A DNA stretch of 64,000 nt. It comes from Marinicella litoralis (GTDB lineage: Bacteria; Pseudomonadota; Gammaproteobacteria; Xanthomonadales; Marinicellaceae). The stretch spans positions 958,781-1,022,780 of the forward strand of contig NZ_NIHB01000001.1 in the NCBI RefSeq assembly GCF_002591915.1. Reading direction: 5' to 3'. Position numbers and translations under genes: made by a program. The notes beneath the pieces are model-generated. The model worked only from the letters and a program-made list of their open reading frames with translations. It made no database searches and was not told the DNA's origin. This document shows, one piece after another, positions 1 to 64,000 of the stretch (its first letter is position 1; each line of letters opens with the position of its first letter).

Positions 1-2
1 AT

Positions 3-1526
3 GAATTGATGGGTGGCAATGGCTTGGTCGAGTCCAGTACCTTCATTTCAATTTTGTTGGGTACCATTTTAGGCGGCATCTTGATTGCCATGGATTCCTT
101 TATCCCCATTTCAGTTGCGGTCATCTCATTTGCGGTAATGGGGTATTTGTCGGCACGAGCCATTCCTCTGTGTGAAGCGGCCGATCCAACCATCAAACTG
201 GACTTTAATTTATGGCGAGCCACGGTAAAAAACCTCAAAATACTGCCTGAGAAAAAGGTGGTTTTCTTGTCAGTTTTGGGTATTTCATGGTTTTGGTTTT
301 TTGGTTCAATATTCCTGGCTCAAATGCCTAATTTCAGCCGCACAGTGCTCGGTGGTAATGAACATGTGGTGACTTTGTTGCTGACCATGTTTTCAGTTGG
401 CATTGGTTTGGGTTCTTTGGTTTGTGAAAAATTATCAGGTCGGCGGGTTGAAATCGGCTTGGTTCCTATTGGTGCGATCGGGCTGGCTTGGTTTGGTTTC
501 GATTTGTATTGGGTCAGCAGTCAATGGCCAGACGCTGGTTTGCAAAATCTAGGTATTGCTGCAGTGATGCAAGTATCTGGTGCCTACCGAGTGTGTATAG
601 ATTTGGCGATGATTGGGGTCTTCGGTGGCCTGTACATTGTGCCCCTGTACGCCTTGGTTCAAGAGCGGTCCGACCCTAATATTGTGTCGCGAATTATTGC
701 AGGTAACAACATCATCAATGCGATATTTATGGTAGTGGCAGCGGTGTTGGGCATGGTGGTTTTGGGTGTTTTGGATTGGAGCATTCCGCAACTGTTTTTA
801 ATCACTGTGGGTTTGCACATTGTGGTCAGTCTGTATATATTCACTATTGTGCCTGAGTTTATTTTGCGTTTGGTGGCTTGGTTTTTGGTGTCATTGGTGT
901 ATCGAGTTAAGTACAAAGGCTTGGAAAAAATTCCTGCAGAAGGCCCTGTGGTATTGGTGTGTAATCACGTGGCTTTTGTTGATCCGGCGATTGTGATGGG
1001 TCGGGTACGACGACCAACCAAGTTCGTAATGCATCACAAGATTTATAACAAGTTTGGCATGAAGCTGTTGTTCAATGCAGCCAAAACCATTCCGATAGCC
1101 AGTGCCAAAGAGGACCCTGAAATGATGGAAGCTGCTTTTGCATCGGTTAAACAGGCCTTGGAAGAGGGCGATGTGGTGTGTATCTTTCCAGAGGGACGTT
1201 TAACCCCAGATGGACAAATTGGACAGTTCAAAAAAGGCATTGAACGCATCATGGCAGAAACGCCGGTACCAGTGGTTCCTATGGCTTTGAATAACTTGTG
1301 GGGCAGTATGTTCTCACGCCATTCGAAAAATGTGTTGAAGCGCATACCCAGAAAGTTTCTGGCCAAGGTGGAGTTGATTGTCGGTGATGCCATACCTCCT
1401 GAAAAAGTCTCTGCTGATTATTTAAGGCAGTTGGTCATTGAGTTAAAGAATCAGGCTGAAATCGCCAACCCATTGTCCGAAAAACAGTTGCCTGATGCAG
1501 CATCAAAAACCGACTCAAATGCCTGA
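3..1526 (+). CDS. MFS transporter fused to 1-acylglycerol-phosphate-type acyltransferase, 5' end cut by window
   Basis: The reading frame is open to the left edge, so only the C-terminal part (about 507 residues) is present. The first 285 or so residues are hydrophobic helices of a major facilitator domain like that of LplT. They are followed by a PlsC acyltransferase domain with the NHxxxxD motif near residue 320 (NHVAFVD) and FPEGR near residue 395. In the Aas/LplT family such fusions take up lysophospholipid and reacylate it at the inner membrane. The acyl-ACP synthetase domain of full Aas is absent, because the frame stops shortly after PlsC. The last 76 bp overlap the end of the convergent PLP-enzyme gene. 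Domain assignment is firm; the exact substrate is inferred. Confidence 0.85.
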   Translation, partial: ELMGGNGLVESSTFISILLGTILGGILIAMDSFIPISVAVISFAVMGYLSARAIPLCEAADPTIKLDFNLWRATVKNLKILPEKKVVFLSVLGISWFWFFGSIFLAQMPNFSRTVLGGNEHVVTLLLTMFSVGIGLGSLVCEKLSGRRVEIGLVPIGAIGLAWFGFDLYWVSSQWPDAGLQNLGIAAVMQVSGAYRVCIDLAMIGVFGGLYIVPLYALVQERSDPNIVSRIIAGNNIINAIFMVVAAVLGMVVLGVLDWSIPQLFLITVGLHIVVSLYIFTIVPEFILRLVAWFLVSLVYRVKYKGLEKIPAEGPVVLVCNHVAFVDPAIVMGRVRRPTKFVMHHKIYNKFGMKLLFNAAKTIPIASAKEDPEMMEAAFASVKQALEEGDVVCIFPEGRLTPDGQIGQFKKGIERIMAETPVPVVPMALNNLWGSMFSRHSKNVLKRIPRKFLAKVELIVGDAIPPEKVSADYLRQLVIELKNQAEIANPLSEKQLPDAASKTDSNA

Positions 1527-2695
1527 TGAATGTCTGCAATGATGTCGTCTATGTGCTCCAGCCCAACTGACAAGCGAATCAAGGTTGGGCTGATCAGGTG
1601 AGCCAATAGTTCTTCTTCGGTATAGGTCGAATGAGTCATGGAAGCCGGGTGTTGAATCAAAGTTTCGGCATCGCCCAAGCTGACTGCACATAATATCATT
1701 TTCAAACTGTTTACAAATTGTGCCGATTGTTCTCTGCTGGCATTCAATTCAAAGGCGATCATGCCACCTGTATCACGCATTTGTTTGGCGGCTAAGTTTT
1801 TTTGTGGAAAATTTTCCAAGCCTGGATAAAAGGTGTGTTTGACATGTGTTGATTGGTTTAAATACTCCGCCACTTTTTGTGCATTTTCACAATGCCTGTC
1901 CATGCGCACATGCAAAGTTTTTAAACCACGCAGTAACAGTGAAACATCAAAACCAGAAATCACTGCGCCAGTCATGTCTTTCAAACCAAACATGCGGATG
2001 TGATCAATGTCAGCATGAGAACCGGCCACAATGCCAGCGATTAAATCACCATGTCCGCCCAAGTATTTGGTGGCAGAATGAACCACCAAATCAGCGCCCA
2101 AAGTAAGCGGGTTTTGTAAATAGGGGGTGCAGTAGGTGTTGTCGATCATCAGTTTGCAATCATGTTGGTGGCAGATAAGGCTCAATGCCTCGATGTCAAT
2201 CAATCGCATGTTTGGGTTGCTTGGGGTTTCTGAGTAAACCAATTTGGTTTGGTCTGAAATATGGTCAACCAGGTTTTGTGGGTCTGATAAATTCAAGTAA
2301 GTGATCTTGATACCAAATGACTTCAGCCCATGTTCTAAAAAGCTGAAGGTACAACCATACAAGCTCAAATCGGCAATGATTTCATCGCCTGGTTTGACCA
2401 TTGACCACATGGTGGCTGTGATGGCGCCCATACCAGAAGCCGTGGCCAATGCAGCCTCAGCCTGTTCCAACTGTGCCAAGCGTTGTTCAAGTATTTGTTG
2501 TGATGGCGAGCCCAGTCTGGCATAGATGAATCGATCGTTTTCACCCTGGAAGGCTGCGCCACCTTGTTCTACCGTATCAAAAGCATAGGTTGAACTGACA
2601 TGAATGGGTGGCGTTAATGCGCCTTGGTTCTGTTTGGCATCATATGCCGCGTGAATGGCCAGTGTTGCAAAATGTGTTTCATGTGGACTTTTCAT
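1451..2695 (-). CDS. methionine gamma-lyase (Cys/Met metabolism PLP enzyme)
   Basis: A 414-residue, full-length member of the Cys/Met metabolism PLP family. The Schiff-base lysine is K210 in SATKYLGGHGD, and Y58/R60 match the phosphate-binding pair. Y113 and C115 in LYGCTF match the Tyr and Cys that mark methionine gamma-lyases (Y114/C116 in the Pseudomonas enzyme), so L-methionine cleavage to methanethiol, ammonia and 2-oxobutyrate is the best call. Cystathionine gamma-lyase or O-acetylhomoserine sulfhydrylase remain possible. It is divergent from a TyrR-like regulator and shares a 159-bp control region with it. Its 3' end overlaps the convergent acyltransferase gene by 76 bp. The start is the ATG at 2695. 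Confidence 0.88.
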   Translation of the reverse strand: MKSPHETHFATLAIHAAYDAKQNQGALTPPIHVSSTYAFDTVEQGGAAFQGENDRFIYARLGSPSQQILEQRLAQLEQAEAALATASGMGAITATMWSMVKPGDEIIADLSLYGCTFSFLEHGLKSFGIKITYLNLSDPQNLVDHISDQTKLVYSETPSNPNMRLIDIEALSLICHQHDCKLMIDNTYCTPYLQNPLTLGADLVVHSATKYLGGHGDLIAGIVAGSHADIDHIRMFGLKDMTGAVISGFDVSLLLRGLKTLHVRMDRHCENAQKVAEYLNQSTHVKHTFYPGLENFPQKNLAAKQMRDTGGMIAFELNASREQSAQFVNSLKMILCAVSLGDAETLIQHPASMTHSTYTEEELLAHLISPTLIRLSVGLEHIDDIIADIHQAFESVFDAASGNCFSDNGLAISA

Positions 2696-2734
2696 AACGA
2701 TAGATTCAAATGTTATTGAGATGGCTTTATTTTA

Positions 2735-2755
2735 GGTTGTGGCCAGCTGGCAACC
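2735..2755. promoter_or_regulatory. palindrome in the lyase/regulator intergenic region
   Basis: The perfect 10-bp palindrome GCCAGCTGGC (2742-2751) is flanked by GGTT and AACC arms. It lies 40-60 bp upstream of the methionine gamma-lyase start, on the side away from the regulator. It may be an operator or a leader hairpin. The sequence shows the symmetry only; no binding protein is known. Confidence 0.3.
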
Positions 2756-2766
2756 AAGTTAGAATA

Positions 2767-2784
2767 CGTAACAGTTTCATTACA
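2767..2784. promoter_or_regulatory. TyrR-box-like site 1
   Basis: CGTAACAGTTTCATTACA fits the TyrR box layout TGTAAA-N6-TTTACA, with the invariant G-N14-C spacing (G2768, C2783) and 9 of 12 consensus half-site bases. It lies between the methionine gamma-lyase and TyrR-like regulator genes, so it could serve either promoter. The match is visual; binding is inferred. Confidence 0.45.
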
Positions 2785-2833
2785 ACGACGAGTAAAAAAT
2801 TTATAAGTTGTTGAATATAAAACAATATATGAA

Positions 2834-2851
2834 TGTACGGAATTTCTTACA
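2834..2851. promoter_or_regulatory. TyrR-box-like site 2, directly before the regulator start codon
   Basis: TGTACGGAATTTCTTACA again keeps the G-N14-C spacing (G2835, C2850) and 9 of 12 half-site bases. It ends three bases before the ATG of the TyrR-like gene and takes the place where a Shine-Dalgarno sequence would normally lie; none is visible. Occupation here would be expected to block the gene's own expression. Site centres are 67 bp apart. Confidence 0.5.
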
Positions 2852-2854
2852 CAC

Positions 2855-4330
2855 ATGAAGTTAGCCATCACCACCGAAAATAAGCTGGGCATCACAGACG
2901 ATGTGTTGTCATTGCTCAGAAGCCATCAAGCGGATTTAATTAAGGTTGAAGTCGAAGATGGCAAAATATACCTGCACACCCAAGAACTGGAAAAATCAGT
3001 GCAGGGCACCATTGCCAGTCAGTTGATGAAAATTGTTGGCATAAAATGGGTCAATCAAATTGACGTCTTGCCCGGGGTGGAAACGCAGTACATGCTTGAA
3101 TCACTGATGCAAGCCATGCCAGACCCTGTGTTAGGCATCAACACCAAAGGGCAGATTTCCTATGCCAATGACAAAGCCATGTCATTGTTTCAACCCTTTA
3201 CTGAGAACAACAAAATGCCGTTACAAATGAAACAAGTTTTTGTTTCGACCGGCTGGCAAGAAAAAGTCAATGCGGCTGCCAATTCACATTTGCCAGTGAA
3301 CATCAAAACCATTGCGGGAACCATGTTACTGGAAGTTCAGGGCATCAAAGACAGTCAAGGCAAAATGAATGGTGCCATGTTGTTGTTCAGAGATTACGAC
3401 AAAATCAGAGCCAGTAGCTACGTGATGCAAGGTGAGGAAATTGATGGTTTGGAGCGTTTGGTTTATCATTCGGATGCCTTCGGAGCGGTGTTACAGAAAG
3501 CCAAAACAGTGGCAGATGTTGACGCGCCGTTGAACATTGTGGGTGAAACCGGTACAGGAAAAACCTTGTTGGCACATGCCTGCCACAGTTTAAGCCAAAG
3601 AAACAATGAGCTGTTCACTGTGGTTGATTGCCAAGCCATGAAAAGTGATGAGATGGAAGTGTTGTTATTTGGCACCGAAAAAAGGCCGGGTGTGATTGAA
3701 TTGAATCAATCTGGCACCTTGTTTTTTTCGCACATTGAGTTCATGTCCCAGCACATTCAAAGTAAATTTCTACAACATTTTAAACAACAAACCAAAGGGC
3801 ATTGTGTCCGGGTCATGGCCTCTTCGGCACAAAAACTGTTGAATCATCAACAAGCCGGAAAGTTAATACCTGAGCTGGTTTTGCTGTTGGACGTGTTGCG
3901 CTTGGATGTCCCACCTTTGCGTGACAGGCCAGAAGACATCGAACCTTTGATGCAGCATTTCTTGCGCCAATTCAATCAACAGTTGGGCCAGAACATGGCT
4001 TTGTCCTTGGATGCGGTGGCTAAAATGAAAAGGTACTATTGGCCAGGCAATGCCAGCCAATTGCGTCACGCCATTTACAAATCCATGATGTTGGCTAAAG
4101 AGGGCGTCATTCAATCCAGTGATTTAGACCTTGAAGGTGCCATGAGTCTGGAGGCTGATTTGGAAGGCATGACCTTGAATGAAGCGGTGAATGAATTTGA
4201 AAAACACTTTTTGCAACACTGGTATCAAAAATTCCCATCGACCAGAAAACTGGCTCGTCAATTGGGTGTGTCGCACACCACAATTGCGCAAAAAATCAAC
4301 AAATATAATTTAAATCAAAACAACGAATAA
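2855..4330 (+). CDS. TyrR-like regulator (ACT-PAS-degenerate AAA+-HTH)
   Basis: The 491 residues follow the TyrR plan: ACT ligand-binding domain (1-75), PAS domain (about 80-185), AAA+ domain (about 205-430) and a Fis-type helix-turn-helix (462-484, STRKLARQLGVSHTTIAQK) very like that of TyrR. Walker A is intact (GETGTGKT, 230-237). At Walker B the usual GTLxLDEI reads GTLFFSHIEF, so the catalytic Asp-Glu is lost. The arginine-finger segment RxDLYYRL is replaced (336-350), and there is no GAFTGA loop. It should bind an amino acid and DNA but not activate sigma54 polymerase. It lies 11 bp before the ATP sulfurylase gene and is divergent from methionine gamma-lyase, so a sulfur amino acid may be the ligand (inference). 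Confidence 0.85.
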   Translation: MKLAITTENKLGITDDVLSLLRSHQADLIKVEVEDGKIYLHTQELEKSVQGTIASQLMKIVGIKWVNQIDVLPGVETQYMLESLMQAMPDPVLGINTKGQISYANDKAMSLFQPFTENNKMPLQMKQVFVSTGWQEKVNAAANSHLPVNIKTIAGTMLLEVQGIKDSQGKMNGAMLLFRDYDKIRASSYVMQGEEIDGLERLVYHSDAFGAVLQKAKTVADVDAPLNIVGETGTGKTLLAHACHSLSQRNNELFTVVDCQAMKSDEMEVLLFGTEKRPGVIELNQSGTLFFSHIEFMSQHIQSKFLQHFKQQTKGHCVRVMASSAQKLLNHQQAGKLIPELVLLLDVLRLDVPPLRDRPEDIEPLMQHFLRQFNQQLGQNMALSLDAVAKMKRYYWPGNASQLRHAIYKSMMLAKEGVIQSSDLDLEGAMSLEADLEGMTLNEAVNEFEKHFLQHWYQKFPSTRKLARQLGVSHTTIAQKINKYNLNQNNE

Positions 4331-4341
4331 CAGAGATTAAT

Positions 4342-6051
4342 ATGAATATCATAAACCCACATGGTGGTGAACTCATCAACTTAATTCCACAAGCGGAAGT
4401 CAAAGCAGAGCGCCAAAAACTGGCCAATGAGTTGCCAGATTGGAGCCTGACCGACCGGCAGATATGTGACATTGAATTGATCTTGAATGGTGCATTTTCA
4501 CCACTCAAGGGATTCATGACACAAGCGGATTACAATGCTGTGTTACAAGACATGCGATTGGCTGATGGAACGCTTTGGCCGATGCCAATTACCTTGGATG
4601 TGGATGAAAAAACCATGCAAGCGGCCAAAGAAGCCGGCCAATTGACCTTACGTGATATGGAAGGTGTGGTCTTGGCTGTGTTGCAAGTCAGCGATGTATG
4701 GCAAGTGGACAAAGCAGCAGAAGCCCAAGCGGTTTATGGAACCACTGACTTAAAACATCCTGCGGTTAATTACCTGATGAATCGTGCCGGTGAGTATTAT
4801 TTGGGTGGCGAATTGTTGGGTCTACAATTACCAACCTATTATGATTACAAACAACATCGACACACCCCAGAAGAAATCAGGGCCAAATTCAAAAAATTGG
4901 GTTGGTCTAGGATTGTGGCATTCCAAACCCGCAACCCCATGCACAGGGCACATCAAGAGTTGACTTTTCGAGCCGCACAACGGGTGGAAGCCAACTTATT
5001 GATTCATCCTGTGGTCGGTTTAACCAAACCAGGTGACATCGATCATTTCACTCGAGTGCGTTGTTACGAAAAAGTCATGGATCGATACCCTGAACGCACC
5101 ACCATGCTGTCATTGTTGCCTTTGGCGATGCGAATGGGTGGACCCAGAGAAGCTTTGTGGCATGCGATTATCCGCAAAAATTTCGGTTGTACCCACATCA
5201 TTGTAGGCCGTGACCATGCGGGTCCTGGCGATGACTCCAATGGTCAGCCATTCTATGATCCTTATGCAGCTCAAGATTTATTGCAACAACATCAAGAAGA
5301 ATTGGGCATTGCCATGGTTGAATTTGAAATGATGGTTTATTCTCAGGACAAGGCACAATACATACCGGTTTCTGAAATTGCAGAAAAAGAAAATATTTTG
5401 AACATCTCAGGGACTGAATTGCGTCGGCGCTTGCAGTTGGGTTTGGACATTCCTGCCTGGTTTTCATACCCTGAAGTGGTGGAAGAGCTCCGAAAAAGCT
5501 ACCCACCCAGAAACAAACAAGGCTTCACGGTGTTTTTCACCGGTTTGTCAGGATCCGGTAAATCAACCATTGCCAATGCTTTGCGGGTGAAGTTGATGGA
5601 AATGATCAATCGTCCTGTGACTTTATTGGACGGTGATGTGGTCAGACAACATTTGTCCAGTGAGTTGGGATTTTCCAAAGAACACAGAAACATCAATGTA
5701 CAGCGAATCGGATATGTCGCCAGTGAAATCACCAAAAACGGTGGGGTCGCGATTTGTGCACCCATTGCACCTTATGAAAAAATGCGTGAACAGGTTCGTG
5801 AAATGATTGAGCCATTGGGTGGCTTTATTGAGATTCATGTATCTACACCGCTGGAAGAGTGTGAAAAACGGGACCGCAAAGGCTTATATGCATTGGCCAG
5901 AAAAGGTGTGATTAAGGAGTTTACTGGCATCAGTGATCCTTATGAAGCGCCCATTAATCCTGAAATGAACATCAACACCATGGACTTTACACCTGATCAA
6001 GCCACCCAGCGCATCGTGTTGAAATTAGAAGCCATGGGCTTGATTGGATAA
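4342..6051 (+). CDS. bifunctional sulfate adenylyltransferase / adenylylsulfate kinase
   Basis: A 569-residue fusion that makes APS and then PAPS from sulfate and ATP. Residues 1-165 form the PUA-like N-terminal domain. The catalytic adenylyltransferase domain has QTRNPMHRAH (195-204) and GRDHAGPG (from 289), and ends near ISGTELRRRL. The APS kinase domain begins near residue 390 with P-loop GLSGSGKS (401-408), followed by DGDVVRQHL. Both active sites look complete. It belongs to the single-chain Sat type, not the CysD/CysN type. It probably shares a transcript with the preceding TyrR-like gene. PAPS can feed sulfate reduction or sulfotransfer, and no cysH or cysQ lies in the window. Confidence 0.95.
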   Translation: MNIINPHGGELINLIPQAEVKAERQKLANELPDWSLTDRQICDIELILNGAFSPLKGFMTQADYNAVLQDMRLADGTLWPMPITLDVDEKTMQAAKEAGQLTLRDMEGVVLAVLQVSDVWQVDKAAEAQAVYGTTDLKHPAVNYLMNRAGEYYLGGELLGLQLPTYYDYKQHRHTPEEIRAKFKKLGWSRIVAFQTRNPMHRAHQELTFRAAQRVEANLLIHPVVGLTKPGDIDHFTRVRCYEKVMDRYPERTTMLSLLPLAMRMGGPREALWHAIIRKNFGCTHIIVGRDHAGPGDDSNGQPFYDPYAAQDLLQQHQEELGIAMVEFEMMVYSQDKAQYIPVSEIAEKENILNISGTELRRRLQLGLDIPAWFSYPEVVEELRKSYPPRNKQGFTVFFTGLSGSGKSTIANALRVKLMEMINRPVTLLDGDVVRQHLSSELGFSKEHRNINVQRIGYVASEITKNGGVAICAPIAPYEKMREQVREMIEPLGGFIEIHVSTPLEECEKRDRKGLYALARKGVIKEFTGISDPYEAPINPEMNINTMDFTPDQATQRIVLKLEAMGLIG

Positions 6052-6063
6052 CAAAAGCCTCGT

Positions 6064-6963
6064 ATGACTGAAACAACAAAAAAACCGACGGCCTTTTTAA
6101 TCGATTCGTCGGTTTTTGTGTTCCGCAGTTATTATTCCATGTCTACAGATTTGGTGGACGTCCATGGCAACACCAATCATGCCGTTTATGGCTTTGCACG
6201 TTTTTTGATTCGGTTCATCAAACAAACCCAGCCGCAATTCATTGCAGCGGCTTTTGATGAAGCGTTGACCACGTCATTCAGGAATGAAATTTACCCGTTG
6301 TATAAGGCCAATCGAGACCCGGCTCCGGCGGACCTGAAATTGCAGTTTAAACAGTGTCAGAAACTGGCTAAATTGTTGGGCATTTCCACCTTTTCTGATG
6401 ACAGTTATGAAGCCGATGACTTGATCGGCACATTGCACCAAACCTATGCCAATCGTGGACACAATGTTTGTGTGGTCAGTGCAGACAAAGATTTGGCGCA
6501 GTTGGTCAGGCCGTCAGATTGGTGGTGGGATTATGGTAAGTCCAAACCTTTGGGTTTTAAGGCATTGACTGAAAAGTTTGGGGTCAGGCCAGACCAGGTT
6601 TGTGATTTTTTGGCCTTGGCCGGCGACCAAGTGGATAACATTCCTGGGGTCAAAGGTGTGGGGGTGAAAACGGCACAAATCCTGTTGAATCATTTCGATG
6701 ACTTGGATTCGGTATTAAGTCGCTACAAAGAGATTGAGTTCTTGAGTTTTCGTGGTGCCAAATCATGCCAAAAGAAAATCAGAGACCACCAAGCCGATGC
6801 CAGGCTGTCCAAGTTGTTGTCAAAAATTGTACTTGATGCGCCCATAGACAATGATGATATAATCAAGTCGAGAGTGAGTCCGGAAGCCTTGATTGATTTT
6901 ATCGAAGAAATGAATTTTGGGCCGATGATAAGAAGAGAATTATTAGAAGCTGCAGCCATATGA
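6064..6963 (+). CDS. 5'-3' exonuclease / flap endonuclease (PolA N-terminal type)
   Basis: A 299-residue stand-alone relative of the 5' nuclease domain of DNA polymerase I. Visible metal-site motifs are FLIDSSVFVFRSYY at the N-terminus, AAFDE, EADDLIG, SADKDLAQLV and the helix-hairpin-helix GDQVDNIPGVKGVGVKTA. It is longer than Xni/ExoIX (about 250) and close to the PolA domain. The role would be removal of 5' flaps or RNA primers. It starts 12 bp after the sulfurylase/kinase gene, and its stop overlaps the start of the next gene in ATGA (6960-6963), so the two are translationally coupled. Confidence 0.88.
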   Translation: MTETTKKPTAFLIDSSVFVFRSYYSMSTDLVDVHGNTNHAVYGFARFLIRFIKQTQPQFIAAAFDEALTTSFRNEIYPLYKANRDPAPADLKLQFKQCQKLAKLLGISTFSDDSYEADDLIGTLHQTYANRGHNVCVVSADKDLAQLVRPSDWWWDYGKSKPLGFKALTEKFGVRPDQVCDFLALAGDQVDNIPGVKGVGVKTAQILLNHFDDLDSVLSRYKEIEFLSFRGAKSCQKKIRDHQADARLSKLLSKIVLDAPIDNDDIIKSRVSPEALIDFIEEMNFGPMIRRELLEAAAI

Positions 6964-8180
6964 CAACTGAACAAAAAAAGATTCTGGTGGTTGATGATGA
7001 ACCAGATATTTTACAACTGTTAGATATTTCATTGAGCCGCATGGGCTTTAAAGTTTACAAAGCTGAGAACATTGGATCAGCTAAATTTCAATTATCAAAA
7101 ACCTCCTTTCATTTGTGTTTGTCTGATTATAAATTACCAGATGGCAATGGCAGCGAACTGGTTGAACATGTCAGTAAAAATTACCCCACGACGCCGATAG
7201 CTGTGATCACTGCATTTGGTACCATCAACCATGCAGTTGAAACATTAAAGAAAGGGGCTTATGATTTCATCACCAAACCAATCAGCTTAGACACTTTGCG
7301 ACAGTTGGTCATCACCGGTTTACAAAAACATGAAAATGGCGAGGCGAAATCGACTGCAGTTACCATTCCAATCAGCAGTGCTTATTTTGAACAATTAAAC
7401 GACCAAATTTTGAAACATGCCAACAGCCAAGTTCCGGTCATCATATATGGCAGCAACGGAACATGGAAAGAGCACATTGCCACTTTAATTCATAAGAACA
7501 GTGTTTTGAAAAACGAAGCCTTTACAGTGATTGATTGTGCCGATGAAGAAAGGGATTTAACCCCTGAAATTCAAGGAACTTTGGTTTACCAAAACATTGA
7601 AGCGCTGACGCCTGTCAGACAATCTGAATTGGTTAACTTCATCAAGACCATGGGTGACAACAGCAGAATCATCGTTTCTTCTAACTGGACTCAGGAAGAG
7701 TTCATGCATTCTTTGGGCATCAAAAAAGCATTGATCAGGCTGTTGTGTGTGGCCACCATTGAAACCAAGACCATCATGGAGTTGAAAGATGACATGGCTG
7801 AAATTTGTAAAACCAAACTGGAACAATTGGCAGAAAACTGGAATAAGTTGCCATGCAAAATTCACCCAAGTGCGTTAACAAAGCTTAAACAGTATGACTT
7901 CCCTGGTAACTTGAAAGAGTTGGATTTGATCTTGTCTAAAGCGGCTGTCAATTGCCAAAATCAATTGATTCGTGAAGAGGACATCCAGTTAGAAAACACC
8001 GGATTTCAACCGCAGTTGAATAAAGAGATGAATTTAGAAAAATACATCGAAGAAATAGAAATTCGAGAAATCACCAATGCATTGGCGAAAACCAACAACA
8101 ACAAAACCAAAGCCGCTGAATTACTCGGTATCAGTTTTCGAGCCTTACGCTATAAAATCAAAAAGTTGGGAATTGATTGA
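6960..8180 (+). CDS. PilR-like response regulator with degenerate AAA+ domain
   Basis: The 406-residue protein has a complete receiver domain (D12, D13, phospho-acceptor D56, T84, K106), a shrunken central domain (about 135-330) and a Fis-type HTH (367-404) resembling the C-terminus of PilR and other NtrC-family proteins. The central domain has lost its function motifs: Walker A is GSNGTWKE (164-171) instead of GxxGxGKE, the Walker B region reads GTLVYQNIEAL, and the GAFTGA sigma54 loop is missing. It can probably still be phosphorylated and bind DNA. No histidine kinase lies nearby. Overlap with the exonuclease gene suggests coupled translation. This is the second degenerate enhancer-binding-type regulator within 4 kb. 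Confidence 0.85.
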   Translation: MTTEQKKILVVDDEPDILQLLDISLSRMGFKVYKAENIGSAKFQLSKTSFHLCLSDYKLPDGNGSELVEHVSKNYPTTPIAVITAFGTINHAVETLKKGAYDFITKPISLDTLRQLVITGLQKHENGEAKSTAVTIPISSAYFEQLNDQILKHANSQVPVIIYGSNGTWKEHIATLIHKNSVLKNEAFTVIDCADEERDLTPEIQGTLVYQNIEALTPVRQSELVNFIKTMGDNSRIIVSSNWTQEEFMHSLGIKKALIRLLCVATIETKTIMELKDDMAEICKTKLEQLAENWNKLPCKIHPSALTKLKQYDFPGNLKELDLILSKAAVNCQNQLIREEDIQLENTGFQPQLNKEMNLEKYIEEIEIREITNALAKTNNNKTKAAELLGISFRALRYKIKKLGID

Positions 8181-8220
8181 TATTGAATCGCAGGGTTTTT
8201 GCGGTGGCAAATTCAACAGT

Positions 8221-8245
8221 GCGCTAGGCTTTATTCAGCCTGTGC
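8221..8245 (+). terminator. weak terminator-like hairpin after the response regulator
   Basis: AGGCT (8226-8230) pairs with AGCCT (8237-8241) around a TTATTC loop, and GCGC/GTGC extends the stem past a bulge. It is followed by CATTTTCT. The U-tract is short, so termination is uncertain. Confidence 0.3.
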
Positions 8246-8275
8246 CATTTTCTGACCCCAAATTGCTTTGAAAAA

Positions 8276-8878
8276 CTAAGACCTTAACTGTCTGAAAGGT
8301 GACTTTTTAGGAAAGTGACTCATTAAAAAATTCATCTGATCAGCAATGATGTTTTTGTTTTGCAAGAATATATACTCGGCATAATTAGGGGCAAATGGGA
8401 TTGCCAATAAACGCATGTTCGCTTGTAATGGGGTGCGATCGGCTTTGTGGTTGTTACACCGCTTACAAGAGGTGACTACATTGGTCCACAAGTCTTTACC
8501 GCCTTGTGAAACTGGTGTCACATGGTCTCTTGATAATTCATGGCGGTTGAAAACTTGACCACAATACAGGCATAAGTTTTGATCGCGTTTGAACAAGGTT
8601 TGGTTGTTTAAAGGCGGAACATATTGTGCCAGTTGTTTATGGATGTGGTTGTTATAGCCTTTGGTGCCGATGATGGCAGGGATGTCGTAAAAACTCTGTT
8701 TGCCGGACTTGGCATTGATTCCGCCATGGAGACGGGTGATGGTGGTGCCAAACTGGTATTGCACCATATCTAATGCCAATAACTTGGCGACTTGTTCACA
8801 ATTAAGCCATTCTAATGGCATTCCCGATGCATCAGTTCTGAGGGTTTGATGCGGCCCAAGGTTGTGATAGGTAATCAA
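8276..8878 (-). CDS. HNH endonuclease family protein
   Basis: The C-terminal half carries an HNH domain with two zinc-binding CxxC pairs: CLYCG, then the catalytic segment SRDHVTPVSQGG, then CKRCNNHKA. The N-terminal part (TDASGMPLEWLNCEQVAKLL) matches the usual start region of the chromosomal HNH family found in many Proteobacteria. Such proteins are presumed nucleases of unknown role. I place the start at the TTG at 8878 (200 aa), because AGGAG (8883-8887) lies 4 bases upstream on the transcribed strand. A GTG at 8914 is in frame but has no ribosome-binding site and lies in a hairpin. The gene is convergent with the response regulator and stands alone. Confidence 0.8.
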   Translation of the reverse strand: MITYHNLGPHQTLRTDASGMPLEWLNCEQVAKLLALDMVQYQFGTTITRLHGGINAKSGKQSFYDIPAIIGTKGYNNHIHKQLAQYVPPLNNQTLFKRDQNLCLYCGQVFNRHELSRDHVTPVSQGGKDLWTNVVTSCKRCNNHKADRTPLQANMRLLAIPFAPNYAEYIFLQNKNIIADQMNFLMSHFPKKSPFRQLRS

Positions 8879-8890
8879 CTTTCTCCTCAA

Positions 8891-8914
8891 GTGGTTTATA
8901 TGATTACAAACCAC
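8891..8914 (-). promoter_or_regulatory. inverted repeat next to the ribosome-binding site of the HNH gene
   Basis: GTGGTTT and AAACCAC form a perfect 7-bp stem with a 10-base loop, ending 4 bases before the AGGAG of the HNH gene on the transcribed strand. A T-run lies on the upstream side, so it is not a terminator for this strand. It could be an operator or an mRNA hairpin controlling translation. Confidence 0.4.
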
Positions 8915-8986
8915 CTGAGAAAAAAATGCAAGTTAAATTATTCAGTTGTCACCCAAATTTGGCAACCGTTTCACATCATGGATTGA

Positions 8987-10495
8987 TCAACCGACCAACA
9001 TGCCGGCCATGGTGGCAGAAAACAGTGAAGCCAAAGTACCACCCAACAAGGCTTTCATGCCAAACTCCGACAAAGTTTTTCGTTGGCCTGGTGCCAATGA
9101 ACCGATACCACCCACTTGGATGCCAATCGAAGCAAAGTTGGCAAAACCACACAGCATATAAGTCGCCATCAAAATAGACTTGTCATACATCAAATGCACT
9201 TCTTGTGCGGTGTCTTTCAAAGTGGCCAGGTTTTCATAACCGACAAATTCACTGGCGATGATTTTTACGCCCAACAATTGTCCTAACTTAGTGATGTCTT
9301 CGGTAGCAACACCAATCAGCCACATCAAGGGTGCGAATAAATGACCAAAAATAAACTCCAAAGACAGCTTGTTATAAGTTGTGTTGCTGGCTATCAATTG
9401 GTTGAAATTATCGCTGAAAGCGCTTAATTCATAATAGTTGATGCCGATACTCATGACAATCATGTACAGAGTAAAGGTCAGGGTTGTACTCAGGATAATG
9501 GCTTTCCAGCGGGCCAAATCAGGTGATTTTTTCATCCACACCACAGTGAGTATCACAGAGCCAACAATCAAGCACACTAAGCTGGTAAGGTTCAGTATTG
9601 AACCCAAGAAATTCAGTAAAAAGTTAACCAAAGCAATGAATGAGAAAAACACCAATAACATGGCGCCGACATTCATCGCCAATTTCAAGCCTTCGGTGGT
9701 GCCATTGGTCAATGCATCAATGAAATTGGAACCCACTGATTCATTGGAGATTTCAATGTTGGATTCAATCTTTTCCGTTTGCGGGTACAAAATTTTCGCC
9801 ACCACAATAGCACCTGGCGCGGCCATCACAGAAGCGGCCAATAAATGCTTGGCATAAAACAATTGTAAAGCTTTGTCTTCGCCACCAAGGAAACCGACAT
9901 AAGCGGCCAAAACACCACCGGCCACCGTGGCCATACCACCGATCATCACCAACAAAATTTCTGATTTGTTCATTGATTCCAAATACTTTTTAATCATCAA
10001 TGGGGCTTCGGTTTGTCCGAGGAAGATGTTACCTGCGACTGATAAACTTTCTGCACCAGATATTTTTAAAGCTTTGGTCAATAACCAGGCCAAGCCTTTG
10101 ACAATTTTTTGGATGATGCCCAAATAAAACAAAACAGAGGTCAGGGCTGAGAAGAAAATAATGGTGGGCAAAATCATTACCGCGAAGTTAATCAGCGGCG
10201 ATTCAATTTCTCCGGTACCGAATGAGCTGAATAAGAATCCAGTGCCGGCTTTGGTAAAGTCCATGATGTTGATGAATATGGCACCGACCCATTTGAAAAT
10301 ATTTTGTACTGAATCGACATAGATCACACCGACAGCCAATAACAGTTGTATTGACAAGCCAATCACCACAACCTTCCAGTTGACTCCTTTGCGATTGCTG
10401 CTGAATGCGTAAGCTATGGCAACCAGTGTCACCATACCGATTACACCACGCATCAATGACTCTAATGAAAATCCCGCTGTAGGAATAATATCCAT
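8987..10495 (-). CDS. Na+-dependent nucleoside transporter, NupC/CNT family
   Basis: A 502-residue inner-membrane protein with about ten hydrophobic segments. The CNT core is clear: the gate region NFAVMILPTIIFFSAL, the AGNIFLGQTEAP motif for nucleoside and Na+ binding, and in the C-terminal half the GYENLATL region and FANFASIGIQVGG. The family imports nucleosides by cation symport. It is slightly longer than E. coli NupC (about 400) and nearer to the 400-600-residue CNTs with extra N-terminal helices. The start is ATG at 10495 with AAAGGG 6-10 bases upstream. It has no nucleoside-catabolism genes beside it. Confidence 0.92.
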   Translation of the reverse strand: MDIIPTAGFSLESLMRGVIGMVTLVAIAYAFSSNRKGVNWKVVVIGLSIQLLLAVGVIYVDSVQNIFKWVGAIFINIMDFTKAGTGFLFSSFGTGEIESPLINFAVMILPTIIFFSALTSVLFYLGIIQKIVKGLAWLLTKALKISGAESLSVAGNIFLGQTEAPLMIKKYLESMNKSEILLVMIGGMATVAGGVLAAYVGFLGGEDKALQLFYAKHLLAASVMAAPGAIVVAKILYPQTEKIESNIEISNESVGSNFIDALTNGTTEGLKLAMNVGAMLLVFFSFIALVNFLLNFLGSILNLTSLVCLIVGSVILTVVWMKKSPDLARWKAIILSTTLTFTLYMIVMSIGINYYELSAFSDNFNQLIASNTTYNKLSLEFIFGHLFAPLMWLIGVATEDITKLGQLLGVKIIASEFVGYENLATLKDTAQEVHLMYDKSILMATYMLCGFANFASIGIQVGGIGSLAPGQRKTLSEFGMKALLGGTLASLFSATMAGMLVG

Positions 10496-10513
10496 GTTCT
10501 ACCCTTTATTATT

Positions 10514-10532
10514 ATCAATCCGATTGATTATA
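10514..10532 (-). promoter_or_regulatory. candidate promoter and operator of the nucleoside transporter
   Basis: On the minus strand a perfect TATAAT (plus-strand ATTATA, 10527-10532) sits about 30 bp before the start codon, with a weak -35 (CTGTTA) 17 bp further upstream. The inverted repeat ATCAAT-CCG-ATTGAT (10514-10528) overlaps the downstream edge of the -10, the usual place for a repressor site. Confidence 0.4.
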
Positions 10533-10604
10533 AAAGGTTCTTATTAAAATAACAGCTGGTATATGTAACAAAGCCCTTATTTAAAATAATTAACCTGCGG
10601 ATTT

Positions 10605-11261
10605 TTACGGCTGATCAAGCATTTCAACCGGTTCCAAAATCACCTGGCCCAGTGGAATATCAAAGCTGTATTCATAAACAAACTGGTCGAGCTGGGCCTT
10701 GATTTCATGACCCGTGACAGATATCGAAGCCGTTCGGTCAATGCTACCATCAGCTTCTAAAACGATGGTCAGGTTATCAGGCACCCTGCCGCGTATTTTG
10801 CTGCCGGTAAACTGTAATCTATTTTTCCAGCTTTCACGGTAGGCCAAAGCAGCTTCATGGCCATAAGTGGCGACCAGTTCCTGATGTATTTGATTGGCGT
10901 TTGCTGATTGTTGGGGAGACAGTTTCTTTGCAAGCAAGTTCATGGTGTCACTGATCAAGTCTTTTTGTTCCGAGCGACTCAGGTCGATCAGCTTGAGCCA
11001 TGCCAGGGCATTGACAAAATCTTTTTGATTGATGTAATTAACGCTGATTAAAGTGATGGCATAATAGTTACCATACCTGGCTGCGGCCTTGAACCGTTTG
11101 AGTGCACTTTCATCTTTGCCTTTTTTGCTGTCTTCCAGGCCCAGTCTGATGTGTTCGAAATCAGGTTTGACAATATCACCCATGTGATTAAAGTGCAATC
11201 GCGAGTCGGCAGCAACAGATGTGAGTGAACAGATGAGAATAATGCAATAAATAAATTTCAT
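10605..11261 (-). CDS. secreted TPR/Sel1-like protein of unknown function
   Basis: A 218-residue protein with a signal peptide (MKFIYCIILICSLTSVAA, cleavage before DS). Residues 35-130 look like two or three helical Sel1/TPR units (KKGKDESALKRFKAAARYGNYYA; DFVNALAWLKLI). The C-terminal 60 residues are strand-rich and may form a small beta domain. Probably periplasmic. I do not recognise the family. It sits between hutI and the nucleoside transporter gene on the same strand with gaps over 100 bp on both sides, so it need not belong to either. Confidence 0.65.
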   Translation of the reverse strand: MKFIYCIILICSLTSVAADSRLHFNHMGDIVKPDFEHIRLGLEDSKKGKDESALKRFKAAARYGNYYAITLISVNYINQKDFVNALAWLKLIDLSRSEQKDLISDTMNLLAKKLSPQQSANANQIHQELVATYGHEAALAYRESWKNRLQFTGSKIRGRVPDNLTIVLEADGSIDRTASISVTGHEIKAQLDQFVYEYSFDIPLGQVILEPVEMLDQP

Positions 11262-11374
11262 GATAATCCCGTAATTAAATTCAAACCCTACTGTCCCGTT
11301 GCTATTTTGACATAAAAATGAAGCAGACGTTCAATAAGCAAAGACACCTGAGTTCAAGTCTTCAGCACAGCCAG

Positions 11375-12577
11375 CTACTTGAAGGTTTGTTTGACCAAAG
11401 TTTGTCCTTGCCAATAAACCAAGTCTGCGATTTGGTCCGTATCCCAAAGCACCATCTGAGACGCTTTGCCGACTTCAATGCTGCCTTTTTCATCATCGAT
11501 TCCTAAAGCTTTGGCGGCATTGATGGTGACCCCGAGGATGGCTTCTTCAACCGTCAGCCCAAATTGAGTGCAGGCCATATGCAAACATTGTAATAAATTG
11601 GTTGTTGGTGCGGTGCCAGGGTTTGAGTCTGTGGCGATGGCCATATCGATACCCCATTCGCGAAACGCTTTGATGGGTGGTTTTTTGGTTTCTTGTAGGG
11701 CGTAAAAGGCATAGGGTAACAGCGTGGCAATGGTGTGGTGTTCAGCCATTTTTTGCACGCTGTTTAGTGATGTGTATTCAATGTGGTCTGCAGAAAGCCC
11801 CCCATATTCAGCCACCAGTCCCGCGCCACCCAAGTCACTTAATTGATCGGCATGTAGTTTAACGGGTAATCCCCAGCGGGCAGCGGCATCAAAAATTTGT
11901 CGGGTTTCTGCGACAGAAAAGCCAATGCCTTCGCAAAACGCATCCACAGCATCGGCCAATTTGTGCTTGGCCACATGTGGAATGATTTCTTGGCAGATCA
12001 ATGAAACATAGCCAGGGCGATCATCAGCGAATTCAGGCGGTATCGCATGGGCAGCCAACAAGGTGGTTTTTACATCCATGCCCATGCGTTCACCAGCAGC
12101 TCGTGCCGCCGCCAACATTTTAAGTTCACTGTCAAAATCCAAACCATACCCCGATTTGATTTCGACCGTCATGACACCTTGAGATTTGAGGTGCGCCAAT
12201 CTTTGACAGGTTGATTCAACTAATTGTTCCAAACAGGCCGCTCGTGTGGCTTTGACTGTGGATAAAATACCACCACCTGCTTGCGCAATGGCTTCATAAC
12301 TGGCCCCAGCCAAACGCATGGCAAATTCATTGGCTCTGGAACCGGCAAAAACCAAATGGGTGTGACAATCAATCAAGCCTGGCGTGACTATGTTGTTGTT
12401 GGCATCAATACTGGTGTTGGCTGCAAAAGCACTGATCTGGTCGGAGGCGCCCATCCAAACGATTTTGCCTTGGTCACAGGCCACAGCACCTTGTTCAACC
12501 AAGCCAAATTCACTGCCGTTATCGGCACAAGTGATTAATTGGGCATTGTGAATCAGTAAATCACACTTTTTTTTCAT
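11375..12577 (-). CDS. hutI: imidazolonepropionase
   Basis: An amidohydrolase-superfamily enzyme opening the ring of imidazolone-5-propionate to N-formimidoyl-glutamate, the third step of histidine degradation. Metal ligands are visible in PGLIDCHTHLVFAGSR near the N-terminus, with the family motif GGGILSTV, the KLHADQLSDLGGA segment and ATDSNPG. I place the start at ATG 12577 (400 aa), with GGAA about 5 bases upstream. A GTG at 12592 is also in frame. It is divergent from hutF, 75 bp away, so they probably share control. Genes for histidase, urocanase and HutG are not in the window. Confidence 0.95.
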   Translation of the reverse strand: MKKKCDLLIHNAQLITCADNGSEFGLVEQGAVACDQGKIVWMGASDQISAFAANTSIDANNNIVTPGLIDCHTHLVFAGSRANEFAMRLAGASYEAIAQAGGGILSTVKATRAACLEQLVESTCQRLAHLKSQGVMTVEIKSGYGLDFDSELKMLAAARAAGERMGMDVKTTLLAAHAIPPEFADDRPGYVSLICQEIIPHVAKHKLADAVDAFCEGIGFSVAETRQIFDAAARWGLPVKLHADQLSDLGGAGLVAEYGGLSADHIEYTSLNSVQKMAEHHTIATLLPYAFYALQETKKPPIKAFREWGIDMAIATDSNPGTAPTTNLLQCLHMACTQFGLTVEEAILGVTINAAKALGIDDEKGSIEVGKASQMVLWDTDQIADLVYWQGQTLVKQTFK

Positions 12578-12652
12578 TGTGTTCCAAAGCACTTTGGCCT
12601 ACAGTTCTGGGATAAGTCATTATCTATAAATCAATCCATAATTAAAACCTAA

Positions 12653-13897
12653 ATGAACAGTTATTTTTTTCACGCAGCTTTGTTACCCGATGGCTGGCAG
12701 CACAATGTCAGGGTCACCGTGGCTGACGGTCATTACCAATCAATTGCAGTCAATCAAACGCTTCAGGCAAAAGACCAACCGCTGACTTGTGTGATACCCC
12801 AAATGCCTAATGTACATTCCCATGTATTTCAACGAGCCATGGCGGGATTGAGTGAGTATAGATCGGCTTCAGAAGATGATTTTTGGTCTTGGCGTGAGTT
12901 GATGTATCGATTGGCCAATGAAATGGATGCAGATCGATTGTACCAAGTGGCCAAGTCTTGTTATTCAGAAATGAAGCGAGCCGGCTATGGATCGGTGTGT
13001 GAATTTCATTATTTGCATCGCGCAAAACAAGATCCTACCGATTATTTGACCCATTCAAAAGTGATTTTAAAAGCCGCAGATGAAGTTGGCTTAAACCTCA
13101 CTTTATTACCGGTGTTGTATGCCTATGCAGGCCCTGATAAACAGGCGCTGTCGCCGCAACAAAAAAGGTTTGAATTGAGTGTTGAAGAGTATTTGGATTT
13201 ATTCAAGCAATTACAAGGCGAGTTATCAGTAGGTCAAAAATTAGGTGTTTGTTTTCATTCATTGCGAGCGGTTTCTCAGGATCAAATGCATCAAGTGATT
13301 GCAGCCTTGCCTGATGATTTACCCATTCACATTCACATCGCCGAACAGCAAGCTGAAATCGATGCCATTAAAGCGCAATATGGCCAAAGACCGGTAGCAT
13401 GGTTGTATCAACAGTTTGCGGTGAATTCGCGTTGGTGTTTGGTTCATGCGACTCATTTGAATGACCAAGAGATTGATCTGATTGCACAATCGGGTGCAGT
13501 GGCTGGCATCTGTCCGCTCACCGAAGCCAATTTAGGTGACGGTATTTTCCCCATGCCTGCTTATATGGCAGCCGGTGGCGCCTTGGCGATCGGGTCGGAC
13601 AGTCACATTGAAATCAATCCAGCCAATGAACTGAAGATGTTGGAATACTCTCAGCGACTGGCACTGCAAAAAAGGAATGTCTGTTGTGATACTGAACAAA
13701 CCCACGTGGGGACCTGGTTGTGGTTAAAAGCGGTGGCCGGTGGGGCTCAGGTATCGGCACAGCCTGTGAGTGGGATTGCGGTGGGTCAGAAAGCCGTTGT
13801 GATTGATTTACATGGCAGACAACAGGCTGCTTCAGCGCAGGTATTGGACGGCTGGATTTTTTCTGATTTGTGCACTGGTAAGGCCATCGATTTATAG
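12653..13897 (+). CDS. hutF: formimidoylglutamate deiminase
   Basis: A 414-residue amidohydrolase that converts N-formimidoyl-L-glutamate to N-formyl-L-glutamate and ammonia. Family features are PNVHSHVFQRAMAGLSEY (metal HxH), FHYLHR, HIHIAEQQAEIDA, LVHATHL and GSDSHIEINPANELKMLEY. HutF marks the five-step histidine route, in which formylglutamate is later hydrolysed by HutG, rather than the direct route to formamide. The partner hutI is divergent. The start at 12653 is followed by a normal family N-terminus. Confidence 0.95.
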   Translation: MNSYFFHAALLPDGWQHNVRVTVADGHYQSIAVNQTLQAKDQPLTCVIPQMPNVHSHVFQRAMAGLSEYRSASEDDFWSWRELMYRLANEMDADRLYQVAKSCYSEMKRAGYGSVCEFHYLHRAKQDPTDYLTHSKVILKAADEVGLNLTLLPVLYAYAGPDKQALSPQQKRFELSVEEYLDLFKQLQGELSVGQKLGVCFHSLRAVSQDQMHQVIAALPDDLPIHIHIAEQQAEIDAIKAQYGQRPVAWLYQQFAVNSRWCLVHATHLNDQEIDLIAQSGAVAGICPLTEANLGDGIFPMPAYMAAGGALAIGSDSHIEINPANELKMLEYSQRLALQKRNVCCDTEQTHVGTWLWLKAVAGGAQVSAQPVSGIAVGQKAVVIDLHGRQQAASAQVLDGWIFSDLCTGKAIDL

Positions 13898-13941
13898 CGT
13901 CTTGTTGTTTTATTGAAGGCTGGCGAAAAGAGCATGTTAGA

Positions 13942-14496
13942 ATGCAAAGCATGACAATTAACTCACGGAATATCATTTTAGTTGGGCCCATGGGCGCCGG
14001 AAAAACCACCGTGGGTAAACAAATTGCCATTCAATTACAAAAAAAGTTTATCGATATCGATCAAGAGCTAGAAAAGCGGACAGGGGTCTCCATCAATTTA
14101 ATTTTTGAAATTGAAAAAGAAGCCGGTTTCAGAACCCGTGAGACGGCCATGCTGGCGGAGTTGTTACAACTTGAAAATGCAGTGATTGCCACCGGTGGCG
14201 GGATTGTTGGCATGGAAGAAAATCGACAACTATTACAACAAACCGATGGACTGGTTGTGTATTTAAAAACAGAAGTAAAACACCAATTAAAACGGCTGAA
14301 AAGAGATAAGCAAAGGCCCTTGTTACAAGGTGAAGGTCGGCGTGAAAGGTTGCTAAAACTGGCACGCATGCGCAACCCTTTGTATGACCAGGTGGCGGAT
14401 GTTGCATTTGCCAGTGGCCGCACCAGTTCTTACGGAATGGCGAAAAAAGTGGTGGATCATTTGAAAAATCCTGAAAAATTGAAACGAATAAAATAA
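13942..14496 (+). CDS. aroK: shikimate kinase
   Basis: A 184-residue P-loop kinase phosphorylating shikimate. It shows GPMGAGKTTVG (Walker A), the DID and FR..E substrate residues (FIDIDQELEK, GFRTRE), the shikimate-binding ATGGGIV loop, and the lid segment RPLLQGEGRRE. It is followed by aroB after 2 bp and a SPOR-domain gene, the classic aroK-aroB-damX order of gammaproteobacteria. ATG 13942 gives 184 aa and has AAAAGAG about 10 bases upstream; ATG 13951 is an alternative. Confidence 0.96.
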   Translation: MQSMTINSRNIILVGPMGAGKTTVGKQIAIQLQKKFIDIDQELEKRTGVSINLIFEIEKEAGFRTRETAMLAELLQLENAVIATGGGIVGMEENRQLLQQTDGLVVYLKTEVKHQLKRLKRDKQRPLLQGEGRRERLLKLARMRNPLYDQVADVAFASGRTSSYGMAKKVVDHLKNPEKLKRIK

Positions 14497-14498
14497 GC

Positions 14499-15593
14499 AT
14501 GCAAACACAGCTTAATATCACCTTACCAAACGCCCAATACCCCATCATTATTGATTCTGATCAGTTTGATATTTCAGATTTGCGTCCGTGGTTAAAGGAC
14601 AAAAAGGTCATGGTGGTGACCAATGAAATCGTGGCCCCTTTGTATTTAGCAGATGTGCTGAATTTGTTTGAAGGACATGTGGTTCACAGCTGTGTACTTA
14701 AAGATGGAGAGCAACACAAAAACAGCAGCAGTTGGCTGCAAATTTTAGATGCTTTGGCTGTCCATCGATTCAACCGTTCAGATGTGTTGGTTTCACTCGG
14801 AGGTGGCATCGTGTGTGACATGACCGGTTTTGCCGCTGCCAGTTGGATGCGTGGCATGTCTTTCATCCAAATGCCGACCACTTTACTGTCGCAAATTGAT
14901 GCATCGGTGGGTGGAAAAACCGGCTTCAATCATCCCCAAGGAAAAAACATGATTGGGGCTTTTCACCAGCCCAAAGCCGTTATTATCAACGCCAAAACAT
15001 TGGCCACTTTGCCTGTCAGAGAATTCAACGCTGGCATTGGTGAGGCCATCAAATACGCAGGCATCAATCAACCCACATTTTATGCTTGGTTATCTGAGAA
15101 CATGCATGCCATCAAAGCGCAGAACCAAAAAGTTTTGATGGAACTCATCGCCAGCTGTTGCCAATTTAAAACTCAATTGGTGGAACAAGATGAAAAAGAA
15201 CAGGGAGTCAGGGCCTTATTAAACTTGGGCCATACCTTTGGCCATGCGATAGAAACCGTCAGTGATTATCATTATTTGCATGGCGAGGCGGTGGCATTGG
15301 GCATGGTCATGGCCGCAGAACTGTCAGCCAACTTAAGGCTGTGCTCTGCTGATATACGAAAAATGCTGGAAAACTTGTTGCAAGCCTTTGATTTGCCAAT
15401 TATGCTTGATGCTGACTATCCAGCGGAAGTGGTTTTGCAACGAATGAAATCCGACAAAAAAGTCATCAATGATCACCACCGTCTTATTTTGTTGAAAGGA
15501 ATGGGCCAGGCCTTTATAGCCGAAGGTGTGAATGACCATGACATTTTACAAGCAATAAAAGCTTGCACTTATTCACCACCAGAAAGCGCATGA
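14499..15593 (+). CDS. aroB: 3-dehydroquinate synthase
   Basis: A 364-residue NAD-dependent cyclase converting DAHP to 3-dehydroquinate in the shikimate pathway. Recognisable segments are DGEQHKNSSSW, the NAD-binding SLGGGIVCDMTGFAA, PTTLLSQIDASVGGKTGFNH, the EAIKYA helix, and the zinc-binding NLGHTFGHAIE and LHGEAVALGM. The gene starts 2 bp after aroK, and its stop overlaps the next gene's start in ATGA. Confidence 0.97.
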   Translation: MQTQLNITLPNAQYPIIIDSDQFDISDLRPWLKDKKVMVVTNEIVAPLYLADVLNLFEGHVVHSCVLKDGEQHKNSSSWLQILDALAVHRFNRSDVLVSLGGGIVCDMTGFAAASWMRGMSFIQMPTTLLSQIDASVGGKTGFNHPQGKNMIGAFHQPKAVIINAKTLATLPVREFNAGIGEAIKYAGINQPTFYAWLSENMHAIKAQNQKVLMELIASCCQFKTQLVEQDEKEQGVRALLNLGHTFGHAIETVSDYHYLHGEAVALGMVMAAELSANLRLCSADIRKMLENLLQAFDLPIMLDADYPAEVVLQRMKSDKKVINDHHRLILLKGMGQAFIAEGVNDHDILQAIKACTYSPPESA

Positions 15594-16375
15594 CAAACGA
15601 CCAATTAATCAAATTTAAGCTGCTCACAACCACCTTGTTGTTGATGTTTGTTGCGGGGTCTGACGCCCAATCTGATCCAAGTGATACACCTGAAAATGCC
15701 AACGAAACCAACATCATTTGTTATGCCGCGAAAAGCAAATGGGTTTGTGCACCTGCTGATGAAAAGGAAAGGGCGCAAGAAAAAGCAATGAAGTTGGCAT
15801 TGGGTGAAAGTGAGCAAAACAGGTTCACCAATGAAAACAGCCAAGCTGTTGAAATACAAACCATTGAGTCTAACAACATAGGCCAGCAAGTGGAAACCTA
15901 TGAGGATCCATTGCAGTCTTCGATCAAAGACTTTATCCCCAGAGAAGATGCCATTGCGCCAAGTAAAAGTGCTGAGCTGAATGAACCTGCAGCGCAAAGC
16001 GCTGTGCCAGATTCCAGCGAGCAACCAACGAATGCTCAAGACACCTCGACCGTCACCACAACCATTGTCCCCAGCGTAACCCCAAGTGCTGATTTCAGTC
16101 AATGGCAATCTCAATTTGCAGATTATTGGACATTTCAAGTAATCGGCACATCAAATCGCCATCATTTGGCTGAATTTATTGCGCAGCATGGTTTGGCTCA
16201 AACGGATCACAGCATCGTTAAAACCCAAGTCAATGGCGCTGATTGGTGGGTGGTGCTTAGTGGTATATACCTCAGTCGTGATCAAGCGCTGAGCCAACGA
16301 GACACTTTACCAACCGCACTGTCTACCAACGCATGGGTCAGACAAATTAAATCGATTGTGGGCCAAGCCGATTAA
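15590..16375 (+). CDS. SPOR-domain protein in the damX position
   Basis: The start ATG at 15590 overlaps the aroB stop, giving 261 residues. An N-terminal hydrophobic segment (KLLTTTLLLMFVAGSDAQS) acts as a signal peptide or anchor. It is followed by a long polar, disordered region (about 30-165). The C-terminal 85 residues form a SPOR domain (DYWTFQVIGTS, ADWWVVLSGIYLSRDQA, LPTAL, AWVRQI) that binds denuded peptidoglycan strands at the septum. Position and domain match DamX. It is much shorter than E. coli DamX (428), and the hydrophobic segment is at the extreme N-terminus, so almost all of the protein would be periplasmic. Confidence 0.8.
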   Translation: MTNDQLIKFKLLTTTLLLMFVAGSDAQSDPSDTPENANETNIICYAAKSKWVCAPADEKERAQEKAMKLALGESEQNRFTNENSQAVEIQTIESNNIGQQVETYEDPLQSSIKDFIPREDAIAPSKSAELNEPAAQSAVPDSSEQPTNAQDTSTVTTTIVPSVTPSADFSQWQSQFADYWTFQVIGTSNRHHLAEFIAQHGLAQTDHSIVKTQVNGADWWVVLSGIYLSRDQALSQRDTLPTALSTNAWVRQIKSIVGQAD

Positions 16376-16481
16376 TTCCCTTCTTCTGTAACAGATTGTC
16401 GAGAAGTTGTTTCGCTGTGTTCAGCACCAAGCAATGACCTCAAATGGCAAAACCTGTTAAAATATAAGTTCTTCATGACTG

Positions 16482-17033
16482 ATGAAAATTGATATGTTTG
16501 AAATGGATAAAACGGCTTTGATGGTGATTGATGTTCAAGGTCGATTGGCCCAAATGATGCATCGTAAGAAGTTTCTTATTGAACAGATTCAAATCATGAT
16601 ACACGCTGCAAAATTATTGGATTTGCCCATTTTTTGGCTGGAGCAATACCCGCAAGGTTTGGGGGAAACTGTGGATGAAATCAAACAACTGATGCAAGAC
16701 ATCAAACCATATGAAAAGATCAGTTTTTCATCCTGTGGGCAACAACAACTTTTGACCGATTTGCGTTCATCTGGTCGCAGTCAATTGATTGTTACCGGCA
16801 TAGAAAGTCATGTGTGTGTTTACCAAACTGTTTTGGATTTATTGGACGGTCAATTTCAGGTAGCTGTTAATCAAGATGCCGTGTCATCAAGAACCAAAGC
16901 CAATAAAAACTTGGGTATGGCCCGCATGCAACAAGCCGGCGCTACCATCACATCAACAGAAATGGTGTTGTTTGAATTGATGCGCACAGCTGAGCACCCA
17001 AGTTTTAAACAAATTTCAAAGTTACTGAAGTAA
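16482..17033 (+). CDS. isochorismatase-family hydrolase
   Basis: A 183-residue cysteine hydrolase with the family triad: Asp in ALMVIDVQGRL, Lys in PYEKISFSS, and Cys in GIESHVCVYQTVLDLL, preceded by the usual non-proline cis peptide region. The family includes isochorismatases, nicotinamidases and the YcaC-like group; this size resembles the YcaC-type group of unknown substrate. ATGs at 16482, 16494 and 16503 are all possible starts. It precedes the radical SAM gene by 72 bp, but a promoter lies in between. Confidence 0.82.
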   Translation: MKIDMFEMDKTALMVIDVQGRLAQMMHRKKFLIEQIQIMIHAAKLLDLPIFWLEQYPQGLGETVDEIKQLMQDIKPYEKISFSSCGQQQLLTDLRSSGRSQLIVTGIESHVCVYQTVLDLLDGQFQVAVNQDAVSSRTKANKNLGMARMQQAGATITSTEMVLFELMRTAEHPSFKQISKLLK

Positions 17034-17045
17034 TTTTGAAACGTA

Positions 17046-17073
17046 GTGACTGAGTTACAAAACCCGCTATAAT
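17046..17073 (+). promoter_or_regulatory. sigma70-type promoter of the radical SAM gene
   Basis: A perfect TATAAT (17068-17073) has GTGACT 16 bp upstream (17046-17051). The predicted transcription start is about 25 bases before the ATG at 17106. Confidence 0.5.
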
Positions 17074-17105
17074 GTGTAGACATTAAAACTACCCAAAATA
17101 ATCAG

Positions 17106-19616
17106 ATGCAACTTAATCAAGATTTCATGATTTTGAACCGCAAAGGTCAATCAATGGTTTCCCAAATCTCTGGTGTGAGAGCGCCGTTGGTTATTCATGA
17201 ACCTGATGTGTTGTTGTTGTCTTATTTTTTGAATCAGGGTGATGTCAATTCAGCCACCACTGATTTTATTAATCACCCATGGATCAAAGCTTGGTTGCCA
17301 CACCTACAAGCCCAAGGGGTACAACAAAGGGTAGAACAATTCAAACAAGCGGGTTTATTTGATTCCAGCCAAGCACCGAATTCCGCTTTGACACTACAAC
17401 CCTTGGAACTGGTGTCCGCAGAGGATGAAGTTCATTTACCGGGTGCGCTGAGTTTAAGCAGCCATGCAGCCATTTCTCTGCATGAAGATGGTTTTTTTGC
17501 TTGTTCAAACACGAGTCAGCAAGCGCATAGGCTGCCTACTTCTTGGGTTATTTTGATGTTGGCATTCGGCGATGGCACTGATCACCAAACAGTGCTTGAT
17601 GAAAAGGCATTGATGTTTGAAGGCGATGGTTTGTTGATCCTAAAAACCCTGTACAAGCATGGCTTATTGATTGCTCAAAAGAAACAAACCAAAGGCCCTG
17701 AGCTGGTACAGACGCAATATGCTGAAATCACAGCTGGGTCTGAAACGCAGACATGGCAACAAATTGAACCAGATGGCCGCATCCCGGTTTACTTTGTGCC
17801 ACACATGGAAAACCACTTTCCTTTGGCCTTGGGCATCATCTACAGTGCTTTGATGAATCACAATAACGGTGAGTTATTGACCAAGTTTCAATTGATTCCA
17901 ATCACTTATTTGAATCCCAATGATTTACTTAATGGCCCCTATCGTAAGTTCAAAACAGGGGTTTGGCTGTTTTCAAATTACATGTGGTCGATGGATGTCA
18001 ATTTACAAGTCAGCCAAGCCATTAAAAGCCATGACAAGAGGAACTTAACCATCCATGGCGGCCCCAGCACGCCAGAGTACAAAAAAGCCAGTGAAGATTT
18101 TATGGCTGCCCACCCTTCAGTCGACGTTTCTGTCCACGGAGAAGGTGAAGTGGCCATCACAGAAATTTTTGCACAATTATATAAAACCGCTGAAGCTGGG
18201 GTTGCTTTCCACCAAGAAGCTTTGTCACAAGTGACCGGCATCACCTTTCGAGATGCATTGTTTAAAGGATTGATACGAACCCCTGGTCGCAAGCGCATGG
18301 CTGCACCGGATGATGTGCCATCTCCCTATTTGTCAGGGTTGTTTGATGTTTACCAAGGTCGGGTTGAAGCCGCTATTATTGAGTCAAATCGGGGTTGTCC
18401 ATTTGGTTGTACTTTTTGTGATTGGGGTTCTGCCACCAATCAAAAGGTCAGGAAGTTTGATTTGGATCGAGTCAAAGATGAAATTGAATGGATTGGTAAG
18501 CACAAAGTCAGGGTCATTTGGATTGCCGATGCCAACTTCGGGCTGTATGACCGTGACATTGAGTTGTCACAGTTCATCGTAGACACCAAAGAAAAATACG
18601 GCTATCCACAAGAAGTGGTGGTTAACTACACCAAAAATTCCACCTGGCGTTTGGTTGAAATCATTAAGATATTCACCGCCGGTGGCATCATCAGTCAGGG
18701 CATTATTTCAATCCAAACCACTGATGAAAAAACCTTAGAAGTGATTAATCGCAAAAACATCAAAACAGAAAAATATGATGAGTTGACCAAGGTTTTTTAT
18801 GATTTAAAATTACCGCTGTCGACCGATTTGATGATTGGTTTACCAGGCATCACCGTTGAGGCATTCAACAATGACTTACAACGTTACATCGATATGGATG
18901 TGTCAGTCAAAGCCTACCCGACACAATTATTGCCCAACAGTCCCATGGCTGATCCCGAATACATTGAAAAATACCAAATAAAAACCGATGCCAATGATTT
19001 TGTGATTTCATCATTCAGCTTCAGCCAAAAAGATTTGCAGTGGATGAAGGGCATGTATGAAATTTACACCATGGCCGATGGTTATTCATTGTTGCGTTAT
19101 GTGATCAGGTATTTACAGTGGGAACATAACATCAGAGCGGTTGCGTTTTTACAAGACCTGTTAAAACACGTTCATGAAAAACCCAATCAATTTCAAAAGA
19201 TTTCATGGGCCGTGCATTTTTTCAACAAAGACAAATGCATGCCTGGTGGATGGACCCTGTTCTATCAAGAAGTGGCTGATTACATCAAACAGCAGTATGG
19301 TATAGTTGATGATACCGGTTTGCAGACCATTTTACAGGTGAATCAGTTGTGCATGCCTGATGACACCTTGCATTATCCGATGCAGGTGGATCTGGCCCAT
19401 GATTTCACCGCTTATTTTTCAGCCAAATCGAGTCAAGCAGCCCACAAAGACAAACCCCTGACGGATTACCCACCTGCGAAGTTTCACGTTTCGGACCCCA
19501 ATTCGATGGTAAGCATTGATTTGGACTATTTACAATATGACTCTCATCAGTACTTTTGGGAGCTTCATTCTGACGTGGCCAGACCCAAATCTGTTTCTGA
19601 ATTCGCCGAATCCTGA
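17106..19616 (+). CDS. cobalamin-binding radical SAM protein with two N-terminal PqqD-like domains
   Basis: An 836-residue protein. The radical SAM cluster motif is C431-x3-C435-x2-C438 (CPFGCTFCDWGSAT). Before it, about 228-395, lies a Rossmann-like B12-binding domain with HGGPSTP and the GEGE turn but no DxHxxG, as in base-off binders. After the barrel there is a C-terminal helical domain. The first 196 residues contain two related segments (about 17-88 and 116-190), each ending in a helix and a short Leu/Gly turn (FKQAGLF; LYKHGLL); they resemble PqqD/RiPP-recognition folds. The core resembles methylcobalamin-dependent C-methyltransferases of the KedN5 type (recollection, unverified). The substrate is unknown. 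Confidence 0.8.
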   Translation: MQLNQDFMILNRKGQSMVSQISGVRAPLVIHEPDVLLLSYFLNQGDVNSATTDFINHPWIKAWLPHLQAQGVQQRVEQFKQAGLFDSSQAPNSALTLQPLELVSAEDEVHLPGALSLSSHAAISLHEDGFFACSNTSQQAHRLPTSWVILMLAFGDGTDHQTVLDEKALMFEGDGLLILKTLYKHGLLIAQKKQTKGPELVQTQYAEITAGSETQTWQQIEPDGRIPVYFVPHMENHFPLALGIIYSALMNHNNGELLTKFQLIPITYLNPNDLLNGPYRKFKTGVWLFSNYMWSMDVNLQVSQAIKSHDKRNLTIHGGPSTPEYKKASEDFMAAHPSVDVSVHGEGEVAITEIFAQLYKTAEAGVAFHQEALSQVTGITFRDALFKGLIRTPGRKRMAAPDDVPSPYLSGLFDVYQGRVEAAIIESNRGCPFGCTFCDWGSATNQKVRKFDLDRVKDEIEWIGKHKVRVIWIADANFGLYDRDIELSQFIVDTKEKYGYPQEVVVNYTKNSTWRLVEIIKIFTAGGIISQGIISIQTTDEKTLEVINRKNIKTEKYDELTKVFYDLKLPLSTDLMIGLPGITVEAFNNDLQRYIDMDVSVKAYPTQLLPNSPMADPEYIEKYQIKTDANDFVISSFSFSQKDLQWMKGMYEIYTMADGYSLLRYVIRYLQWEHNIRAVAFLQDLLKHVHEKPNQFQKISWAVHFFNKDKCMPGGWTLFYQEVADYIKQQYGIVDDTGLQTILQVNQLCMPDDTLHYPMQVDLAHDFTAYFSAKSSQAAHKDKPLTDYPPAKFHVSDPNSMVSIDLDYLQYDSHQYFWELHSDVARPKSVSEFAES

Positions 19617-19743
19617 CTTCTGGCACTGCGCAAATTGCATTAATTTTGCTATTTTAATTACTGAGTCCTTGGTTCATATTCAATGACACAAAGGCCTCGG
19701 TAAGGTTCAAATGTGTTGGGCCTGTTATTAAAGGGTGAATGAA

Positions 19744-19968
19744 ATGTTTGAAGCATTTATAGGTATTTTAATTTTACTGGTATTGTTAAAAGTCCTGTTC
19801 TGGGGTTTTGTGATCTTATTCAGCCCAATCATTTTAATTGGCGGACTCTTGCTGTCATTGGGTCTGCTGTTCTTGGCGGTGGTTGGTGGTTTTTTCATGC
19901 TGTTGTTTAAGCTGTTGCTGTTACCTTTGTTGTTGCTTTTGTTGTTACCCTTTTGCTGGGTTTCATAA
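19744..19968 (+). CDS. tiny Leu-rich membrane protein
   Basis: The 74-residue product starts at ATG 19744, with AAGGG about 7 bases upstream. A GTG at 19735 would add three residues. It is almost wholly hydrophobic, with three probable membrane helices (ILILLVLLKVLFWGFVILF, IILIGGLLLSLGLLFLAVV and a final poly-Leu run) and a lone Cys four residues from the end (FCWVS). I do not recognise the family. It follows the radical SAM gene by 127 bp on the same strand, and a convergent TonB-like gene follows it. Confidence 0.6.
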   Translation: MFEAFIGILILLVLLKVLFWGFVILFSPIILIGGLLLSLGLLFLAVVGGFFMLLFKLLLLPLLLLLLLPFCWVS

Positions 19969-20001
19969 GGTCATTGACGTCCTTGTCAAAGCCAATTATC
20001 C

Positions 20002-20637
20002 TTATTGTTCTAGCTTAAAAGCAATGGTTTGAGTCACTTGAAATGCCACGGCTTTGCCGTCGACCACTTTGGGGTGAAAGCGCCATTTTTTTACGGCTTT
20101 TAAGGCCGCGGCATTGAATGTCCTGGCGGGTTTGGCTTGCACCACACTGGCTGCTTGGACGGCACCAAATTCATTGACTGTGATCAATACTTTCACCCAC
20201 CCTTCGGTTTTTGCCATCAGTTCCTTTTGTGGGTACATCGGTGCGATGGCCGTTTTGATCATGCCTGACATGTCGCCTGCCAAACCAATACTTGATCCAC
20301 CTGGGCTTGGCATTTTGACACCTTTCAAAATATTCAAACTTGGTCCTGCGTTGCCTTTGGTAGGCATGTCAACTTCTGGTGACGGTGGGTTATCCATGGT
20401 GATTTCAGGCATCGTTGGTGCTTGACTGATTTCTTGTTGTTGTGGTTTTTCGCGAGGAGGCGTGGGTTTAACAACTGCCTCTTTGTAGTCTTTGACAAAT
20501 GAAAATTGGACGATGTTGTCTTGGGCTTTGATTGGGTTGGGTTTGCCTTTTAATAAGCTCAACATGCCGACAAACAGGGCGGCGGTGATAAAAAGACCCA
20601 ATAGGCCAGAAACGGAATACCTAAAAATTTGATTCAT
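20002..20637 (-). CDS. TonB-family energy transducer
   Basis: A 211-residue protein with an N-terminal membrane anchor (LLGLFITAALFVGMLSLL), a Pro/Gln/Glu-rich periplasmic spacer (residues 55-95) and a TonB C-terminal domain (IAPMYPQKELMAKTEGWVKV ... RTFNAAALKAVKKWRFHPKV). It would couple the proton motive force to outer-membrane receptors. No exbB, exbD or receptor gene is adjacent, so it must use partners encoded elsewhere. The start has GGAGAG about 6 bases upstream. Confidence 0.88.
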   Translation of the reverse strand: MNQIFRYSVSGLLGLFITAALFVGMLSLLKGKPNPIKAQDNIVQFSFVKDYKEAVVKPTPPREKPQQQEISQAPTMPEITMDNPPSPEVDMPTKGNAGPSLNILKGVKMPSPGGSSIGLAGDMSGMIKTAIAPMYPQKELMAKTEGWVKVLITVNEFGAVQAASVVQAKPARTFNAAALKAVKKWRFHPKVVDGKAVAFQVTQTIAFKLEQ

Positions 20638-20954
20638 GGTTGCTCTCCTCAGTAATCATGGTTATTTATATGGGTGTTATAAAGTATGACTTTTGGCCTA
20701 TAGGATTGGTTCCAATTAATTTACTAATTTGTTCGTAGGTTGTGTTGGCTGGCAGTTGAAGTTGCCTATATTTTTGGAATGATGAATCCCCAACAAATGG
20801 GGTGGGATTAACCAGAAACCTTTTATTTCAGCCAGTTATATGCAGCATGTGTTTTGGTTTAAAGCGCCCGTAAAATAATCGAGGCATCATTTCAAAAGCC
20901 ATCGTGTTGTTGGATTTTTTGTTACAATACAATGCCAAAAGACAACGCCACCAC
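20638..20954. other. 317-bp divergent intergenic region between the tonB-like gene and rluE
   Basis: It contains the palindrome CCTATAGG (20697-20704), a small hairpin CCCCA-ACAAA-TGGGG (20788-20802) and an extended -10 promoter for rluE (separate entry). I see no coding frame or RNA gene here. Confidence 0.5.
20920..20928 (+). promoter_or_regulatory. extended -10 promoter for rluE
   Basis: TGTTACAAT is TGn plus TACAAT. No good -35 is present, as allowed for extended -10 promoters. The predicted start of transcription is about 20 bases before the ATG at 20955. Confidence 0.4.
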
Positions 20955-21500
20955 ATGCCACAAGTTATTATTTTCAATAAACCCTTTCAAGTGTTGTCAC
21001 AATTCACAGACACTGAAAACAGAAAAAATTTAGCTGACTATATTACCGAAGCCGGTTACTACGCAGCGGGGCGTTTGGATTTTGATTCTGAAGGTTTGAT
21101 GGTTTTAACTGACCATGGACCCACGCAGCATATGATCACTGGGCAACAATGGCACAAAACTTACCTGGTACAAGTCGAGGGCAGGGCAAATGCCCAACAA
21201 TTGCAACAACTCAGACAAGGGGTTCAAGTCAAAGACTACATGGCCAAAGCGCTCAACACCGAAATTTTGGCCAAGAAACCAGGCTGGGTCTGGAGGCGAG
21301 ATCCGCCCATCAGGGAAAGAAAAAACATCCCTACCAGCTGGCTGTATATCACCATCAACCAAGGCAAGAACAGACAGGTCAGGCGCATGTGTGCGGCGGT
21401 TGGATTACCGGTATTGCGTTTAATCAGGAGTCAAATAGGGGCTTTGACCTTAGAAAAACTTTTACCGGGTGAATATAAATTTGTGAAATTTATCAAGTAA
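20955..21500 (+). CDS. rluE: 23S rRNA pseudouridine synthase RluE
   Basis: A 181-residue RsuA-family enzyme; the E. coli member makes pseudouridine 2457 in 23S rRNA. It has the catalytic Asp in AAGRLDFDSEGLMVLT, followed by KTYLVQVEG, PPIRERKNIPTSWL (a strong RluE signature) and GKNRQVRRM. There is no S4 domain, as expected for RluE. I start at ATG 20955, because the homologous core begins right there (VIIFNKPFQVLSQFTD); the frame extends to 20904, but that part has no family similarity. No clear Shine-Dalgarno sequence is visible. Confidence 0.92.
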   Translation: MPQVIIFNKPFQVLSQFTDTENRKNLADYITEAGYYAAGRLDFDSEGLMVLTDHGPTQHMITGQQWHKTYLVQVEGRANAQQLQQLRQGVQVKDYMAKALNTEILAKKPGWVWRRDPPIRERKNIPTSWLYITINQGKNRQVRRMCAAVGLPVLRLIRSQIGALTLEKLLPGEYKFVKFIK

Positions 21501-21561
21501 ACAGTAACAAATGCCTTGTCAATGCGTTCTAAAGACATCATTACAACAACAGAGGTAATAC

Positions 21562-22230
21562 ATGAAGTACTTTATATTTATATTGATTACTGCGGCGGTC
21601 GGTGTGCAAGCAGGCGTTTTTAGCAGTGAAAAAGTGGCCGCTGGCACCATTTCACCGGAAAAAGATTATGATTCTGTCAATGGCAGCATCACTGTTGGAG
21701 ACAAAGCCCACGTTGATGATTTAGATACTGTGAATGGCTCGATTAAAGTGGGCAAAGGCGCCACTGTTGGGCAAGTTGAAACGGTCAACGGCAGCATTAA
21801 ATTTGCCGACGGTGTCACCGCTGAACATGCCGAAACGGTCAATGGTTCAGTGTCACTGGGTTCAAACTGCATGATCAAAGGCCATGCAGAAACGGTCAAC
21901 GGCTCGGTTACTGCTGGCAAAGGTTGTGTGATTGAAGGTGGTATGGAAACGGTCAATGGCAAAATTTCAGCCAGTGGCACTGAAGTGGATGGTGACATCA
22001 AAACAGTCAACGGCAACATCACACTGGATCACGGTACGGTGGTACAAGGCGATGTGGTCATTGAAAAATCGACTGGCTGGTTCAACAGCAACAACAAAGT
22101 GCCAGAAGTGCATATTGGTGAAAATGTGGTGGTGAAAGGTGATTTGATCTTTAAAAAGAAAGTGAAGTTATACATTGCAGATTCCGCCAAGACGGGTGAA
22201 ATCATAGGTGATGACGTTATTGATATGTGA
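21562..22230 (+). CDS. secreted periodic VNGS-repeat beta-helix-like protein
   Basis: A 222-residue protein with a signal peptide (MKYFIFILITAAVGVQAG). Seven copies of a unit centred on [ST]VNG[SKN][IV] recur every 54 or 57 nt (18-19 residues) from about 21670 to 22020, followed by a C-terminal segment with hexapeptide-like VVQGDVVIEKS and NVVVKGDLIFKK. One 18-residue turn per repeat suggests a right-handed beta-helix of the bactofilin or DUF4097 kind, here exported. The start has AGAGG about 7 bases upstream. It ends 14 bp inside the 3' end of convergent folK. Function unknown. Confidence 0.7.
   Translation: MKYFIFILITAAVGVQAGVFSSEKVAAGTISPEKDYDSVNGSITVGDKAHVDDLDTVNGSIKVGKGATVGQVETVNGSIKFADGVTAEHAETVNGSVSLGSNCMIKGHAETVNGSVTAGKGCVIEGGMETVNGKISASGTEVDGDIKTVNGNITLDHGTVVQGDVVIEKSTGWFNSNNKVPEVHIGENVVVKGDLIFKKKVKLYIADSAKTGEIIGDDVIDM
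21670..22020 (+). repeat. seven in-frame 54/57-bp repeats
   Basis: The core GTCAAYGG (GTGAATGG in copy 2) begins at 21676, 21730, 21784, 21838, 21895, 21952 and 22006, so spacings are 54, 54, 54, 57, 57 and 54. Copies 3-6 share GAAACGGTCAAYGG. Other positions have diverged, so this is an old protein-level repeat. Confidence 0.85.
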
Positions 22231-22717
22231 TTTGAGTTAACTCAGACCGGTCTGTCATTGATAAGGCTTGCCATAAATCGGCAAGCCTTTTTTGTGCCAG
22301 TGGATGGATCAAGTCAGGTGCCAAATCTTGTAATGGTTTCAACACATATTTTCGTTTTAAAATTTCTGCTCGAGGAATTTGGATGAAACCGTCATCGATG
22401 ATCATGTCATTGCACAACAACAAGTCTATATCCAGTGTGCGGTTGGAATAACGGGGCTTGCTGCGATCTCGGCCATGCAGGTCTTCAATCGATTGTATCC
22501 ATTGTTTGAGTTGATGTGGTGAAAACACCGAATCAACCCGAGCCACTAAATTATAAAAGTCATGGCCATTGAAACCAAAAGAAGGTGATCGATAGGTGGG
22601 AGAGACAACGGTTGTGCTGAATGAGCAATTCAAGTATTCAATACATGAATTGATGTTTTGAACCCGTGCTGTGTTGCTGCCTATGCCTAAATAATAGGTC
22701 TTTTTCAGAATGGCCAT
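22217..22717 (-). CDS. folK: 2-amino-4-hydroxy-6-hydroxymethyldihydropteridine diphosphokinase
   Basis: A 166-residue HPPK of folate synthesis, transferring pyrophosphate from ATP to the pterin. Motifs are YYLGIGSN, the Phe-rich YRSPSFGFNGHDFYNLVARV, RDRSKPRYSNRTLDIDLLLCND and IPRAEILKRKYVLKPLQDLAPD. I start at ATG 22717 because homology begins there, although the frame runs further upstream. The start overlaps the end of the upstream SirB2-like gene by 13 bp. The distal part encodes, on the other strand, a strong terminator for the convergent repeat-protein gene. Confidence 0.94.
   Translation of the reverse strand: MAILKKTYYLGIGSNTARVQNINSCIEYLNCSFSTTVVSPTYRSPSFGFNGHDFYNLVARVDSVFSPHQLKQWIQSIEDLHGRDRSKPRYSNRTLDIDLLLCNDMIIDDGFIQIPRAEILKRKYVLKPLQDLAPDLIHPLAQKRLADLWQALSMTDRSELTQITYQ
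22263..22293 (+). terminator. rho-independent terminator embedded in the folK coding region
   Basis: AAGGCTTGCC and GGCAAGCCTT form a perfect 10-bp stem with a 7-base loop, followed by TTTTTT. It serves the plus-strand repeat-protein gene ending at 22230 and lies inside the codons for QKRLADLWQAL of folK. Confidence 0.85.
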
Positions 22718-23070
22718 ATTGCTTTGTTCATTGCGACAGAAATCATATAAATGACGGTGAGGCTCGCCAGCAGATAGCTGAAGAATTGCAGTCCACCTGA
22801 TTTTTTCATGGCCAAGGCGCCAAAACCAATGTAAACAAGTAATGCCAATAATTTCACCATCAGCCAAGGTGAATTCATCGGGGTAAAGCCAGAGATGATC
22901 GCCACCCACAATCCCGTCAATAACAACAAGGTGTCAATGCCGTGTGGCAGGATTTTTAACCAGGTTTGGCTTGGCTTGCCCATTACCTGAAAACGCCAAT
23001 ACCTGATCTGGAAAAAAGCGATGCTGATGATGACCAAAATAACATGAAATTGTTTTACAATGGGGTACAT
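22705..23070 (-). CDS. SirB2-family membrane protein
   Basis: A 121-residue integral membrane protein with four hydrophobic helices, matching the SirB (invasion gene expression up-regulator) family in the segments VKQFHVILVIISIAFFQIRYW, KILPHGIDTLLLLTGLW and WLMVKLLALLVYIGFGALAMK. The molecular role is unknown despite the historical name. I start at ATG 23070 (MYPIVKQFH); the frame upstream is not family-like. The stop overlaps folK. Confidence 0.8.
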   Translation of the reverse strand: MYPIVKQFHVILVIISIAFFQIRYWRFQVMGKPSQTWLKILPHGIDTLLLLTGLWVAIISGFTPMNSPWLMVKLLALLVYIGFGALAMKKSGGLQFFSYLLASLTVIYMISVAMNKAIWPF

Positions 23071-23155
23071 AATAATGGCTGTACAGGCTGACTTAAGTTG
23101 GATTAATTGTAACAGCAAAAATAACTATAAAATTGAAAAGAGAGAGAATACTGTA

Positions 23156-24013
23156 ATGAAAAATGCCTTGTTATCCAGTTTGCTGCTGTGGTCAGTTGTT
23201 GCCTTTGGACAAACAGCCAAAGTTTTGATAGTCGGAGACAGTTGGGCCCAACAACAATATTCGGATGGTATCCATGATGCCGTGTTTGATGTGAATGGGT
23301 ACCCGGATATATCAATTTTAGACAATGCCGATGCAGCCGCAGTGGCCATTGATGGCACCACTGCAGAAGACTGGGTGGATCCTGTTGAATTACAAAAAAT
23401 CACCGATGCTTTGGTTAACAACCCTTCTGTTGATACCGTACAACTGACTTTGGGTGGCAATGATTTTTTAAATAATTGGCACACCGACATGACCCTGATG
23501 GAAACAGATGCATTGAAAGCAGGCATTGTGGCTGATTTACAAGTCATAGTCGATGCCATTTTGGCTGTTGACAGTCAAATTGAAATCATCATGAGTTTTT
23601 ATGATTATCCTAATTTTGAAGAAACCACATCTGGGTTTTTTGGTGAAACCTGCGCCACCTTGCACAACGGCATGTTGAACCCGACACCCAGTGAAATTAA
23701 TAACATGGCTTTGGAGTTTACCGATGCTTTTGTTGAAATTTCCAATCAGAACATCAAAGTGTTTCATGTACCGCATTGGGGTCGCATGCAAAACGCCTAC
23801 GGTTCTTCAGATGGGTCTTTTGGACCTGGTGATATTCCGTTGCCAGGATATACCGAATTAACCAGTCCATTGGTTGCCATGCGAACTCATTTTGGTTTCG
23901 TCAAAGATTGTTTTCATTTAGAGCCTGCCGGCTATGATATTTTGGTACAGGCTTTGTTTGAAGATTATTTCTTGTATCGATTTGACACCGTATACAAATC
24001 ACATTTTGAGTAA
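23156..24013 (+). CDS. secreted SGNH/GDSL hydrolase
   Basis: A 285-residue exported esterase-like protein. The signal peptide is MKNALLSSLLLWSVVAFG, and the start at ATG 23156 has GAGAGA upstream. Block I is VGDSWAQQ (catalytic Ser), block III LGGNDF (oxyanion Gly/Asn), block V DCFHLEPAGYD (catalytic Asp and His). The block II Gly is not obvious. The last residues, DTVYKSHFE, match the tail shared with two other secreted proteins in this window (38296 and 58342 genes). The 3' end overlaps convergent ispF by 15 bp. The substrate is unknown. Confidence 0.8.
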   Translation: MKNALLSSLLLWSVVAFGQTAKVLIVGDSWAQQQYSDGIHDAVFDVNGYPDISILDNADAAAVAIDGTTAEDWVDPVELQKITDALVNNPSVDTVQLTLGGNDFLNNWHTDMTLMETDALKAGIVADLQVIVDAILAVDSQIEIIMSFYDYPNFEETTSGFFGETCATLHNGMLNPTPSEINNMALEFTDAFVEISNQNIKVFHVPHWGRMQNAYGSSDGSFGPGDIPLPGYTELTSPLVAMRTHFGFVKDCFHLEPAGYDILVQALFEDYFLYRFDTVYKSHFE

Positions 24014-24475
24014 TAAACAGACGGCTTGAGCTGCCATGCCTTCTTTGCGTCCGGTAAACCCGAGTTGTTCAGTGGTGGTGGCTTTGATGCCCACTTGATT
24101 GGGGTTTAATTCAAGGATGTCTGCCAACCGTGTTTGAATGGTTTGGATGTGAGGCTTGATTTTGGGTTGTTCTGCTATGAGGGTGCAGTCGATGTTGCCG
24201 ATTTGGTAGCCTTGCTGTTGAATCAATTGGTGACAGTGTTTAAGAAAAACCACGCTGTCACAATCTTTCCATCGATCATCGGAAGGTGGAAAATGCTGGC
24301 CTATATCGCCCAAGGCACAAGCACCCAATAAGGCATCACAGATGGCATGAATCAACACGTCGCCATCTGAATGAGCCACAAAACCAAAGTCGTGTGGAAT
24401 TTGCACGTTGCCCAAGGTGATGTATCTGCCTGGGCCAAAAGCATGTACGTCAAAACCAGTACCTATTCTCATCAA
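23999..24475 (-). CDS. ispF: 2-C-methyl-D-erythritol 2,4-cyclodiphosphate synthase
   Basis: A 158-residue enzyme of the MEP isoprenoid pathway cyclising CDP-ME 2-phosphate with loss of CMP. It shows the zinc-site GTGFDVHAFG, the AHSDGDVLIHAICDALLGA segment, DIGQHFPPSD and GIKATTTEQLGFTGRKEG. It overlaps ispD by 4 bp in an ftsB-ispD-ispF operon. Confidence 0.97.
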   Translation of the reverse strand: MMRIGTGFDVHAFGPGRYITLGNVQIPHDFGFVAHSDGDVLIHAICDALLGACALGDIGQHFPPSDDRWKDCDSVVFLKHCHQLIQQQGYQIGNIDCTLIAEQPKIKPHIQTIQTRLADILELNPNQVGIKATTTEQLGFTGRKEGMAAQAVCLLLKM

Positions 24476-25185
24476 ATTCTCCCTTGTTGTTGTAAAAGGG
24501 TGTGCGCCACGGCCAGATCTTCAAAGGCAGTAATTTTAATGTTAGAAGACTTGCCTTTGATCATCAGGGGTTTTTGTCCTTGGGATTCGATGGCAGATGA
24601 CTCATCGGTGATGCTGTCGGCCTCAAAGACAGTCAATGCTTTAAGCAAGTCGCCGCAACGAAACATTTGCGGTGTCAGTGCGGCGTATAATTTTTCTCGA
24701 TCAATGGTTTTGTTGACACATTCACCCTTTTCTGAATATTTAATGGTGTCGGTTAATGGCTTAACCAATAAACCACCACATTGATTATTCAGACAACTGT
24801 TGATCAAATCGTTGATTTCATCGGCAGTGACACAAGGTCGTGCTGCATCGTGAACCAATACCCAATCTTGAGGCGCTGCGTTTAATGACTTGATACCGTT
24901 TCTGACTGAATCGTGTCTTTGTGATCCGCCAATGACGGTATGAATTTTGTGCTTGGATACCTGTGGTGATAATGTTTCCCAGTGGGTGTCATTGGGATGA
25001 ATCACCACAGTGATGTCACTGATTGAGATTGAATCAAAAGCTTGAATGCTGTGAGCTAAGACGGGTAATTTACCAATCAACTCATATTGTTTAGGCCGTT
25101 TACTTTGGTTGTTAAAGCGCCGACCAATCCCTGCTGCAACAATGATGACATGAATTCTTTTCGACCCTTCAAATGCCATTTTCAA
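24472..25185 (-). CDS. ispD: 2-C-methyl-D-erythritol 4-phosphate cytidylyltransferase
   Basis: A 237-residue nucleotidyltransferase of the MEP pathway making CDP-ME. Visible motifs are IIVAAGIGRRFNNQSKRPKQY (CTP binding), GGSQRHDSVRNGI, VHDAARPCVT and ALTPQMFR. It overlaps both ftsB (4 bp) and ispF (4 bp). The first few residues before KRIHVIIVAAG could be trimmed to the internal ATG at 25179. Confidence 0.96.
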   Translation of the reverse strand: MKMAFEGSKRIHVIIVAAGIGRRFNNQSKRPKQYELIGKLPVLAHSIQAFDSISISDITVVIHPNDTHWETLSPQVSKHKIHTVIGGSQRHDSVRNGIKSLNAAPQDWVLVHDAARPCVTADEINDLINSCLNNQCGGLLVKPLTDTIKYSEKGECVNKTIDREKLYAALTPQMFRCGDLLKALTVFEADSITDESSAIESQGQKPLMIKGKSSNIKITAFEDLAVAHTLLQQQGRI

Positions 25186-25472
25186 TGACCGTCCTGGTTG
25201 GATTGATTGATGACTTGAATGAAAGTTTCGTCTTCCTTAATCATGCCCAGTTCAGCCCTGGCGCGTTCTTCAATGGCATCCAAGCCATTTTTTAAGCTGG
25301 TCACTTCTGCGCTGAGCTTTTCATTGCGTTGTTTCAAGGCTTCAATTTCAGCCTGTTGACTGGTCAATAAGGCTTGTTTTTCTTGCAGTTCTTTGTTTCC
25401 CCCGTCACCAAATTGTTGTTGGAACAAAGCCCACAAGATCAGTACAGCCAAAATGATGTTAAGCCATTTCAA
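25182..25472 (-). CDS. ftsB: cell division protein FtsB
   Basis: A 96-residue bitopic protein: short cytoplasmic end, one membrane helix (LNIILAVLILWALFQQQFG), then a coiled coil with hydrophobic heptads (residues 30-70) and ERARAELGMIKEDETFIQVI typical of FtsB. It forms the FtsQLB complex at the septum. Position before ispD is the standard gammaproteobacterial order. Confidence 0.93.
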   Translation of the reverse strand: MKWLNIILAVLILWALFQQQFGDGGNKELQEKQALLTSQQAEIEALKQRNEKLSAEVTSLKNGLDAIEERARAELGMIKEDETFIQVINQSNQDGH

Positions 25473-25517
25473 AGGTTAAAACTCACAATAAAGACGAATC
25501 GTATTGTAACATTTTGA

Positions 25518-25526
25518 TGGTATGAT
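25518..25526 (+). promoter_or_regulatory. extended -10 promoter of the ABC transporter operon
   Basis: TGGTATGAT is TGn followed by TATGAT, 41 bases before the ATG at 25567. No good -35 is seen. Confidence 0.4.
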
Positions 25527-25566
25527 AGTTAATACAATGTAACAACAAAACCATGGCAAAAAAACA

Positions 25567-26478
25567 ATGATTAAAATTCAAGCGCTGAGCAAAAGTTACG
25601 GCCAGATGATGGCTGCAGATGACATTAATTTCAATGTCGAGGCAGGAGAGATTTTCGGACTTCTTGGACCCAATGGAGCGGGTAAATCCACCACAATAAA
25701 CTGTATATCAGGATTGCTTAAACCTTCCCTCGGCGAGGTGTCAATCAATCAACACTCGGTGTTGAGTGAACCCATTCATGCCAAGGCCTCTTTGGGACTG
25801 GTGCCGCAGGATTTGGCTTTGTATGAAGACTTGAGTGGTATGGAAAACTTGAATTTTTGGGGTCAGGCATACGGGTTATCCGGTGATCACTTAAAGCAAA
25901 GAATTGAAACCGTGTTGGATCAGGTCGGCTTGACCACCAGGGCAAAAGATCTGGTCAACACCTATTCGGGTGGTATGAAGCGGCGATTGAATTTTGCGTG
26001 TGCGATATTACATGAGCCCAAAGCTTTGTTGCTCGATGAGCCCACTGTTGGTGTAGACCCCCAGTCGCGCGAACATTTGTTGTCAGCAGTTGAACAATTG
26101 AAATCTCAGGGCACGGCAGTGCTTTATACCACACACTATATGGAAGAAGCAGAACGCTTGTGTGATCGCATTGCCATCATCGATCATGGAAAAATCATAG
26201 CCACAGGAACTGTCAATGATTTGCGCAGTGAAATGGGTGAAAAAGACTTAATCACTTTGACCGGTGATTTCAGTCAAGCCGATCAATCAGTGATTGAAGG
26301 GTTTGAGTTGATAGAGTGGAAAGACCATACAGTCAGATTCATGGCTGAAGATGCCGCCGGCAAATTATCTGACATATTGTCCCGTTTCGAACCGGGCCAA
26401 ATCAAACAAACAGCGGTACAACAAGCCAATTTAGAAAGTTTGTTTATCAAGTTAACTGGCCGAGAGTTAAGGGACTGA
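25567..26478 (+). CDS. ABC transporter ATP-binding protein (ABC-2 export type)
   Basis: A 303-residue ATPase with Walker [11 protein letters not shown]-loop VPQDLAL, signature YSGGMKRRL, Walker [13 protein letters not shown] and H-loop TTHYM. The C-terminal 80 residues form the extra domain common in DrrA/NodI/CcmA-like exporters. Two permease genes follow after 2 bp and 4 bp, making a complete exporter; drug, lipid or polysaccharide export is possible. Confidence 0.92.
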
Positions 26479-26480
26479 AT

Positions 26481-27731
26481 ATGAAATTTAATCATATGCC
26501 AATGACGGTCGCTGGCCTCAGGGTTAAGCGGGTGATCAGAGAAAAATGGGGCTTCATTCAATGGTTGGCCATACCGATAATCATTGTCTTTTTGATGAGT
26601 TTGATTGCTGGCACCGGCAGTGGAAAATTAACCGGTCGCTTACTCATCACCGATCATGACGATTCGACCATTTCACAATTTTTGACCGGCAGTTTCAGTC
26701 AAGGTCCTCTGGCAGAAATGTTTACCGTGAAACAAGTCACTGAGGCAGAGGGTACTGAAATCATGGATGCGGGTGATGCCAGTGCATGGATCACCATTAA
26801 CCAAGGCTTTGGCGATGCCTTTTTAAACAATGAAACCACCCAGTTAACATTGGTTAAAAATCCAGCTCAGACGATATTGCCGCAAATGGTTGAAACCAGC
26901 ATGAAACTGTTGGTCGATGCCGCCAGTTATATGCAAATTATTTTCGAAAAAGAATTGGCTGTTTTGCAACCCATGTTGGCTAACCAGAAGTTCAATGACA
27001 CCGAACTGGTCATACTTACCCTGGGTATCAAACAACAAATCGAGCGCTTGGAAGAAACCATGTTTCCGCCCCAACTGACTTTAATTAAACAGTTGGTTGA
27101 AAGCCCTGATGAAGAAAAACAAAACATCACTTTTGGTTTACTGATGTTTCCTGGGGCCATATTTATGGCTTTGATTTTCAGCGCCAATTCCTTGGCGGTG
27201 TCCATTTGGGACGATGCCAGCAACGGTGTCATTCCTCGGTTGTCATCGACACCGGCGGCATTGGGTGCTTATATCAATGGCCAGGTTTTGGCAGCCGGAC
27301 TGATCTTCGCTTTGATTTCGATTGTTTTGGGATGTATTGGAGGTTGGTATTTTGCTTTGCCGATGGGCCAACTCCCGGTCTTGTTGTTGTGGTTGGTGTT
27401 TTCTGGTTTGGTTATCTACATGCTGTTTGTCACGATATCATTGTTGATGCCAAGTTCCAAAGTGGCCAACATCACAGTCAATGCAACCACCTTTCCATTG
27501 TTGATGGTGGGTGGCAGTTTTTTCCCGATGGAAAGTATGCCGCCTTGGTTGGCTGCGGTGGGACAATTTTTACCCAATGGTTTTTTACTCAAAGGCCTAA
27601 AGGATTGGCTGGTGCGGCAAGAACCGATGGCAGATGCCATGTTGATTCCATTGATACTGGGCGCAGTCATGTTGTTGCTGTTGTGGATACTGAATCGGTA
27701 TTTAATCAAGCAATTGATTCAAAAGGTATAA
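26481..27731 (+). CDS. ABC-2 type permease, first subunit
   Basis: A 416-residue permease: one N-terminal membrane helix (FIQWLAIPIIIVFLMSLIAG), a large extracytoplasmic domain (about 45-220), then five or six helices in the C-terminal half, including the conserved VGGSFFPMESMPPWLAAVGQFLPNGFLLKGL segment of the ABC-2/YhgE-YbhR group. It starts 2 bp after the ATPase gene. With the next permease it probably forms a heterodimer. Confidence 0.88.
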   Translation: MKFNHMPMTVAGLRVKRVIREKWGFIQWLAIPIIIVFLMSLIAGTGSGKLTGRLLITDHDDSTISQFLTGSFSQGPLAEMFTVKQVTEAEGTEIMDAGDASAWITINQGFGDAFLNNETTQLTLVKNPAQTILPQMVETSMKLLVDAASYMQIIFEKELAVLQPMLANQKFNDTELVILTLGIKQQIERLEETMFPPQLTLIKQLVESPDEEKQNITFGLLMFPGAIFMALIFSANSLAVSIWDDASNGVIPRLSSTPAALGAYINGQVLAAGLIFALISIVLGCIGGWYFALPMGQLPVLLLWLVFSGLVIYMLFVTISLLMPSSKVANITVNATTFPLLMVGGSFFPMESMPPWLAAVGQFLPNGFLLKGLKDWLVRQEPMADAMLIPLILGAVMLLLLWILNRYLIKQLIQKV

Positions 27732-27735
27732 GGAG

Positions 27736-28908
27736 ATGGGTATGAAAAAAATTTGGTTCATTGCGCAGAAAGATTTTCTTTACACATTGAAAGACAAAAC
27801 CGTACTGGTGTGGTTGTTTATTATGCCTTTGGTGTTCTTTGCTTTTATTGGTAGCACCACCCAAAATTTTGGCGGTTCAGGCAGTAAAGCGACATTGGCG
27901 GTGTGGTATGAAGGTGACCCGCAAGACACTTTGTTTACCCAACTACAACATCGACTTGAAGTTGAGGATTATTCACTGCGCGTGTTCAGCACTGAACAGC
28001 CGCTGTACAATGAAAAATATACGTTCAATGATTACAAAAGACAATTGTGGATTCCTGCCGGCATAAGCAGCCAAGTCACCACCGATGAGCAAGTTGAAAT
28101 TAAATACTTGATTGATGCAGATGGTATGGGTGGAGATTTTCACCAATTTAAAATCAGCAAAGCCATTTACCAGACACTGGGTGACTTGTTGATTTTGAAA
28201 AAACTTCAACCCAAAGATTGGCAAGCATTGGACTTCAGCGAAGTCAACGACATCCCGCGGATGATAGATTTGGTCATTTCTGAAGCTGGCAATCAACAAC
28301 AAATTCCCTCAGGTTATAAACAAGCGGTTCCTGGCATCTTGGTGATGTTCATCATGATGATATCTTTAACCAGTGGAGCCATGGCCTTGTTCCAAGAAAG
28401 AAAAACAGGTGTGCTAAAAAGGTTGAGTGCCGCACCGATCAGTCGCCGTGAATTGATATTAGGCAAATGGTTGGGTAAATGGCTGCTGGCCACGTGTCAG
28501 TTGGTTTATGGCATGGTGATGGGCGTCTTGTTGTTCAGCATTCATTGGGGCGAACATTGGATCATGATATTTGTTTTGATGATGAGTTGGGCGGCGGCCT
28601 GTGCTGGTTTTTCAATCTTAATGGGTTCGGTGGCTAAAAACGAAGGACAAATAAGCGGGATCCCAGTCATCGTCTCTATGTTGTTGGCTGCCTTGGGTGG
28701 TTGTTGGTGGCCGATTGAGGTGGCCCCAGCCTGGATGCAAAAACTGGCCATGTTCCTGCCAACCGGATGGGTGATGGATGCCTTGCATCAACTGATGTAC
28801 TTCGGTGGCACCATTGGTGATGTGCTGTCTCACCAAGTGGCTTTGTATGCTTTGGCATTGATTGCCTTGTGGTTCGCGTTTACAAAATTTAACCATGAAG
28901 TGAAATAA
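27736..28908 (+). CDS. ABC-2 type permease, second subunit
   Basis: A 390-residue permease of the same layout as its upstream neighbour: N-terminal helix (VWLFIMPLVFFAFIG), extracytoplasmic domain (about 40-190), then the membrane block with FQERKTGVLKRLSAAPISRRELILGKWLG and LGGCWWPIEVAPAWMQKLAMFLPTGWVMDAL. AAGGAG about 6 bases upstream supports ATG 27736 or the next Met two codons on. The two permeases are only distantly alike. Confidence 0.88.
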   Translation: MGMKKIWFIAQKDFLYTLKDKTVLVWLFIMPLVFFAFIGSTTQNFGGSGSKATLAVWYEGDPQDTLFTQLQHRLEVEDYSLRVFSTEQPLYNEKYTFNDYKRQLWIPAGISSQVTTDEQVEIKYLIDADGMGGDFHQFKISKAIYQTLGDLLILKKLQPKDWQALDFSEVNDIPRMIDLVISEAGNQQQIPSGYKQAVPGILVMFIMMISLTSGAMALFQERKTGVLKRLSAAPISRRELILGKWLGKWLLATCQLVYGMVMGVLLFSIHWGEHWIMIFVLMMSWAAACAGFSILMGSVAKNEGQISGIPVIVSMLLAALGGCWWPIEVAPAWMQKLAMFLPTGWVMDALHQLMYFGGTIGDVLSHQVALYALALIALWFAFTKFNHEVK

Positions 28909-28961
28909 ACCCATGTAAACATGAGTTATACTTATTGTTTTTAACATTCAGGTTTGCAAGT

Positions 28962-29828
28962 ATGCGTTGGAAAGGTCAGAGAAAAAGTACTCGAATTGAT
29001 GATCGCCGAGGTAAAGGCGGCGTGGTTCGTGGCGGTGCGAAATTATCAGGTGGCATGATCATCATTGCTTTAATTTATGCTGTGGTTACTGGACAAAATC
29101 CGATGTCATTGTTAGGTAGTATCATGCAACAAGGCGGTGGTTCCAGCCAACAACAAGTACAAATTCCAAAAAAACAATCAGCACAAGAACAAGAAAACGC
29201 CGATTTTTCCTCGGTTATTTTCGCCTCAACAGAGGACATTTGGCAGCAAGTGTTTGCCAAATCAGGTCAGCAATATCAAGTACCAACCATGGTGTTGTTC
29301 GATGGGCAGGTTCAATCTCGTTGTGGCGTGAACTCAGAAGCAGTTGGGCCGTTTTACTGCCCGGGTGATAACACCGTGTATTTGTCTTTGGGGTTCTTTA
29401 AACAATTAGAGCGCATGGGTGCACCTGGTGATTTTGCGCGGGCTTATGTGATTGGTCATGAAGTGGGGCATCACATACAAAACATCACCGGCACCGCAAG
29501 TCAAGTCAGAAAATGGCAACAAGAATCAGGGTCAAAAACCAAGGTCAACCAATTGTCTGTGTTGATGGAATTACAAGCCGATTGTCTGGCTGGTGTATGG
29601 GCTCACCACGCCAATCAACAACAAAATATGTTGGAGCCAGGTGATGTTGAAGAAGGTTTAAGGGCCGCTGCATCCATTGGCGATGACACCATTCAACAAA
29701 GGGCAGGCCGTCGAGTTAATGTGGAAGGATTTACCCATGGTTCGTCTGAACAACGGGTCAAGTGGTTGAAGCGAGGATTACAAACCGGTAATTACGATTC
29801 ATGTAACACCTTTTCAGAAGGGGCGTGA
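28962..29828 (+). CDS. neutral zinc metallopeptidase, YpfJ family
   Basis: A 288-residue membrane-anchored peptidase. It has the family N-terminus MRWKGQRKSTRIDDRRG, a membrane helix (MIIIALIYAVVTG), a Gln-rich spacer, and the zinc motif HEVGH (H166, E167, H170) in VIGHEVGHHIQNITG. The third ligand is probably Glu in ELQADCLAGVWAHH. I start at ATG 28962; an earlier GTG/ATG frame extension is not family-like. Physiological substrates of this family are unknown. A strong bidirectional terminator lies about 190 bp downstream. Confidence 0.92.
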   Translation: MRWKGQRKSTRIDDRRGKGGVVRGGAKLSGGMIIIALIYAVVTGQNPMSLLGSIMQQGGGSSQQQVQIPKKQSAQEQENADFSSVIFASTEDIWQQVFAKSGQQYQVPTMVLFDGQVQSRCGVNSEAVGPFYCPGDNTVYLSLGFFKQLERMGAPGDFARAYVIGHEVGHHIQNITGTASQVRKWQQESGSKTKVNQLSVLMELQADCLAGVWAHHANQQQNMLEPGDVEEGLRAAASIGDDTIQQRAGRRVNVEGFTHGSSEQRVKWLKRGLQTGNYDSCNTFSEGA

Positions 29829-30020
29829 ACTGAAAGTCAGGGATGAGCGCAGACATTTTACAATGATTGAGGCTTGTAGGCTTTGGTCTACCCACAATAG
29901 CCATAGAAGATTAAAAAGGTTGGCTGAAGCCAACAACCCAAAGAATTGAAGTGCTCTTTTGCCACCATTCTATTAGTCGCTTTGTTGGTGTAAAAGTCAA
30001 ACCCCCTATATTTAATATAA

Positions 30021-30055
30021 AAAAACCCTGGTTGATTGTTTCAACCAGGGTTTTT
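30021..30055. terminator. strong bidirectional terminator
   Basis: AAAAACCCTGGTTGA and its exact complement form a 15-bp perfect stem around a TTGTT loop, with A- and T-runs at the ends, so it works on both strands. It serves the convergent metallopeptidase and methyltransferase genes. A second small hairpin without a T-run (GTTGGCT-GA-AGCCAAC) lies near 29920. Confidence 0.93.
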
Positions 30056-30078
30056 AGTTTAGGGATGTGGTTGCAGTT

Positions 30079-30840
30079 TTACTTCTTCACTTTCTTGAAT
30101 TTCAGGGTCCAACGATCGGTGTTACCAGTCACTGATTTTCGACCGACCTCATATTCAAGTTCGTCATCTGCGCGGTAATGTAAATCTGAATAATCAACCA
30201 ATTCGAAACCAGCCGCTTGGATTTCTAAAATCGCCAAGACAGGATCAATTCTTCTGCGGTTTTCATCGTTGTCGCCTTCCATGTGACGTCTGGTGTGATC
30301 AACAACACCATAAATACCGCCCATTTTCAAGGCATCCCAAGCGGCATCATTCATCGCTTTGCGACCGTCTTCAGCAAAATTGTGGTAATTTCTGAAGGTC
30401 AAAACCATGTCGGCGTTTTTAACGCCAATGTCGGCATTTTCAACTGAATAAAAACGTGCGCCGTCTTTGCGGTAAATATTGGAGTCCTCGGCACCCACTT
30501 TTATCGCTGACAAAGCTTCATGTTCTTCAATCATTGTGCTGATGCGACCAGTGCCCAAAGCGACAATCAATTCGCCATGCTCTTTCAATACGGGCGCCAG
30601 GATTTTAGAATACCAACCACCACCAGGAAGCAGCTCAACCACTTTCATGTCATGTTCAAAACCGAAAAATTCAAGGGTTTCTACCGGTCTTCTGTTGCGG
30701 TCTCTGTCTGTTTCAGCCGTTGTGCGTATTTCTGACTTCATCGCCATTTTTATCATGTCTGCCGTAGACTCACTGTGGTTGTCAGCTGTTGCATTGAATG
30801 CCAGTCCAGCCATCAACGCCAATACCAATAATTTCTTCAT
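30079..30840 (-). CDS. exported SAM-dependent methyltransferase-like protein
   Basis: A 253-residue protein with a signal peptide (MKKLLVLALMAGLAFNATA, cleavage before DN). The mature part has a class I methyltransferase core: motif I VVELLPGGGWYSKILAPVL, motif IV region DMVLTFRNYHNF, and GGIYGVVDHTR. It matches the predicted methyltransferase group COG4798, whose members often carry signal peptides. SAM is not expected in the periplasm, so the ligand or reaction there is unknown. It is transcribed toward the bidirectional terminator. Confidence 0.8.
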   Translation of the reverse strand: MKKLLVLALMAGLAFNATADNHSESTADMIKMAMKSEIRTTAETDRDRNRRPVETLEFFGFEHDMKVVELLPGGGWYSKILAPVLKEHGELIVALGTGRISTMIEEHEALSAIKVGAEDSNIYRKDGARFYSVENADIGVKNADMVLTFRNYHNFAEDGRKAMNDAAWDALKMGGIYGVVDHTRRHMEGDNDENRRRIDPVLAILEIQAAGFELVDYSDLHYRADDELEYEVGRKSVTGNTDRWTLKFKKVKK

Positions 30841-30919
30841 AAAATTCTCAGGTTATTAAAAGACAAAGATTTTATCAGAAATCAGTAAAGAATTTGTGAA
30901 TTAGCGTAAGGAACCATGC

Positions 30920-31222
30920 TCAGTCTTCTGCAGAAAACGTATCGGGACCCTTGCCAGCGGTTTTTTCATACTGACCTTTGCCCACTTTGCGGTATTGGGT
31001 GAAGTCATTTTTGGCGATATTTTTTTCGCTGAGGGTTGAGTTGGGGGAGCCGGTGGTACCGGTATGTACATGAGAGGCCGTAATGACCTTGCTGATTTCG
31101 CAGCCACAATAAGTACAGTGGGTAAATACTGGATCTGCTAATTTTTGCATCACCACAAAGCCACCCAAGCAATAAGTGCAGTGGCTGTCTTGGTGTTTGT
31201 TTTCATAGGTGTACAGTGGCAT
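30920..31222 (-). CDS. FmdB-like zinc-ribbon protein
   Basis: A 100-residue protein opening with MPLYTYENK, as in the FmdB/putative regulatory zinc-ribbon family (MPLYEY). Two CxxC pairs (CTYC at residues 15-18, CTYCG near 36-39) would bind one zinc. The C-terminal half is polar and probably disordered. Role unknown. Confidence 0.7.
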   Translation of the reverse strand: MPLYTYENKHQDSHCTYCLGGFVVMQKLADPVFTHCTYCGCEISKVITASHVHTGTTGSPNSTLSEKNIAKNDFTQYRKVGKGQYEKTAGKGPDTFSAED

Positions 31223-31256
31223 AAGTATTTAATTATATAATATTTTTATCGGGCAT

Positions 31257-31293
31257 AAAAAAAGCACCAAATCACAGCAAACAATTTGGTGCT
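31257..31293 (-). terminator. terminator of the POT transporter gene pair
   Basis: On the minus strand AGCACCAAAT and ATTTGGTGCT pair over 10 bp with an 11-base loop, then a run of seven T. It lies 23 bp after the stop of the second transporter gene. Confidence 0.85.
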
Positions 31294-31315
31294 TCTCTAA
31301 TGATATTACAAGGCT

Positions 31316-32863
31316 TTAATGAACGCCATGCATGCCTTTTTTCAAAAGTGGCGTGATGATCAACATGAAAATACCCATGCCAATGCCTAACCACATCAAG
31401 AAATTAAACAATTCCGAATATTTGGCCACTTGCTCGGCCATGGTCATTGTTGCAGTTGCGTCACCATCAAAGGCCGCAAATTTAGACAACCTGGTGGCCA
31501 AGGTTTCTGATAGGGCAGTGGCCAAGAACCATGTTCCCATAGAAAAGCCTACAATCTTGCTGGGCGCCAATTTGGTCACCGCAGACAAGCCAACAGGTGA
31601 CAATGCCAACTCGCCGGTGGTGTGTAACAAATAAGCCAATACCAACCAAATCCAAGCGACTTTACCTGACGCTTCAGGCATGGTTGCGCCCAAGACCAAA
31701 GCCCCAAAGCCCAGGCCAGCCTGGATCAAACCCAAGCCAAATTTAGCTGGTGTTGAAGGCTCTAAGTTGCGTTTTGATAACCAGACCCACATCCAAGCAA
31801 AGACAGGTGCCAATAGAATGATGAATCCTGCATTCAACGAACCAAATTGAGAGGCCTTGGCTTCCCAACCGAAGATGTTGCGATCCATGACTCGATCAGC
31901 AAAGAAGGTCATACTGGCGCCGGCTTGTTCAAACAATGCCCAGAAAACGATGGTTGATAAAATCAACACAATCAATACAAATATGCGGTGACGTTCAATT
32001 CTGGTTGATTTAGCAAAAGCGTAAAACATCATGAAACCGGCCGCGGCTGCCAAGAACACCCATTGACCTGAATGAACCCATGCTTCTCTTTGAACCACGA
32101 ACCAAACCAGTGGTAAAGACAAGATGGTTAACAAGTAAATTGTCCACTCTACATTGATAGGGCCCAAAACTTTTTTGGTCAGTTTTTCAGGCTCACTTGG
32201 ATCGGCATGTCCATATAAGTATTTTTGGCCATATAAGAAGAAAATCAATCCCAGTAACATTCCGATACCAGCAGCGCCAAAACCATAGCCCCAACCATAA
32301 GTTTCACCCAACCAGCCACACAATAAAGTGGCGGCAAATGAACCAATGTTGATGCCCATGTAAAAAATGGTGAAGCCAGAATCTCTGCGCGGGTCATTCT
32401 CAGGGTAGAGTTTACCAACGATGGTTGAAATGTTTGGTTTCAAAAAACCAACACCTAAGATAATCAGTGACAGTGCCAAATAGAACACATTCAATGCATC
32501 TATGTCCTGGGTAATGACCCCAGCGATGTTGGTGGCCTGTTCACCTTCAACAGCCATCAGTAGGTGCCCAAATACCAATAATATACCGCCAAACAACACG
32601 GCTTTTCTGGGTCCTAAGTACCTGTCAGCCAGCATGCCGCCTATCAAGGGAATGGTATAAACCAAGCCAGCATAAGCCCCCAAAACATCCAAGCCTGCAG
32701 AATCTGTAAACAGGTGGTATTTTGTGAGGTATAAAACCAACAGGAACTTCATTCCATAGAATGAAAATCGCTCCCACAGTTCAGTAAAAAAGCAAACATA
32801 CAAACCCTTGGGGTGACCCCAGAGTTCGTTTTTTGCATCTTCAGTAAATTCAGCAGTACTCAT
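31316..32863 (-). CDS. POT-family proton-coupled peptide transporter, second copy
   Basis: A 515-residue inner-membrane transporter of di/tripeptides. It carries the ExxERFxYYG-type motif (ELWERFSFYGMKFLLVLYL) of helix 1, the PTR signature FYMGINIGSFAATLLCG, and about fourteen hydrophobic helices. It lies 26 bp after the first copy on the same strand and ends in a terminator, so the two form an operon. The copies agree in layout and motifs but are clearly diverged. Confidence 0.93.
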   Translation of the reverse strand: MSTAEFTEDAKNELWGHPKGLYVCFFTELWERFSFYGMKFLLVLYLTKYHLFTDSAGLDVLGAYAGLVYTIPLIGGMLADRYLGPRKAVLFGGILLVFGHLLMAVEGEQATNIAGVITQDIDALNVFYLALSLIILGVGFLKPNISTIVGKLYPENDPRRDSGFTIFYMGINIGSFAATLLCGWLGETYGWGYGFGAAGIGMLLGLIFFLYGQKYLYGHADPSEPEKLTKKVLGPINVEWTIYLLTILSLPLVWFVVQREAWVHSGQWVFLAAAAGFMMFYAFAKSTRIERHRIFVLIVLILSTIVFWALFEQAGASMTFFADRVMDRNIFGWEAKASQFGSLNAGFIILLAPVFAWMWVWLSKRNLEPSTPAKFGLGLIQAGLGFGALVLGATMPEASGKVAWIWLVLAYLLHTTGELALSPVGLSAVTKLAPSKIVGFSMGTWFLATALSETLATRLSKFAAFDGDATATMTMAEQVAKYSELFNFLMWLGIGMGIFMLIITPLLKKGMHGVH

Positions 32864-32889
32864 ATATAGTCCTCTTTAATTATTATTTA

Positions 32890-34440
32890 TTAGTGAATGC
32901 CATGCATGCGTTTTTTCAGGAACGGCGAAATGATCATCATGATTACACCGGCACCAATTGGAATCGCTGTGAAGACCAAGAAGAATCCAGATAAGCCGAC
33001 GGCTTCATTGATGGCATCTATATAACTTGCGGTCCAACCACCAATCAGATTGGCAAAGAAGTTGGCCAAGAACCACACACCGAACATCAAACCTAACAGG
33101 CGTTTTGGGGTTAATTTGCTGACATATGACAAGCCAACCGGTGACAAACAGATTTCACCCACGGTGTGGAAGAAGTAAGCGGCGATCAACCAGAACATAG
33201 AGACTGATGCGGTACTGGCTCCAGATTCAATGCCTTGCGCACCCAACGCCAAGAATGCAAAACCAACACCGGCCAGAATCAAACCCAAAGCGAATTTAGC
33301 TGGGCCAGAAGGGTTGTATTTGGTTTCCCATAACTTAGAGAATAACGGTGCTAAGGTGATGATGAAGAATGAGTTGAGGATGCCAAACCAAGAAGCTGGC
33401 ACTTCAATTTCATTGCTTGATGAGAACTCTGAATAGACTTTCCAGATCACAATGCCCCAAATCAAAGCAAAACTGAGTCCCAGGAACATATTTGACAATG
33501 GGATGAGTTTGAATGTTTGTTTAAACAGCAATGACAATACCCAAGTCACTACAATAATCGGTACCACAGTTAAAAAGAAGTTGGCCCAGATATAAATGGT
33601 CGCAGAGCTACCCGTTAAAACCCTTTGGGTATAGTCTTTTGCAAAAATAGTCATCGAAGAACCCGCTTGTTCAAAAGCCCACCAAAAAATGATCACGAAC
33701 AATGACAATACGCCAATCACCAACAAACGGTCTTTTTCTACGCCGGTCAGTTTTTTATCGGCCACGTAATTAGGTTCAAGTTTGTTGACTTTGACAGGTT
33801 TCGCACCATTGTCACCAAACACTGCTTGCGCAAAATAAAATTGTAACAAGCCAAAAAACATGAACACCCCTGCCAAGCCAAAGCCATAAGGCCAGCCAAC
33901 AGTTTCACCGACATAACCACACAACATGATGCCCAAAAATGCACCGGCATTGATGCCCATATAGAAGATAGTATAAGCACCGTCCTTTTTGGAGTCATCT
34001 TTATACAAGCCACCGACCATGGATGAAATATTGGGTTTGAACAACCCGTTACCTATGATTAAAAGTACCAAGCCTAGGTAAAAGGTGTTGACCGTTTCAA
34101 AGGCCAAAGAGGCATGTCCCAAAGTCATCAGTAAGGCACCGACAACCACTGCAGATTTGAATCCCAAGAATTTATCAGCGATCCACCCACCTATCAAAGG
34201 GGTTAAATAAACCAGTCCAGTATAGACACCATATAGCATGGCCGCATTTTCACGTGACCAGCCCCAGCCACCACCGTCAATGGCCGTAACCAAGAACAGC
34301 ACCAACAAGGCGCGCATACCGTAATAAGAGAAGCGTTCCCACATTTCAGTGAAGAACAAAATAAAAAGTCCCGCCGGGTGACTGAGGACTTCTGGATTGA
34401 TGTTTGAGGTGGAGTTTTCTAAATGATTAGTTGAGCTCAT
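32890..34440 (-). CDS. POT-family proton-coupled peptide transporter, first copy
   Basis: A 516-residue paralogue of the following gene. It has EMWERFSYYGMRALLVLFL in helix 1, FYMGINAGAFLGIMLCGYVGE in the PTR signature region, and the QAGSSM segment of the POT core. Both copies end in KKxMHG(V/I)H. First gene of a two-gene operon; its 257-bp upstream region, shared with the divergent SDR gene, shows no obvious hairpin or strong promoter. Confidence 0.93.
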   Translation of the reverse strand: MSSTNHLENSTSNINPEVLSHPAGLFILFFTEMWERFSYYGMRALLVLFLVTAIDGGGWGWSRENAAMLYGVYTGLVYLTPLIGGWIADKFLGFKSAVVVGALLMTLGHASLAFETVNTFYLGLVLLIIGNGLFKPNISSMVGGLYKDDSKKDGAYTIFYMGINAGAFLGIMLCGYVGETVGWPYGFGLAGVFMFFGLLQFYFAQAVFGDNGAKPVKVNKLEPNYVADKKLTGVEKDRLLVIGVLSLFVIIFWWAFEQAGSSMTIFAKDYTQRVLTGSSATIYIWANFFLTVVPIIVVTWVLSLLFKQTFKLIPLSNMFLGLSFALIWGIVIWKVYSEFSSSNEIEVPASWFGILNSFFIITLAPLFSKLWETKYNPSGPAKFALGLILAGVGFAFLALGAQGIESGASTASVSMFWLIAAYFFHTVGEICLSPVGLSYVSKLTPKRLLGLMFGVWFLANFFANLIGGWTASYIDAINEAVGLSGFFLVFTAIPIGAGVIMMIISPFLKKRMHGIH

Positions 34441-34697
34441 ATTTCAATGTATGTTTTGAGTGAAAAGAAAGCAGGTGACGCCCCCATTGAGCCCACACTA
34501 CGACCAAAGCAGTAGATGATACCACAAAAATTCTGAATTCAGACTGTCATGTTAACGCAAATGTAACGATTATTCGATTTGGTTTTTATTCGGTGTTATT
34601 TCAACTCACATGCCAGTTGATTGGGAAAATCTGTGTTTATTTGCAGTTGAAGCTGATAGAATTCTGCCATCAAAATTGTGTGCAACAGTTATAAATC

Positions 34698-35390
34698 ATG
34701 GAAAACAATCAAAAACTAGCGAATAAAACAGTTTTTTTAACTGGTGCTTGTGGTGGTCTGGGGTCAGCGATTGCTTTGCGATTATCGCAGCAAAACGCCA
34801 ATTTAATCATCAGTGATAAAAATCCCAAGGCCTTGGATAAATTATGTGACGAATTGGTGAAACGGGATTTGCCTGAACCAGTGATGTATCCAATGAATTT
34901 AGTGGGTGCCACACCCAACGATTATTTACAGTTGTCGAAGCAAATCAAAGAGCACTTTGGACAACTTGATGGTTTGATTCACACCGCAGCTGAGTTTGGT
35001 AGTTTAACGCCGTTTTTGTTGTACGAAGCTTCCAGGTGGTTAAAAGAAATGCAGGTTAATGTCAATTCACCGATATTTTTAACCCAATCCTTGTTGCCTT
35101 TGATTTTAAAAAGCAAAGGATCAATCTTGTTCACATCTGACAATCAACAAACCACAGCCAAAGCCTATTGGGGCCAATATGGTGTGGGCAAAGCAGCGAT
35201 CGAACAATTTGCCAAAATCCTTGCTCAAGAATGTGAAAACCAAGGGGTTCATGTTGCGACCATCACACCGCCACCGATGCATACCCAGTTGCGCGCCAAA
35301 GCTTGGCCGGCCGAAAATCCAGAGACATTGGCCAAACCCTTGGATGTGGCAGATTTGTATATAACGGCCTTGTCCGACCAAATCAGCTGA
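34698..35390 (+). CDS. short-chain dehydrogenase, YciK-like
   Basis: A 230-residue SDR with the NAD(P) glycine motif TGACGGLGSA, the active-site Tyr-Lys in YGVGK, QVNVNSPIFLTQSLLPLIL and a Ser in ILFTSDN. The layout and the C-terminal segment MHTQLRAKAWPAENPETLAKP match E. coli YciK, an SDR of unknown substrate. The first Gly motif is slightly altered (GACGG for GASxG). It is followed by a T-rich hairpin. Confidence 0.82.
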   Translation: MENNQKLANKTVFLTGACGGLGSAIALRLSQQNANLIISDKNPKALDKLCDELVKRDLPEPVMYPMNLVGATPNDYLQLSKQIKEHFGQLDGLIHTAAEFGSLTPFLLYEASRWLKEMQVNVNSPIFLTQSLLPLILKSKGSILFTSDNQQTTAKAYWGQYGVGKAAIEQFAKILAQECENQGVHVATITPPPMHTQLRAKAWPAENPETLAKPLDVADLYITALSDQIS

Positions 35391-35508
35391 ATAAAAACAG
35401 GCTTTCAAGTCGCTACTGACAGAGTCATGAGTGTTTGTATAGACTTTAAATCAGTCCTTTTTAATGAGAGCTGGTCAACAAAAAGTCAATCAAAACAGTT
35501 GGTAAGTG

Positions 35509-35529
35509 GGTTGAAAAACCGTTTTTTTT
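35509..35529 (+). terminator. short-stem terminator after the SDR gene
   Basis: GGTT-GAAA-AACC (GAAA tetraloop, 4-bp stem) is followed by G and eight T. The stem is short, but the U-tract is good. Confidence 0.4.
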
Positions 35530-35667
35530 CTTTTTATCACAGCCATACCGTGTTGCTTGTGTCATCTTGCATCGGCAGTTACAAAAAAACGTCACCTTCT
35601 ATGTCTTGCAGTCTGCCCATGGTTTTTGTATGATTCACTTGTCATTCAAAGGAACAAGCTGGTAAAC

Positions 35668-38279
<2,612 letters not shown>

Positions 38280-38295
38280 CCTTTATTTTTCTCGC

Positions 38296-38667
38296 CTAGT
38301 CAAACCCTTCTTCGAACAGGGTATCGACATAAATACCATTGCTACATATGATGTCTGACGTTTCGCTGAAGAAATAGATCACGCCTTGTTTGACGTTATA
38401 GGTCATGCTGTTTAATCCGATGATTTCTTGGTTGCTGGTTAATGCAATCACTGAGGTGTCGATCGGTGGTTGGCCGTTGGCTTGTTGGCAATTATTCATG
38501 TTGCTGTCGAAATTGATGATTTGATTGTCAAAGTCGATGACCACTGTGCTGTTGATGATATAGGCATAACCATCCAATACAGGGGTAACAGCTTGTGCTG
38601 GATTTATAGCGGTCGCGCAAACAACCAAACCCAGTAGATGGGTTTTGGGTGGTTTAAAATTGTTCAT
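38296..38667 (-). CDS. small secreted protein with shared C-terminal tail
   Basis: A 123-residue protein from ATG 38667, with a signal peptide (THLLGLVVCATAINPAQA, cleavage before VTP). The frame opens earlier, at 38697, but the signal peptide fits the later Met. The mature part is strand-rich, with two Cys that may form a disulfide. I do not recognise the family. Its end, DTLFEEGFD, matches the tail of the beta-helix protein (58342-60045) and of the SGNH hydrolase (23156-24013). It is convergent with ligA, 16 bp apart. Confidence 0.65.
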   Translation of the reverse strand: MNNFKPPKTHLLGLVVCATAINPAQAVTPVLDGYAYIINSTVVIDFDNQIINFDSNMNNCQQANGQPPIDTSVIALTSNQEIIGLNSMTYNVKQGVIYFFSETSDIICSNGIYVDTLFEEGFD

Positions 38668-38769
38668 GTTTCTCATTTCGGGTTGACTGAGACCCATGAT
38701 AACAACTGACTTGTTTGAATATCAGAAAGGAAAAGTTAATTAAATGTGATAAAAATGCGGCAAAATGAC

Positions 38770-40932
38770 TTAAAAACCCGTACCCAGGCGCAGATAAAAT
38801 CTGGCCTCACCATCATGACTGTAGCCAGTACCTAAGAACATGACGGTGTCTTGGATGTCAAAAGAGATGCCGGCGGAAAAGCCATAGATCATGTTTTCAA
38901 TGTTGATGTTTCTTTGCCAAACATTGCCCCAGTGGGTTTTGACCGTCAAATCTGGTATACCAATAATAGGCAAATCAATCGGGGTCAATGGTGTGAACCA
39001 GCCCAATTCGAGTAAAAATGCATTCAACCCAAGCAAGGAATGGGTTGGGTAGCCAGCAAAATCATCAACACCTCCATAGGCTTTGAAGTATTCGTTGTTA
39101 CTGACTAAATCAGTGAAATCAAATTTCAACCTCAGGTGCGCAGCCGATTGATCAAAAAATGGGAAGCGCCTGTAGCCATCAAAACTCACGTATTGAACCC
39201 GGTCAAAAATACCCACTTCTGCATTGATGTCATAACCAAAACGAGGCGCGATGGTTTTCTCTAAGGTGTCAAAACCATAGTTAAGCAATAAGCCTGCGGT
39301 GCGGTTGATGGCAGTTTCAAAGTCTAAATTGTTAATCACTGGGACCACACTTTCGTCGCGATACCATAAGCCAGCTCGAAATTCACTGTAGATGTTTGGG
39401 TTGTAACCTAAGTTAAGGCCAAAGCCAAATTTTTTGTGGTCGTATTCTCCAATGGCGTCAATACCCTGATAAAAACGTCGGGTGTCTTTGACCGTATCGA
39501 TGTTGGCCGTGGCGAAGAACTTATTCTCAAAGTCCAAAGGTTGGTAGAGTTCTGACTGCCACGACAGCACAGAGCCCACACTGAGGTCGTTGACCCAATG
39601 GCCTCCTTTGGTGTTGATGTTGTATCGATGGTGTCTGACCAGCAATGAAATGCGGGTGTTTGAATCAAAGTCATCGGCCACCTTAAGCCCAAATTTTAAA
39701 TAATCTGGTCCCCATTGTTTTTCTTTGACTTTAAATGCAATGCCTTTGCCTTCTGCATTGGATTCAACGCTGTAGGTAATGACCTGAATGTCTTCTTCAG
39801 TCGACACAATTTGATCGACCAAATCTTGTACCAATGCAATGTTAAACTCTTCGCCAATGATTTGATTGGCTCGGGAGGTTAATCTTTCAGTGGCGGTTCT
39901 TTGGTTGCCGGAAAAGCTGACGAATCTGATGCGGCTGGGAATGTCTCTGGGTAAAAAGTTGCGGCTTTCGAGGTGTGTGATGTAATCATTTTCTGGCAGG
40001 CTCAATGACATCAACTCTTCCGACAATTGATAAGTCGATAAATACCCATCATTGATCATGGCGGCGGCTTCATTGAACATCGAAGCATCGATGCCTTTCA
40101 GCGCTGGCTGAATCACAATATCAGCCATCTTCAATGATTGTTTGGTGTTTTGTACCAATGCCACATCGACACTTTGATAAGTCACAGCCACCACCGATGA
40201 ATTTTCGTCCACTGACGCCAATGGTGATGAAATGTTAACCGCGATGACAATGTCAGCACCCATACTTTTTACCACATCAACGGGTAAATTATTGAGAATA
40301 CCCCCATCAACCAACATGCGGTCTTGGTGTTTGACCGGGCCAAAAACCAAAGGTACGGCCATTGAGGCACGCATGGCCATGGCCAAGTCACCATGGTCAA
40401 TGACATAAGGTTCGCCGGCATTTAAGTCAGTGGTCACTGCGCGAAATGGGATTGGAAATTGCGAAAAATCTTGTTCGTTGAATGAACCCACCAAACGTTG
40501 TAACTCCAGCATGACTTTGTGGTCACCAACTAAGCCGGTACCGGATTTGGCACCCTCTCTTGATATGCCAATCTCAATATCAGCAAAATAATCTTTTTCT
40601 TCTTGTTTTTGCCGGTAATTTTTTAATTTTCGTTTGTTGGCTGGATTCAATGCATTGTTCCAATCAACAGACTTGATGGCCCATTCCAAATCTTCAGGGC
40701 TCATGCCTGTGGCATAAAGACCGCCAACAATGCTGCCCATAGAGGTGCCGGCAATGTAGTCAATTGGAATGCGCTTTTCTTCCAAGGCTTTCAAAACCCC
40801 GACATGTGTCATACCGCGAGCCCCACCACCTGATAAGGCCAAGCCAATTTTGGGTCTGGGTTTGCAGGCTGCTGCGACTGAAATCACTAAAAGTGAGCAG
40901 CCTATTAAACTTTTGATTAAATTGATTTTCAT
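38770..40932 (-). CDS. patatin-like phospholipase with outer-membrane barrel (PlpD/type Vd-like)
   Basis: A 720-residue protein. After an N-terminal export signal ending near Cys23, the patatin domain has GGGARG, the nucleophile S64 in GTSMGS and the Asp of DGG (D209). A POTRA-like segment (about 330-410) and a C-terminal BamA/ShlB-type barrel follow, ending in FYLRLGTGF with the final Phe expected by the BAM complex. Size and domain order match PlpD of Pseudomonas (728), a type Vd autotransporter that delivers a lipase to the surface. A cut between passenger and barrel cannot be seen from sequence. Single gene. Confidence 0.9.
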   Translation of the reverse strand: MKINLIKSLIGCSLLVISVAAACKPRPKIGLALSGGGARGMTHVGVLKALEEKRIPIDYIAGTSMGSIVGGLYATGMSPEDLEWAIKSVDWNNALNPANKRKLKNYRQKQEEKDYFADIEIGISREGAKSGTGLVGDHKVMLELQRLVGSFNEQDFSQFPIPFRAVTTDLNAGEPYVIDHGDLAMAMRASMAVPLVFGPVKHQDRMLVDGGILNNLPVDVVKSMGADIVIAVNISSPLASVDENSSVVAVTYQSVDVALVQNTKQSLKMADIVIQPALKGIDASMFNEAAAMINDGYLSTYQLSEELMSLSLPENDYITHLESRNFLPRDIPSRIRFVSFSGNQRTATERLTSRANQIIGEEFNIALVQDLVDQIVSTEEDIQVITYSVESNAEGKGIAFKVKEKQWGPDYLKFGLKVADDFDSNTRISLLVRHHRYNINTKGGHWVNDLSVGSVLSWQSELYQPLDFENKFFATANIDTVKDTRRFYQGIDAIGEYDHKKFGFGLNLGYNPNIYSEFRAGLWYRDESVVPVINNLDFETAINRTAGLLLNYGFDTLEKTIAPRFGYDINAEVGIFDRVQYVSFDGYRRFPFFDQSAAHLRLKFDFTDLVSNNEYFKAYGGVDDFAGYPTHSLLGLNAFLLELGWFTPLTPIDLPIIGIPDLTVKTHWGNVWQRNINIENMIYGFSAGISFDIQDTVMFLGTGYSHDGEARFYLRLGTGF

Positions 40933-41051
40933 CGTCCCTTTTTTGACTTCAGTGAATTAATTTGGACACACCTTTAAAATTTTAATCAATGTTGCGACAT
41001 AAAACCATCAATCAAAGCATGAAATGTGAACTATTTCCTTAAAAATAGATG

Positions 41052-41089
41052 CGAAATTGTAGATTTCGGGCTTGGAAGCAACCAAGCCC
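41052..41089 (-). terminator. tandem hairpins after the DegS-like gene
   Basis: GGGCTTGG/CCAAGCCC (8 bp, 41068-41089) directly abuts CGAAAT/ATTTCG (6 bp, 41052-41068). On the minus strand these are followed by CATCTATTTTTA. They lie 35 bp after the protease stop codon. Confidence 0.45.
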
Positions 41090-41123
41090 CGTTATCATTG
41101 AACCATTGTCAGGTGATCAAAAT

Positions 41124-42191
41124 TTATTGAGGCACCTTAGGTGGTAATTCGGTGGTCATGGTTTTTTCAAATGGTCCAGATTGGTCGTATCCGGTTAATT
41201 TGATTTCATCACCTATGGTGTGTGAGAGCAGCAATTGTTTGTATTCTTCAAATGAGTCGACTGGTTTGTCATTGAGGTGGGTGATGACATCCATAGACTT
41301 CAAATTGGCACGGTGGGCAGGTCCATGCTCTTGCACCCTTGATACCACAATGCCATTTTTCGGTTTGGGAATGTTGTAAATCACATGCGCCGTTTCAGGT
41401 ACGACATAAATACCCAACCAGCCACGAATCACCCGCCCGTGCTCTATGATGGCATTGATGATTTGAACGGTGGTGTTTGATGGGATGGCAAAATTAATGC
41501 CGTCGGCGCCCATTTGGGTGTAACTGGCGGTACTGATTCCAACCACTTGTCCCAGCGGGTTAATCAAAGCACCGCCCGAGTTCCCCAAGTTAATGGCCGC
41601 ATCGGTTTGAATGAAATTTTCTAAACGACTTTCAGTCAGTCCGCGCCGACCAGTGGCACTGACTATGCCCAATGAGGCACTTTGATTCAACCCAAAAGGA
41701 TTGCCAACGGCCAACACCACATCACCGGTGTTGACCAGGTCACTGTCAGCAAAATCTGCTGGTACCAGATTTTCACCATCGATTTTAATCACCGCCAAAT
41801 CAGTCAGAGAATCTTCACCAACAAAACTGGCTTCATAAGCTTCATTGTTCCACAAGTAAACCATCACTCTCGATGCATTTTTAATCACGTGGTTGTTGGT
41901 GGCAATGTGTCCATTGGAAGATACGATCACCCCAGCGCCCAAAAAGTTTCGCGTGGTGTAAGGCGCTCTGGGCGATATACTGCTATTTGGTGAGTTGTTG
42001 CGTTCTATGCTTTGGGTGTAAATGCTGACTACCGAAGGATTGATCTTGTCGATCGCTGGTGCATATGAAAATGTGGCTGCAGTGGGACTGTTTCTGGCTG
42101 GTTTGGTTGATGTGAAAAACATCAGGTATAAGAATCCAATGGCCAAACCAATGACGACATAACGAGCAATAAACATCAAATAATCTTTCAT
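41124..42191 (-). CDS. degS: DegS-like periplasmic serine protease
   Basis: A 355-residue trypsin-like protease with one N-terminal membrane helix (YVVIGLAIGFLYLMFF) and one C-terminal PDZ domain (about 255-345). The triad is H101 (TNNHVI), D131 (LTDLAVIK) and S205 (GNSGGAL). One PDZ plus an anchor is the DegS plan; DegP has two PDZ domains and a cleaved signal. DegS senses misfolded porin ends and starts cleavage of RseA, releasing sigmaE. The catalytic core is normal. Confidence 0.88.
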   Translation of the reverse strand: MKDYLMFIARYVVIGLAIGFLYLMFFTSTKPARNSPTAATFSYAPAIDKINPSVVSIYTQSIERNNSPNSSISPRAPYTTRNFLGAGVIVSSNGHIATNNHVIKNASRVMVYLWNNEAYEASFVGEDSLTDLAVIKIDGENLVPADFADSDLVNTGDVVLAVGNPFGLNQSASLGIVSATGRRGLTESRLENFIQTDAAINLGNSGGALINPLGQVVGISTASYTQMGADGINFAIPSNTTVQIINAIIEHGRVIRGWLGIYVVPETAHVIYNIPKPKNGIVVSRVQEHGPAHRANLKSMDVITHLNDKPVDSFEEYKQLLLSHTIGDEIKLTGYDQSGPFEKTMTTELPPKVPQ

Positions 42192-42476
42192 GAACAGGTT
42201 CTTACAGCAAAGCCTCTATTGTAGTTAAGTTGGCATTAAATTTCTGTTGTCTTTATTATTTATCAGTCGACTTTGTTTGATTAGATTGGCATGAGAATGG
42301 AAAAATCTGTGCAGATGAACCCCTCCTTGGCATCTAGTGGATTTGTATTTAAAGAATAAATTTCAGCTTGGCTATGAAAAAACATTAAAATCTTGTAAAA
42401 TTGCGCCGGTTTATTAATAGATTTACTTTGTGGGCGATATCTGCTCATGAGATTTTATTCATTAGGGGTTAATTCA

Positions 42477-43064
42477 ATGACTGATAATGTCAATAAGGGT
42501 CGTCGCACTTTGTTGCTAAGCACCGGCGCAGTCGGCGTGGTTGGAGCAGGATTTGCAGCCGTACCATTTTTAAAATCTTGGCTGCCATCTGAGCGAGCCA
42601 AAGCTGCTGGTGGACCAGTAAAAGCCGATATTTCTAAAGTCGAGCCAGGCCAAATGCTGAATGTATTGTGGCGCGGCCAACCGGTGTTTTTGGTTAACAG
42701 AACTGAAAAACAAACGGCTGTGTTGGAATCATTAAATGATAAATTAAAGGATCCAAATTCAGAGTCCAGTGTTCAACCTGAATACATCGACAACATTTAC
42801 CGTGCCAGAAAAAATAACTTTTTGGTGGTAGTGGGAATTTGTACACATTTGGGTTGTTCGCCTAAATACTACCCAGATTTGGTGCCTCAACAGTTTGACA
42901 CAGAATGGAAAGGTGGATTTTTCTGTCCTTGTCACAGCTCACGTTTTGATATTTCTGGCCGTGTATTTGATGGATCGCCAGCCAGTCGCAACTTGGACGT
43001 ACCTCCTTACACATATTTAGATGAAAATACCATTGAAATTGGTAATGACGGGGGGCAAGTATAA
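42477..43064 (+). CDS. petA: ubiquinol-cytochrome c reductase iron-sulfur (Rieske) subunit
   Basis: A 195-residue subunit of complex III. It has a twin-Arg N-terminus (NKGRRTLLLSTGAVGVVG) and a single membrane helix. The Rieske ligands are in CTHLGC and CPCHSSRFD. I start at ATG 42477, with AGGGG about 8 bases upstream; an upstream frame extension (42447) lacks family features. The stop overlaps the petB ATG (TAATG). The 285-bp region upstream is AT-rich with no clear hairpin. Confidence 0.96.
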   Translation: MTDNVNKGRRTLLLSTGAVGVVGAGFAAVPFLKSWLPSERAKAAGGPVKADISKVEPGQMLNVLWRGQPVFLVNRTEKQTAVLESLNDKLKDPNSESSVQPEYIDNIYRARKNNFLVVVGICTHLGCSPKYYPDLVPQQFDTEWKGGFFCPCHSSRFDISGRVFDGSPASRNLDVPPYTYLDENTIEIGNDGGQV

Positions 43065-44311
43065 TGGGTAAAATCGCAAGTTCAAGCCAAAAAAATGGTG
43101 CTGGTTTTATGGGTTGGTTGAATGCCAGACTGCCAGTCACTCAATTTTATAAAGACCACCTGTCTGAGTATTACGCACCAAAAAACTTCAACTTCTGGTA
43201 TTTCTTCGGATCGTTGGCATTATTGGTATTGGTCAATCAAATTTTGACTGGTATTTGGTTAACCATGCACTACAAGCCAGATGCTGCACAGGCTTTCGGC
43301 ATGGTTGAATACATCATGCGTGATGTGCCTTGGGGATGGTTGATTCGATACCTTCACACCACAGGTGCTTCGGCATTCTTTATCGTTATCTACTTCCACA
43401 TGTTCCGAGGTTTATTGTATGGCTCATACAAAAAACCGAGAGAATTGGTGTGGATTTTCGGTATGATCATTTACCTTGTCCTGATGGCTGAAGCCTTCTT
43501 GGGTTATGTATTACCTTGGGGTAATATGTCATATTGGGGTGCCAAAGTAATCACACAATTGTTTGGTGCAGTGCCATGGATTGGTGACAGCTTGGTTGAA
43601 TGGGTGCGAGGAGACTACTTGATTTCTGATGCCACATTGAACCGCTTCTTTGCATTACATGTGGTGGCTTTACCTTTGGCCATTGTTGCCTTGGTGGTGC
43701 TGCACATTGCTGCTTTGCATACGGTGGGTTCTAACAACCCTGAAGGCGTAGACATCAAAAAACACAAAGATGAAAACGGCAAACCATTAGACGGCATTCC
43801 ATTCCATCCTTACTACACGGTTAAAGATATTTTCGGTGTAGGTATGTTCTTATTGATATTCTTGTTCATTGTCTTTGTTAAACCAGACATGGGTGGTTTA
43901 TTCCTGGAGCATGATAATTACGTTCCTGCCAACCCTGCGGTTACGCCAGAACACATCAAACCAGTTTGGTATTTCACACCATTTTATGCCATGTTGCGCG
44001 CCGTTCCTGACATGCAGTTGGGTGCGCTGATTATGTTGTTGGCAATTGTTGTGTTGTTCTTCTTACCTTGGTTAGATCGTTCGCCAGTTAAATCAATCCG
44101 TTACAGAAGATGGCCTTTCAAAGTGATGTTGAGCTTATTTGCTGTGACATTTGTTATCCTGGGCTGGTTAGGCATGCAAGGAGCCACTGAGCTGTATAAG
44201 TTGATGGCCCAAGTGTTGACGGCGTTTTATTTCTTCTACTTTGCTTGGCTGTTCTTTTACAGCAGAAATGAAAAGTATCATGAAGTTCCAGAGAGAATAG
44301 AGGACCACTGA
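43064..44311 (+). CDS. petB: cytochrome b of the bc1 complex
   Basis: A 415-residue membrane subunit with two pairs of heme His ligands (YLHTTGASAFFIVIYFHM and the region HVVALPLAIVALVVLHIAALH). The quinol site PWG loop is in GYVLPWGNMSYWG and the PEWY-like element reads PVWYFTPFYA. About eight helices. The start overlaps petA by one base, and the stop overlaps petC (TGATG). Confidence 0.97.
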   Translation: MGKIASSSQKNGAGFMGWLNARLPVTQFYKDHLSEYYAPKNFNFWYFFGSLALLVLVNQILTGIWLTMHYKPDAAQAFGMVEYIMRDVPWGWLIRYLHTTGASAFFIVIYFHMFRGLLYGSYKKPRELVWIFGMIIYLVLMAEAFLGYVLPWGNMSYWGAKVITQLFGAVPWIGDSLVEWVRGDYLISDATLNRFFALHVVALPLAIVALVVLHIAALHTVGSNNPEGVDIKKHKDENGKPLDGIPFHPYYTVKDIFGVGMFLLIFLFIVFVKPDMGGLFLEHDNYVPANPAVTPEHIKPVWYFTPFYAMLRAVPDMQLGALIMLLAIVVLFFLPWLDRSPVKSIRYRRWPFKVMLSLFAVTFVILGWLGMQGATELYKLMAQVLTAFYFFYFAWLFFYSRNEKYHEVPERIEDH

Positions 44312-45057
44312 TGAAAAAGATTGTATTTATATTGATTAGTTTGATGACCACATCTTGGGTTTCGGCCGCAGGTGGTGGTGGCGCAGTGGGTGAAAAAGCC
44401 CACACCAACATTCGATCAGTTGATTCTTTGCGAAACGGTGCCAAAACATACATGAATTATTGTATGGGTTGTCACTCAATGGCATACCAACGGTACAACC
44501 GAGTCGCAGAAGATTTGGGTTTGACTGAAGATGAGATGATGAATGGTTTGGTTCTGACTGATGCCAAATTCAGTGATAAGATGGTCATCGCCATGACCCC
44601 TGAACAAAGTTCAGCTTGGTTCAATAAGGCAGTTGCGCCAGATTTAACGGTGATCGCCAAAGCACGTGGTGTTGATTGGTTGTTTAATTTCTTAATCAAC
44701 TTTTATGTTGATCCAACCAGGCCCAGCGGCTGGAATAATTTAACTTTTGAAAATGCGGGCATGCCTCACATTTTGTGGGAATTGCAAGGCATCAGAACTG
44801 CCAATTTTGAAATGCACACGGATGAAGAAGGCAATGAGCATAAGGAATTCAAAGGTTTTGAAACAGTACAAGCTGGCTTATTGAGCGAAAAAGAATACAA
44901 AGATTTGGCACGTGATTTGGTGAACTTTTTAGATTATTCATCTGAACCTGCTCAATTGATTCGAATGGCATATGCCCCATGGGTGTTGTTGTTTGTCTCA
45001 CTGTTCACATTTTTGGCTTATATGCTGAAGGTTAATTACTTCAGGGACATACATTAA
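44311..45057 (+). CDS. petC: cytochrome c1
   Basis: A 248-residue subunit with a signal peptide (IVFILISLMTTSWVSAA), heme motif CMGCH, an axial Met candidate in FENAGMPHILWELQG and a C-terminal membrane anchor (YAPWVLLFVSLFTFLAYMLKV). It passes electrons from the Rieske protein to soluble cytochrome c. Last gene of petABC, ended by a strong hairpin. Confidence 0.96.
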   Translation: MKKIVFILISLMTTSWVSAAGGGGAVGEKAHTNIRSVDSLRNGAKTYMNYCMGCHSMAYQRYNRVAEDLGLTEDEMMNGLVLTDAKFSDKMVIAMTPEQSSAWFNKAVAPDLTVIAKARGVDWLFNFLINFYVDPTRPSGWNNLTFENAGMPHILWELQGIRTANFEMHTDEEGNEHKEFKGFETVQAGLLSEKEYKDLARDLVNFLDYSSEPAQLIRMAYAPWVLLFVSLFTFLAYMLKVNYFRDIH

Positions 45058-45107
45058 ATGGCGAAATTTTGTTCATGTTAACAAAAAGGTCAAAATTTGA
45101 TAAAATG

Positions 45108-45147
45108 AAGGGTTTTTGCAGATTCGTATTGCAAAAGCCCTTTTTAA
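45108..45147 (+). terminator. terminator between petC and sspA
   Basis: AAGGGTTTTTGCA and TGCAAAAGCCCTT pair over 13 bp (one G-U) with a 9-base loop, followed by TTT. It lies 50 bp after petC and 26 bp before sspA, so sspA is at least partly uncoupled from petABC. Confidence 0.85.
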
Positions 45148-45172
45148 CTTTGTAACAAAGGAGAAAAATTAG

Positions 45173-45805
45173 GTGTCTATTATTGAACGAGGAAGGTCAG
45201 TTATAACCATTTACTCAGAAACAGAAGCTTTTGATTCACATCGAATCAGATTTCTTTTGGCAACTAAGAGTATCAATTGCAAAATTATTTCTGTAGACCG
45301 GAATGATCCTCCTGAAGACTTATTGGCCAACAACCCAGAGTTAGAAATTCCGACTTTGGTTGATCGAGACATGCATTTGTATGGGGTCAATGTGATCACC
45401 GAATATTTGGACGAGCGGTATCCTCATCCACCTTTGATGCCACCTGATCCAATGACCCGTGCCAGACTAAGGTTTACCGTGTACCGTTTGGAAAACGGTT
45501 GGTTCCAGTACGTCAATAAGATTGAGAATGCGGTTGGTGAAGCCAAGGTAGCGGCAGTCAAAGCATTGGCGGCCGAGCTGACTGCGGCAGAATCATTGTT
45601 CAGTGAGAATCCGTATTTCATGAATTCTGACATGACTTTGGTCGATACCAACTTGGTTCCTTTTTTGTGGCGCTTAGAGCACTATGGTATGGATTGGGAA
45701 TCACTGCCCAAGTCATTACGTAACTATGCACATCGCATGTTCCAAAGCAAAGGTTTTAAGAAAAGCATCACAGAAGCTGAAAGAGAATATAGATTTGATT
45801 TTTGA
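45173..45805 (+). CDS. sspA: stringent starvation protein A
   Basis: A 210-residue GST-fold protein that binds RNA polymerase. The conserved PHPPLMPPDP surface loop is present, and the thioredoxin-like N-terminus lacks a catalytic residue, as in SspA. The start is GTG 45173, with a strong AAAGGAG upstream. It is followed after 7 bp by sspB, in the order petABC-sspA-sspB common in gammaproteobacteria. Confidence 0.94.
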   Translation: MSIIERGRSVITIYSETEAFDSHRIRFLLATKSINCKIISVDRNDPPEDLLANNPELEIPTLVDRDMHLYGVNVITEYLDERYPHPPLMPPDPMTRARLRFTVYRLENGWFQYVNKIENAVGEAKVAAVKALAAELTAAESLFSENPYFMNSDMTLVDTNLVPFLWRLEHYGMDWESLPKSLRNYAHRMFQSKGFKKSITEAEREYRFDF

Positions 45806-45812
45806 TCCAGAC

Positions 45813-46220
45813 ATGACATCAGTAAAACCGTACTTTGTGCAAGCTTTGCATGAATGGATTACGGACAATGGTTTGACACCTTTGGTTGTGGTTGATGCTG
45901 CATACCAAGGTGTCCGTGTTCCCGAACATGTGATTGAAGACGGTAAAGTGGTGCTGAATGTTTCTTATGATGCCACACAAAACTTACAAATGGATGATGA
46001 GTTGTTGACAGTCAATGCCAGATTTTCTGGCATTTCACATGCCATCATCATTCCTATGGAATCTATTTCAGCGATATATGCCAGGGAAAATGGCAAAGGC
46101 ATGATGTTTGATGTGGAGCATGAAGACTTGGATGAGGATGAAACCGCTGAGGCCAGTAAAGAACATGATGAAACCGCAGACAGTAAAATCAAAAAGCCAC
46201 ATTTGAAATTGGTGGATTAA
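45813..46220 (+). CDS. sspB: ClpXP specificity factor SspB
   Basis: A 135-residue adaptor that brings ssrA-tagged proteins to ClpXP. The globular domain (MTSVKPYFVQALHEWITDNG, VRVPEHVIEDGKVVLNVS, AIIIPMESISAIYARENG) is followed by an acidic, disordered linker and the ClpX-docking tail KPHLKLVD. The start is ATG 45813; the frame extends upstream inside sspA but without similarity. Confidence 0.95.
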   Translation: MTSVKPYFVQALHEWITDNGLTPLVVVDAAYQGVRVPEHVIEDGKVVLNVSYDATQNLQMDDELLTVNARFSGISHAIIIPMESISAIYARENGKGMMFDVEHEDLDEDETAEASKEHDETADSKIKKPHLKLVD

Positions 46221-46226
46221 AATACC

Positions 46227-47414
46227 ATGCAAACAAAAGAAACTGCCACCGATACTGCCGCTGAACCTGTCAGTGATGTCACTTTAGCCATCAATAATTT
46301 TTCCTCCTACTTACCTGAAACTTGGCAACCGTACTGGGAAAAAGTACAAAGCATTCCTTTTTTGGGTTTTATTTTGCTGGTCGTACTTGGTTATTTGGTG
46401 GCAAAAATAGGTGTGGTTATTATCAGCAAAAGCCTGAGCCAAATCACCAAAAGAACCCAGAGTCATGTCGATGACCAATTGATCCTAATTCTTAAAAGGC
46501 CGTTGTTCTTAACCCTGTTCTTTTTCTTTTTGGGTATGGCCATCAAAACCGTTGGCTTGGCGTCAGGCATAGAAAGTTCTTTGATCAGGATACTGGCTTC
46601 CATTCTCGCATTTACCTGGATGATGCGCGGTTTTAAAGTGCTGAACTTATTGTTAGGTACGCTTTCAAAATTCAAGGGCAAGTATGAAATGATACAGCCC
46701 AAAACCATCCCGTTGTTTGACTTGATTGGTAAAATCCTGTTGATTGCGATGGGTTCATACGCCTTGTTGATTATTTGGGGCATCAACCCCACGGCCTGGT
46801 TGGCCTCAGCAGGTGTGATTGGTATAGCGGTTGGTTTCGCCGCCAAGGACACCTTGGCCAATTTATTTTCTGGTTTTTTCATCATTGCAGACACGCCATA
46901 CAAAGTAGGTGATTTTGTTAATTTAGATTCAGGCGAACGCGGAATGGTCACTCATGTGGGCATGCGCTCAACCCGCTTATTAACCCGAGACGATGTAGAA
47001 ATCACCATCCCAAATAATGTCATCGGCAATGCCAAAATCATCAATGAAAGTACCGGCCGTTGGGAAAAAACCCGATTGCGTATCAAAGTGGGTGCAGCTT
47101 ATGGCACCGATGCCAATCAGGTGTGTCAGGTATTGATGGAAGTTGCCAACAACCATTCAGACGTGGTTAAAGAACCTGAAGCACGTGTCAGATTCAGGGC
47201 ATTTGGCGCCTCTTCATTGGATTTTGAATTGTTGGTGTGGATTGCACAACCCGTCCTGCGTGGTCGAATCAGTCATGAGCTTCACATGAAGGTGTATGAG
47301 GCATTCAATGCAGCAGGTATTGAAATTCCTTATGCCAAACAAGATGTATACATCAAAGAATTCCCAAGTCAACCCAACCCTGAAAAAGCGCATTCTGATT
47401 CAGCGGCAGAATGA
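46227..47414 (+). CDS. MscS-family mechanosensitive channel
   Basis: A 395-residue protein with three or four membrane helices, the pore helix SAGVIGIAVGFAAKDTLANLFSGFFI typical of MscS TM3, and a cytoplasmic beta domain (YKVGDFVNLDSGERGMVTHVG ... TRDDVEITIPNNVIGNAKI). It is longer than E. coli MscS (286) and of the YbdG/YnaI size class. It opens under hypo-osmotic shock. It starts 6 bp after sspB and is followed at 7 bp by hrpA, so all may share a transcript. Confidence 0.92.
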   Translation: MQTKETATDTAAEPVSDVTLAINNFSSYLPETWQPYWEKVQSIPFLGFILLVVLGYLVAKIGVVIISKSLSQITKRTQSHVDDQLILILKRPLFLTLFFFFLGMAIKTVGLASGIESSLIRILASILAFTWMMRGFKVLNLLLGTLSKFKGKYEMIQPKTIPLFDLIGKILLIAMGSYALLIIWGINPTAWLASAGVIGIAVGFAAKDTLANLFSGFFIIADTPYKVGDFVNLDSGERGMVTHVGMRSTRLLTRDDVEITIPNNVIGNAKIINESTGRWEKTRLRIKVGAAYGTDANQVCQVLMEVANNHSDVVKEPEARVRFRAFGASSLDFELLVWIAQPVLRGRISHELHMKVYEAFNAAGIEIPYAKQDVYIKEFPSQPNPEKAHSDSAAE

Positions 47415-47421
47415 TTGCTGA

Positions 47422-50400
47422 ATGGTGCAGGCCGACATTGATAAATTGATTGAGCAAATGCCTGGCCATGTACTGGCCAAGGACTTCCATCGCTTAAAAA
47501 ATCTACTCAGCAAAGCCAAAAACAACCCCCAACGACTCAGTCAAGCATTGGATGCCTTAGGCAAATCGCAAAGTGCTTGTCAACTCAGGGCGTCCGCGCT
47601 GCCTGAAATTGAACTGGAGGCTGATTTACCAATCAGTCAACAAGCTGAAAAAATTTCAACCACCATTCAGAACAACCAAGTCACCATTATCGCGGGTGAA
47701 ACTGGTTCGGGTAAAACCACGCAAATTCCTAAAATTTGCCTACAAGCCGGATTGGGACGAACGGGTCAAATTGCCTGTACCCAGCCACGCAGGATTGCAG
47801 CCAAATCAGTGGCCCAAAGGGTGGCCGATGAAATCAACAACCCCTTGGGACAAGCCATTGGTTACCAAGTCAGGTTTGATGAAAAATACAGTCAAAATGG
47901 CTATGTTAGGTTCATGACGGATGGGATATTGCTGCAGCAAACCTTACGCGATAAATGGCTGACTGACTATGACACCATCATCATAGATGAGGCCCATGAG
48001 CGCAGTTTAAACATTGATTTCTTGCTGGGTTTTATCAAACAGCTGATTGCCAAAAGGAAAGACCTTAAGGTGGTGATTACATCAGCCACCATTGATACCG
48101 AAAAGTTTTCCAAGCACTTTGATGGTGCTCCCATCATCAATGTAAGTGGCCGTTCATTTCCAGTCACCGCACATTATCGACCTTTGGATGAACACAACCT
48201 AGAATTGAATCAGGGGATCATCCGTGCCATCGATGAAATTTATGCGCACAGTGGCGTTGGTGATGTCTTGGTTTTTTTACCTGGCGAACGGGAAATCAAT
48301 GAAGCGGCCGATCAATTGAAACGCAAACATTTACCGAACACGGAAATCCTCAAATTATATGCTCGATTGACAGCCGCAGATCAAATGAAAATCTTTAAAC
48401 CTGGCGATAAACGCCGGGTGATATTGACCACCAATGTGGCAGAAACGTCATTGACGGTGCCACGCATTCATTATGTGATTGATTCTGGTTTGGCCAGAAT
48501 CAGTCGCTATTCATCACGCAGTAAAATTCAAGGCTTACAGATAGAAGACATTGCTCAAGACAGTGCCAATCAACGCATGGGTCGTTGTGGACGGATTGCC
48601 GATGGTCATTGTTACCGCTTATACAGTGAACAGGATTTTGACAGCCGACCCGAGCATACCGACGCCGAAATCATGCGAACATCATTGGCTTCGGTGATTT
48701 TACAAACCCATGTACTGAGCTTGGGTCATTTAACCGATTTCCCATTCATTGACCAGCCAGATTATAAAATGGTCAACGATGGTTATCAGTTATTGATTGA
48801 GTTACAAGCTTTGGATGAGGGGCAACAATTGACTCAAATCGGCCGGATGATGGCTCACTTGCCAATCGATGTGCAGTTGGGACGGATATTGATCATGGCC
48901 AATGATTTAGGCTGTCTCAAAGACATCTTGGTGATCGTCTCGGGTTTGTCGCTACAAGACCCCAGAGAGAGGCCTTTGGAGTGGTCACAGGCCGCCGACA
49001 AAGCCCATCAAAAATACATTCATGAGAAATCAGATTTCATGTCATTGTTGAACCTGTGGCAACAACTGAATAAAAAAAGAAACCAACTGAAAAACAAAGG
49101 ATTCAAGCAATGGTGTCGCGAAAATTTTATTTCCATCAAAAGATACATGGAATGGAAGGATGTTAACCGCCAGTTGACCTCATTGGTCAGCCAACAAAAA
49201 ATGCGCATCACCGATTCAATCTCAGATCCTGAAGCCAATTACCAACAGCTTCACAAAGCTTTGTTATCGGGTTTTATTTCACACATAGGCATGCACCAAT
49301 CTGATCGTGAATACCTGGGTACACGGAATAAAAAGTTCATGATCTTTCCAGGCTCTGGACTGTATGGTCGCGCGCCCAAATGGATATTGGCCGGTCAAAT
49401 TGTGCACACCAGTCAAGTGTTTGCTCGCATGGTGGCAGAACTGCAAGCCGAATGGATCAATGAGATGGGACAGCACCTCATCAAAAAAACCCATTATGAT
49501 CCTTTTTGGTCAAAGAAAAAAGGCACGGTGATGGGCTACCAACGCAGTGTGTTGTTGGGCATGATTTTAAATGAAAAACAAGCCTTCCATTATGGTCCTA
49601 AAGACCCAGCTGGATCACGCAAACTGTTCATCAGTCAGGGATTGGTTGAACAACAGATGCATACCCGATTAGGGTTTTATCACCACAATGCCAAATTGAT
49701 TGCATCCATACAAGCCGAAGAAGACCGACACAGAAAAAAAGATTTATTGATAGACCCGAATAAGCTGTATGACTTGTACGATGCGGTGATTCCAGCCAAT
49801 ATCTATTCTGAACCCCAATTAAAAAAATGGGTAGAAAAGCATGGTGATGAAAAATTACGGTTCAGTGACGAGGATTTATACCTGCGCAAAACTCCAGTCG
49901 ATCGCGCTAAGCTGTTTCCTGAAACCATCACCATCAGAAAGCTGACATTAAATTTAAGCTATGAATTCCAGCCGGGTACCGATGCCGATGGGGTGACAGC
50001 GCACATTGCATTGCCATGGTTGAATGCATTGAATGCCAACGACTTTGAATATTTGGTTCCAGGTTTGTTACCTGAAAAAATTGAAATGTTGATCAAAGGC
50101 TTGGCGAAAAACATCCGTCGTGGTTTGTTTCCAATTAAGGAGTATGCTGAAATCATCAGTGATGAGCTGGATCATGCACAAGCGTTTTATCCACAACTGG
50201 TCAAGCGGGTGTTTAAGAAAAACGGACTACAGACCCAAGTTGAAGATTGGCAATCGACAGAATTGGCCGATCATTTGAAGTTTCGTTTTGTGGTTTATGA
50301 CAACAACAAACAAGTGTTGAAAAGTGGTCGCGACTTCAATGCCTTGTTGGATGATTTCAGTCAACAAGCCAATCGCAGTTTTCAAAAAACGGCATCAAAA

Positions 50401-51243
50401 TCCAATAAAATCAATGGTGCCACCGATTGGGTTTTTGGGGAGTTGAACCAACAAGTCCAATTAGACAATGGATTACTGGCTTTTCAAGCGGTGGTTGATC
50501 AAGAAAATGCAGTCGGCTTGCGGCTGTTTGAAAACCAACATCAAGCAGAATTGAAACACATACAAGGCATCAAAAGATTGCTCAAAATCAAATACCCGAA
50601 AATCATTAAACAAGCACAAAAAGTCAACATCAGCCTCAAAGCTGAAATGGCTTGGAATGCCTTGGAAAGTGGCCTGAAACTTAATGATGAATTGATTGAC
50701 GCCTTGTTAGAAAAACAAATCGCAGCTCACCCATGGGTGGGCATGCAAAAAGAATTTGATCAACTGGCAGATCAATTGAGCCGAAAACTGTACAAAGAAA
50801 CTTATGACTGGGCCCAAAAGTTGGCACCAGTGATCGAACAGTGGTATACCTTATGGCAACAAGTTGAAGCCAAATATGATTTGTTGACTGAAGCCAGTTA
50901 TGAAGACATGCAATACCAGCTGGACTATTTAATCTATGCCGATTGTCTACATCACATTCGCTTGACTGACCTGGAACACTACCATCGATTTTTAAAAGGT
51001 TTATCAATGCGCTTGGAAAGTGCACTGCATTCTCCACCCAAAGAAGCTGAAAAACTCAAAGAATTGAATGCAGTGAGTCAGCCGTTTTATCAACATTGTG
51101 ACCTCGTGGATGAATTCACCGAAGCGCACCAAGATTTTCTGATGTTGCTGGAAGAATTGCGTGTTTCCCTGTTTGCTCAGAGCTTGGGTACCAAACAAAA
51201 GGTCTCTGTGAAAAGGCTTAAACAAGCATTCAAAGAACTGTAA
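47422..51243 (+). CDS. hrpA: ATP-dependent RNA helicase HrpA
   Basis: A 1273-residue DEAH helicase of full family length. Walker A is GETGSGKT (from residue 92), the DEAH box is D189-E-A-H192, followed by SATID, TNVAETSLTVPRIHYVIDSG and QRMGRCGRIADG. The helicase-associated and OB-fold domains follow, then the HrpA-specific C-terminal half (DUF3418 region, residues from about 700). In E. coli HrpA acts on mRNA and collided ribosomes. Confidence 0.96.
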   Translation: MVQADIDKLIEQMPGHVLAKDFHRLKNLLSKAKNNPQRLSQALDALGKSQSACQLRASALPEIELEADLPISQQAEKISTTIQNNQVTIIAGETGSGKTTQIPKICLQAGLGRTGQIACTQPRRIAAKSVAQRVADEINNPLGQAIGYQVRFDEKYSQNGYVRFMTDGILLQQTLRDKWLTDYDTIIIDEAHERSLNIDFLLGFIKQLIAKRKDLKVVITSATIDTEKFSKHFDGAPIINVSGRSFPVTAHYRPLDEHNLELNQGIIRAIDEIYAHSGVGDVLVFLPGEREINEAADQLKRKHLPNTEILKLYARLTAADQMKIFKPGDKRRVILTTNVAETSLTVPRIHYVIDSGLARISRYSSRSKIQGLQIEDIAQDSANQRMGRCGRIADGHCYRLYSEQDFDSRPEHTDAEIMRTSLASVILQTHVLSLGHLTDFPFIDQPDYKMVNDGYQLLIELQALDEGQQLTQIGRMMAHLPIDVQLGRILIMANDLGCLKDILVIVSGLSLQDPRERPLEWSQAADKAHQKYIHEKSDFMSLLNLWQQLNKKRNQLKNKGFKQWCRENFISIKRYMEWKDVNRQLTSLVSQQKMRITDSISDPEANYQQLHKALLSGFISHIGMHQSDREYLGTRNKKFMIFPGSGLYGRAPKWILAGQIVHTSQVFARMVAELQAEWINEMGQHLIKKTHYDPFWSKKKGTVMGYQRSVLLGMILNEKQAFHYGPKDPAGSRKLFISQGLVEQQMHTRLGFYHHNAKLIASIQAEEDRHRKKDLLIDPNKLYDLYDAVIPANIYSEPQLKKWVEKHGDEKLRFSDEDLYLRKTPVDRAKLFPETITIRKLTLNLSYEFQPGTDADGVTAHIALPWLNALNANDFEYLVPGLLPEKIEMLIKGLAKNIRRGLFPIKEYAEIISDELDHAQAFYPQLVKRVFKKNGLQTQVEDWQSTELADHLKFRFVVYDNNKQVLKSGRDFNALLDDFSQQANRSFQKTASKSNKINGATDWVFGELNQQVQLDNGLLAFQAVVDQENAVGLRLFENQHQAELKHIQGIKRLLKIKYPKIIKQAQKVNISLKAEMAWNALESGLKLNDELIDALLEKQIAAHPWVGMQKEFDQLADQLSRKLYKETYDWAQKLAPVIEQWYTLWQQVEAKYDLLTEASYEDMQYQLDYLIYADCLHHIRLTDLEHYHRFLKGLSMRLESALHSPPKEAEKLKELNAVSQPFYQHCDLVDEFTEAHQDFLMLLEELRVSLFAQSLGTKQKVSVKRLKQAFKEL

Positions 51244-51266
51244 ATCAGGGCCATCGGTAAGGCAAT

Positions 51267-51304
51267 CCTGGTTGGCAATAATAAAATGCCAGCCAAAGGT
51301 TTTT
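51267..51304 (+). terminator. terminator of hrpA
   Basis: CCTGGTTGGC pairs with GCCAGCC-aa-AGG (one G-U, a 2-base bulge) over an 11-base loop, followed by TTTTT. It lies 24 bp after the stop and abuts the end of the convergent aminotransferase gene. Confidence 0.6.
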
Positions 51305-52532
51305 AGACATTTGAACCGCAAAAAATTTCATGCAGTGCCTTGATCAGCGCATCCACTTCTTCAGCCGTGTTGTAATGTGCCAGGCTGATTCTGACCACGC
51401 CTTGTTTATCGCGCAAGCCTAAATGATCAATCAATTTCACGGCATAAAAGTCACCGAAGCGAATACCAATGTGGTGTTGATCTACATGTTCAACGATGGC
51501 ATCTGAAGCCAGTGATTCATGGACCATTGATAAAGTGGCAACGCGTTGATTGACCGCACTGTTGTTGATGCCGACAATGCGAATTTCTGGCACGGTGGCT
51601 AAGTAGTCTAATAACTTTTGTAACAAAGTGGCTTCATGCAAAGCAATCCAGTCATAGGCTTTGCTTAAATCAGCGCGATTCACCGCCACCGAATGCCCAG
51701 CACCTAATTCACACAAATACTTTACCACCCCACCCATGGCATAACACAGCTCATAATTGACATTGCCGGGTTGGAATTTATAGGGTGTGGTTTGAATAAA
51801 AGCGTGATTGAAACCAGGTAACGCATCCAATATTTTTAACTTGCCGTACATCACCCCTTGGTGTGGACCGAAGGTTTTGTAGGTGCTGAAAAAATAGAAA
51901 TCCACATCCCAAGCTTGCACATCAATCAGGCGATGCGGCGCATAGGCCACCCCATCAACGCATGCCATGGCACCGTGGTCGTGTATCAATTGGGTCCATT
52001 CGGTAATTGGATTGATTGTTCCGAGGATATTCGACACATGGGTAAAACAAACCAGTTGGGTTCTTTCTGTCATCAATGCCAACAGATCATCGCTGTGAAG
52101 TTCAAATGTATCTGGCCTGATTTTCCAGGTCTTGATAACGATGCCTTGTTGTTGCAAATCTACCCAGGCCGCTCGATTGGCTTCATGATCCACATCGGTG
52201 ATGATCACCTCATCACCGGCTTGCCAGCCTTTGGCCAAACACAGACTCAAAATACGAATCAAAGACGTACTGCTGGCACCCACAATCACTTCTTCCGTCC
52301 GCTTGGCATTGACATAGGTTTGGATCGCCAAGGTGGCCTGTTCCAGTTGTTTCGTGGCGGCAGCTGACGTTGCATAACTGGCACCCAGTTGCACATCGTA
52401 TTCAGTCAAGTATTTAACAATCGCCTCGATTGCATGCCGCACTGTTTGTGAACCACCGGCATTGTCCATAAAAACCATAGCTTGGTCTTTTTGAAAAACC
52501 GGAAATTGTGATCTGACCCAATCAATGTCCAT
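51303..52532 (-). CDS. class V aminotransferase / cysteine desulfurase-like protein
   Basis: A 409-residue PLP enzyme of the fold-type I class V group. The PLP lysine lies in FFSTYKTFGPHQG, and the cofactor Asp/His region is CVDGVAYAPHRLIDV. The N-terminal MDNAGGSQ matches the cysteine desulfurase-like subgroup (TIGR01976-like). No Cys stands in the place of the mobile catalytic Cys of IscS/SufS, so sulfur mobilisation is doubtful and the reaction is unknown. ATG 52532 has GGA 7 bases upstream; ATG 52553 is an in-frame alternative adding seven residues. Confidence 0.82.
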   Translation of the reverse strand: MDIDWVRSQFPVFQKDQAMVFMDNAGGSQTVRHAIEAIVKYLTEYDVQLGASYATSAAATKQLEQATLAIQTYVNAKRTEEVIVGASSTSLIRILSLCLAKGWQAGDEVIITDVDHEANRAAWVDLQQQGIVIKTWKIRPDTFELHSDDLLALMTERTQLVCFTHVSNILGTINPITEWTQLIHDHGAMACVDGVAYAPHRLIDVQAWDVDFYFFSTYKTFGPHQGVMYGKLKILDALPGFNHAFIQTTPYKFQPGNVNYELCYAMGGVVKYLCELGAGHSVAVNRADLSKAYDWIALHEATLLQKLLDYLATVPEIRIVGINNSAVNQRVATLSMVHESLASDAIVEHVDQHHIGIRFGDFYAVKLIDHLGLRDKQGVVRISLAHYNTAEEVDALIKALHEIFCGSNV

Positions 52533-52647
52533 GTTGTAATCCACAAAAAGCATACATTCTAATTGGCTTGTTCGGTTGGGGCAAATGTAACTGAGTTAAA
52601 ATAGCAGACTGGCATGTGGCTCTGGCCATAGATTATAATGTTTTGCT

Positions 52648-53067
52648 ATGTTAATAATCTCCAATACTGTGCAAATAGCGGATTCGGAAATCGAGCTGAC
52701 AGCCATCAGAGCCCAAGGTCCGGGTGGTCAGAATGTCAATAAAGTATCCAGTGCGATTCACTTGCGTTTTGATATTGAGCATTCAAGCTTGCCGGAATTT
52801 TATAAAGAACAGCTGTTAAAGTTATCCGATCAGCGCATCAGCAAAGAGGGTGTTATTATTATCAAAGCCCAGCAATTCAGAACCCAAGAAAAAAATAAAG
52901 CAGATGCCTTGGATCGGTTGAAACAGCTCATTCTCTCAGCGGTTGTTCAACCAAAGAAACGCAAAGCCACACGCCCAAGCAAAGCATCGAAAAAAAAGCG
53001 TTTGGACGCAAAAACACGCAGGGGTCATACTAAAAACCTGCGAAAGCCTGTTGCCAGTGATGATTGA
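52648..53067 (+). CDS. arfB: alternative ribosome-rescue factor ArfB (YaeJ)
   Basis: A 139-residue peptidyl-tRNA hydrolase that frees stalled ribosomes. It has the catalytic GGQ in RAQGPGGQNVNKVSSA and the basic C-terminal tail (KKRKATRPSKASKKKRLDAK) that enters the empty mRNA channel. There is no stop-codon recognition domain, as expected. Confidence 0.95.
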   Translation: MLIISNTVQIADSEIELTAIRAQGPGGQNVNKVSSAIHLRFDIEHSSLPEFYKEQLLKLSDQRISKEGVIIIKAQQFRTQEKNKADALDRLKQLILSAVVQPKKRKATRPSKASKKKRLDAKTRRGHTKNLRKPVASDD

Positions 53068-53125
53068 AACACATACTTTGCTTGTAATCATCGCAGCTGA
53101 ATACGACTTCTGAACTGCAGAAACA

Positions 53126-53150
53126 AACACTTGAAATTCAAATGAGTGTT
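53126..53150. other. inverted repeat upstream of the 86-aa gene
   Basis: AACACT and AGTGTT are separated by 13 bases that themselves hold TTGAAATTCAA. The repeat lies about 110 bp before the ATG at 53260 and is a possible operator. The rest of this 192-bp gap shows nothing else. Confidence 0.25.
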
Positions 53151-53259
53151 CATTTGTGTCCCAATAGATTGCTATTTTTGTGACGAAGCCCCGCAAAAAC
53201 ATCGATCAGTGTTGCTAATATATTCAGCATAACAACAAAAAATAAATGAGGGCACACAC

Positions 53260-53520
53260 ATGAAAAAGTCAAATGAATTTCCATCTAGCAGCGGTCATTC
53301 TGATCGATGCATCCATGATGATGAGCCGTTGGCAGGGGTTGAATTGGATAAAATCAGGGTCCTCGCAGACAAGGAAAGTGCCCTTGATCATCATGAAATC
53401 CGTGAATTGACCAAAATCATATTGAAAATTGATCCAGTCAAAGTGGACGAATCATTACAAGCCAAATTCAATTCAATCATGCACAAAGTCAGGGCTCAAT
53501 TTGCCCAACAAATGATCTGA
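53260..53520 (+). CDS. conserved-looking small protein of unknown function
   Basis: An 86-residue, soluble, mostly helical protein. The start at ATG 53260 has GAGGG about 8 bases upstream. Residues 8-25 are His/Asp-rich, with one Cys (SDRCIHDDEP). The C-terminal 60 residues form two or three amphipathic helices (HEIRELTKIILKI, SLQAKFNSIMHKVRAQFAQQM). The size and helices recall small anti-sigma or chaperone-like proteins such as FlgM, but I see no diagnostic motif. Single gene. Confidence 0.55.
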   Translation: MKKSNEFPSSSGHSDRCIHDDEPLAGVELDKIRVLADKESALDHHEIRELTKIILKIDPVKVDESLQAKFNSIMHKVRAQFAQQMI

Positions 53521-53645
53521 GTGATCAGCTTAAGGGGTTTGTTTTTATCCACTCGCCTTGCTGAACCCATGTAAATAACCGAAACAATGGTCGATTAAAA
53601 TGATGTTAATTCGGTATGATTGTGGTTTAAAGGAATGGTATGTAA

Positions 53646-54176
53646 ATGAAAAAAGTACATCAATTGGGTTTTATTGTGGTTTGCATGGTGTTTTGTACTG
53701 TGGCTCATGCCCAAGAAACGTTGACTGATCACACTTATAAACTGAGTGAAGGGGCTGAACCTGGAATGGGGGCACTGTCGGATGTTTCGTGGTTGGTGGG
53801 ATCGTGGCAAGGCACCGCCTTTGGCAGTCAATTTGAAGAGGTGTGGAACCCAGCTTCTGCCGGCTCCATGGTCGGCATGTTTAAATTGTTTGATGAAGAA
53901 AAAGGTGTTAACTTTTATGAGCTGATGCTACTGAGAGAACAGCAGGGCAGTTTGGAGTTGTTGGTTAAACATTTTTCTGCAGACTTTATTGCATGGGAAG
54001 ACAAAGCAGATTTTATTACATTTAAACTGGTCAGGATTGAGGAAAAAGCAGTGCACTTTTCAGGCTTGAGTTTTTATCAGAAAAGCCCAGATAAAATTGA
54101 AGGCTATATTGTGATGAAACACAAAGATGGCAGCAGAACAGAGCATTTAATCTCGTATAAGAGGACCATGGATTGA
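53646..54176 (+). CDS. secreted DUF6265-like protein
   Basis: A 176-residue protein with a signal peptide (KKVHQLGFIVVCMVFCTVAHA, cleavage before QE). The mature part opens with DVSWLVGSWQG and continues with FEEVWNPASAGSMVGMFKL and FYELMLLREQQGSLELLVKHF, the pattern of DUF6265, a lipocalin-like beta-barrel family. Probably periplasmic; the ligand is unknown. Confidence 0.8.
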   Translation: MKKVHQLGFIVVCMVFCTVAHAQETLTDHTYKLSEGAEPGMGALSDVSWLVGSWQGTAFGSQFEEVWNPASAGSMVGMFKLFDEEKGVNFYELMLLREQQGSLELLVKHFSADFIAWEDKADFITFKLVRIEEKAVHFSGLSFYQKSPDKIEGYIVMKHKDGSRTEHLISYKRTMD

Positions 54177-54200
54177 TGGCATTCATAGACTGAAAATACC

Positions 54201-54592
54201 ATGAACTGAATCTTTAAGCATTGCAAATGTAAATCAAAAAGCGTTTACCTGAGTACAATATTTATTTGCTTTGCCTTGCCTTTACGGACCGAGGGTGTTC
54301 GATCAAATAAAGCCATAGACAATGCGCTGCCACAAGTTATTTTCGGTTCAGCCCCAAGTCTTATGTTTATCTTTGGGCCATTGCTTTTATGCAAGTCATT
54401 TTAAACAACTGACCTTCCATTCTTTTTTAAACTTCTTGGTTGCGTCTTACATCAGGTGCCATTTTTTACGAGCTTGAACAGCATTGGCGTGTTGTGTATT
54501 TTGATGTTAATGATCTGATTGCCATTGGTTTAGGTGTTGTATTGATGCTTGGTGTTCATAAAATCGATTATTTCAAAGAAAATCAATATTGA
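54201..54592 (+). pseudogene. decayed small membrane-protein gene (stop plus two frameshifts)
   Basis: This stretch fills most of the 488-bp gap before the AbgT gene. From ATG 54201 the frame hits TGA at codon 3 but then reads on as coding-like hydrophobic sequence (VYLSTIFICFALPLRT ... ALPQVIFGSAPSLMFIFGPL) to TAA at 54402. The next frame continues it (KQLTFHSFLNFLVAS) from 54403. After another shift near 54445 the third frame gives LTSGAIFYELEQHW, then FDVNDLIAIGLGVVLMLG, and stops at 54592. Joined, it would encode about 125 residues with three or four membrane helices. I do not recognise the family. Indels lie near T-runs, so a sequencing error is possible for those, but not for the TGA. 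Confidence 0.6.
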
Positions 54593-54607
54593 TTCAAAGT
54601 ACCCATC

Positions 54608-54636
54608 TTGATTAAATTTGTTGATTTGGGTATAAC
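54608..54636 (+). promoter_or_regulatory. sigma70-type promoter of the AbgT-family gene
   Basis: TTGATT (54608-54613), 17-bp spacer, TATAAC (54631-54636), 28 bases before the ATG at 54665. AAGAGG serves as the ribosome-binding site. Confidence 0.6.
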
Positions 54637-54664
54637 AGGTTTAACGAATTTTTAAGAGGCCGAC

Positions 54665-56221
54665 ATGAACGAAACTGCAACACCTGAAGCACCAGTCAAA
54701 CTAAGCTGGGTGCAACGATTTCTGAATACCATTGAAAGGGTGGGAAATAAACTACCCGACCCGGCCATCATTTTTCTTTTTGCATTGCTGATTATTTGGG
54801 TGTTTTCATGGTTGTTGTCTGGGGTTGAATTCAGTGCCTTGGATCCACGCACATCTGCGCCGATTATAATCAACAACCTGTTGACGGGTGATGCGCTGGC
54901 TAACTTTTTATCAACCATGGTCACAACGTTCACTGGCTTTGCGCCTTTGGGTGTGGTTTTGGTAGCGATGATGGGTGTAGGCGTGGCAGAACATTCCGGT
55001 TTTATCAACACGGGAATCAAACTGATGTTGCGTCGCACGCCGGCATTCTTATTGACACCAACCATTATCTTGGTAGCCATTGTCAGCCACACGGCGACCG
55101 ATGCGGGATACGTCTTGGTCATTCCTCTGGCTGGGGTGATTTATTATGCCATGGGGAGACATCCGTTGGCTGGGATTGCTGCTGCTTTTGCTGGAGTCAG
55201 TGGCGGCTTTAGTGCCAACTTTGTGCCATCTGGAATTGATCCTTTGTTACAAAGTTTCACCCAAAGTGCGGCTCAAATCATTCAACCTTCAATGGCAGTT
55301 AATCCGCTGAATAATTGGTTTTTTACTTCTGCATCCAGCTTGTTCATTATATTGATTGGCTGGTACATCACTGACAAAATTATTGAGCCTCGTCTACAGA
55401 AAACGGACATAGATGGAGATACGGATGATTTACCTCGGTTAGATGAAATTTCACGTACCGAACGAAGATCATTCTATATAGCCTCTACTGTGATGTTGTT
55501 GGGTATTGCCGCATTGATCTGGGCTGCTTGGTCAGATGATTCTCCGCTGCGACATGAAGGTCAGTTGGCGGTGTTTCAAGCACCTATGATGCAATCAATT
55601 GTGCCTTTGATCTTCTTGCTGTTCTGGATTCCAGGTGCGGTGTATGGTTTTGTCTCAGGCACATTTAAATCCACTAAGGATATGATCGATGCGATGACCA
55701 AGGCGATGAATGGCATGTCTTATTATTTGGTGATGGTGTTTTTCTGTGCCTTATTTGTTGCTGCATTTGCAAAATCTAACCTGGGTGCTTTGATGGCGAT
55801 TGAAGGCGCTCAGTTGCTGAAAAATATGGCCTTACCGAGTGGAGTCACCATAGTTGGGATTATCTTTTTAACCGCTTTTGTTAATCTATTTGTTGGGTCG
55901 GCTTCAGGAAAATGGGCATTACTCGCACCTATTTTCGTTCCTATGTTGATGCAATTGGGCATTTCACCTGATTTAACTCAAGCAGCTTATCGGGTGGGTG
56001 ACTCCAGTTCAAACATCATTACCCCTTTGATGCCTTATTTCCCATTGGTGGTGGTCTATTGTCAGAAATATGTTAAGGACACAGGCGTTGGGACCTTGAT
56101 TGCTTTGATGATTCCATTTTCTGTGGCATTCTTGATTGGTTGGACGATTTTCTTACTGGCCTATTGGAGCTTTGGTATTCCATTGGGTCTACAAGCCAGC
56201 TATATTTATCCAGCAGGTTGA
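54665..56221 (+). CDS. AbgT-family transporter
   Basis: A 518-residue inner-membrane protein with about eleven helices and two re-entrant hairpins. Family segments are VERVGNKLPDPAIIFLFALLII near the N-terminus, GVGVAEHSGFINTGIKLML, VSHTATDAGYVLVIPLAGVIY, GGFSANFVPSGIDPLL, and LFVGSASGKWALLAPIFVPML with RVGDSSSNIITPLMPYFPL. Members import p-aminobenzoyl-glutamate or export sulfonamides. No abgAB hydrolase genes lie beside it. Confidence 0.93.
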   Translation: MNETATPEAPVKLSWVQRFLNTIERVGNKLPDPAIIFLFALLIIWVFSWLLSGVEFSALDPRTSAPIIINNLLTGDALANFLSTMVTTFTGFAPLGVVLVAMMGVGVAEHSGFINTGIKLMLRRTPAFLLTPTIILVAIVSHTATDAGYVLVIPLAGVIYYAMGRHPLAGIAAAFAGVSGGFSANFVPSGIDPLLQSFTQSAAQIIQPSMAVNPLNNWFFTSASSLFIILIGWYITDKIIEPRLQKTDIDGDTDDLPRLDEISRTERRSFYIASTVMLLGIAALIWAAWSDDSPLRHEGQLAVFQAPMMQSIVPLIFLLFWIPGAVYGFVSGTFKSTKDMIDAMTKAMNGMSYYLVMVFFCALFVAAFAKSNLGALMAIEGAQLLKNMALPSGVTIVGIIFLTAFVNLFVGSASGKWALLAPIFVPMLMQLGISPDLTQAAYRVGDSSSNIITPLMPYFPLVVVYCQKYVKDTGVGTLIALMIPFSVAFLIGWTIFLLAYWSFGIPLGLQASYIYPAG

Positions 56222-56233
56222 TTGTCAGTATTT

Positions 56234-56267
56234 AACTGGGGCCGTCTTTAGTGGACCAGCCCCAGTT
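56234..56267 (+). terminator. hairpin after the AbgT-family gene
   Basis: AACTGGGGC and GCCCCAGTT form a perfect 9-bp stem over a 16-base loop that can add GTC/GAC. It lies 13 bp after the stop. There is no clear U-tract, so termination may be partial. Confidence 0.55.
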
Positions 56268-56326
56268 TGCTGTCTTGATGGTATCTTCAATTCAATGAAC
56301 AACAATCGATTTAATTAAAATCAAAT

Positions 56327-58093
56327 TTAATTCATAATTTGCTCAAGATAAACACCTAAGTCATTAATCAAGTCATCATCTGGCTGTGTCTGGTTTTTAA
56401 TTTCTTGCCGTATCTGCGTATAACTTGTTTTGGCTTCAACCCACTTATTACGTTCACTTTCATCGGGTGTGATTTTTGTAAAAACAATTTCTGCTAATTG
56501 CAGAAATTGAGTGTGCGCAAAAAACCAATTTGGATTGGTAATGGGTTGAAGGCTATTGAAAATTTTGATGGCTTCATCATTCCGTTCCAGTTGATGACTG
56601 GATAAGGCCAATGCCGTGCCTGCAATCAAAAGGACCTGTGTATCCACCTCAGTCGATTCAAAAACCCGTTTAGCTTCTGTATAGGCGGTGATGTTGTCTT
56701 GTCGGTAATAACTGTTCAAGGCCAACAAGGCAGTGACTTCCAATTGTTCCTTGGTGGTTAAATCAACAGCCTGTAATTTCTTTAATAATTCATTCGCCTG
56801 GTCGTAATCGCCAAGCGTGATATTGACTTTGGCTAAATTGATTTCAGCCAAAACCAGCAGACTTTCTTGATTAAATTGCGCCTGAATTTCAATGGCTGAT
56901 TGTAAATGAACTTGTGCCAATTCATGGTGACCCAGTTCCTGTAATAGGTTGTAAAAGGCACTGTACCCTTGTTGAAAATTATTGGTGTCTTGTTGTTCAA
57001 GGACAAACTTCAATGCTTGTTGCGCAAACTTCATGGCTTTGACAAAATCAGCTTGTTCCATATAAATTTGTGACAATGCGCCATAGGCATAAGCGGCATA
57101 GTCACCATCAGGTATTTCTAAGGCCAAGCGCAAGGCTTGCTCTAATGCTTGAACGTGTTTATTGTCCTGATGGGTTTGTTGGTAAGAATAGGCTAAATTA
57201 CCCCAAGCCCGCATTTGGTTGTAAGCATCTTTGTTTATTTTGGCCTGGTTTAAAATATTTTCCAACAACACAATTGATTCGGTAAATTGGTACACAGACT
57301 GATGATAACGAGCCCGTGAAATGGCGGTTGAGGTGATGCCTGTCTGGTCATTCATAGCACGGTAGTGGAATTCAGCCTGGTCTAAAAAATATTGTAATGA
57401 TTCTTTATCAGAACGATATATATACATTTTTGATAACAGCAAATAAGTATCGGCCAAAACAGGTACAGATGCCCCTTTGTCATAGGCATCAATACCAGCC
57501 ATTAAATGCGCAATGCTGCGATCATAATCGCCAGATTTGTAACGTTCTAAGCCATGTAAATAGGCCAGTTTCAACTGGTCTGAAGGATGTGAATGGTGGT
57601 CTATTGTTAACCCTTCAAACACCAAATTTTGCGGTTGAGGATTGGATTCGATGGCAGCAAGCTGCCGCTTGAATACTTCATCCGTGACCTGTGCTTGTGG
57701 CTCCTTGATCAATGCAATCATTAAAGCGACAGACAAACAAAGCACCAACACTCCAATCACATGGGGTTTGAATGATTGCTGTGAAACCGCAGTAACCGGG
57801 GCTTGTAGTTGGTAGCCTTTGCCATATACATTGGTAATCACATCTTCGTTCAAGCCAGTTGAACGCAATGCTTTTCTGGTTTCTTGAATCACTTTAAACA
57901 ATGAATCATCACTGACTATCACGTTTTCCCACAATGTTTTCAGTAAAAAGTCTTTGCTTAAAATTTGATTTTCAGAGGTTAAAAATAACAACAAACATTG
58001 ATGCCCCCTGGGTGACAATTGAATCACTTTATCGGCCACCAGAATCTGCTGGTTTTTAACTTCAAATTGAACGTGATTAAGGCTGTAGATCAT
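56327..58093 (-). CDS. CadC-like membrane regulator: winged helix plus periplasmic TPR
   Basis: A 588-residue protein from ATG 58093. Residues 1-95 form an OmpR/PhoB-type winged helix (QLSPRGHQCLLLFLTSENQILSKDFLLKTLW; TNVYGKGYQL). One membrane helix (VIGVLVLCLSVALMIALI, about 115-132) follows, then a long helical TPR array (from about 150 to the end) outside the inner membrane. There is no receiver domain. This is the CadC/ToxR layout, in which a periplasmic signal drives a DNA-binding domain at the membrane. It is divergent from the beta-helix protein gene, 248 bp between starts, so that gene is a candidate target. The frame could start 15 codons earlier. Confidence 0.85.
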   Translation of the reverse strand: MIYSLNHVQFEVKNQQILVADKVIQLSPRGHQCLLLFLTSENQILSKDFLLKTLWENVIVSDDSLFKVIQETRKALRSTGLNEDVITNVYGKGYQLQAPVTAVSQQSFKPHVIGVLVLCLSVALMIALIKEPQAQVTDEVFKRQLAAIESNPQPQNLVFEGLTIDHHSHPSDQLKLAYLHGLERYKSGDYDRSIAHLMAGIDAYDKGASVPVLADTYLLLSKMYIYRSDKESLQYFLDQAEFHYRAMNDQTGITSTAISRARYHQSVYQFTESIVLLENILNQAKINKDAYNQMRAWGNLAYSYQQTHQDNKHVQALEQALRLALEIPDGDYAAYAYGALSQIYMEQADFVKAMKFAQQALKFVLEQQDTNNFQQGYSAFYNLLQELGHHELAQVHLQSAIEIQAQFNQESLLVLAEINLAKVNITLGDYDQANELLKKLQAVDLTTKEQLEVTALLALNSYYRQDNITAYTEAKRVFESTEVDTQVLLIAGTALALSSHQLERNDEAIKIFNSLQPITNPNWFFAHTQFLQLAEIVFTKITPDESERNKWVEAKTSYTQIRQEIKNQTQPDDDLINDLGVYLEQIMN

Positions 58094-58341
58094 GAATATA
58101 AAATGCGGTTCAGATACAAAAATTGATTGTAAAGTCACAAATTTGACTGCAACAACCCCTCAAGGATAACAATATTATAAATGAAATAAGTCCATTGAAT
58201 TACACAATTTATGCCATTGATCGGCGGATTAATTTTGTTAAACAGTTCACACATTTTTTTAATTCAGAAAGGATTCAGATTCTTTTCAGGCTGTTTCAGG
58301 CTTCATTTTGTAAAACCAAGTATTTATCCAAGAGGCGAACC

Positions 58342-60045
58342 ATGAAAAAATTACTGATCTTATTTTTAATGATGACATTAAACACTTCACAGGCATTCGT
58401 AACAGTCGGCTTAGGACCTGATTGTGATTACGATAATTTATTTCCAGCATACAATGACAACGACCCTGAAGTCAGAGTGACTTCTGAACAACTGCATATC
58501 AATGATTTCACCATTGATAAGATTAAAGTGTTCAAAGGTGGCTATGACAATTGTTTGGCGGCTCAAGCCGACATAGCAGGCATCAATAAATCTCGCTGGA
58601 GTGGCCTTAATTCCAACAACAGAACTGTGGTTAAGGTGGCAGCCAATGAAATCATCACCATGACCGTAATCATCGAAGATTTTGAAATCTTTGATGGCCG
58701 CAACAACACCGCCAGCGGTGCAGGTGGAATCAAAGTATCAGGTAATACGAATTTAATTTTAAGAAATTCCGTGGTCTATGACAACGAAGGCAGTGAAGGG
58801 GCAGGGGTTCATGTGAGCGGAGAAGATGCGCGTTTTAGCATGGAAAATTCAATCATCAGAAATAACTTGGCGATTGGTTATGGTGGTGGGGTTTTTTGTA
58901 CTTCCGGGGCTACAGTGAATATCGATGCTGACAGTGCCATTCATGACAACACGGCTGACTTCAATGGGGGCGGTATTTTTGCACATGATGAATGCCAAAT
59001 AAGTAACCACAGTGGTCGCGACCATACCCAGCAAAATCCATCAGGTATCTATCAGAACGCAGCGAACAAAGGTGGCGGTATTTATTTACAAAGCGGCTCT
59101 CAACTGGACAATGAGGGCAGTGCAACGCATGCCGCCAGAATCACCCACAATATTTCCAGTGCCAATGATGGCTTAAATGGTGGCGGTATCTTTCTGACTG
59201 GAGTGGGTACCCGTGCGACCTTGCTTAATACCCTCATTGATGCCAATGAAGGTGCCTCCCTCGGCGCTGCCTTGGTGGTGACTGATTCGGCACAACTGAC
59301 CATGCATCAGGTCAGCCAAGCTTGTCAATATGCTGCTTCCGATGCCTGTTCATCGATCAAAGGTAATTACTTCATCACCACGGTGGGCGAGGGTGCAGCT
59401 GGCTATATTGGAGCAAGTGCCACAGCACATATTGCGCAAACTGAAATTGCTTTCAATCAATCCAATCACGTCAGTGGCTTTTTGGTGCGTGATGGTGCGC
59501 ATTTGTATTTAGAAGGCAACCTGTTCAGAGACAACATCGGTGTCAACCAAAACTTCAGCGATCAATTGTTCAAAATTGATGGCGCTGTGAATCAAGGCGC
59601 ACGATTGGATTTTATCTACAATACAGCGGTCAGAAATGGGCCCAACCATATATTTACTGCCGATAATACAGCCAGCATACAAACCTTGAATGTGTTTAAT
59701 TCAATTATATGGGACCAAGGCAATGTGTTTAATTTCAGTGGCAACGGCTTGACACAAATTGATTGTACTGTGGTGCATGAAAACCAAAGTTTAAGTGGTA
59801 ATGTGGGTGCGGTATTAACCAACGATCCCTTGTTCAACAATGTCAGCGAAGGTGATTTCCAACTGACCCTGGCCTCGGACCCGATTGATTTTTGTGACAA
59901 CAATTTATTTCCCAATCAACACAAGGACCTCAACAACCAAAATCGCGGCGTAGACACCAGTTCGGTGAACAATGCATTTGGCCCCTATGATGCCGGTGCT
60001 TATGAATTTGATGGCGATTTGATTTTCAGCCATGGATTTGATTGA
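58342..60045 (+). CDS. secreted right-handed beta-helix protein with Pmp-like GGGI repeats
   Basis: A 567-residue exported protein. The start at ATG 58342 has AGAGG 7 bases upstream, then a signal peptide (KKLLILFLMMTLNTSQA). Most of the mature part is parallel beta-helix turns: repeated GGGVFC, GGGIFAHDE, GGGIYLQSG and GGGIFLTG with NSxIRNN/NTLIDAN-type strands, as in chlamydial Pmp and choice-of-anchor proteins. The C-terminal region ends with GAYEFDGDLIFSHGFD. The last nine residues match those of two other secreted proteins here. There is no autotransporter barrel. A surface or extracellular role is likely. A CadC-like regulator gene is divergent. Confidence 0.82.
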   Translation: MKKLLILFLMMTLNTSQAFVTVGLGPDCDYDNLFPAYNDNDPEVRVTSEQLHINDFTIDKIKVFKGGYDNCLAAQADIAGINKSRWSGLNSNNRTVVKVAANEIITMTVIIEDFEIFDGRNNTASGAGGIKVSGNTNLILRNSVVYDNEGSEGAGVHVSGEDARFSMENSIIRNNLAIGYGGGVFCTSGATVNIDADSAIHDNTADFNGGGIFAHDECQISNHSGRDHTQQNPSGIYQNAANKGGGIYLQSGSQLDNEGSATHAARITHNISSANDGLNGGGIFLTGVGTRATLLNTLIDANEGASLGAALVVTDSAQLTMHQVSQACQYAASDACSSIKGNYFITTVGEGAAGYIGASATAHIAQTEIAFNQSNHVSGFLVRDGAHLYLEGNLFRDNIGVNQNFSDQLFKIDGAVNQGARLDFIYNTAVRNGPNHIFTADNTASIQTLNVFNSIIWDQGNVFNFSGNGLTQIDCTVVHENQSLSGNVGAVLTNDPLFNNVSEGDFQLTLASDPIDFCDNNLFPNQHKDLNNQNRGVDTSSVNNAFGPYDAGAYEFDGDLIFSHGFD

Positions 60046-60079
60046 AGCATGGCTTAATTTGACCTCATGATTCTGACTT

Positions 60080-60107
60080 AAGCCACCCAGTTAAAGGGTG
60101 GCTTTTT
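60080..60107 (+). terminator. strong terminator of the beta-helix protein gene
   Basis: AAGCCACCC and GGGTGGCTT form a perfect 9-bp stem with a 7-base loop, running into TTTTT, 35 bp after the stop. Confidence 0.92.
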
Positions 60108-60146
60108 ACTCACAGCCATGGATCAATTGATATCCAGTTGGTCTGG

Positions 60147-60176
60147 TTGGTTGTGCAAAATAAATCGTTGTATAAT
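60147..60176 (+). promoter_or_regulatory. promoter with near-leaderless start of the DNA alkylation repair gene
   Basis: TTGGTT (60147-60152), 18-bp spacer and a perfect TATAAT (60171-60176). The ATG at 60183 lies 7 bases after the -10, right at the expected transcription start, and no ribosome-binding site is visible. Confidence 0.5.
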
Positions 60177-60182
60177 GATTTT

Positions 60183-60851
60183 ATGGATATTCAACATGCA
60201 TTAAAAAGCCTCGAAGCACTGGGTGATGAAAAGGTGCGAGAGCAGAATCGCAAAAAGGGTGCGGGCACGCTGCAATATGGGGTCAGGTTAGGTGACATCA
60301 GAAAGTTGGCCAAACAAATCAAAACCAATCATGAATTGGCCACAGCACTTTGGCAAACGGAAAATACAGATGCACAATTGTTGGCTATTTTATTGTTTAA
60401 GCCCAAGGTGCTTGCCACCGCGACATTGGATCAAATGGTTCGTTCGACGACCTTTGATCAAGTGGCTGATTGGCTCAGCGCCTACATCATCAAAAAACAC
60501 CCTGACAAAGAAACCCTCCGGCAACAGTGGATGGCAGATAAACATCCCATGGCTGCTCGAGCCGGCTGGAGTTTAACTTATGAAAGGGTTGAAAAAGCCC
60601 CTGAAGGTTTGGACATAAGGGCATTACTGAATCGGATTGAAGCAGAGATGTCACAAGCACAACCAGCGGTACAGTGGACCATGAATTTTGTATTGGCCGG
60701 TATTGGGATAAACTTCCCGGAATTTCGTGATCGAGCTTTGCAAATTGGTGAAGATTTGGGTGTCTATCGAGATTACCCAGTTTCCAAGGGTTGTACTTCA
60801 CCCTTTGCACCGGCCTGGATCAATGAAATGGTCAGCAGGCAACAGCAATAA
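60183..60851 (+). CDS. DNA alkylation repair protein (AlkD-like HEAT-repeat family)
   Basis: A 222-residue all-helical protein of the DNA alkylation repair family (YGVRLGDIRKLAKQIK, LAILLFKPKVL, DQVADWLSAYIIKKHP, MAARAGWSLTYERVE). The family includes the AlkC/AlkD HEAT-repeat glycosylases for N3- and N7-alkylpurines, although many members lack proven activity. The C-terminal KGCTSPFAPAWINEMV is typical of the subgroup with this short length. I start at ATG 60183 because homologous sequence begins there. It may be leaderless. Confidence 0.85.
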   Translation: MDIQHALKSLEALGDEKVREQNRKKGAGTLQYGVRLGDIRKLAKQIKTNHELATALWQTENTDAQLLAILLFKPKVLATATLDQMVRSTTFDQVADWLSAYIIKKHPDKETLRQQWMADKHPMAARAGWSLTYERVEKAPEGLDIRALLNRIEAEMSQAQPAVQWTMNFVLAGIGINFPEFRDRALQIGEDLGVYRDYPVSKGCTSPFAPAWINEMVSRQQQ

Positions 60852-60991
60852 TTCAACAACTCAACAGGGTGTTGTGAAATGTACACAGCCCTCAATCGAC
60901 TGCCACAATTCATCAGTTCATTGTCACATGGGTGCCTGAATTTTTGTATAAGCTATCAATCATTCCATCAAGAGCGGTGTGTCAATTCATC

Positions 60992-61774
60992 ATGAGCGTC
61001 AAAAACTTCCTTCATGAGTTGTGGTTGTTTGGTATCAAGCAGGCTTATGCCAGTTTGTTTGGTGGATTTCTCTTGTCAGTGATGATCATTACCAAGTATT
61101 GGTACCCACTGGAAAGTTTACACCGATATGATTTCATTTTTTTGGCGGCCATTGCCTTTCAAATCTTGTTACTAATGACTCGCTTGGAAACCATCAGAGA
61201 ATCGGTGGTGATTGTGGTGTTTCATGCAGTGGCTACCCTCATGGAACTGTTTAAAACTTCGGATGCCATTGGTTCTTGGTCTTACCCTGAAGCCAGTTTT
61301 TTCTGTCTTGGAAATGTGCCCTTATTCACCGGCTTCATGTACAGTGCTGTGGGAAGTTATATAACGCGAGCCTGGCGAATTTTTGAGTTCCGATATGATC
61401 ATTATCCGAACAAAAGTTACACCCTTGTATTGGTGTTGTTGATCTATGTTAATTTCTTTACTCACCACTATGTTCCAGACATTCGCTGGTTGTTGTTAGC
61501 CATGACATTTTTCATGTTCCATAAAACAACAATATATTTCAAAATCATCATCAGCCATCGACACATGCCTTTGTTATTGGGTTGGATGTTGGTGGCATTG
61601 TTTATTTGGTTGGCCGAGAACATTGGCACTTTCACAAATATTTGGATTTACCCAAATCAAACTATGCAGTGGCAGATGGTTTCTTGGTCGAAACTGGTTT
61701 CCTGGTTTTTATTGATTCAACTGAGCTTTGTGTTGGTCACACTGATCAATCGACTGGAGTTTAACCATGACTGA
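60992..61774 (+). CDS. DUF817-family integral membrane protein
   Basis: A 260-residue protein with about eight membrane helices, matching DUF817 (YoaT-like): KQAYASLFGGFLLSVMIITKYWYP, GSWSYPEASFFCLGNVPLFTGFMYSAVGSY, LAENIGTFTNIWIYPNQ and WQMVSWSKLVSWFLLI. Many charged and aromatic residues in these loops are conserved, so an enzymatic or transport role is possible, but none is known. The frame opens with GTG at 60932; I prefer ATG 60992, right before the family-like part. Confidence 0.85.
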   Translation: MSVKNFLHELWLFGIKQAYASLFGGFLLSVMIITKYWYPLESLHRYDFIFLAAIAFQILLLMTRLETIRESVVIVVFHAVATLMELFKTSDAIGSWSYPEASFFCLGNVPLFTGFMYSAVGSYITRAWRIFEFRYDHYPNKSYTLVLVLLIYVNFFTHHYVPDIRWLLLAMTFFMFHKTTIYFKIIISHRHMPLLLGWMLVALFIWLAENIGTFTNIWIYPNQTMQWQMVSWSKLVSWFLLIQLSFVLVTLINRLEFNHD

Positions 61775-61795
61775 AGCCACAGCAGGTAGACAAGC

Positions 61796-62683
61796 TTATT
61801 GGTCGTCAACCTCTGGTTTTGGTCTGGCCATGAAAGTTGCAATCGAATTGGCCACAGCCCGGGCGTGACTCATGTGTAAATGATGATCACCATCGAGTTT
61901 GTTGAATTGTGCCGGATTCAATGTTTTGATGCGGTCTTCCACCATGGGGTATTGCAGTGCATATGTTCTCGGTTCAGCAATGATCAATTGAGTAGGGACT
62001 TGAGTTGCGGCTAAATATTCTTGTATTTGTTCCTCGGACATCCTGAAAAAACTGCGTAACCTGAGGCGTTTATCGGTTCGCCAATGAAATCCTTTCTTGG
62101 TTTGACACAAACCCCTTTCTACCAGGGGACGGATGATTTCAGCATCCATTGGTGTGGCTTCTTGCCGTGCTTTGATGGCCAGCGCTACATTGGGATAAAA
62201 CCGCTTATGCTCCAGGCTGTGATTGCGCCATAATTTCAACGCTTCACGAAGTGAACTGACGGCTTTGCCAGGAATATAAGGCGGTACAGGACCTAAGTTT
62301 TCAATTAAAATCAAGCGATCAATTTGCTCTGGATAAGCAGCAGCATACATCACAGCTATGGCAGCCCCCATGGAATGGCACAATAAGGTTATGGGTTTTT
62401 CCATTTGGTCAATCACTGCTTGAATATCAATGACATAATCAATGAAGCCATAGTTATGTCCTGGTGCCCGGTGGTCAGAAAGTCCATGACCAGGAAAATC
62501 AATGGCAGTGATTTCCATGCCTTGCTCGGCCAAGATCGGTGCCAAATGCCAAAAACTGGCGGCATTGTCCAACCAACCATGTAAGGCCAGGGTCTTGTGT
62601 TTATTACCAGTTCCCCATTGCAGCGCTGCTATGTTGCCATATCGGGTTTCAAAAACAAGTTCTTTGGGTTGTTTGTTAAGCAT
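61796..62683 (-). CDS. alpha/beta hydrolase
   Basis: A 295-residue soluble alpha/beta hydrolase. The oxyanion region is LHGWLDNAASFW, the nucleophile Ser is in LLCHSMGAAIAVMYA, the acid is probably the Asp/Glu near LIIAEPRTYA, and the His is in DGDHHLHMSHA. It resembles the MhpC/SERHL-like group of general esterases. The gene lies 14 bp after uppP on the same strand, so the two may share a transcript with the gene at the right edge. Confidence 0.88.
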   Translation of the reverse strand: MLNKQPKELVFETRYGNIAALQWGTGNKHKTLALHGWLDNAASFWHLAPILAEQGMEITAIDFPGHGLSDHRAPGHNYGFIDYVIDIQAVIDQMEKPITLLCHSMGAAIAVMYAAAYPEQIDRLILIENLGPVPPYIPGKAVSSLREALKLWRNHSLEHKRFYPNVALAIKARQEATPMDAEIIRPLVERGLCQTKKGFHWRTDKRLRLRSFFRMSEEQIQEYLAATQVPTQLIIAEPRTYALQYPMVEDRIKTLNPAQFNKLDGDHHLHMSHARAVANSIATFMARPKPEVDDQ

Positions 62684-62697
62684 TGGATCAATCAGTC

Positions 62698-63453
62698 TCA
62701 GCGCCAGTTAATGAAAATCAAAACAGCCAAAATGATCCGGTAATGCATGAACCAAATGAAGTTTATTTTTTCGATGTATTGCATGAACCAATGGATGCAT
62801 AACCAAGCAGCCAAAAAGCCCAGCCCAGCAATGGTAAAAATACCAGCCAGGTCATAGGCCTGTGGCTGTTGCATTAATTTAAGTCCACCATAGGCAGTCG
62901 TCATCAATATGGCTGGTATCGCCAATAAGAATGAAAATTTTGCGGCATGGGTCTTGCTTAATCCCAAAGCCATCGCTGCGGTCATGGTCACCCCAGATCT
63001 TGAAGCGCCAGGTATCAAGGCCAAGCATTGTGCCATACCAATCAACAATGATTTTTTCAAGTCAAGACTTTGCTGTTGAGCTGATTTTTGCGCCAGCCAC
63101 AACAACACCCCAAAAAATACCGATGCCCCGGCTATCACCCAAACTGACCTGAGGTTTTCTTCAATAAAGCCTGCCAACAAAAAGCCCACCAATGCGATGG
63201 GTAAACTGGCAATCAGCAGCTGATTGAACAACGGCCAATTTTTACCACTCAAAAGTTCCATGATGTGCTGTCGGTAATAAAGCATCACCGCCAACAATGA
63301 ACCAAAATGAGCGGCAATGTCCATCACCAAGCCTTGGTCTTGCCAACCGGCAAATTTTGATGCCAAGATCAAATGTGCAGACGATGAAATGGGCAGAAAT
63401 TCAGTCAAGCCTTGAACCAAAGCCAACACCACCCATTGCAAAAAATCAGACAT
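62698..63453 (-). CDS. uppP: undecaprenyl-diphosphate phosphatase
   Basis: A 251-residue integral membrane BacA/UppP enzyme recycling the lipid carrier of peptidoglycan synthesis by removing a phosphate from undecaprenyl diphosphate. The two signatures are present: LVQGLTEFLPISSSAHLIL (Glu and Ser of motif 1) and PGASRSGVTMTAAM (Arg of motif 2). About seven to eight helices, slightly shorter than E. coli BacA (273). It starts 2 bp after the upstream gene ends. Confidence 0.95.
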   Translation of the reverse strand: MSDFLQWVVLALVQGLTEFLPISSSAHLILASKFAGWQDQGLVMDIAAHFGSLLAVMLYYRQHIMELLSGKNWPLFNQLLIASLPIALVGFLLAGFIEENLRSVWVIAGASVFFGVLLWLAQKSAQQQSLDLKKSLLIGMAQCLALIPGASRSGVTMTAAMALGLSKTHAAKFSFLLAIPAILMTTAYGGLKLMQQPQAYDLAGIFTIAGLGFLAAWLCIHWFMQYIEKINFIWFMHYRIILAVLIFINWR

Positions 63454-63455
63454 CT

Positions 63456-64000
63456 TTAATCGCTTTGTGGTTTTTGGCTTAAGTGCTGCTGGTAATTTTT
63501 CCAGTGCATGAACGGCATGATCATTCGATCCAAAGGTTTCACATCAAGCAGTTTAAAGTCACTGGTTTGACTGCCGAAGATTTTTTCGATACTTTCACAG
63601 GCGTTGACTTGTTTGTTTTGCCATTCATCAATATCTACCACAGCCACATTGGGGTTCATCGCGACCATTTGATTGGTGGCTTTAGAAATCTGTGTGTAGT
63701 GCAGTTGGTAAGTACCAAAAACTTGATTGTGCAAACGCATGTCAGCAAAGTTTCTACTTAAGATCAAAACATGTGCTTTGGGGAATATCTTCTTAATGAC
63801 AGCCACGTTGATGGGTGAAAAAGGAATAAAATCCATCACCACATCGGTGTTGTCTGAAATCACCAGGTTCAGTTGTTTGGTGTACTTTTTGCGCCACAAA
63901 TGAGCTTGTGCCTCGGTGATTTCTTGCAACATGGAGACCGTCCATTGTTGAGCAAACACATCCGTTCTGGCTTTGGCAGTAAAGCGATCTATCAGCGGTG
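63456..64000 (-). CDS. possible sulfotransferase, C-terminal part, cut by window
   Basis: The frame is open to the right edge, so only the last 181 residues are seen. DFIPFSPINVAVIKKIFPKAHVLILSRNFADMRLHNQVF has the spacing of the 3'-PAPS-binding block of bacterial TPR-linked sulfotransferases (Pro/Asn turn, IFP-A, then R-x3-D and a later Phe), followed by a tyrosine/threonine segment (FGTYQLHYTQI) and a YEDL-like stretch (VAVVDIDEWQNKQV). The 5'-phosphosulfate-binding N-terminus is outside the window, so the assignment is tentative; an unrelated TPR protein remains possible. It is tightly packed with uppP. Confidence 0.45.
   Translation of the reverse strand, partial: PLIDRFTAKARTDVFAQQWTVSMLQEITEAQAHLWRKKYTKQLNLVISDNTDVVMDFIPFSPINVAVIKKIFPKAHVLILSRNFADMRLHNQVFGTYQLHYTQISKATNQMVAMNPNVAVVDIDEWQNKQVNACESIEKIFGSQTSDFKLLDVKPLDRMIMPFMHWKNYQQHLSQKPQSD

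Follow-up and report, generated by a model that had tools for sequence, protein, structure and literature searches.

Dozens of exported proteins of Marinicella litoralis and its relatives, otherwise unrelated to one another, share a short carboxy-terminal tail – roughly D-x-I-F-x-[DN]-G-F-E – that is very probably a genuine sorting signal. We met this tail, hereafter the GFE tail, in a 64,000-nucleotide stretch of the M. litoralis genome (the window), and followed it through the genome and across related bacteria. The original prediction of a short C-terminal sorting or processing signal is supported by the many protein families that carry the tail, by its confinement to one order, by its replacement with an IPTL-CTERM tail in homologues and by the way it tracks sorting and secretion genes. 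It is best read as a helix-free C-terminal sorting tag, recognised past the inner membrane, which would feed a pathway that includes a type II secretion system (T2SS-A) and exosortase H (XrtH).

Table. Tailed proteins of the 64-kb window and their features.
Feature	Position	Strand	Basis
Exported, probably beta-helical protein, 567 aa, ends in tail	58342..60045	+	ORF, start at 58342; AF2 model
Probable Sec signal peptide MKKLLILFLMMTLNTSQA of beta-helix-like protein	58342..58395	+	crude hydropathy rule; cleavage site by eye
Tail DLIFSHGFD of beta-helix-like protein (L008), directly before stop	60016..60042	+	pattern scan
123-aa exported protein (L007), ends in tail	38296..38667	-	ORF; tailed paralogue L010
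Tail DTLFEEGFD of 123-aa protein, directly before stop	38299..38325	-	pattern scan
SGNH/GDSL-type hydrolase with signal peptide, ends in possible variant tail	23156..24013	+	ORF
Possible variant tail DTVYKSHFE (H for G) of SGNH hydrolase, membership uncertain	23984..24010	+	scan

The three tails are where they had been described, with stop codons ending at 60045 (+), 38296 (-) and 24013 (+), and a six-frame scan of the window for [FY]xx[GHDNS]F[DE] before a stop returns these three only. As a tail shared by three proteins the prediction stands for DLIFSHGFD and DTLFEEGFD; DTVYKSHFE has H where the strict pattern demands G, the SGNH protein gave no tblastn match to any of the loci compared, and its standing as a true tail is without support and doubtful. 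The proteins had also been called unrelated. Among the three this is so, but two of them have tailed paralogues: L038, 54% identical to the beta-helix-like protein, and L010, 32% identical to the 123-aa protein over 103 aa in an alignment that extends into the tail. Lipase_GDSL was matched by one, not itemised, of 33 scanned proteins. The AF2 model of the beta-helix-like protein, made from a two-sequence alignment (mean pLDDT 59.5), is nearly all strand, and Foldseek ranks beta-helix proteins, PL6 alginate lyases among them, as its closest PDB matches (best E 0.011; none at E<=0.001); residues 467-567 fall below pLDDT 50, so the model is uninformative on the tail. The window also encodes an exported protein of TVNGSI-type repeats (21562-22230), which is without tail.

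Across the whole M. litoralis genome (G000) the strict pattern NTNTWYNNNNNNGGNTTYGANTRR – [hydrophobic]-[FY]-x-x-G-F-[DE]-stop, the TRR of the DNA pattern also admitting TGG – matched 35 times (22+13), against twice for the reversed control. Three matches were set aside: L024, which ends in TGG, L029, a 12-aa frame, and L020/L039, a 51-aa frame lacking a signal peptide. The last of these (L039:4365-4520, on G000:C12) is a perfect DLIFEDGFD-stop and is perhaps the remnant of a tailed gene. The remaining 32 of 35 are open reading frames of 96-1698 aa, all of which have a signal peptide, 30 of Sec type and 2 of Tat type (L015 and L050, DUF1501-type proteins with an RR motif), as called by a crude hydropathy rule and reading by eye rather than by SignalP. 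The predicted enrichment among exported proteins is thus borne out: 32 of 32 strict-tail genes encode a signal peptide, whereas this liberal rule accepts 29% of genes (123 of 419) across 464 kb of the own genome, comprising 400 kb of spaced stretches and the window. No strict tail occurs in those 400 kb, against about four expected, and two are in the window. By the same rule applied to tail-centred stretches, signal peptides are present in 19 of 21 tailed and 47 of 156 untailed genes of the own genome (Fisher 1e-7); across seven genomes the figures are 46 of 57 and 166 of 639 (Fisher 3e-16), gene calling being crude in the GC-rich genomes, where several missed signal peptides are, by eye, wrong starts. 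One further exported protein of 1064 aa (L380, G000:C1:1280001-1300000) ends in DLIFENNFELVLP, tail-like with four extra residues; since the strict pattern misses this end, the own tail counts are probably lower bounds.

The 32 distinct own tails have D at -9 in 87% and I at -7 in 93%. Position -6 holds F (87%) or Y (12%), -4 is mostly D, H, S or N, and G-F-[DE] closes the tail; the [FY], G, F and [DE] positions are imposed by the search pattern. Among 69 distinct tails from other genomes F occupies -6 in 100%, D or N occupies -4 in 82% and the final residue is E in 85%. The placement of the tail exactly at the stop codon holds as a rule – it is true of all 32 own tails – but in relatives there are also variants with up to about five extra residues. 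Searched for in frames of 40 aa or longer within the loci fetched, [ILV]F.[DNSH]GF[DE] gave 97 distinct occurrences, of which 87 end at the stop; this proportion is biased, most of the loci having been chosen through the stop motif itself. A lineage variant, DRFEP-stop, was found 19 times among 62 genomes, in seven that all belong to genus g282 of family f190 (7 of its 14 genomes), with none for the reversed control; a further match, in G527, ends in TGG and was not counted. Two proteins, L034 (3428-5725) and L098 (7146+), end in two tandem tails (DLIFEDGFDPFIDLIFIDGFE and DLIFSNGFESDVIFKDGFE, respectively). The motif also stands at an N-terminus: at L083:11650+ (G372) a tail-like IFASGFE directly follows the signal peptide of a protein that is, by eye, DUF1800-like, and the adjoining DUF1501-like gene is without tail.

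The hosts of the tail are diverse. The 32 strict-tail proteins together with the SGNH protein match 31 Pfam families, and each of the best 25 of these is matched by one or two tailed proteins; among the matches are M14, M28 and S8 peptidases, cupredoxin, GSDH, FG-GAP, DUF1501 and GDSL lipase, and the hosts further include beta-propellers and a 96-aa protein. NCBIfam ties hosts to choice-of-anchor B, J and Q proteins, to rhombosortase- and myxosortase-dependent M36 families, and to the secreted enzymes ExeM and LapA, several of them below curated cut-offs. Two familiar kinds of C-terminal signal find no place here. The BAM beta-signal belongs to barrel proteins with a C-terminal aromatic residue (F or W); a final F or W was excluded beforehand, as the searched pattern ends in E or D by definition, and no barrel appears among the Pfam-matched hosts shown, which are enzymes, repeats and propellers. 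Substrates with a type I secretion C-terminal signal are without an N-terminal signal peptide, and we reject this candidate because all 32 own hosts have one.

Choice-of-anchor B proteins (TIGR04312) occur in 18 of 59 genomes, among them none of 8 untailed f2 and none of 11 untailed f3 genomes, and many tailed genomes are also without them. Sixteen of the 18 C-termini are GFE-like (L310, from G446, is not; L303 runs off its locus), three only being strict tails. The GFE-like ends include DVIYIDGFD, DVLFRNGFE, DLIFIDGFD, DVIFVGNFD, LFDNGFEQP, QIFADGFGP, VLFANGFEMPVR and SLFKNNFEAGAR; those of f190 read LFRDGFEQAAK, IYADGFEGDQR, HIDGFESGLR, ILETGFETASR, PFSDSFETVAP, LIFADRFQ, IYGDRFAP and EIFGDRFEP. 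Exchange of the tail for an IPTL-CTERM end is seen in L367, an IPTL-CTERM protein of G516 whose N-terminus lies outside the locus: over 500 aa it shares 43% identity with the own protein L037, in the C-terminal half of the latter, and the match stops 8 residues before the L037 end, where L037 has DLIFSHGFE and L367 continues via a linker to IPIPTLDQWALLVLLLLMAGIGMLGLRRR. A weaker pair, L364 (IPTL) and L188 (GFE), 31% identical over 372 aa, shows the same exchange.

Taxonomically the tail is confined. A stricter pattern matched in 32 of 369 genomes sampled from the class, with more than two matches only in G000 (27) and in G367 (5), a member of the same order; in a phylum sample 11 of 299 genomes had a match, and more than one only in these same two. 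Within the order (Xanthomonadales/Lysobacterales) 118 of 299 genomes matched, with up to 63 copies per genome against at most 3 for the reversed control, and 80 of the 299 carry 6-63 strict copies and make up the group with at least five tails. Strong counts are therefore limited to the order, where they are patchy, and outside it the counts are background. The scan also bears out the IFxxGFE endings that had been suggested for related gammaproteobacteria. In the own family, f1, 32 of 33 genomes have 9-58 tails; the one tail-less genome (G384, genus g274, 4.7 Mb, 100% complete) has neither XrtH nor GspG of either type. At least five tails occur in 2 of 78 f2 genomes and 10 of 76 f3 genomes. 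Named genomes among the matches listed are mostly Marinicella, Dokdonella, Pseudofulvimonas, Lysobacterales/Rhodanobacteraceae and vaguely labelled proteobacterial MAGs, together with several labelled Alcanivoracaceae and single ones labelled Xanthomonas, Sedimenticola and Bacillota.

The tail belongs to none of the C-terminal sorting systems with which we compared it. It had been set apart from LPXTG, PEP-CTERM and GlyGly-CTERM, and so it proves, IPTL-CTERM included: it has no helix, eight C-terminal 45-mers gave no match to curated CTERM models at E<=10, and the 33 full proteins matched no CTERM or tail model among the best 25 of 55 NCBIfam families. The IPTL-CTERM/exosortase H system (TIGR04174/TIGR04177) is alike in being C-terminal, in occurring several times per genome, in largely the same genomes and at the same position in homologues; it differs in that its ends, of which 17 were read, carry a transmembrane helix and a basic terminus, in contrast to the roughly nine soluble residues with which GFE proteins finish at or close to the stop codon. 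GlyGly-CTERM/rhombosortase (PMC3237569) likewise places one C-terminal signal on many proteins, with overlapping host families and a co-occurring T2SS, but the GFE tail has no glycine-rich motif, helix or basic end, and rhombosortase is rare: TIGR03902 scored over its cut-off in 3 of 46 genomes (G413, G165 and G417, with 1, 0 and 0 strict tails), none tail-rich, which leads us to reject it as partner. Sub-cut-off rhomboid matches occur in all 46 genomes and in all 14 controls. MYXO-CTERM/myxosortase resembles the GFE tail in marking dozens of proteins per genome, and its surface sorting relies on T2SS (PMC11980579), a route proposed here for the GFE tail too; the invariant cysteine, helix and Arg-rich end of that signal have no counterpart here. 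Loop 3 of PelI (PMC7949064) is, like the tail, a nine-residue element on a folded cargo and a determinant of T2SS, the proposed reader of the GFE tail; it nevertheless belongs to a single substrate, and T2SS substrates have no linear sequence in common there, whereas the GFE tail is one linear tag on unrelated proteins. No description of the tail was found by title or abstract among open PMC papers. Type IX secretion also uses a C-terminal export signal, but its domains are folded, about 70-100 residues long, and found in Bacteroidota.

A central issue is what recognises the tail. No clear partner gene lies beside tail genes in 61 stretches from seven genomes; the untailed families that come back in four of the seven look by eye like a response regulator, an ECF-type sigma factor and a kinase, the last two in stretches of G000, G370, G380, G412 and G457. 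We turn to co-occurrence, taking as a near-complete set the 225 order genomes at least 95% complete, of which 49 have at least five tails (tailed) and 176 fewer. PF09721 was matched in 21 of 46 genomes, and three of the small proteins so found score 162-202 bits with the XrtH model (TIGR04177, cut-off 86). XrtH is present in 49 of 49 tailed near-complete genomes and in 35 of the 176 others; over all order genomes the counts are 76 of 80 and 75 of 219, and none of the four tailed genomes that lack it is more than 89% complete. Of the 78 f2 genomes only the two tailed ones have it (by hand count, 2 tailed genera only of 21), and within f3 it occurs in 4 of 4 tailed and 1 of 18 untailed genera, also counted by hand. 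IPTL-CTERM matches (TIGR04174, E<=0.1, many weak) accompany XrtH in 65 of 68 genomes and appear in 2 of 12 without it, there at E 0.05 or more; at this level 2 of 14 control genomes match too, none over cut-off. The three XrtH genomes lacking such a match are G435 (18 tails), G507 (36) and G456 (0), and among XrtH genomes the numbers of GFE and IPTL tails are uncorrelated (Spearman -0.03). In 20 loci (L331:8126-8665 and 19 others) XrtH often lies, by eye, near aroK/aroB-like genes and apart from its targets, as a long-resident chromosomal gene would; its neighbours look, again by eye, like epimerase, dodecin, pdxH or aroKB genes, and none of the adjoining genes has an IPTL-like end.

T2SS follows the tail less strictly. 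GspG (TIGR01710) splits into two score classes, the canonical one with E at most 1e-43, and canonical GspG is present in 46 of 49 tailed near-complete genomes against 46 of 176 with fewer tails, and in 67 of 80 against 66 of 219 when all 299 order genomes are taken; the genomes are related, so that Fisher values for such comparisons overstate independence, and the partner test covered chosen candidates only. XrtH is the stricter correlate of the two. Among the 84 near-complete XrtH genomes, five tails are reached by 46 of 65 with canonical GspG and by 3 of 19 without it: G461 (98% complete; 7 tails), and G397 and G382, two assemblies of 420-460 contigs, all having XrtH and only the second GspG type. 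We read 59 GspG loci, with 4-20 kb fetched, and counted as anchored those beside rsmE, bioA, cysQ, pilI or chpA. Main loci were anchored in 33 of 34 cases from tailed genomes (34 of 67 such genomes read), in 0 of 13 from untailed f2 (of 24), 0 of 3 from untailed f3 (of 3), 2 of 3 from untailed f189 (of 4) and 4 of 4 from f190 genomes with fewer than five tails (of 34); neither G389 nor G408 has its second copy anchored. In f2 and f3, then, anchoring goes with the tails, whereas f190 and, in f189, G446 and G491 keep the anchored system without many strict tails. On a GspG tree the tail label changes 8 times against 18.8 in shuffles, a contrast eased by near-copies.

T2SS-A is not strictly necessary, as G461 shows, nor is it sufficient: in f190, 34 of the 43 genomes combine canonical GspG with a strict-tail count below five, the DRFEP-stop variant accounting for only part of these exceptions, and G446 and G491 have an anchored locus with 1 and 0 tails. 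These cases weaken T2SS-A alone as the full explanation, just as f189 and genus g302 weaken XrtH alone. Gene neighbourhood lends support to neither, a strict tail gene being found at 1 of 20 XrtH loci (in G405, with 52 tails) and 1 of 60 T2SS loci (in a tail-rich genome).

How might the tag work? Tagged proteins would cross the inner membrane by Sec or Tat, and folding in the periplasm would leave a free, exposed and presumably uncleaved C-terminus, D-x-[ILV]-F-x-[DN]-G-F-[ED]. Its presence on both Sec and Tat cargos suggests that it is read after the inner membrane. The tag would then deliver its cargo to an outward pathway that appears to be inherited in the order together with exosortase H and a canonical T2SS, that is, T2SS-A, the system at a conserved place beside rsmE/bioA/cysQ/pilI. 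A periplasmic part of T2SS-A is the most likely reader, in which case tagged folded proteins would be secreted or displayed; proteins needing a membrane-held intermediate would use an IPTL-CTERM tail and XrtH instead. T2SS is a known route for folded Sec and Tat proteins, and the N-terminal Sec or Tat signal expected of its substrates is present in 32 of 32 own strict-tail genes (at least 96 aa). For a tag without helix T2SS-A is a more plausible reader than XrtH. As a whole, a sorting tag linked to T2SS-A is an explanation we hold tentatively, a shade short of even confidence; that T2SS itself reads the tag is possible, although we lean somewhat against it; and rather doubtful is the most specific form of the idea, a linear and transferable signal, one free C-terminal nonapeptide that the T2SS-A of this order would read on folded proteins, dozens of them and unrelated, exported by Sec or Tat, and whose lineage variants (GFE, GFExxxR, DRFEP) would co-evolve with the reader. 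A T2SS link is known for GlyGly-CTERM and MYXO-CTERM proteins (PMC3237569 and PMC11980579). In Haft and Varghese 2011 (PMC3237569), T2SS components score high for GlyGly-CTERM though the enzyme is rhombosortase, and no special T2SS subclass was found; by this precedent the T2SS link of the GFE tail may be indirect, for co-occurrence is not recognition.

Alternatively, the tail could be a second, helix-free class of XrtH substrate, its end recognised and processed by XrtH or a co-working protein. The unbroken association in near-complete genomes (49 of 49), the coincidence of XrtH with the two tailed f2 genomes, the occurrence of GFE and IPTL-CTERM at the same place in homologues, and the two f1 genomes (G435 and G507) that have XrtH and tails with no IPTL-CTERM match at E<=0.1 all speak for this. 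We nonetheless consider it unlikely, though a serious rival: known sortase and exosortase targets have a motif, a transmembrane helix and a basic end (PMC3237569), of which helix and basic end are missing from the GFE tail; the usual IPTL-CTERM targets, many weak, already explain the presence of XrtH in 65 of 68 genomes; and 16 of the 19 XrtH genomes without canonical GspG have fewer than five tails. Of like improbability, and a rival as serious, is a non-covalent anchor, whereby the tail would bind a surface or periplasmic receptor and be lost along with an ancestral envelope repertoire. Conserved aromatics and a terminal acid on a free, short C-terminus would suit a binding pocket, many hosts look like surface or choice-of-anchor proteins, and the tails may have gone with XrtH and T2SS-A in a common loss of surface biology; against this, the 61 stretches of seven genomes gave no receptor candidate, the untailed families recurring in four genomes looking by eye like regulators.

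Considerably less probable is a structural cap or a remnant, by common descent, of a C-terminal domain with no role in trafficking. MAM/choice-of-anchor J domains begin with a strand that the tail resembles, in L037 the signal peptide is directly followed by DLLLEGFE, and beta domains are common to some hosts; yet the tail sits alike on peptidases, cupredoxin, beta-propellers, DUF1501 proteins and a 96-aa protein, signal peptides are present in all 32 own cases, and an IPTL-CTERM end replaces the tail in a homologue. Chance similarity had some appeal while there were three window cases, one of them imperfect. It is refuted by the reversed-pattern controls (35 against 2 genome-wide, and, in single genomes of the order, as many as 63 against no more than 3), and we give it next to no credence.

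Recruitment of cargo by T2SS was called elusive in 2021, with no linear sequence common to substrates (PMC7949064). The Gram-negative C-terminal sorting signals compared here need a membrane helix; the GFE tag is a nine-residue free C-terminus. Its presence at 6-63 strict copies in 80 of 299 genomes of the order and its absence from most sister-family genomes amount to a natural experiment. The tag would help to annotate many choice-of-anchor and hypothetical proteins, and it might serve as a secretion tag.
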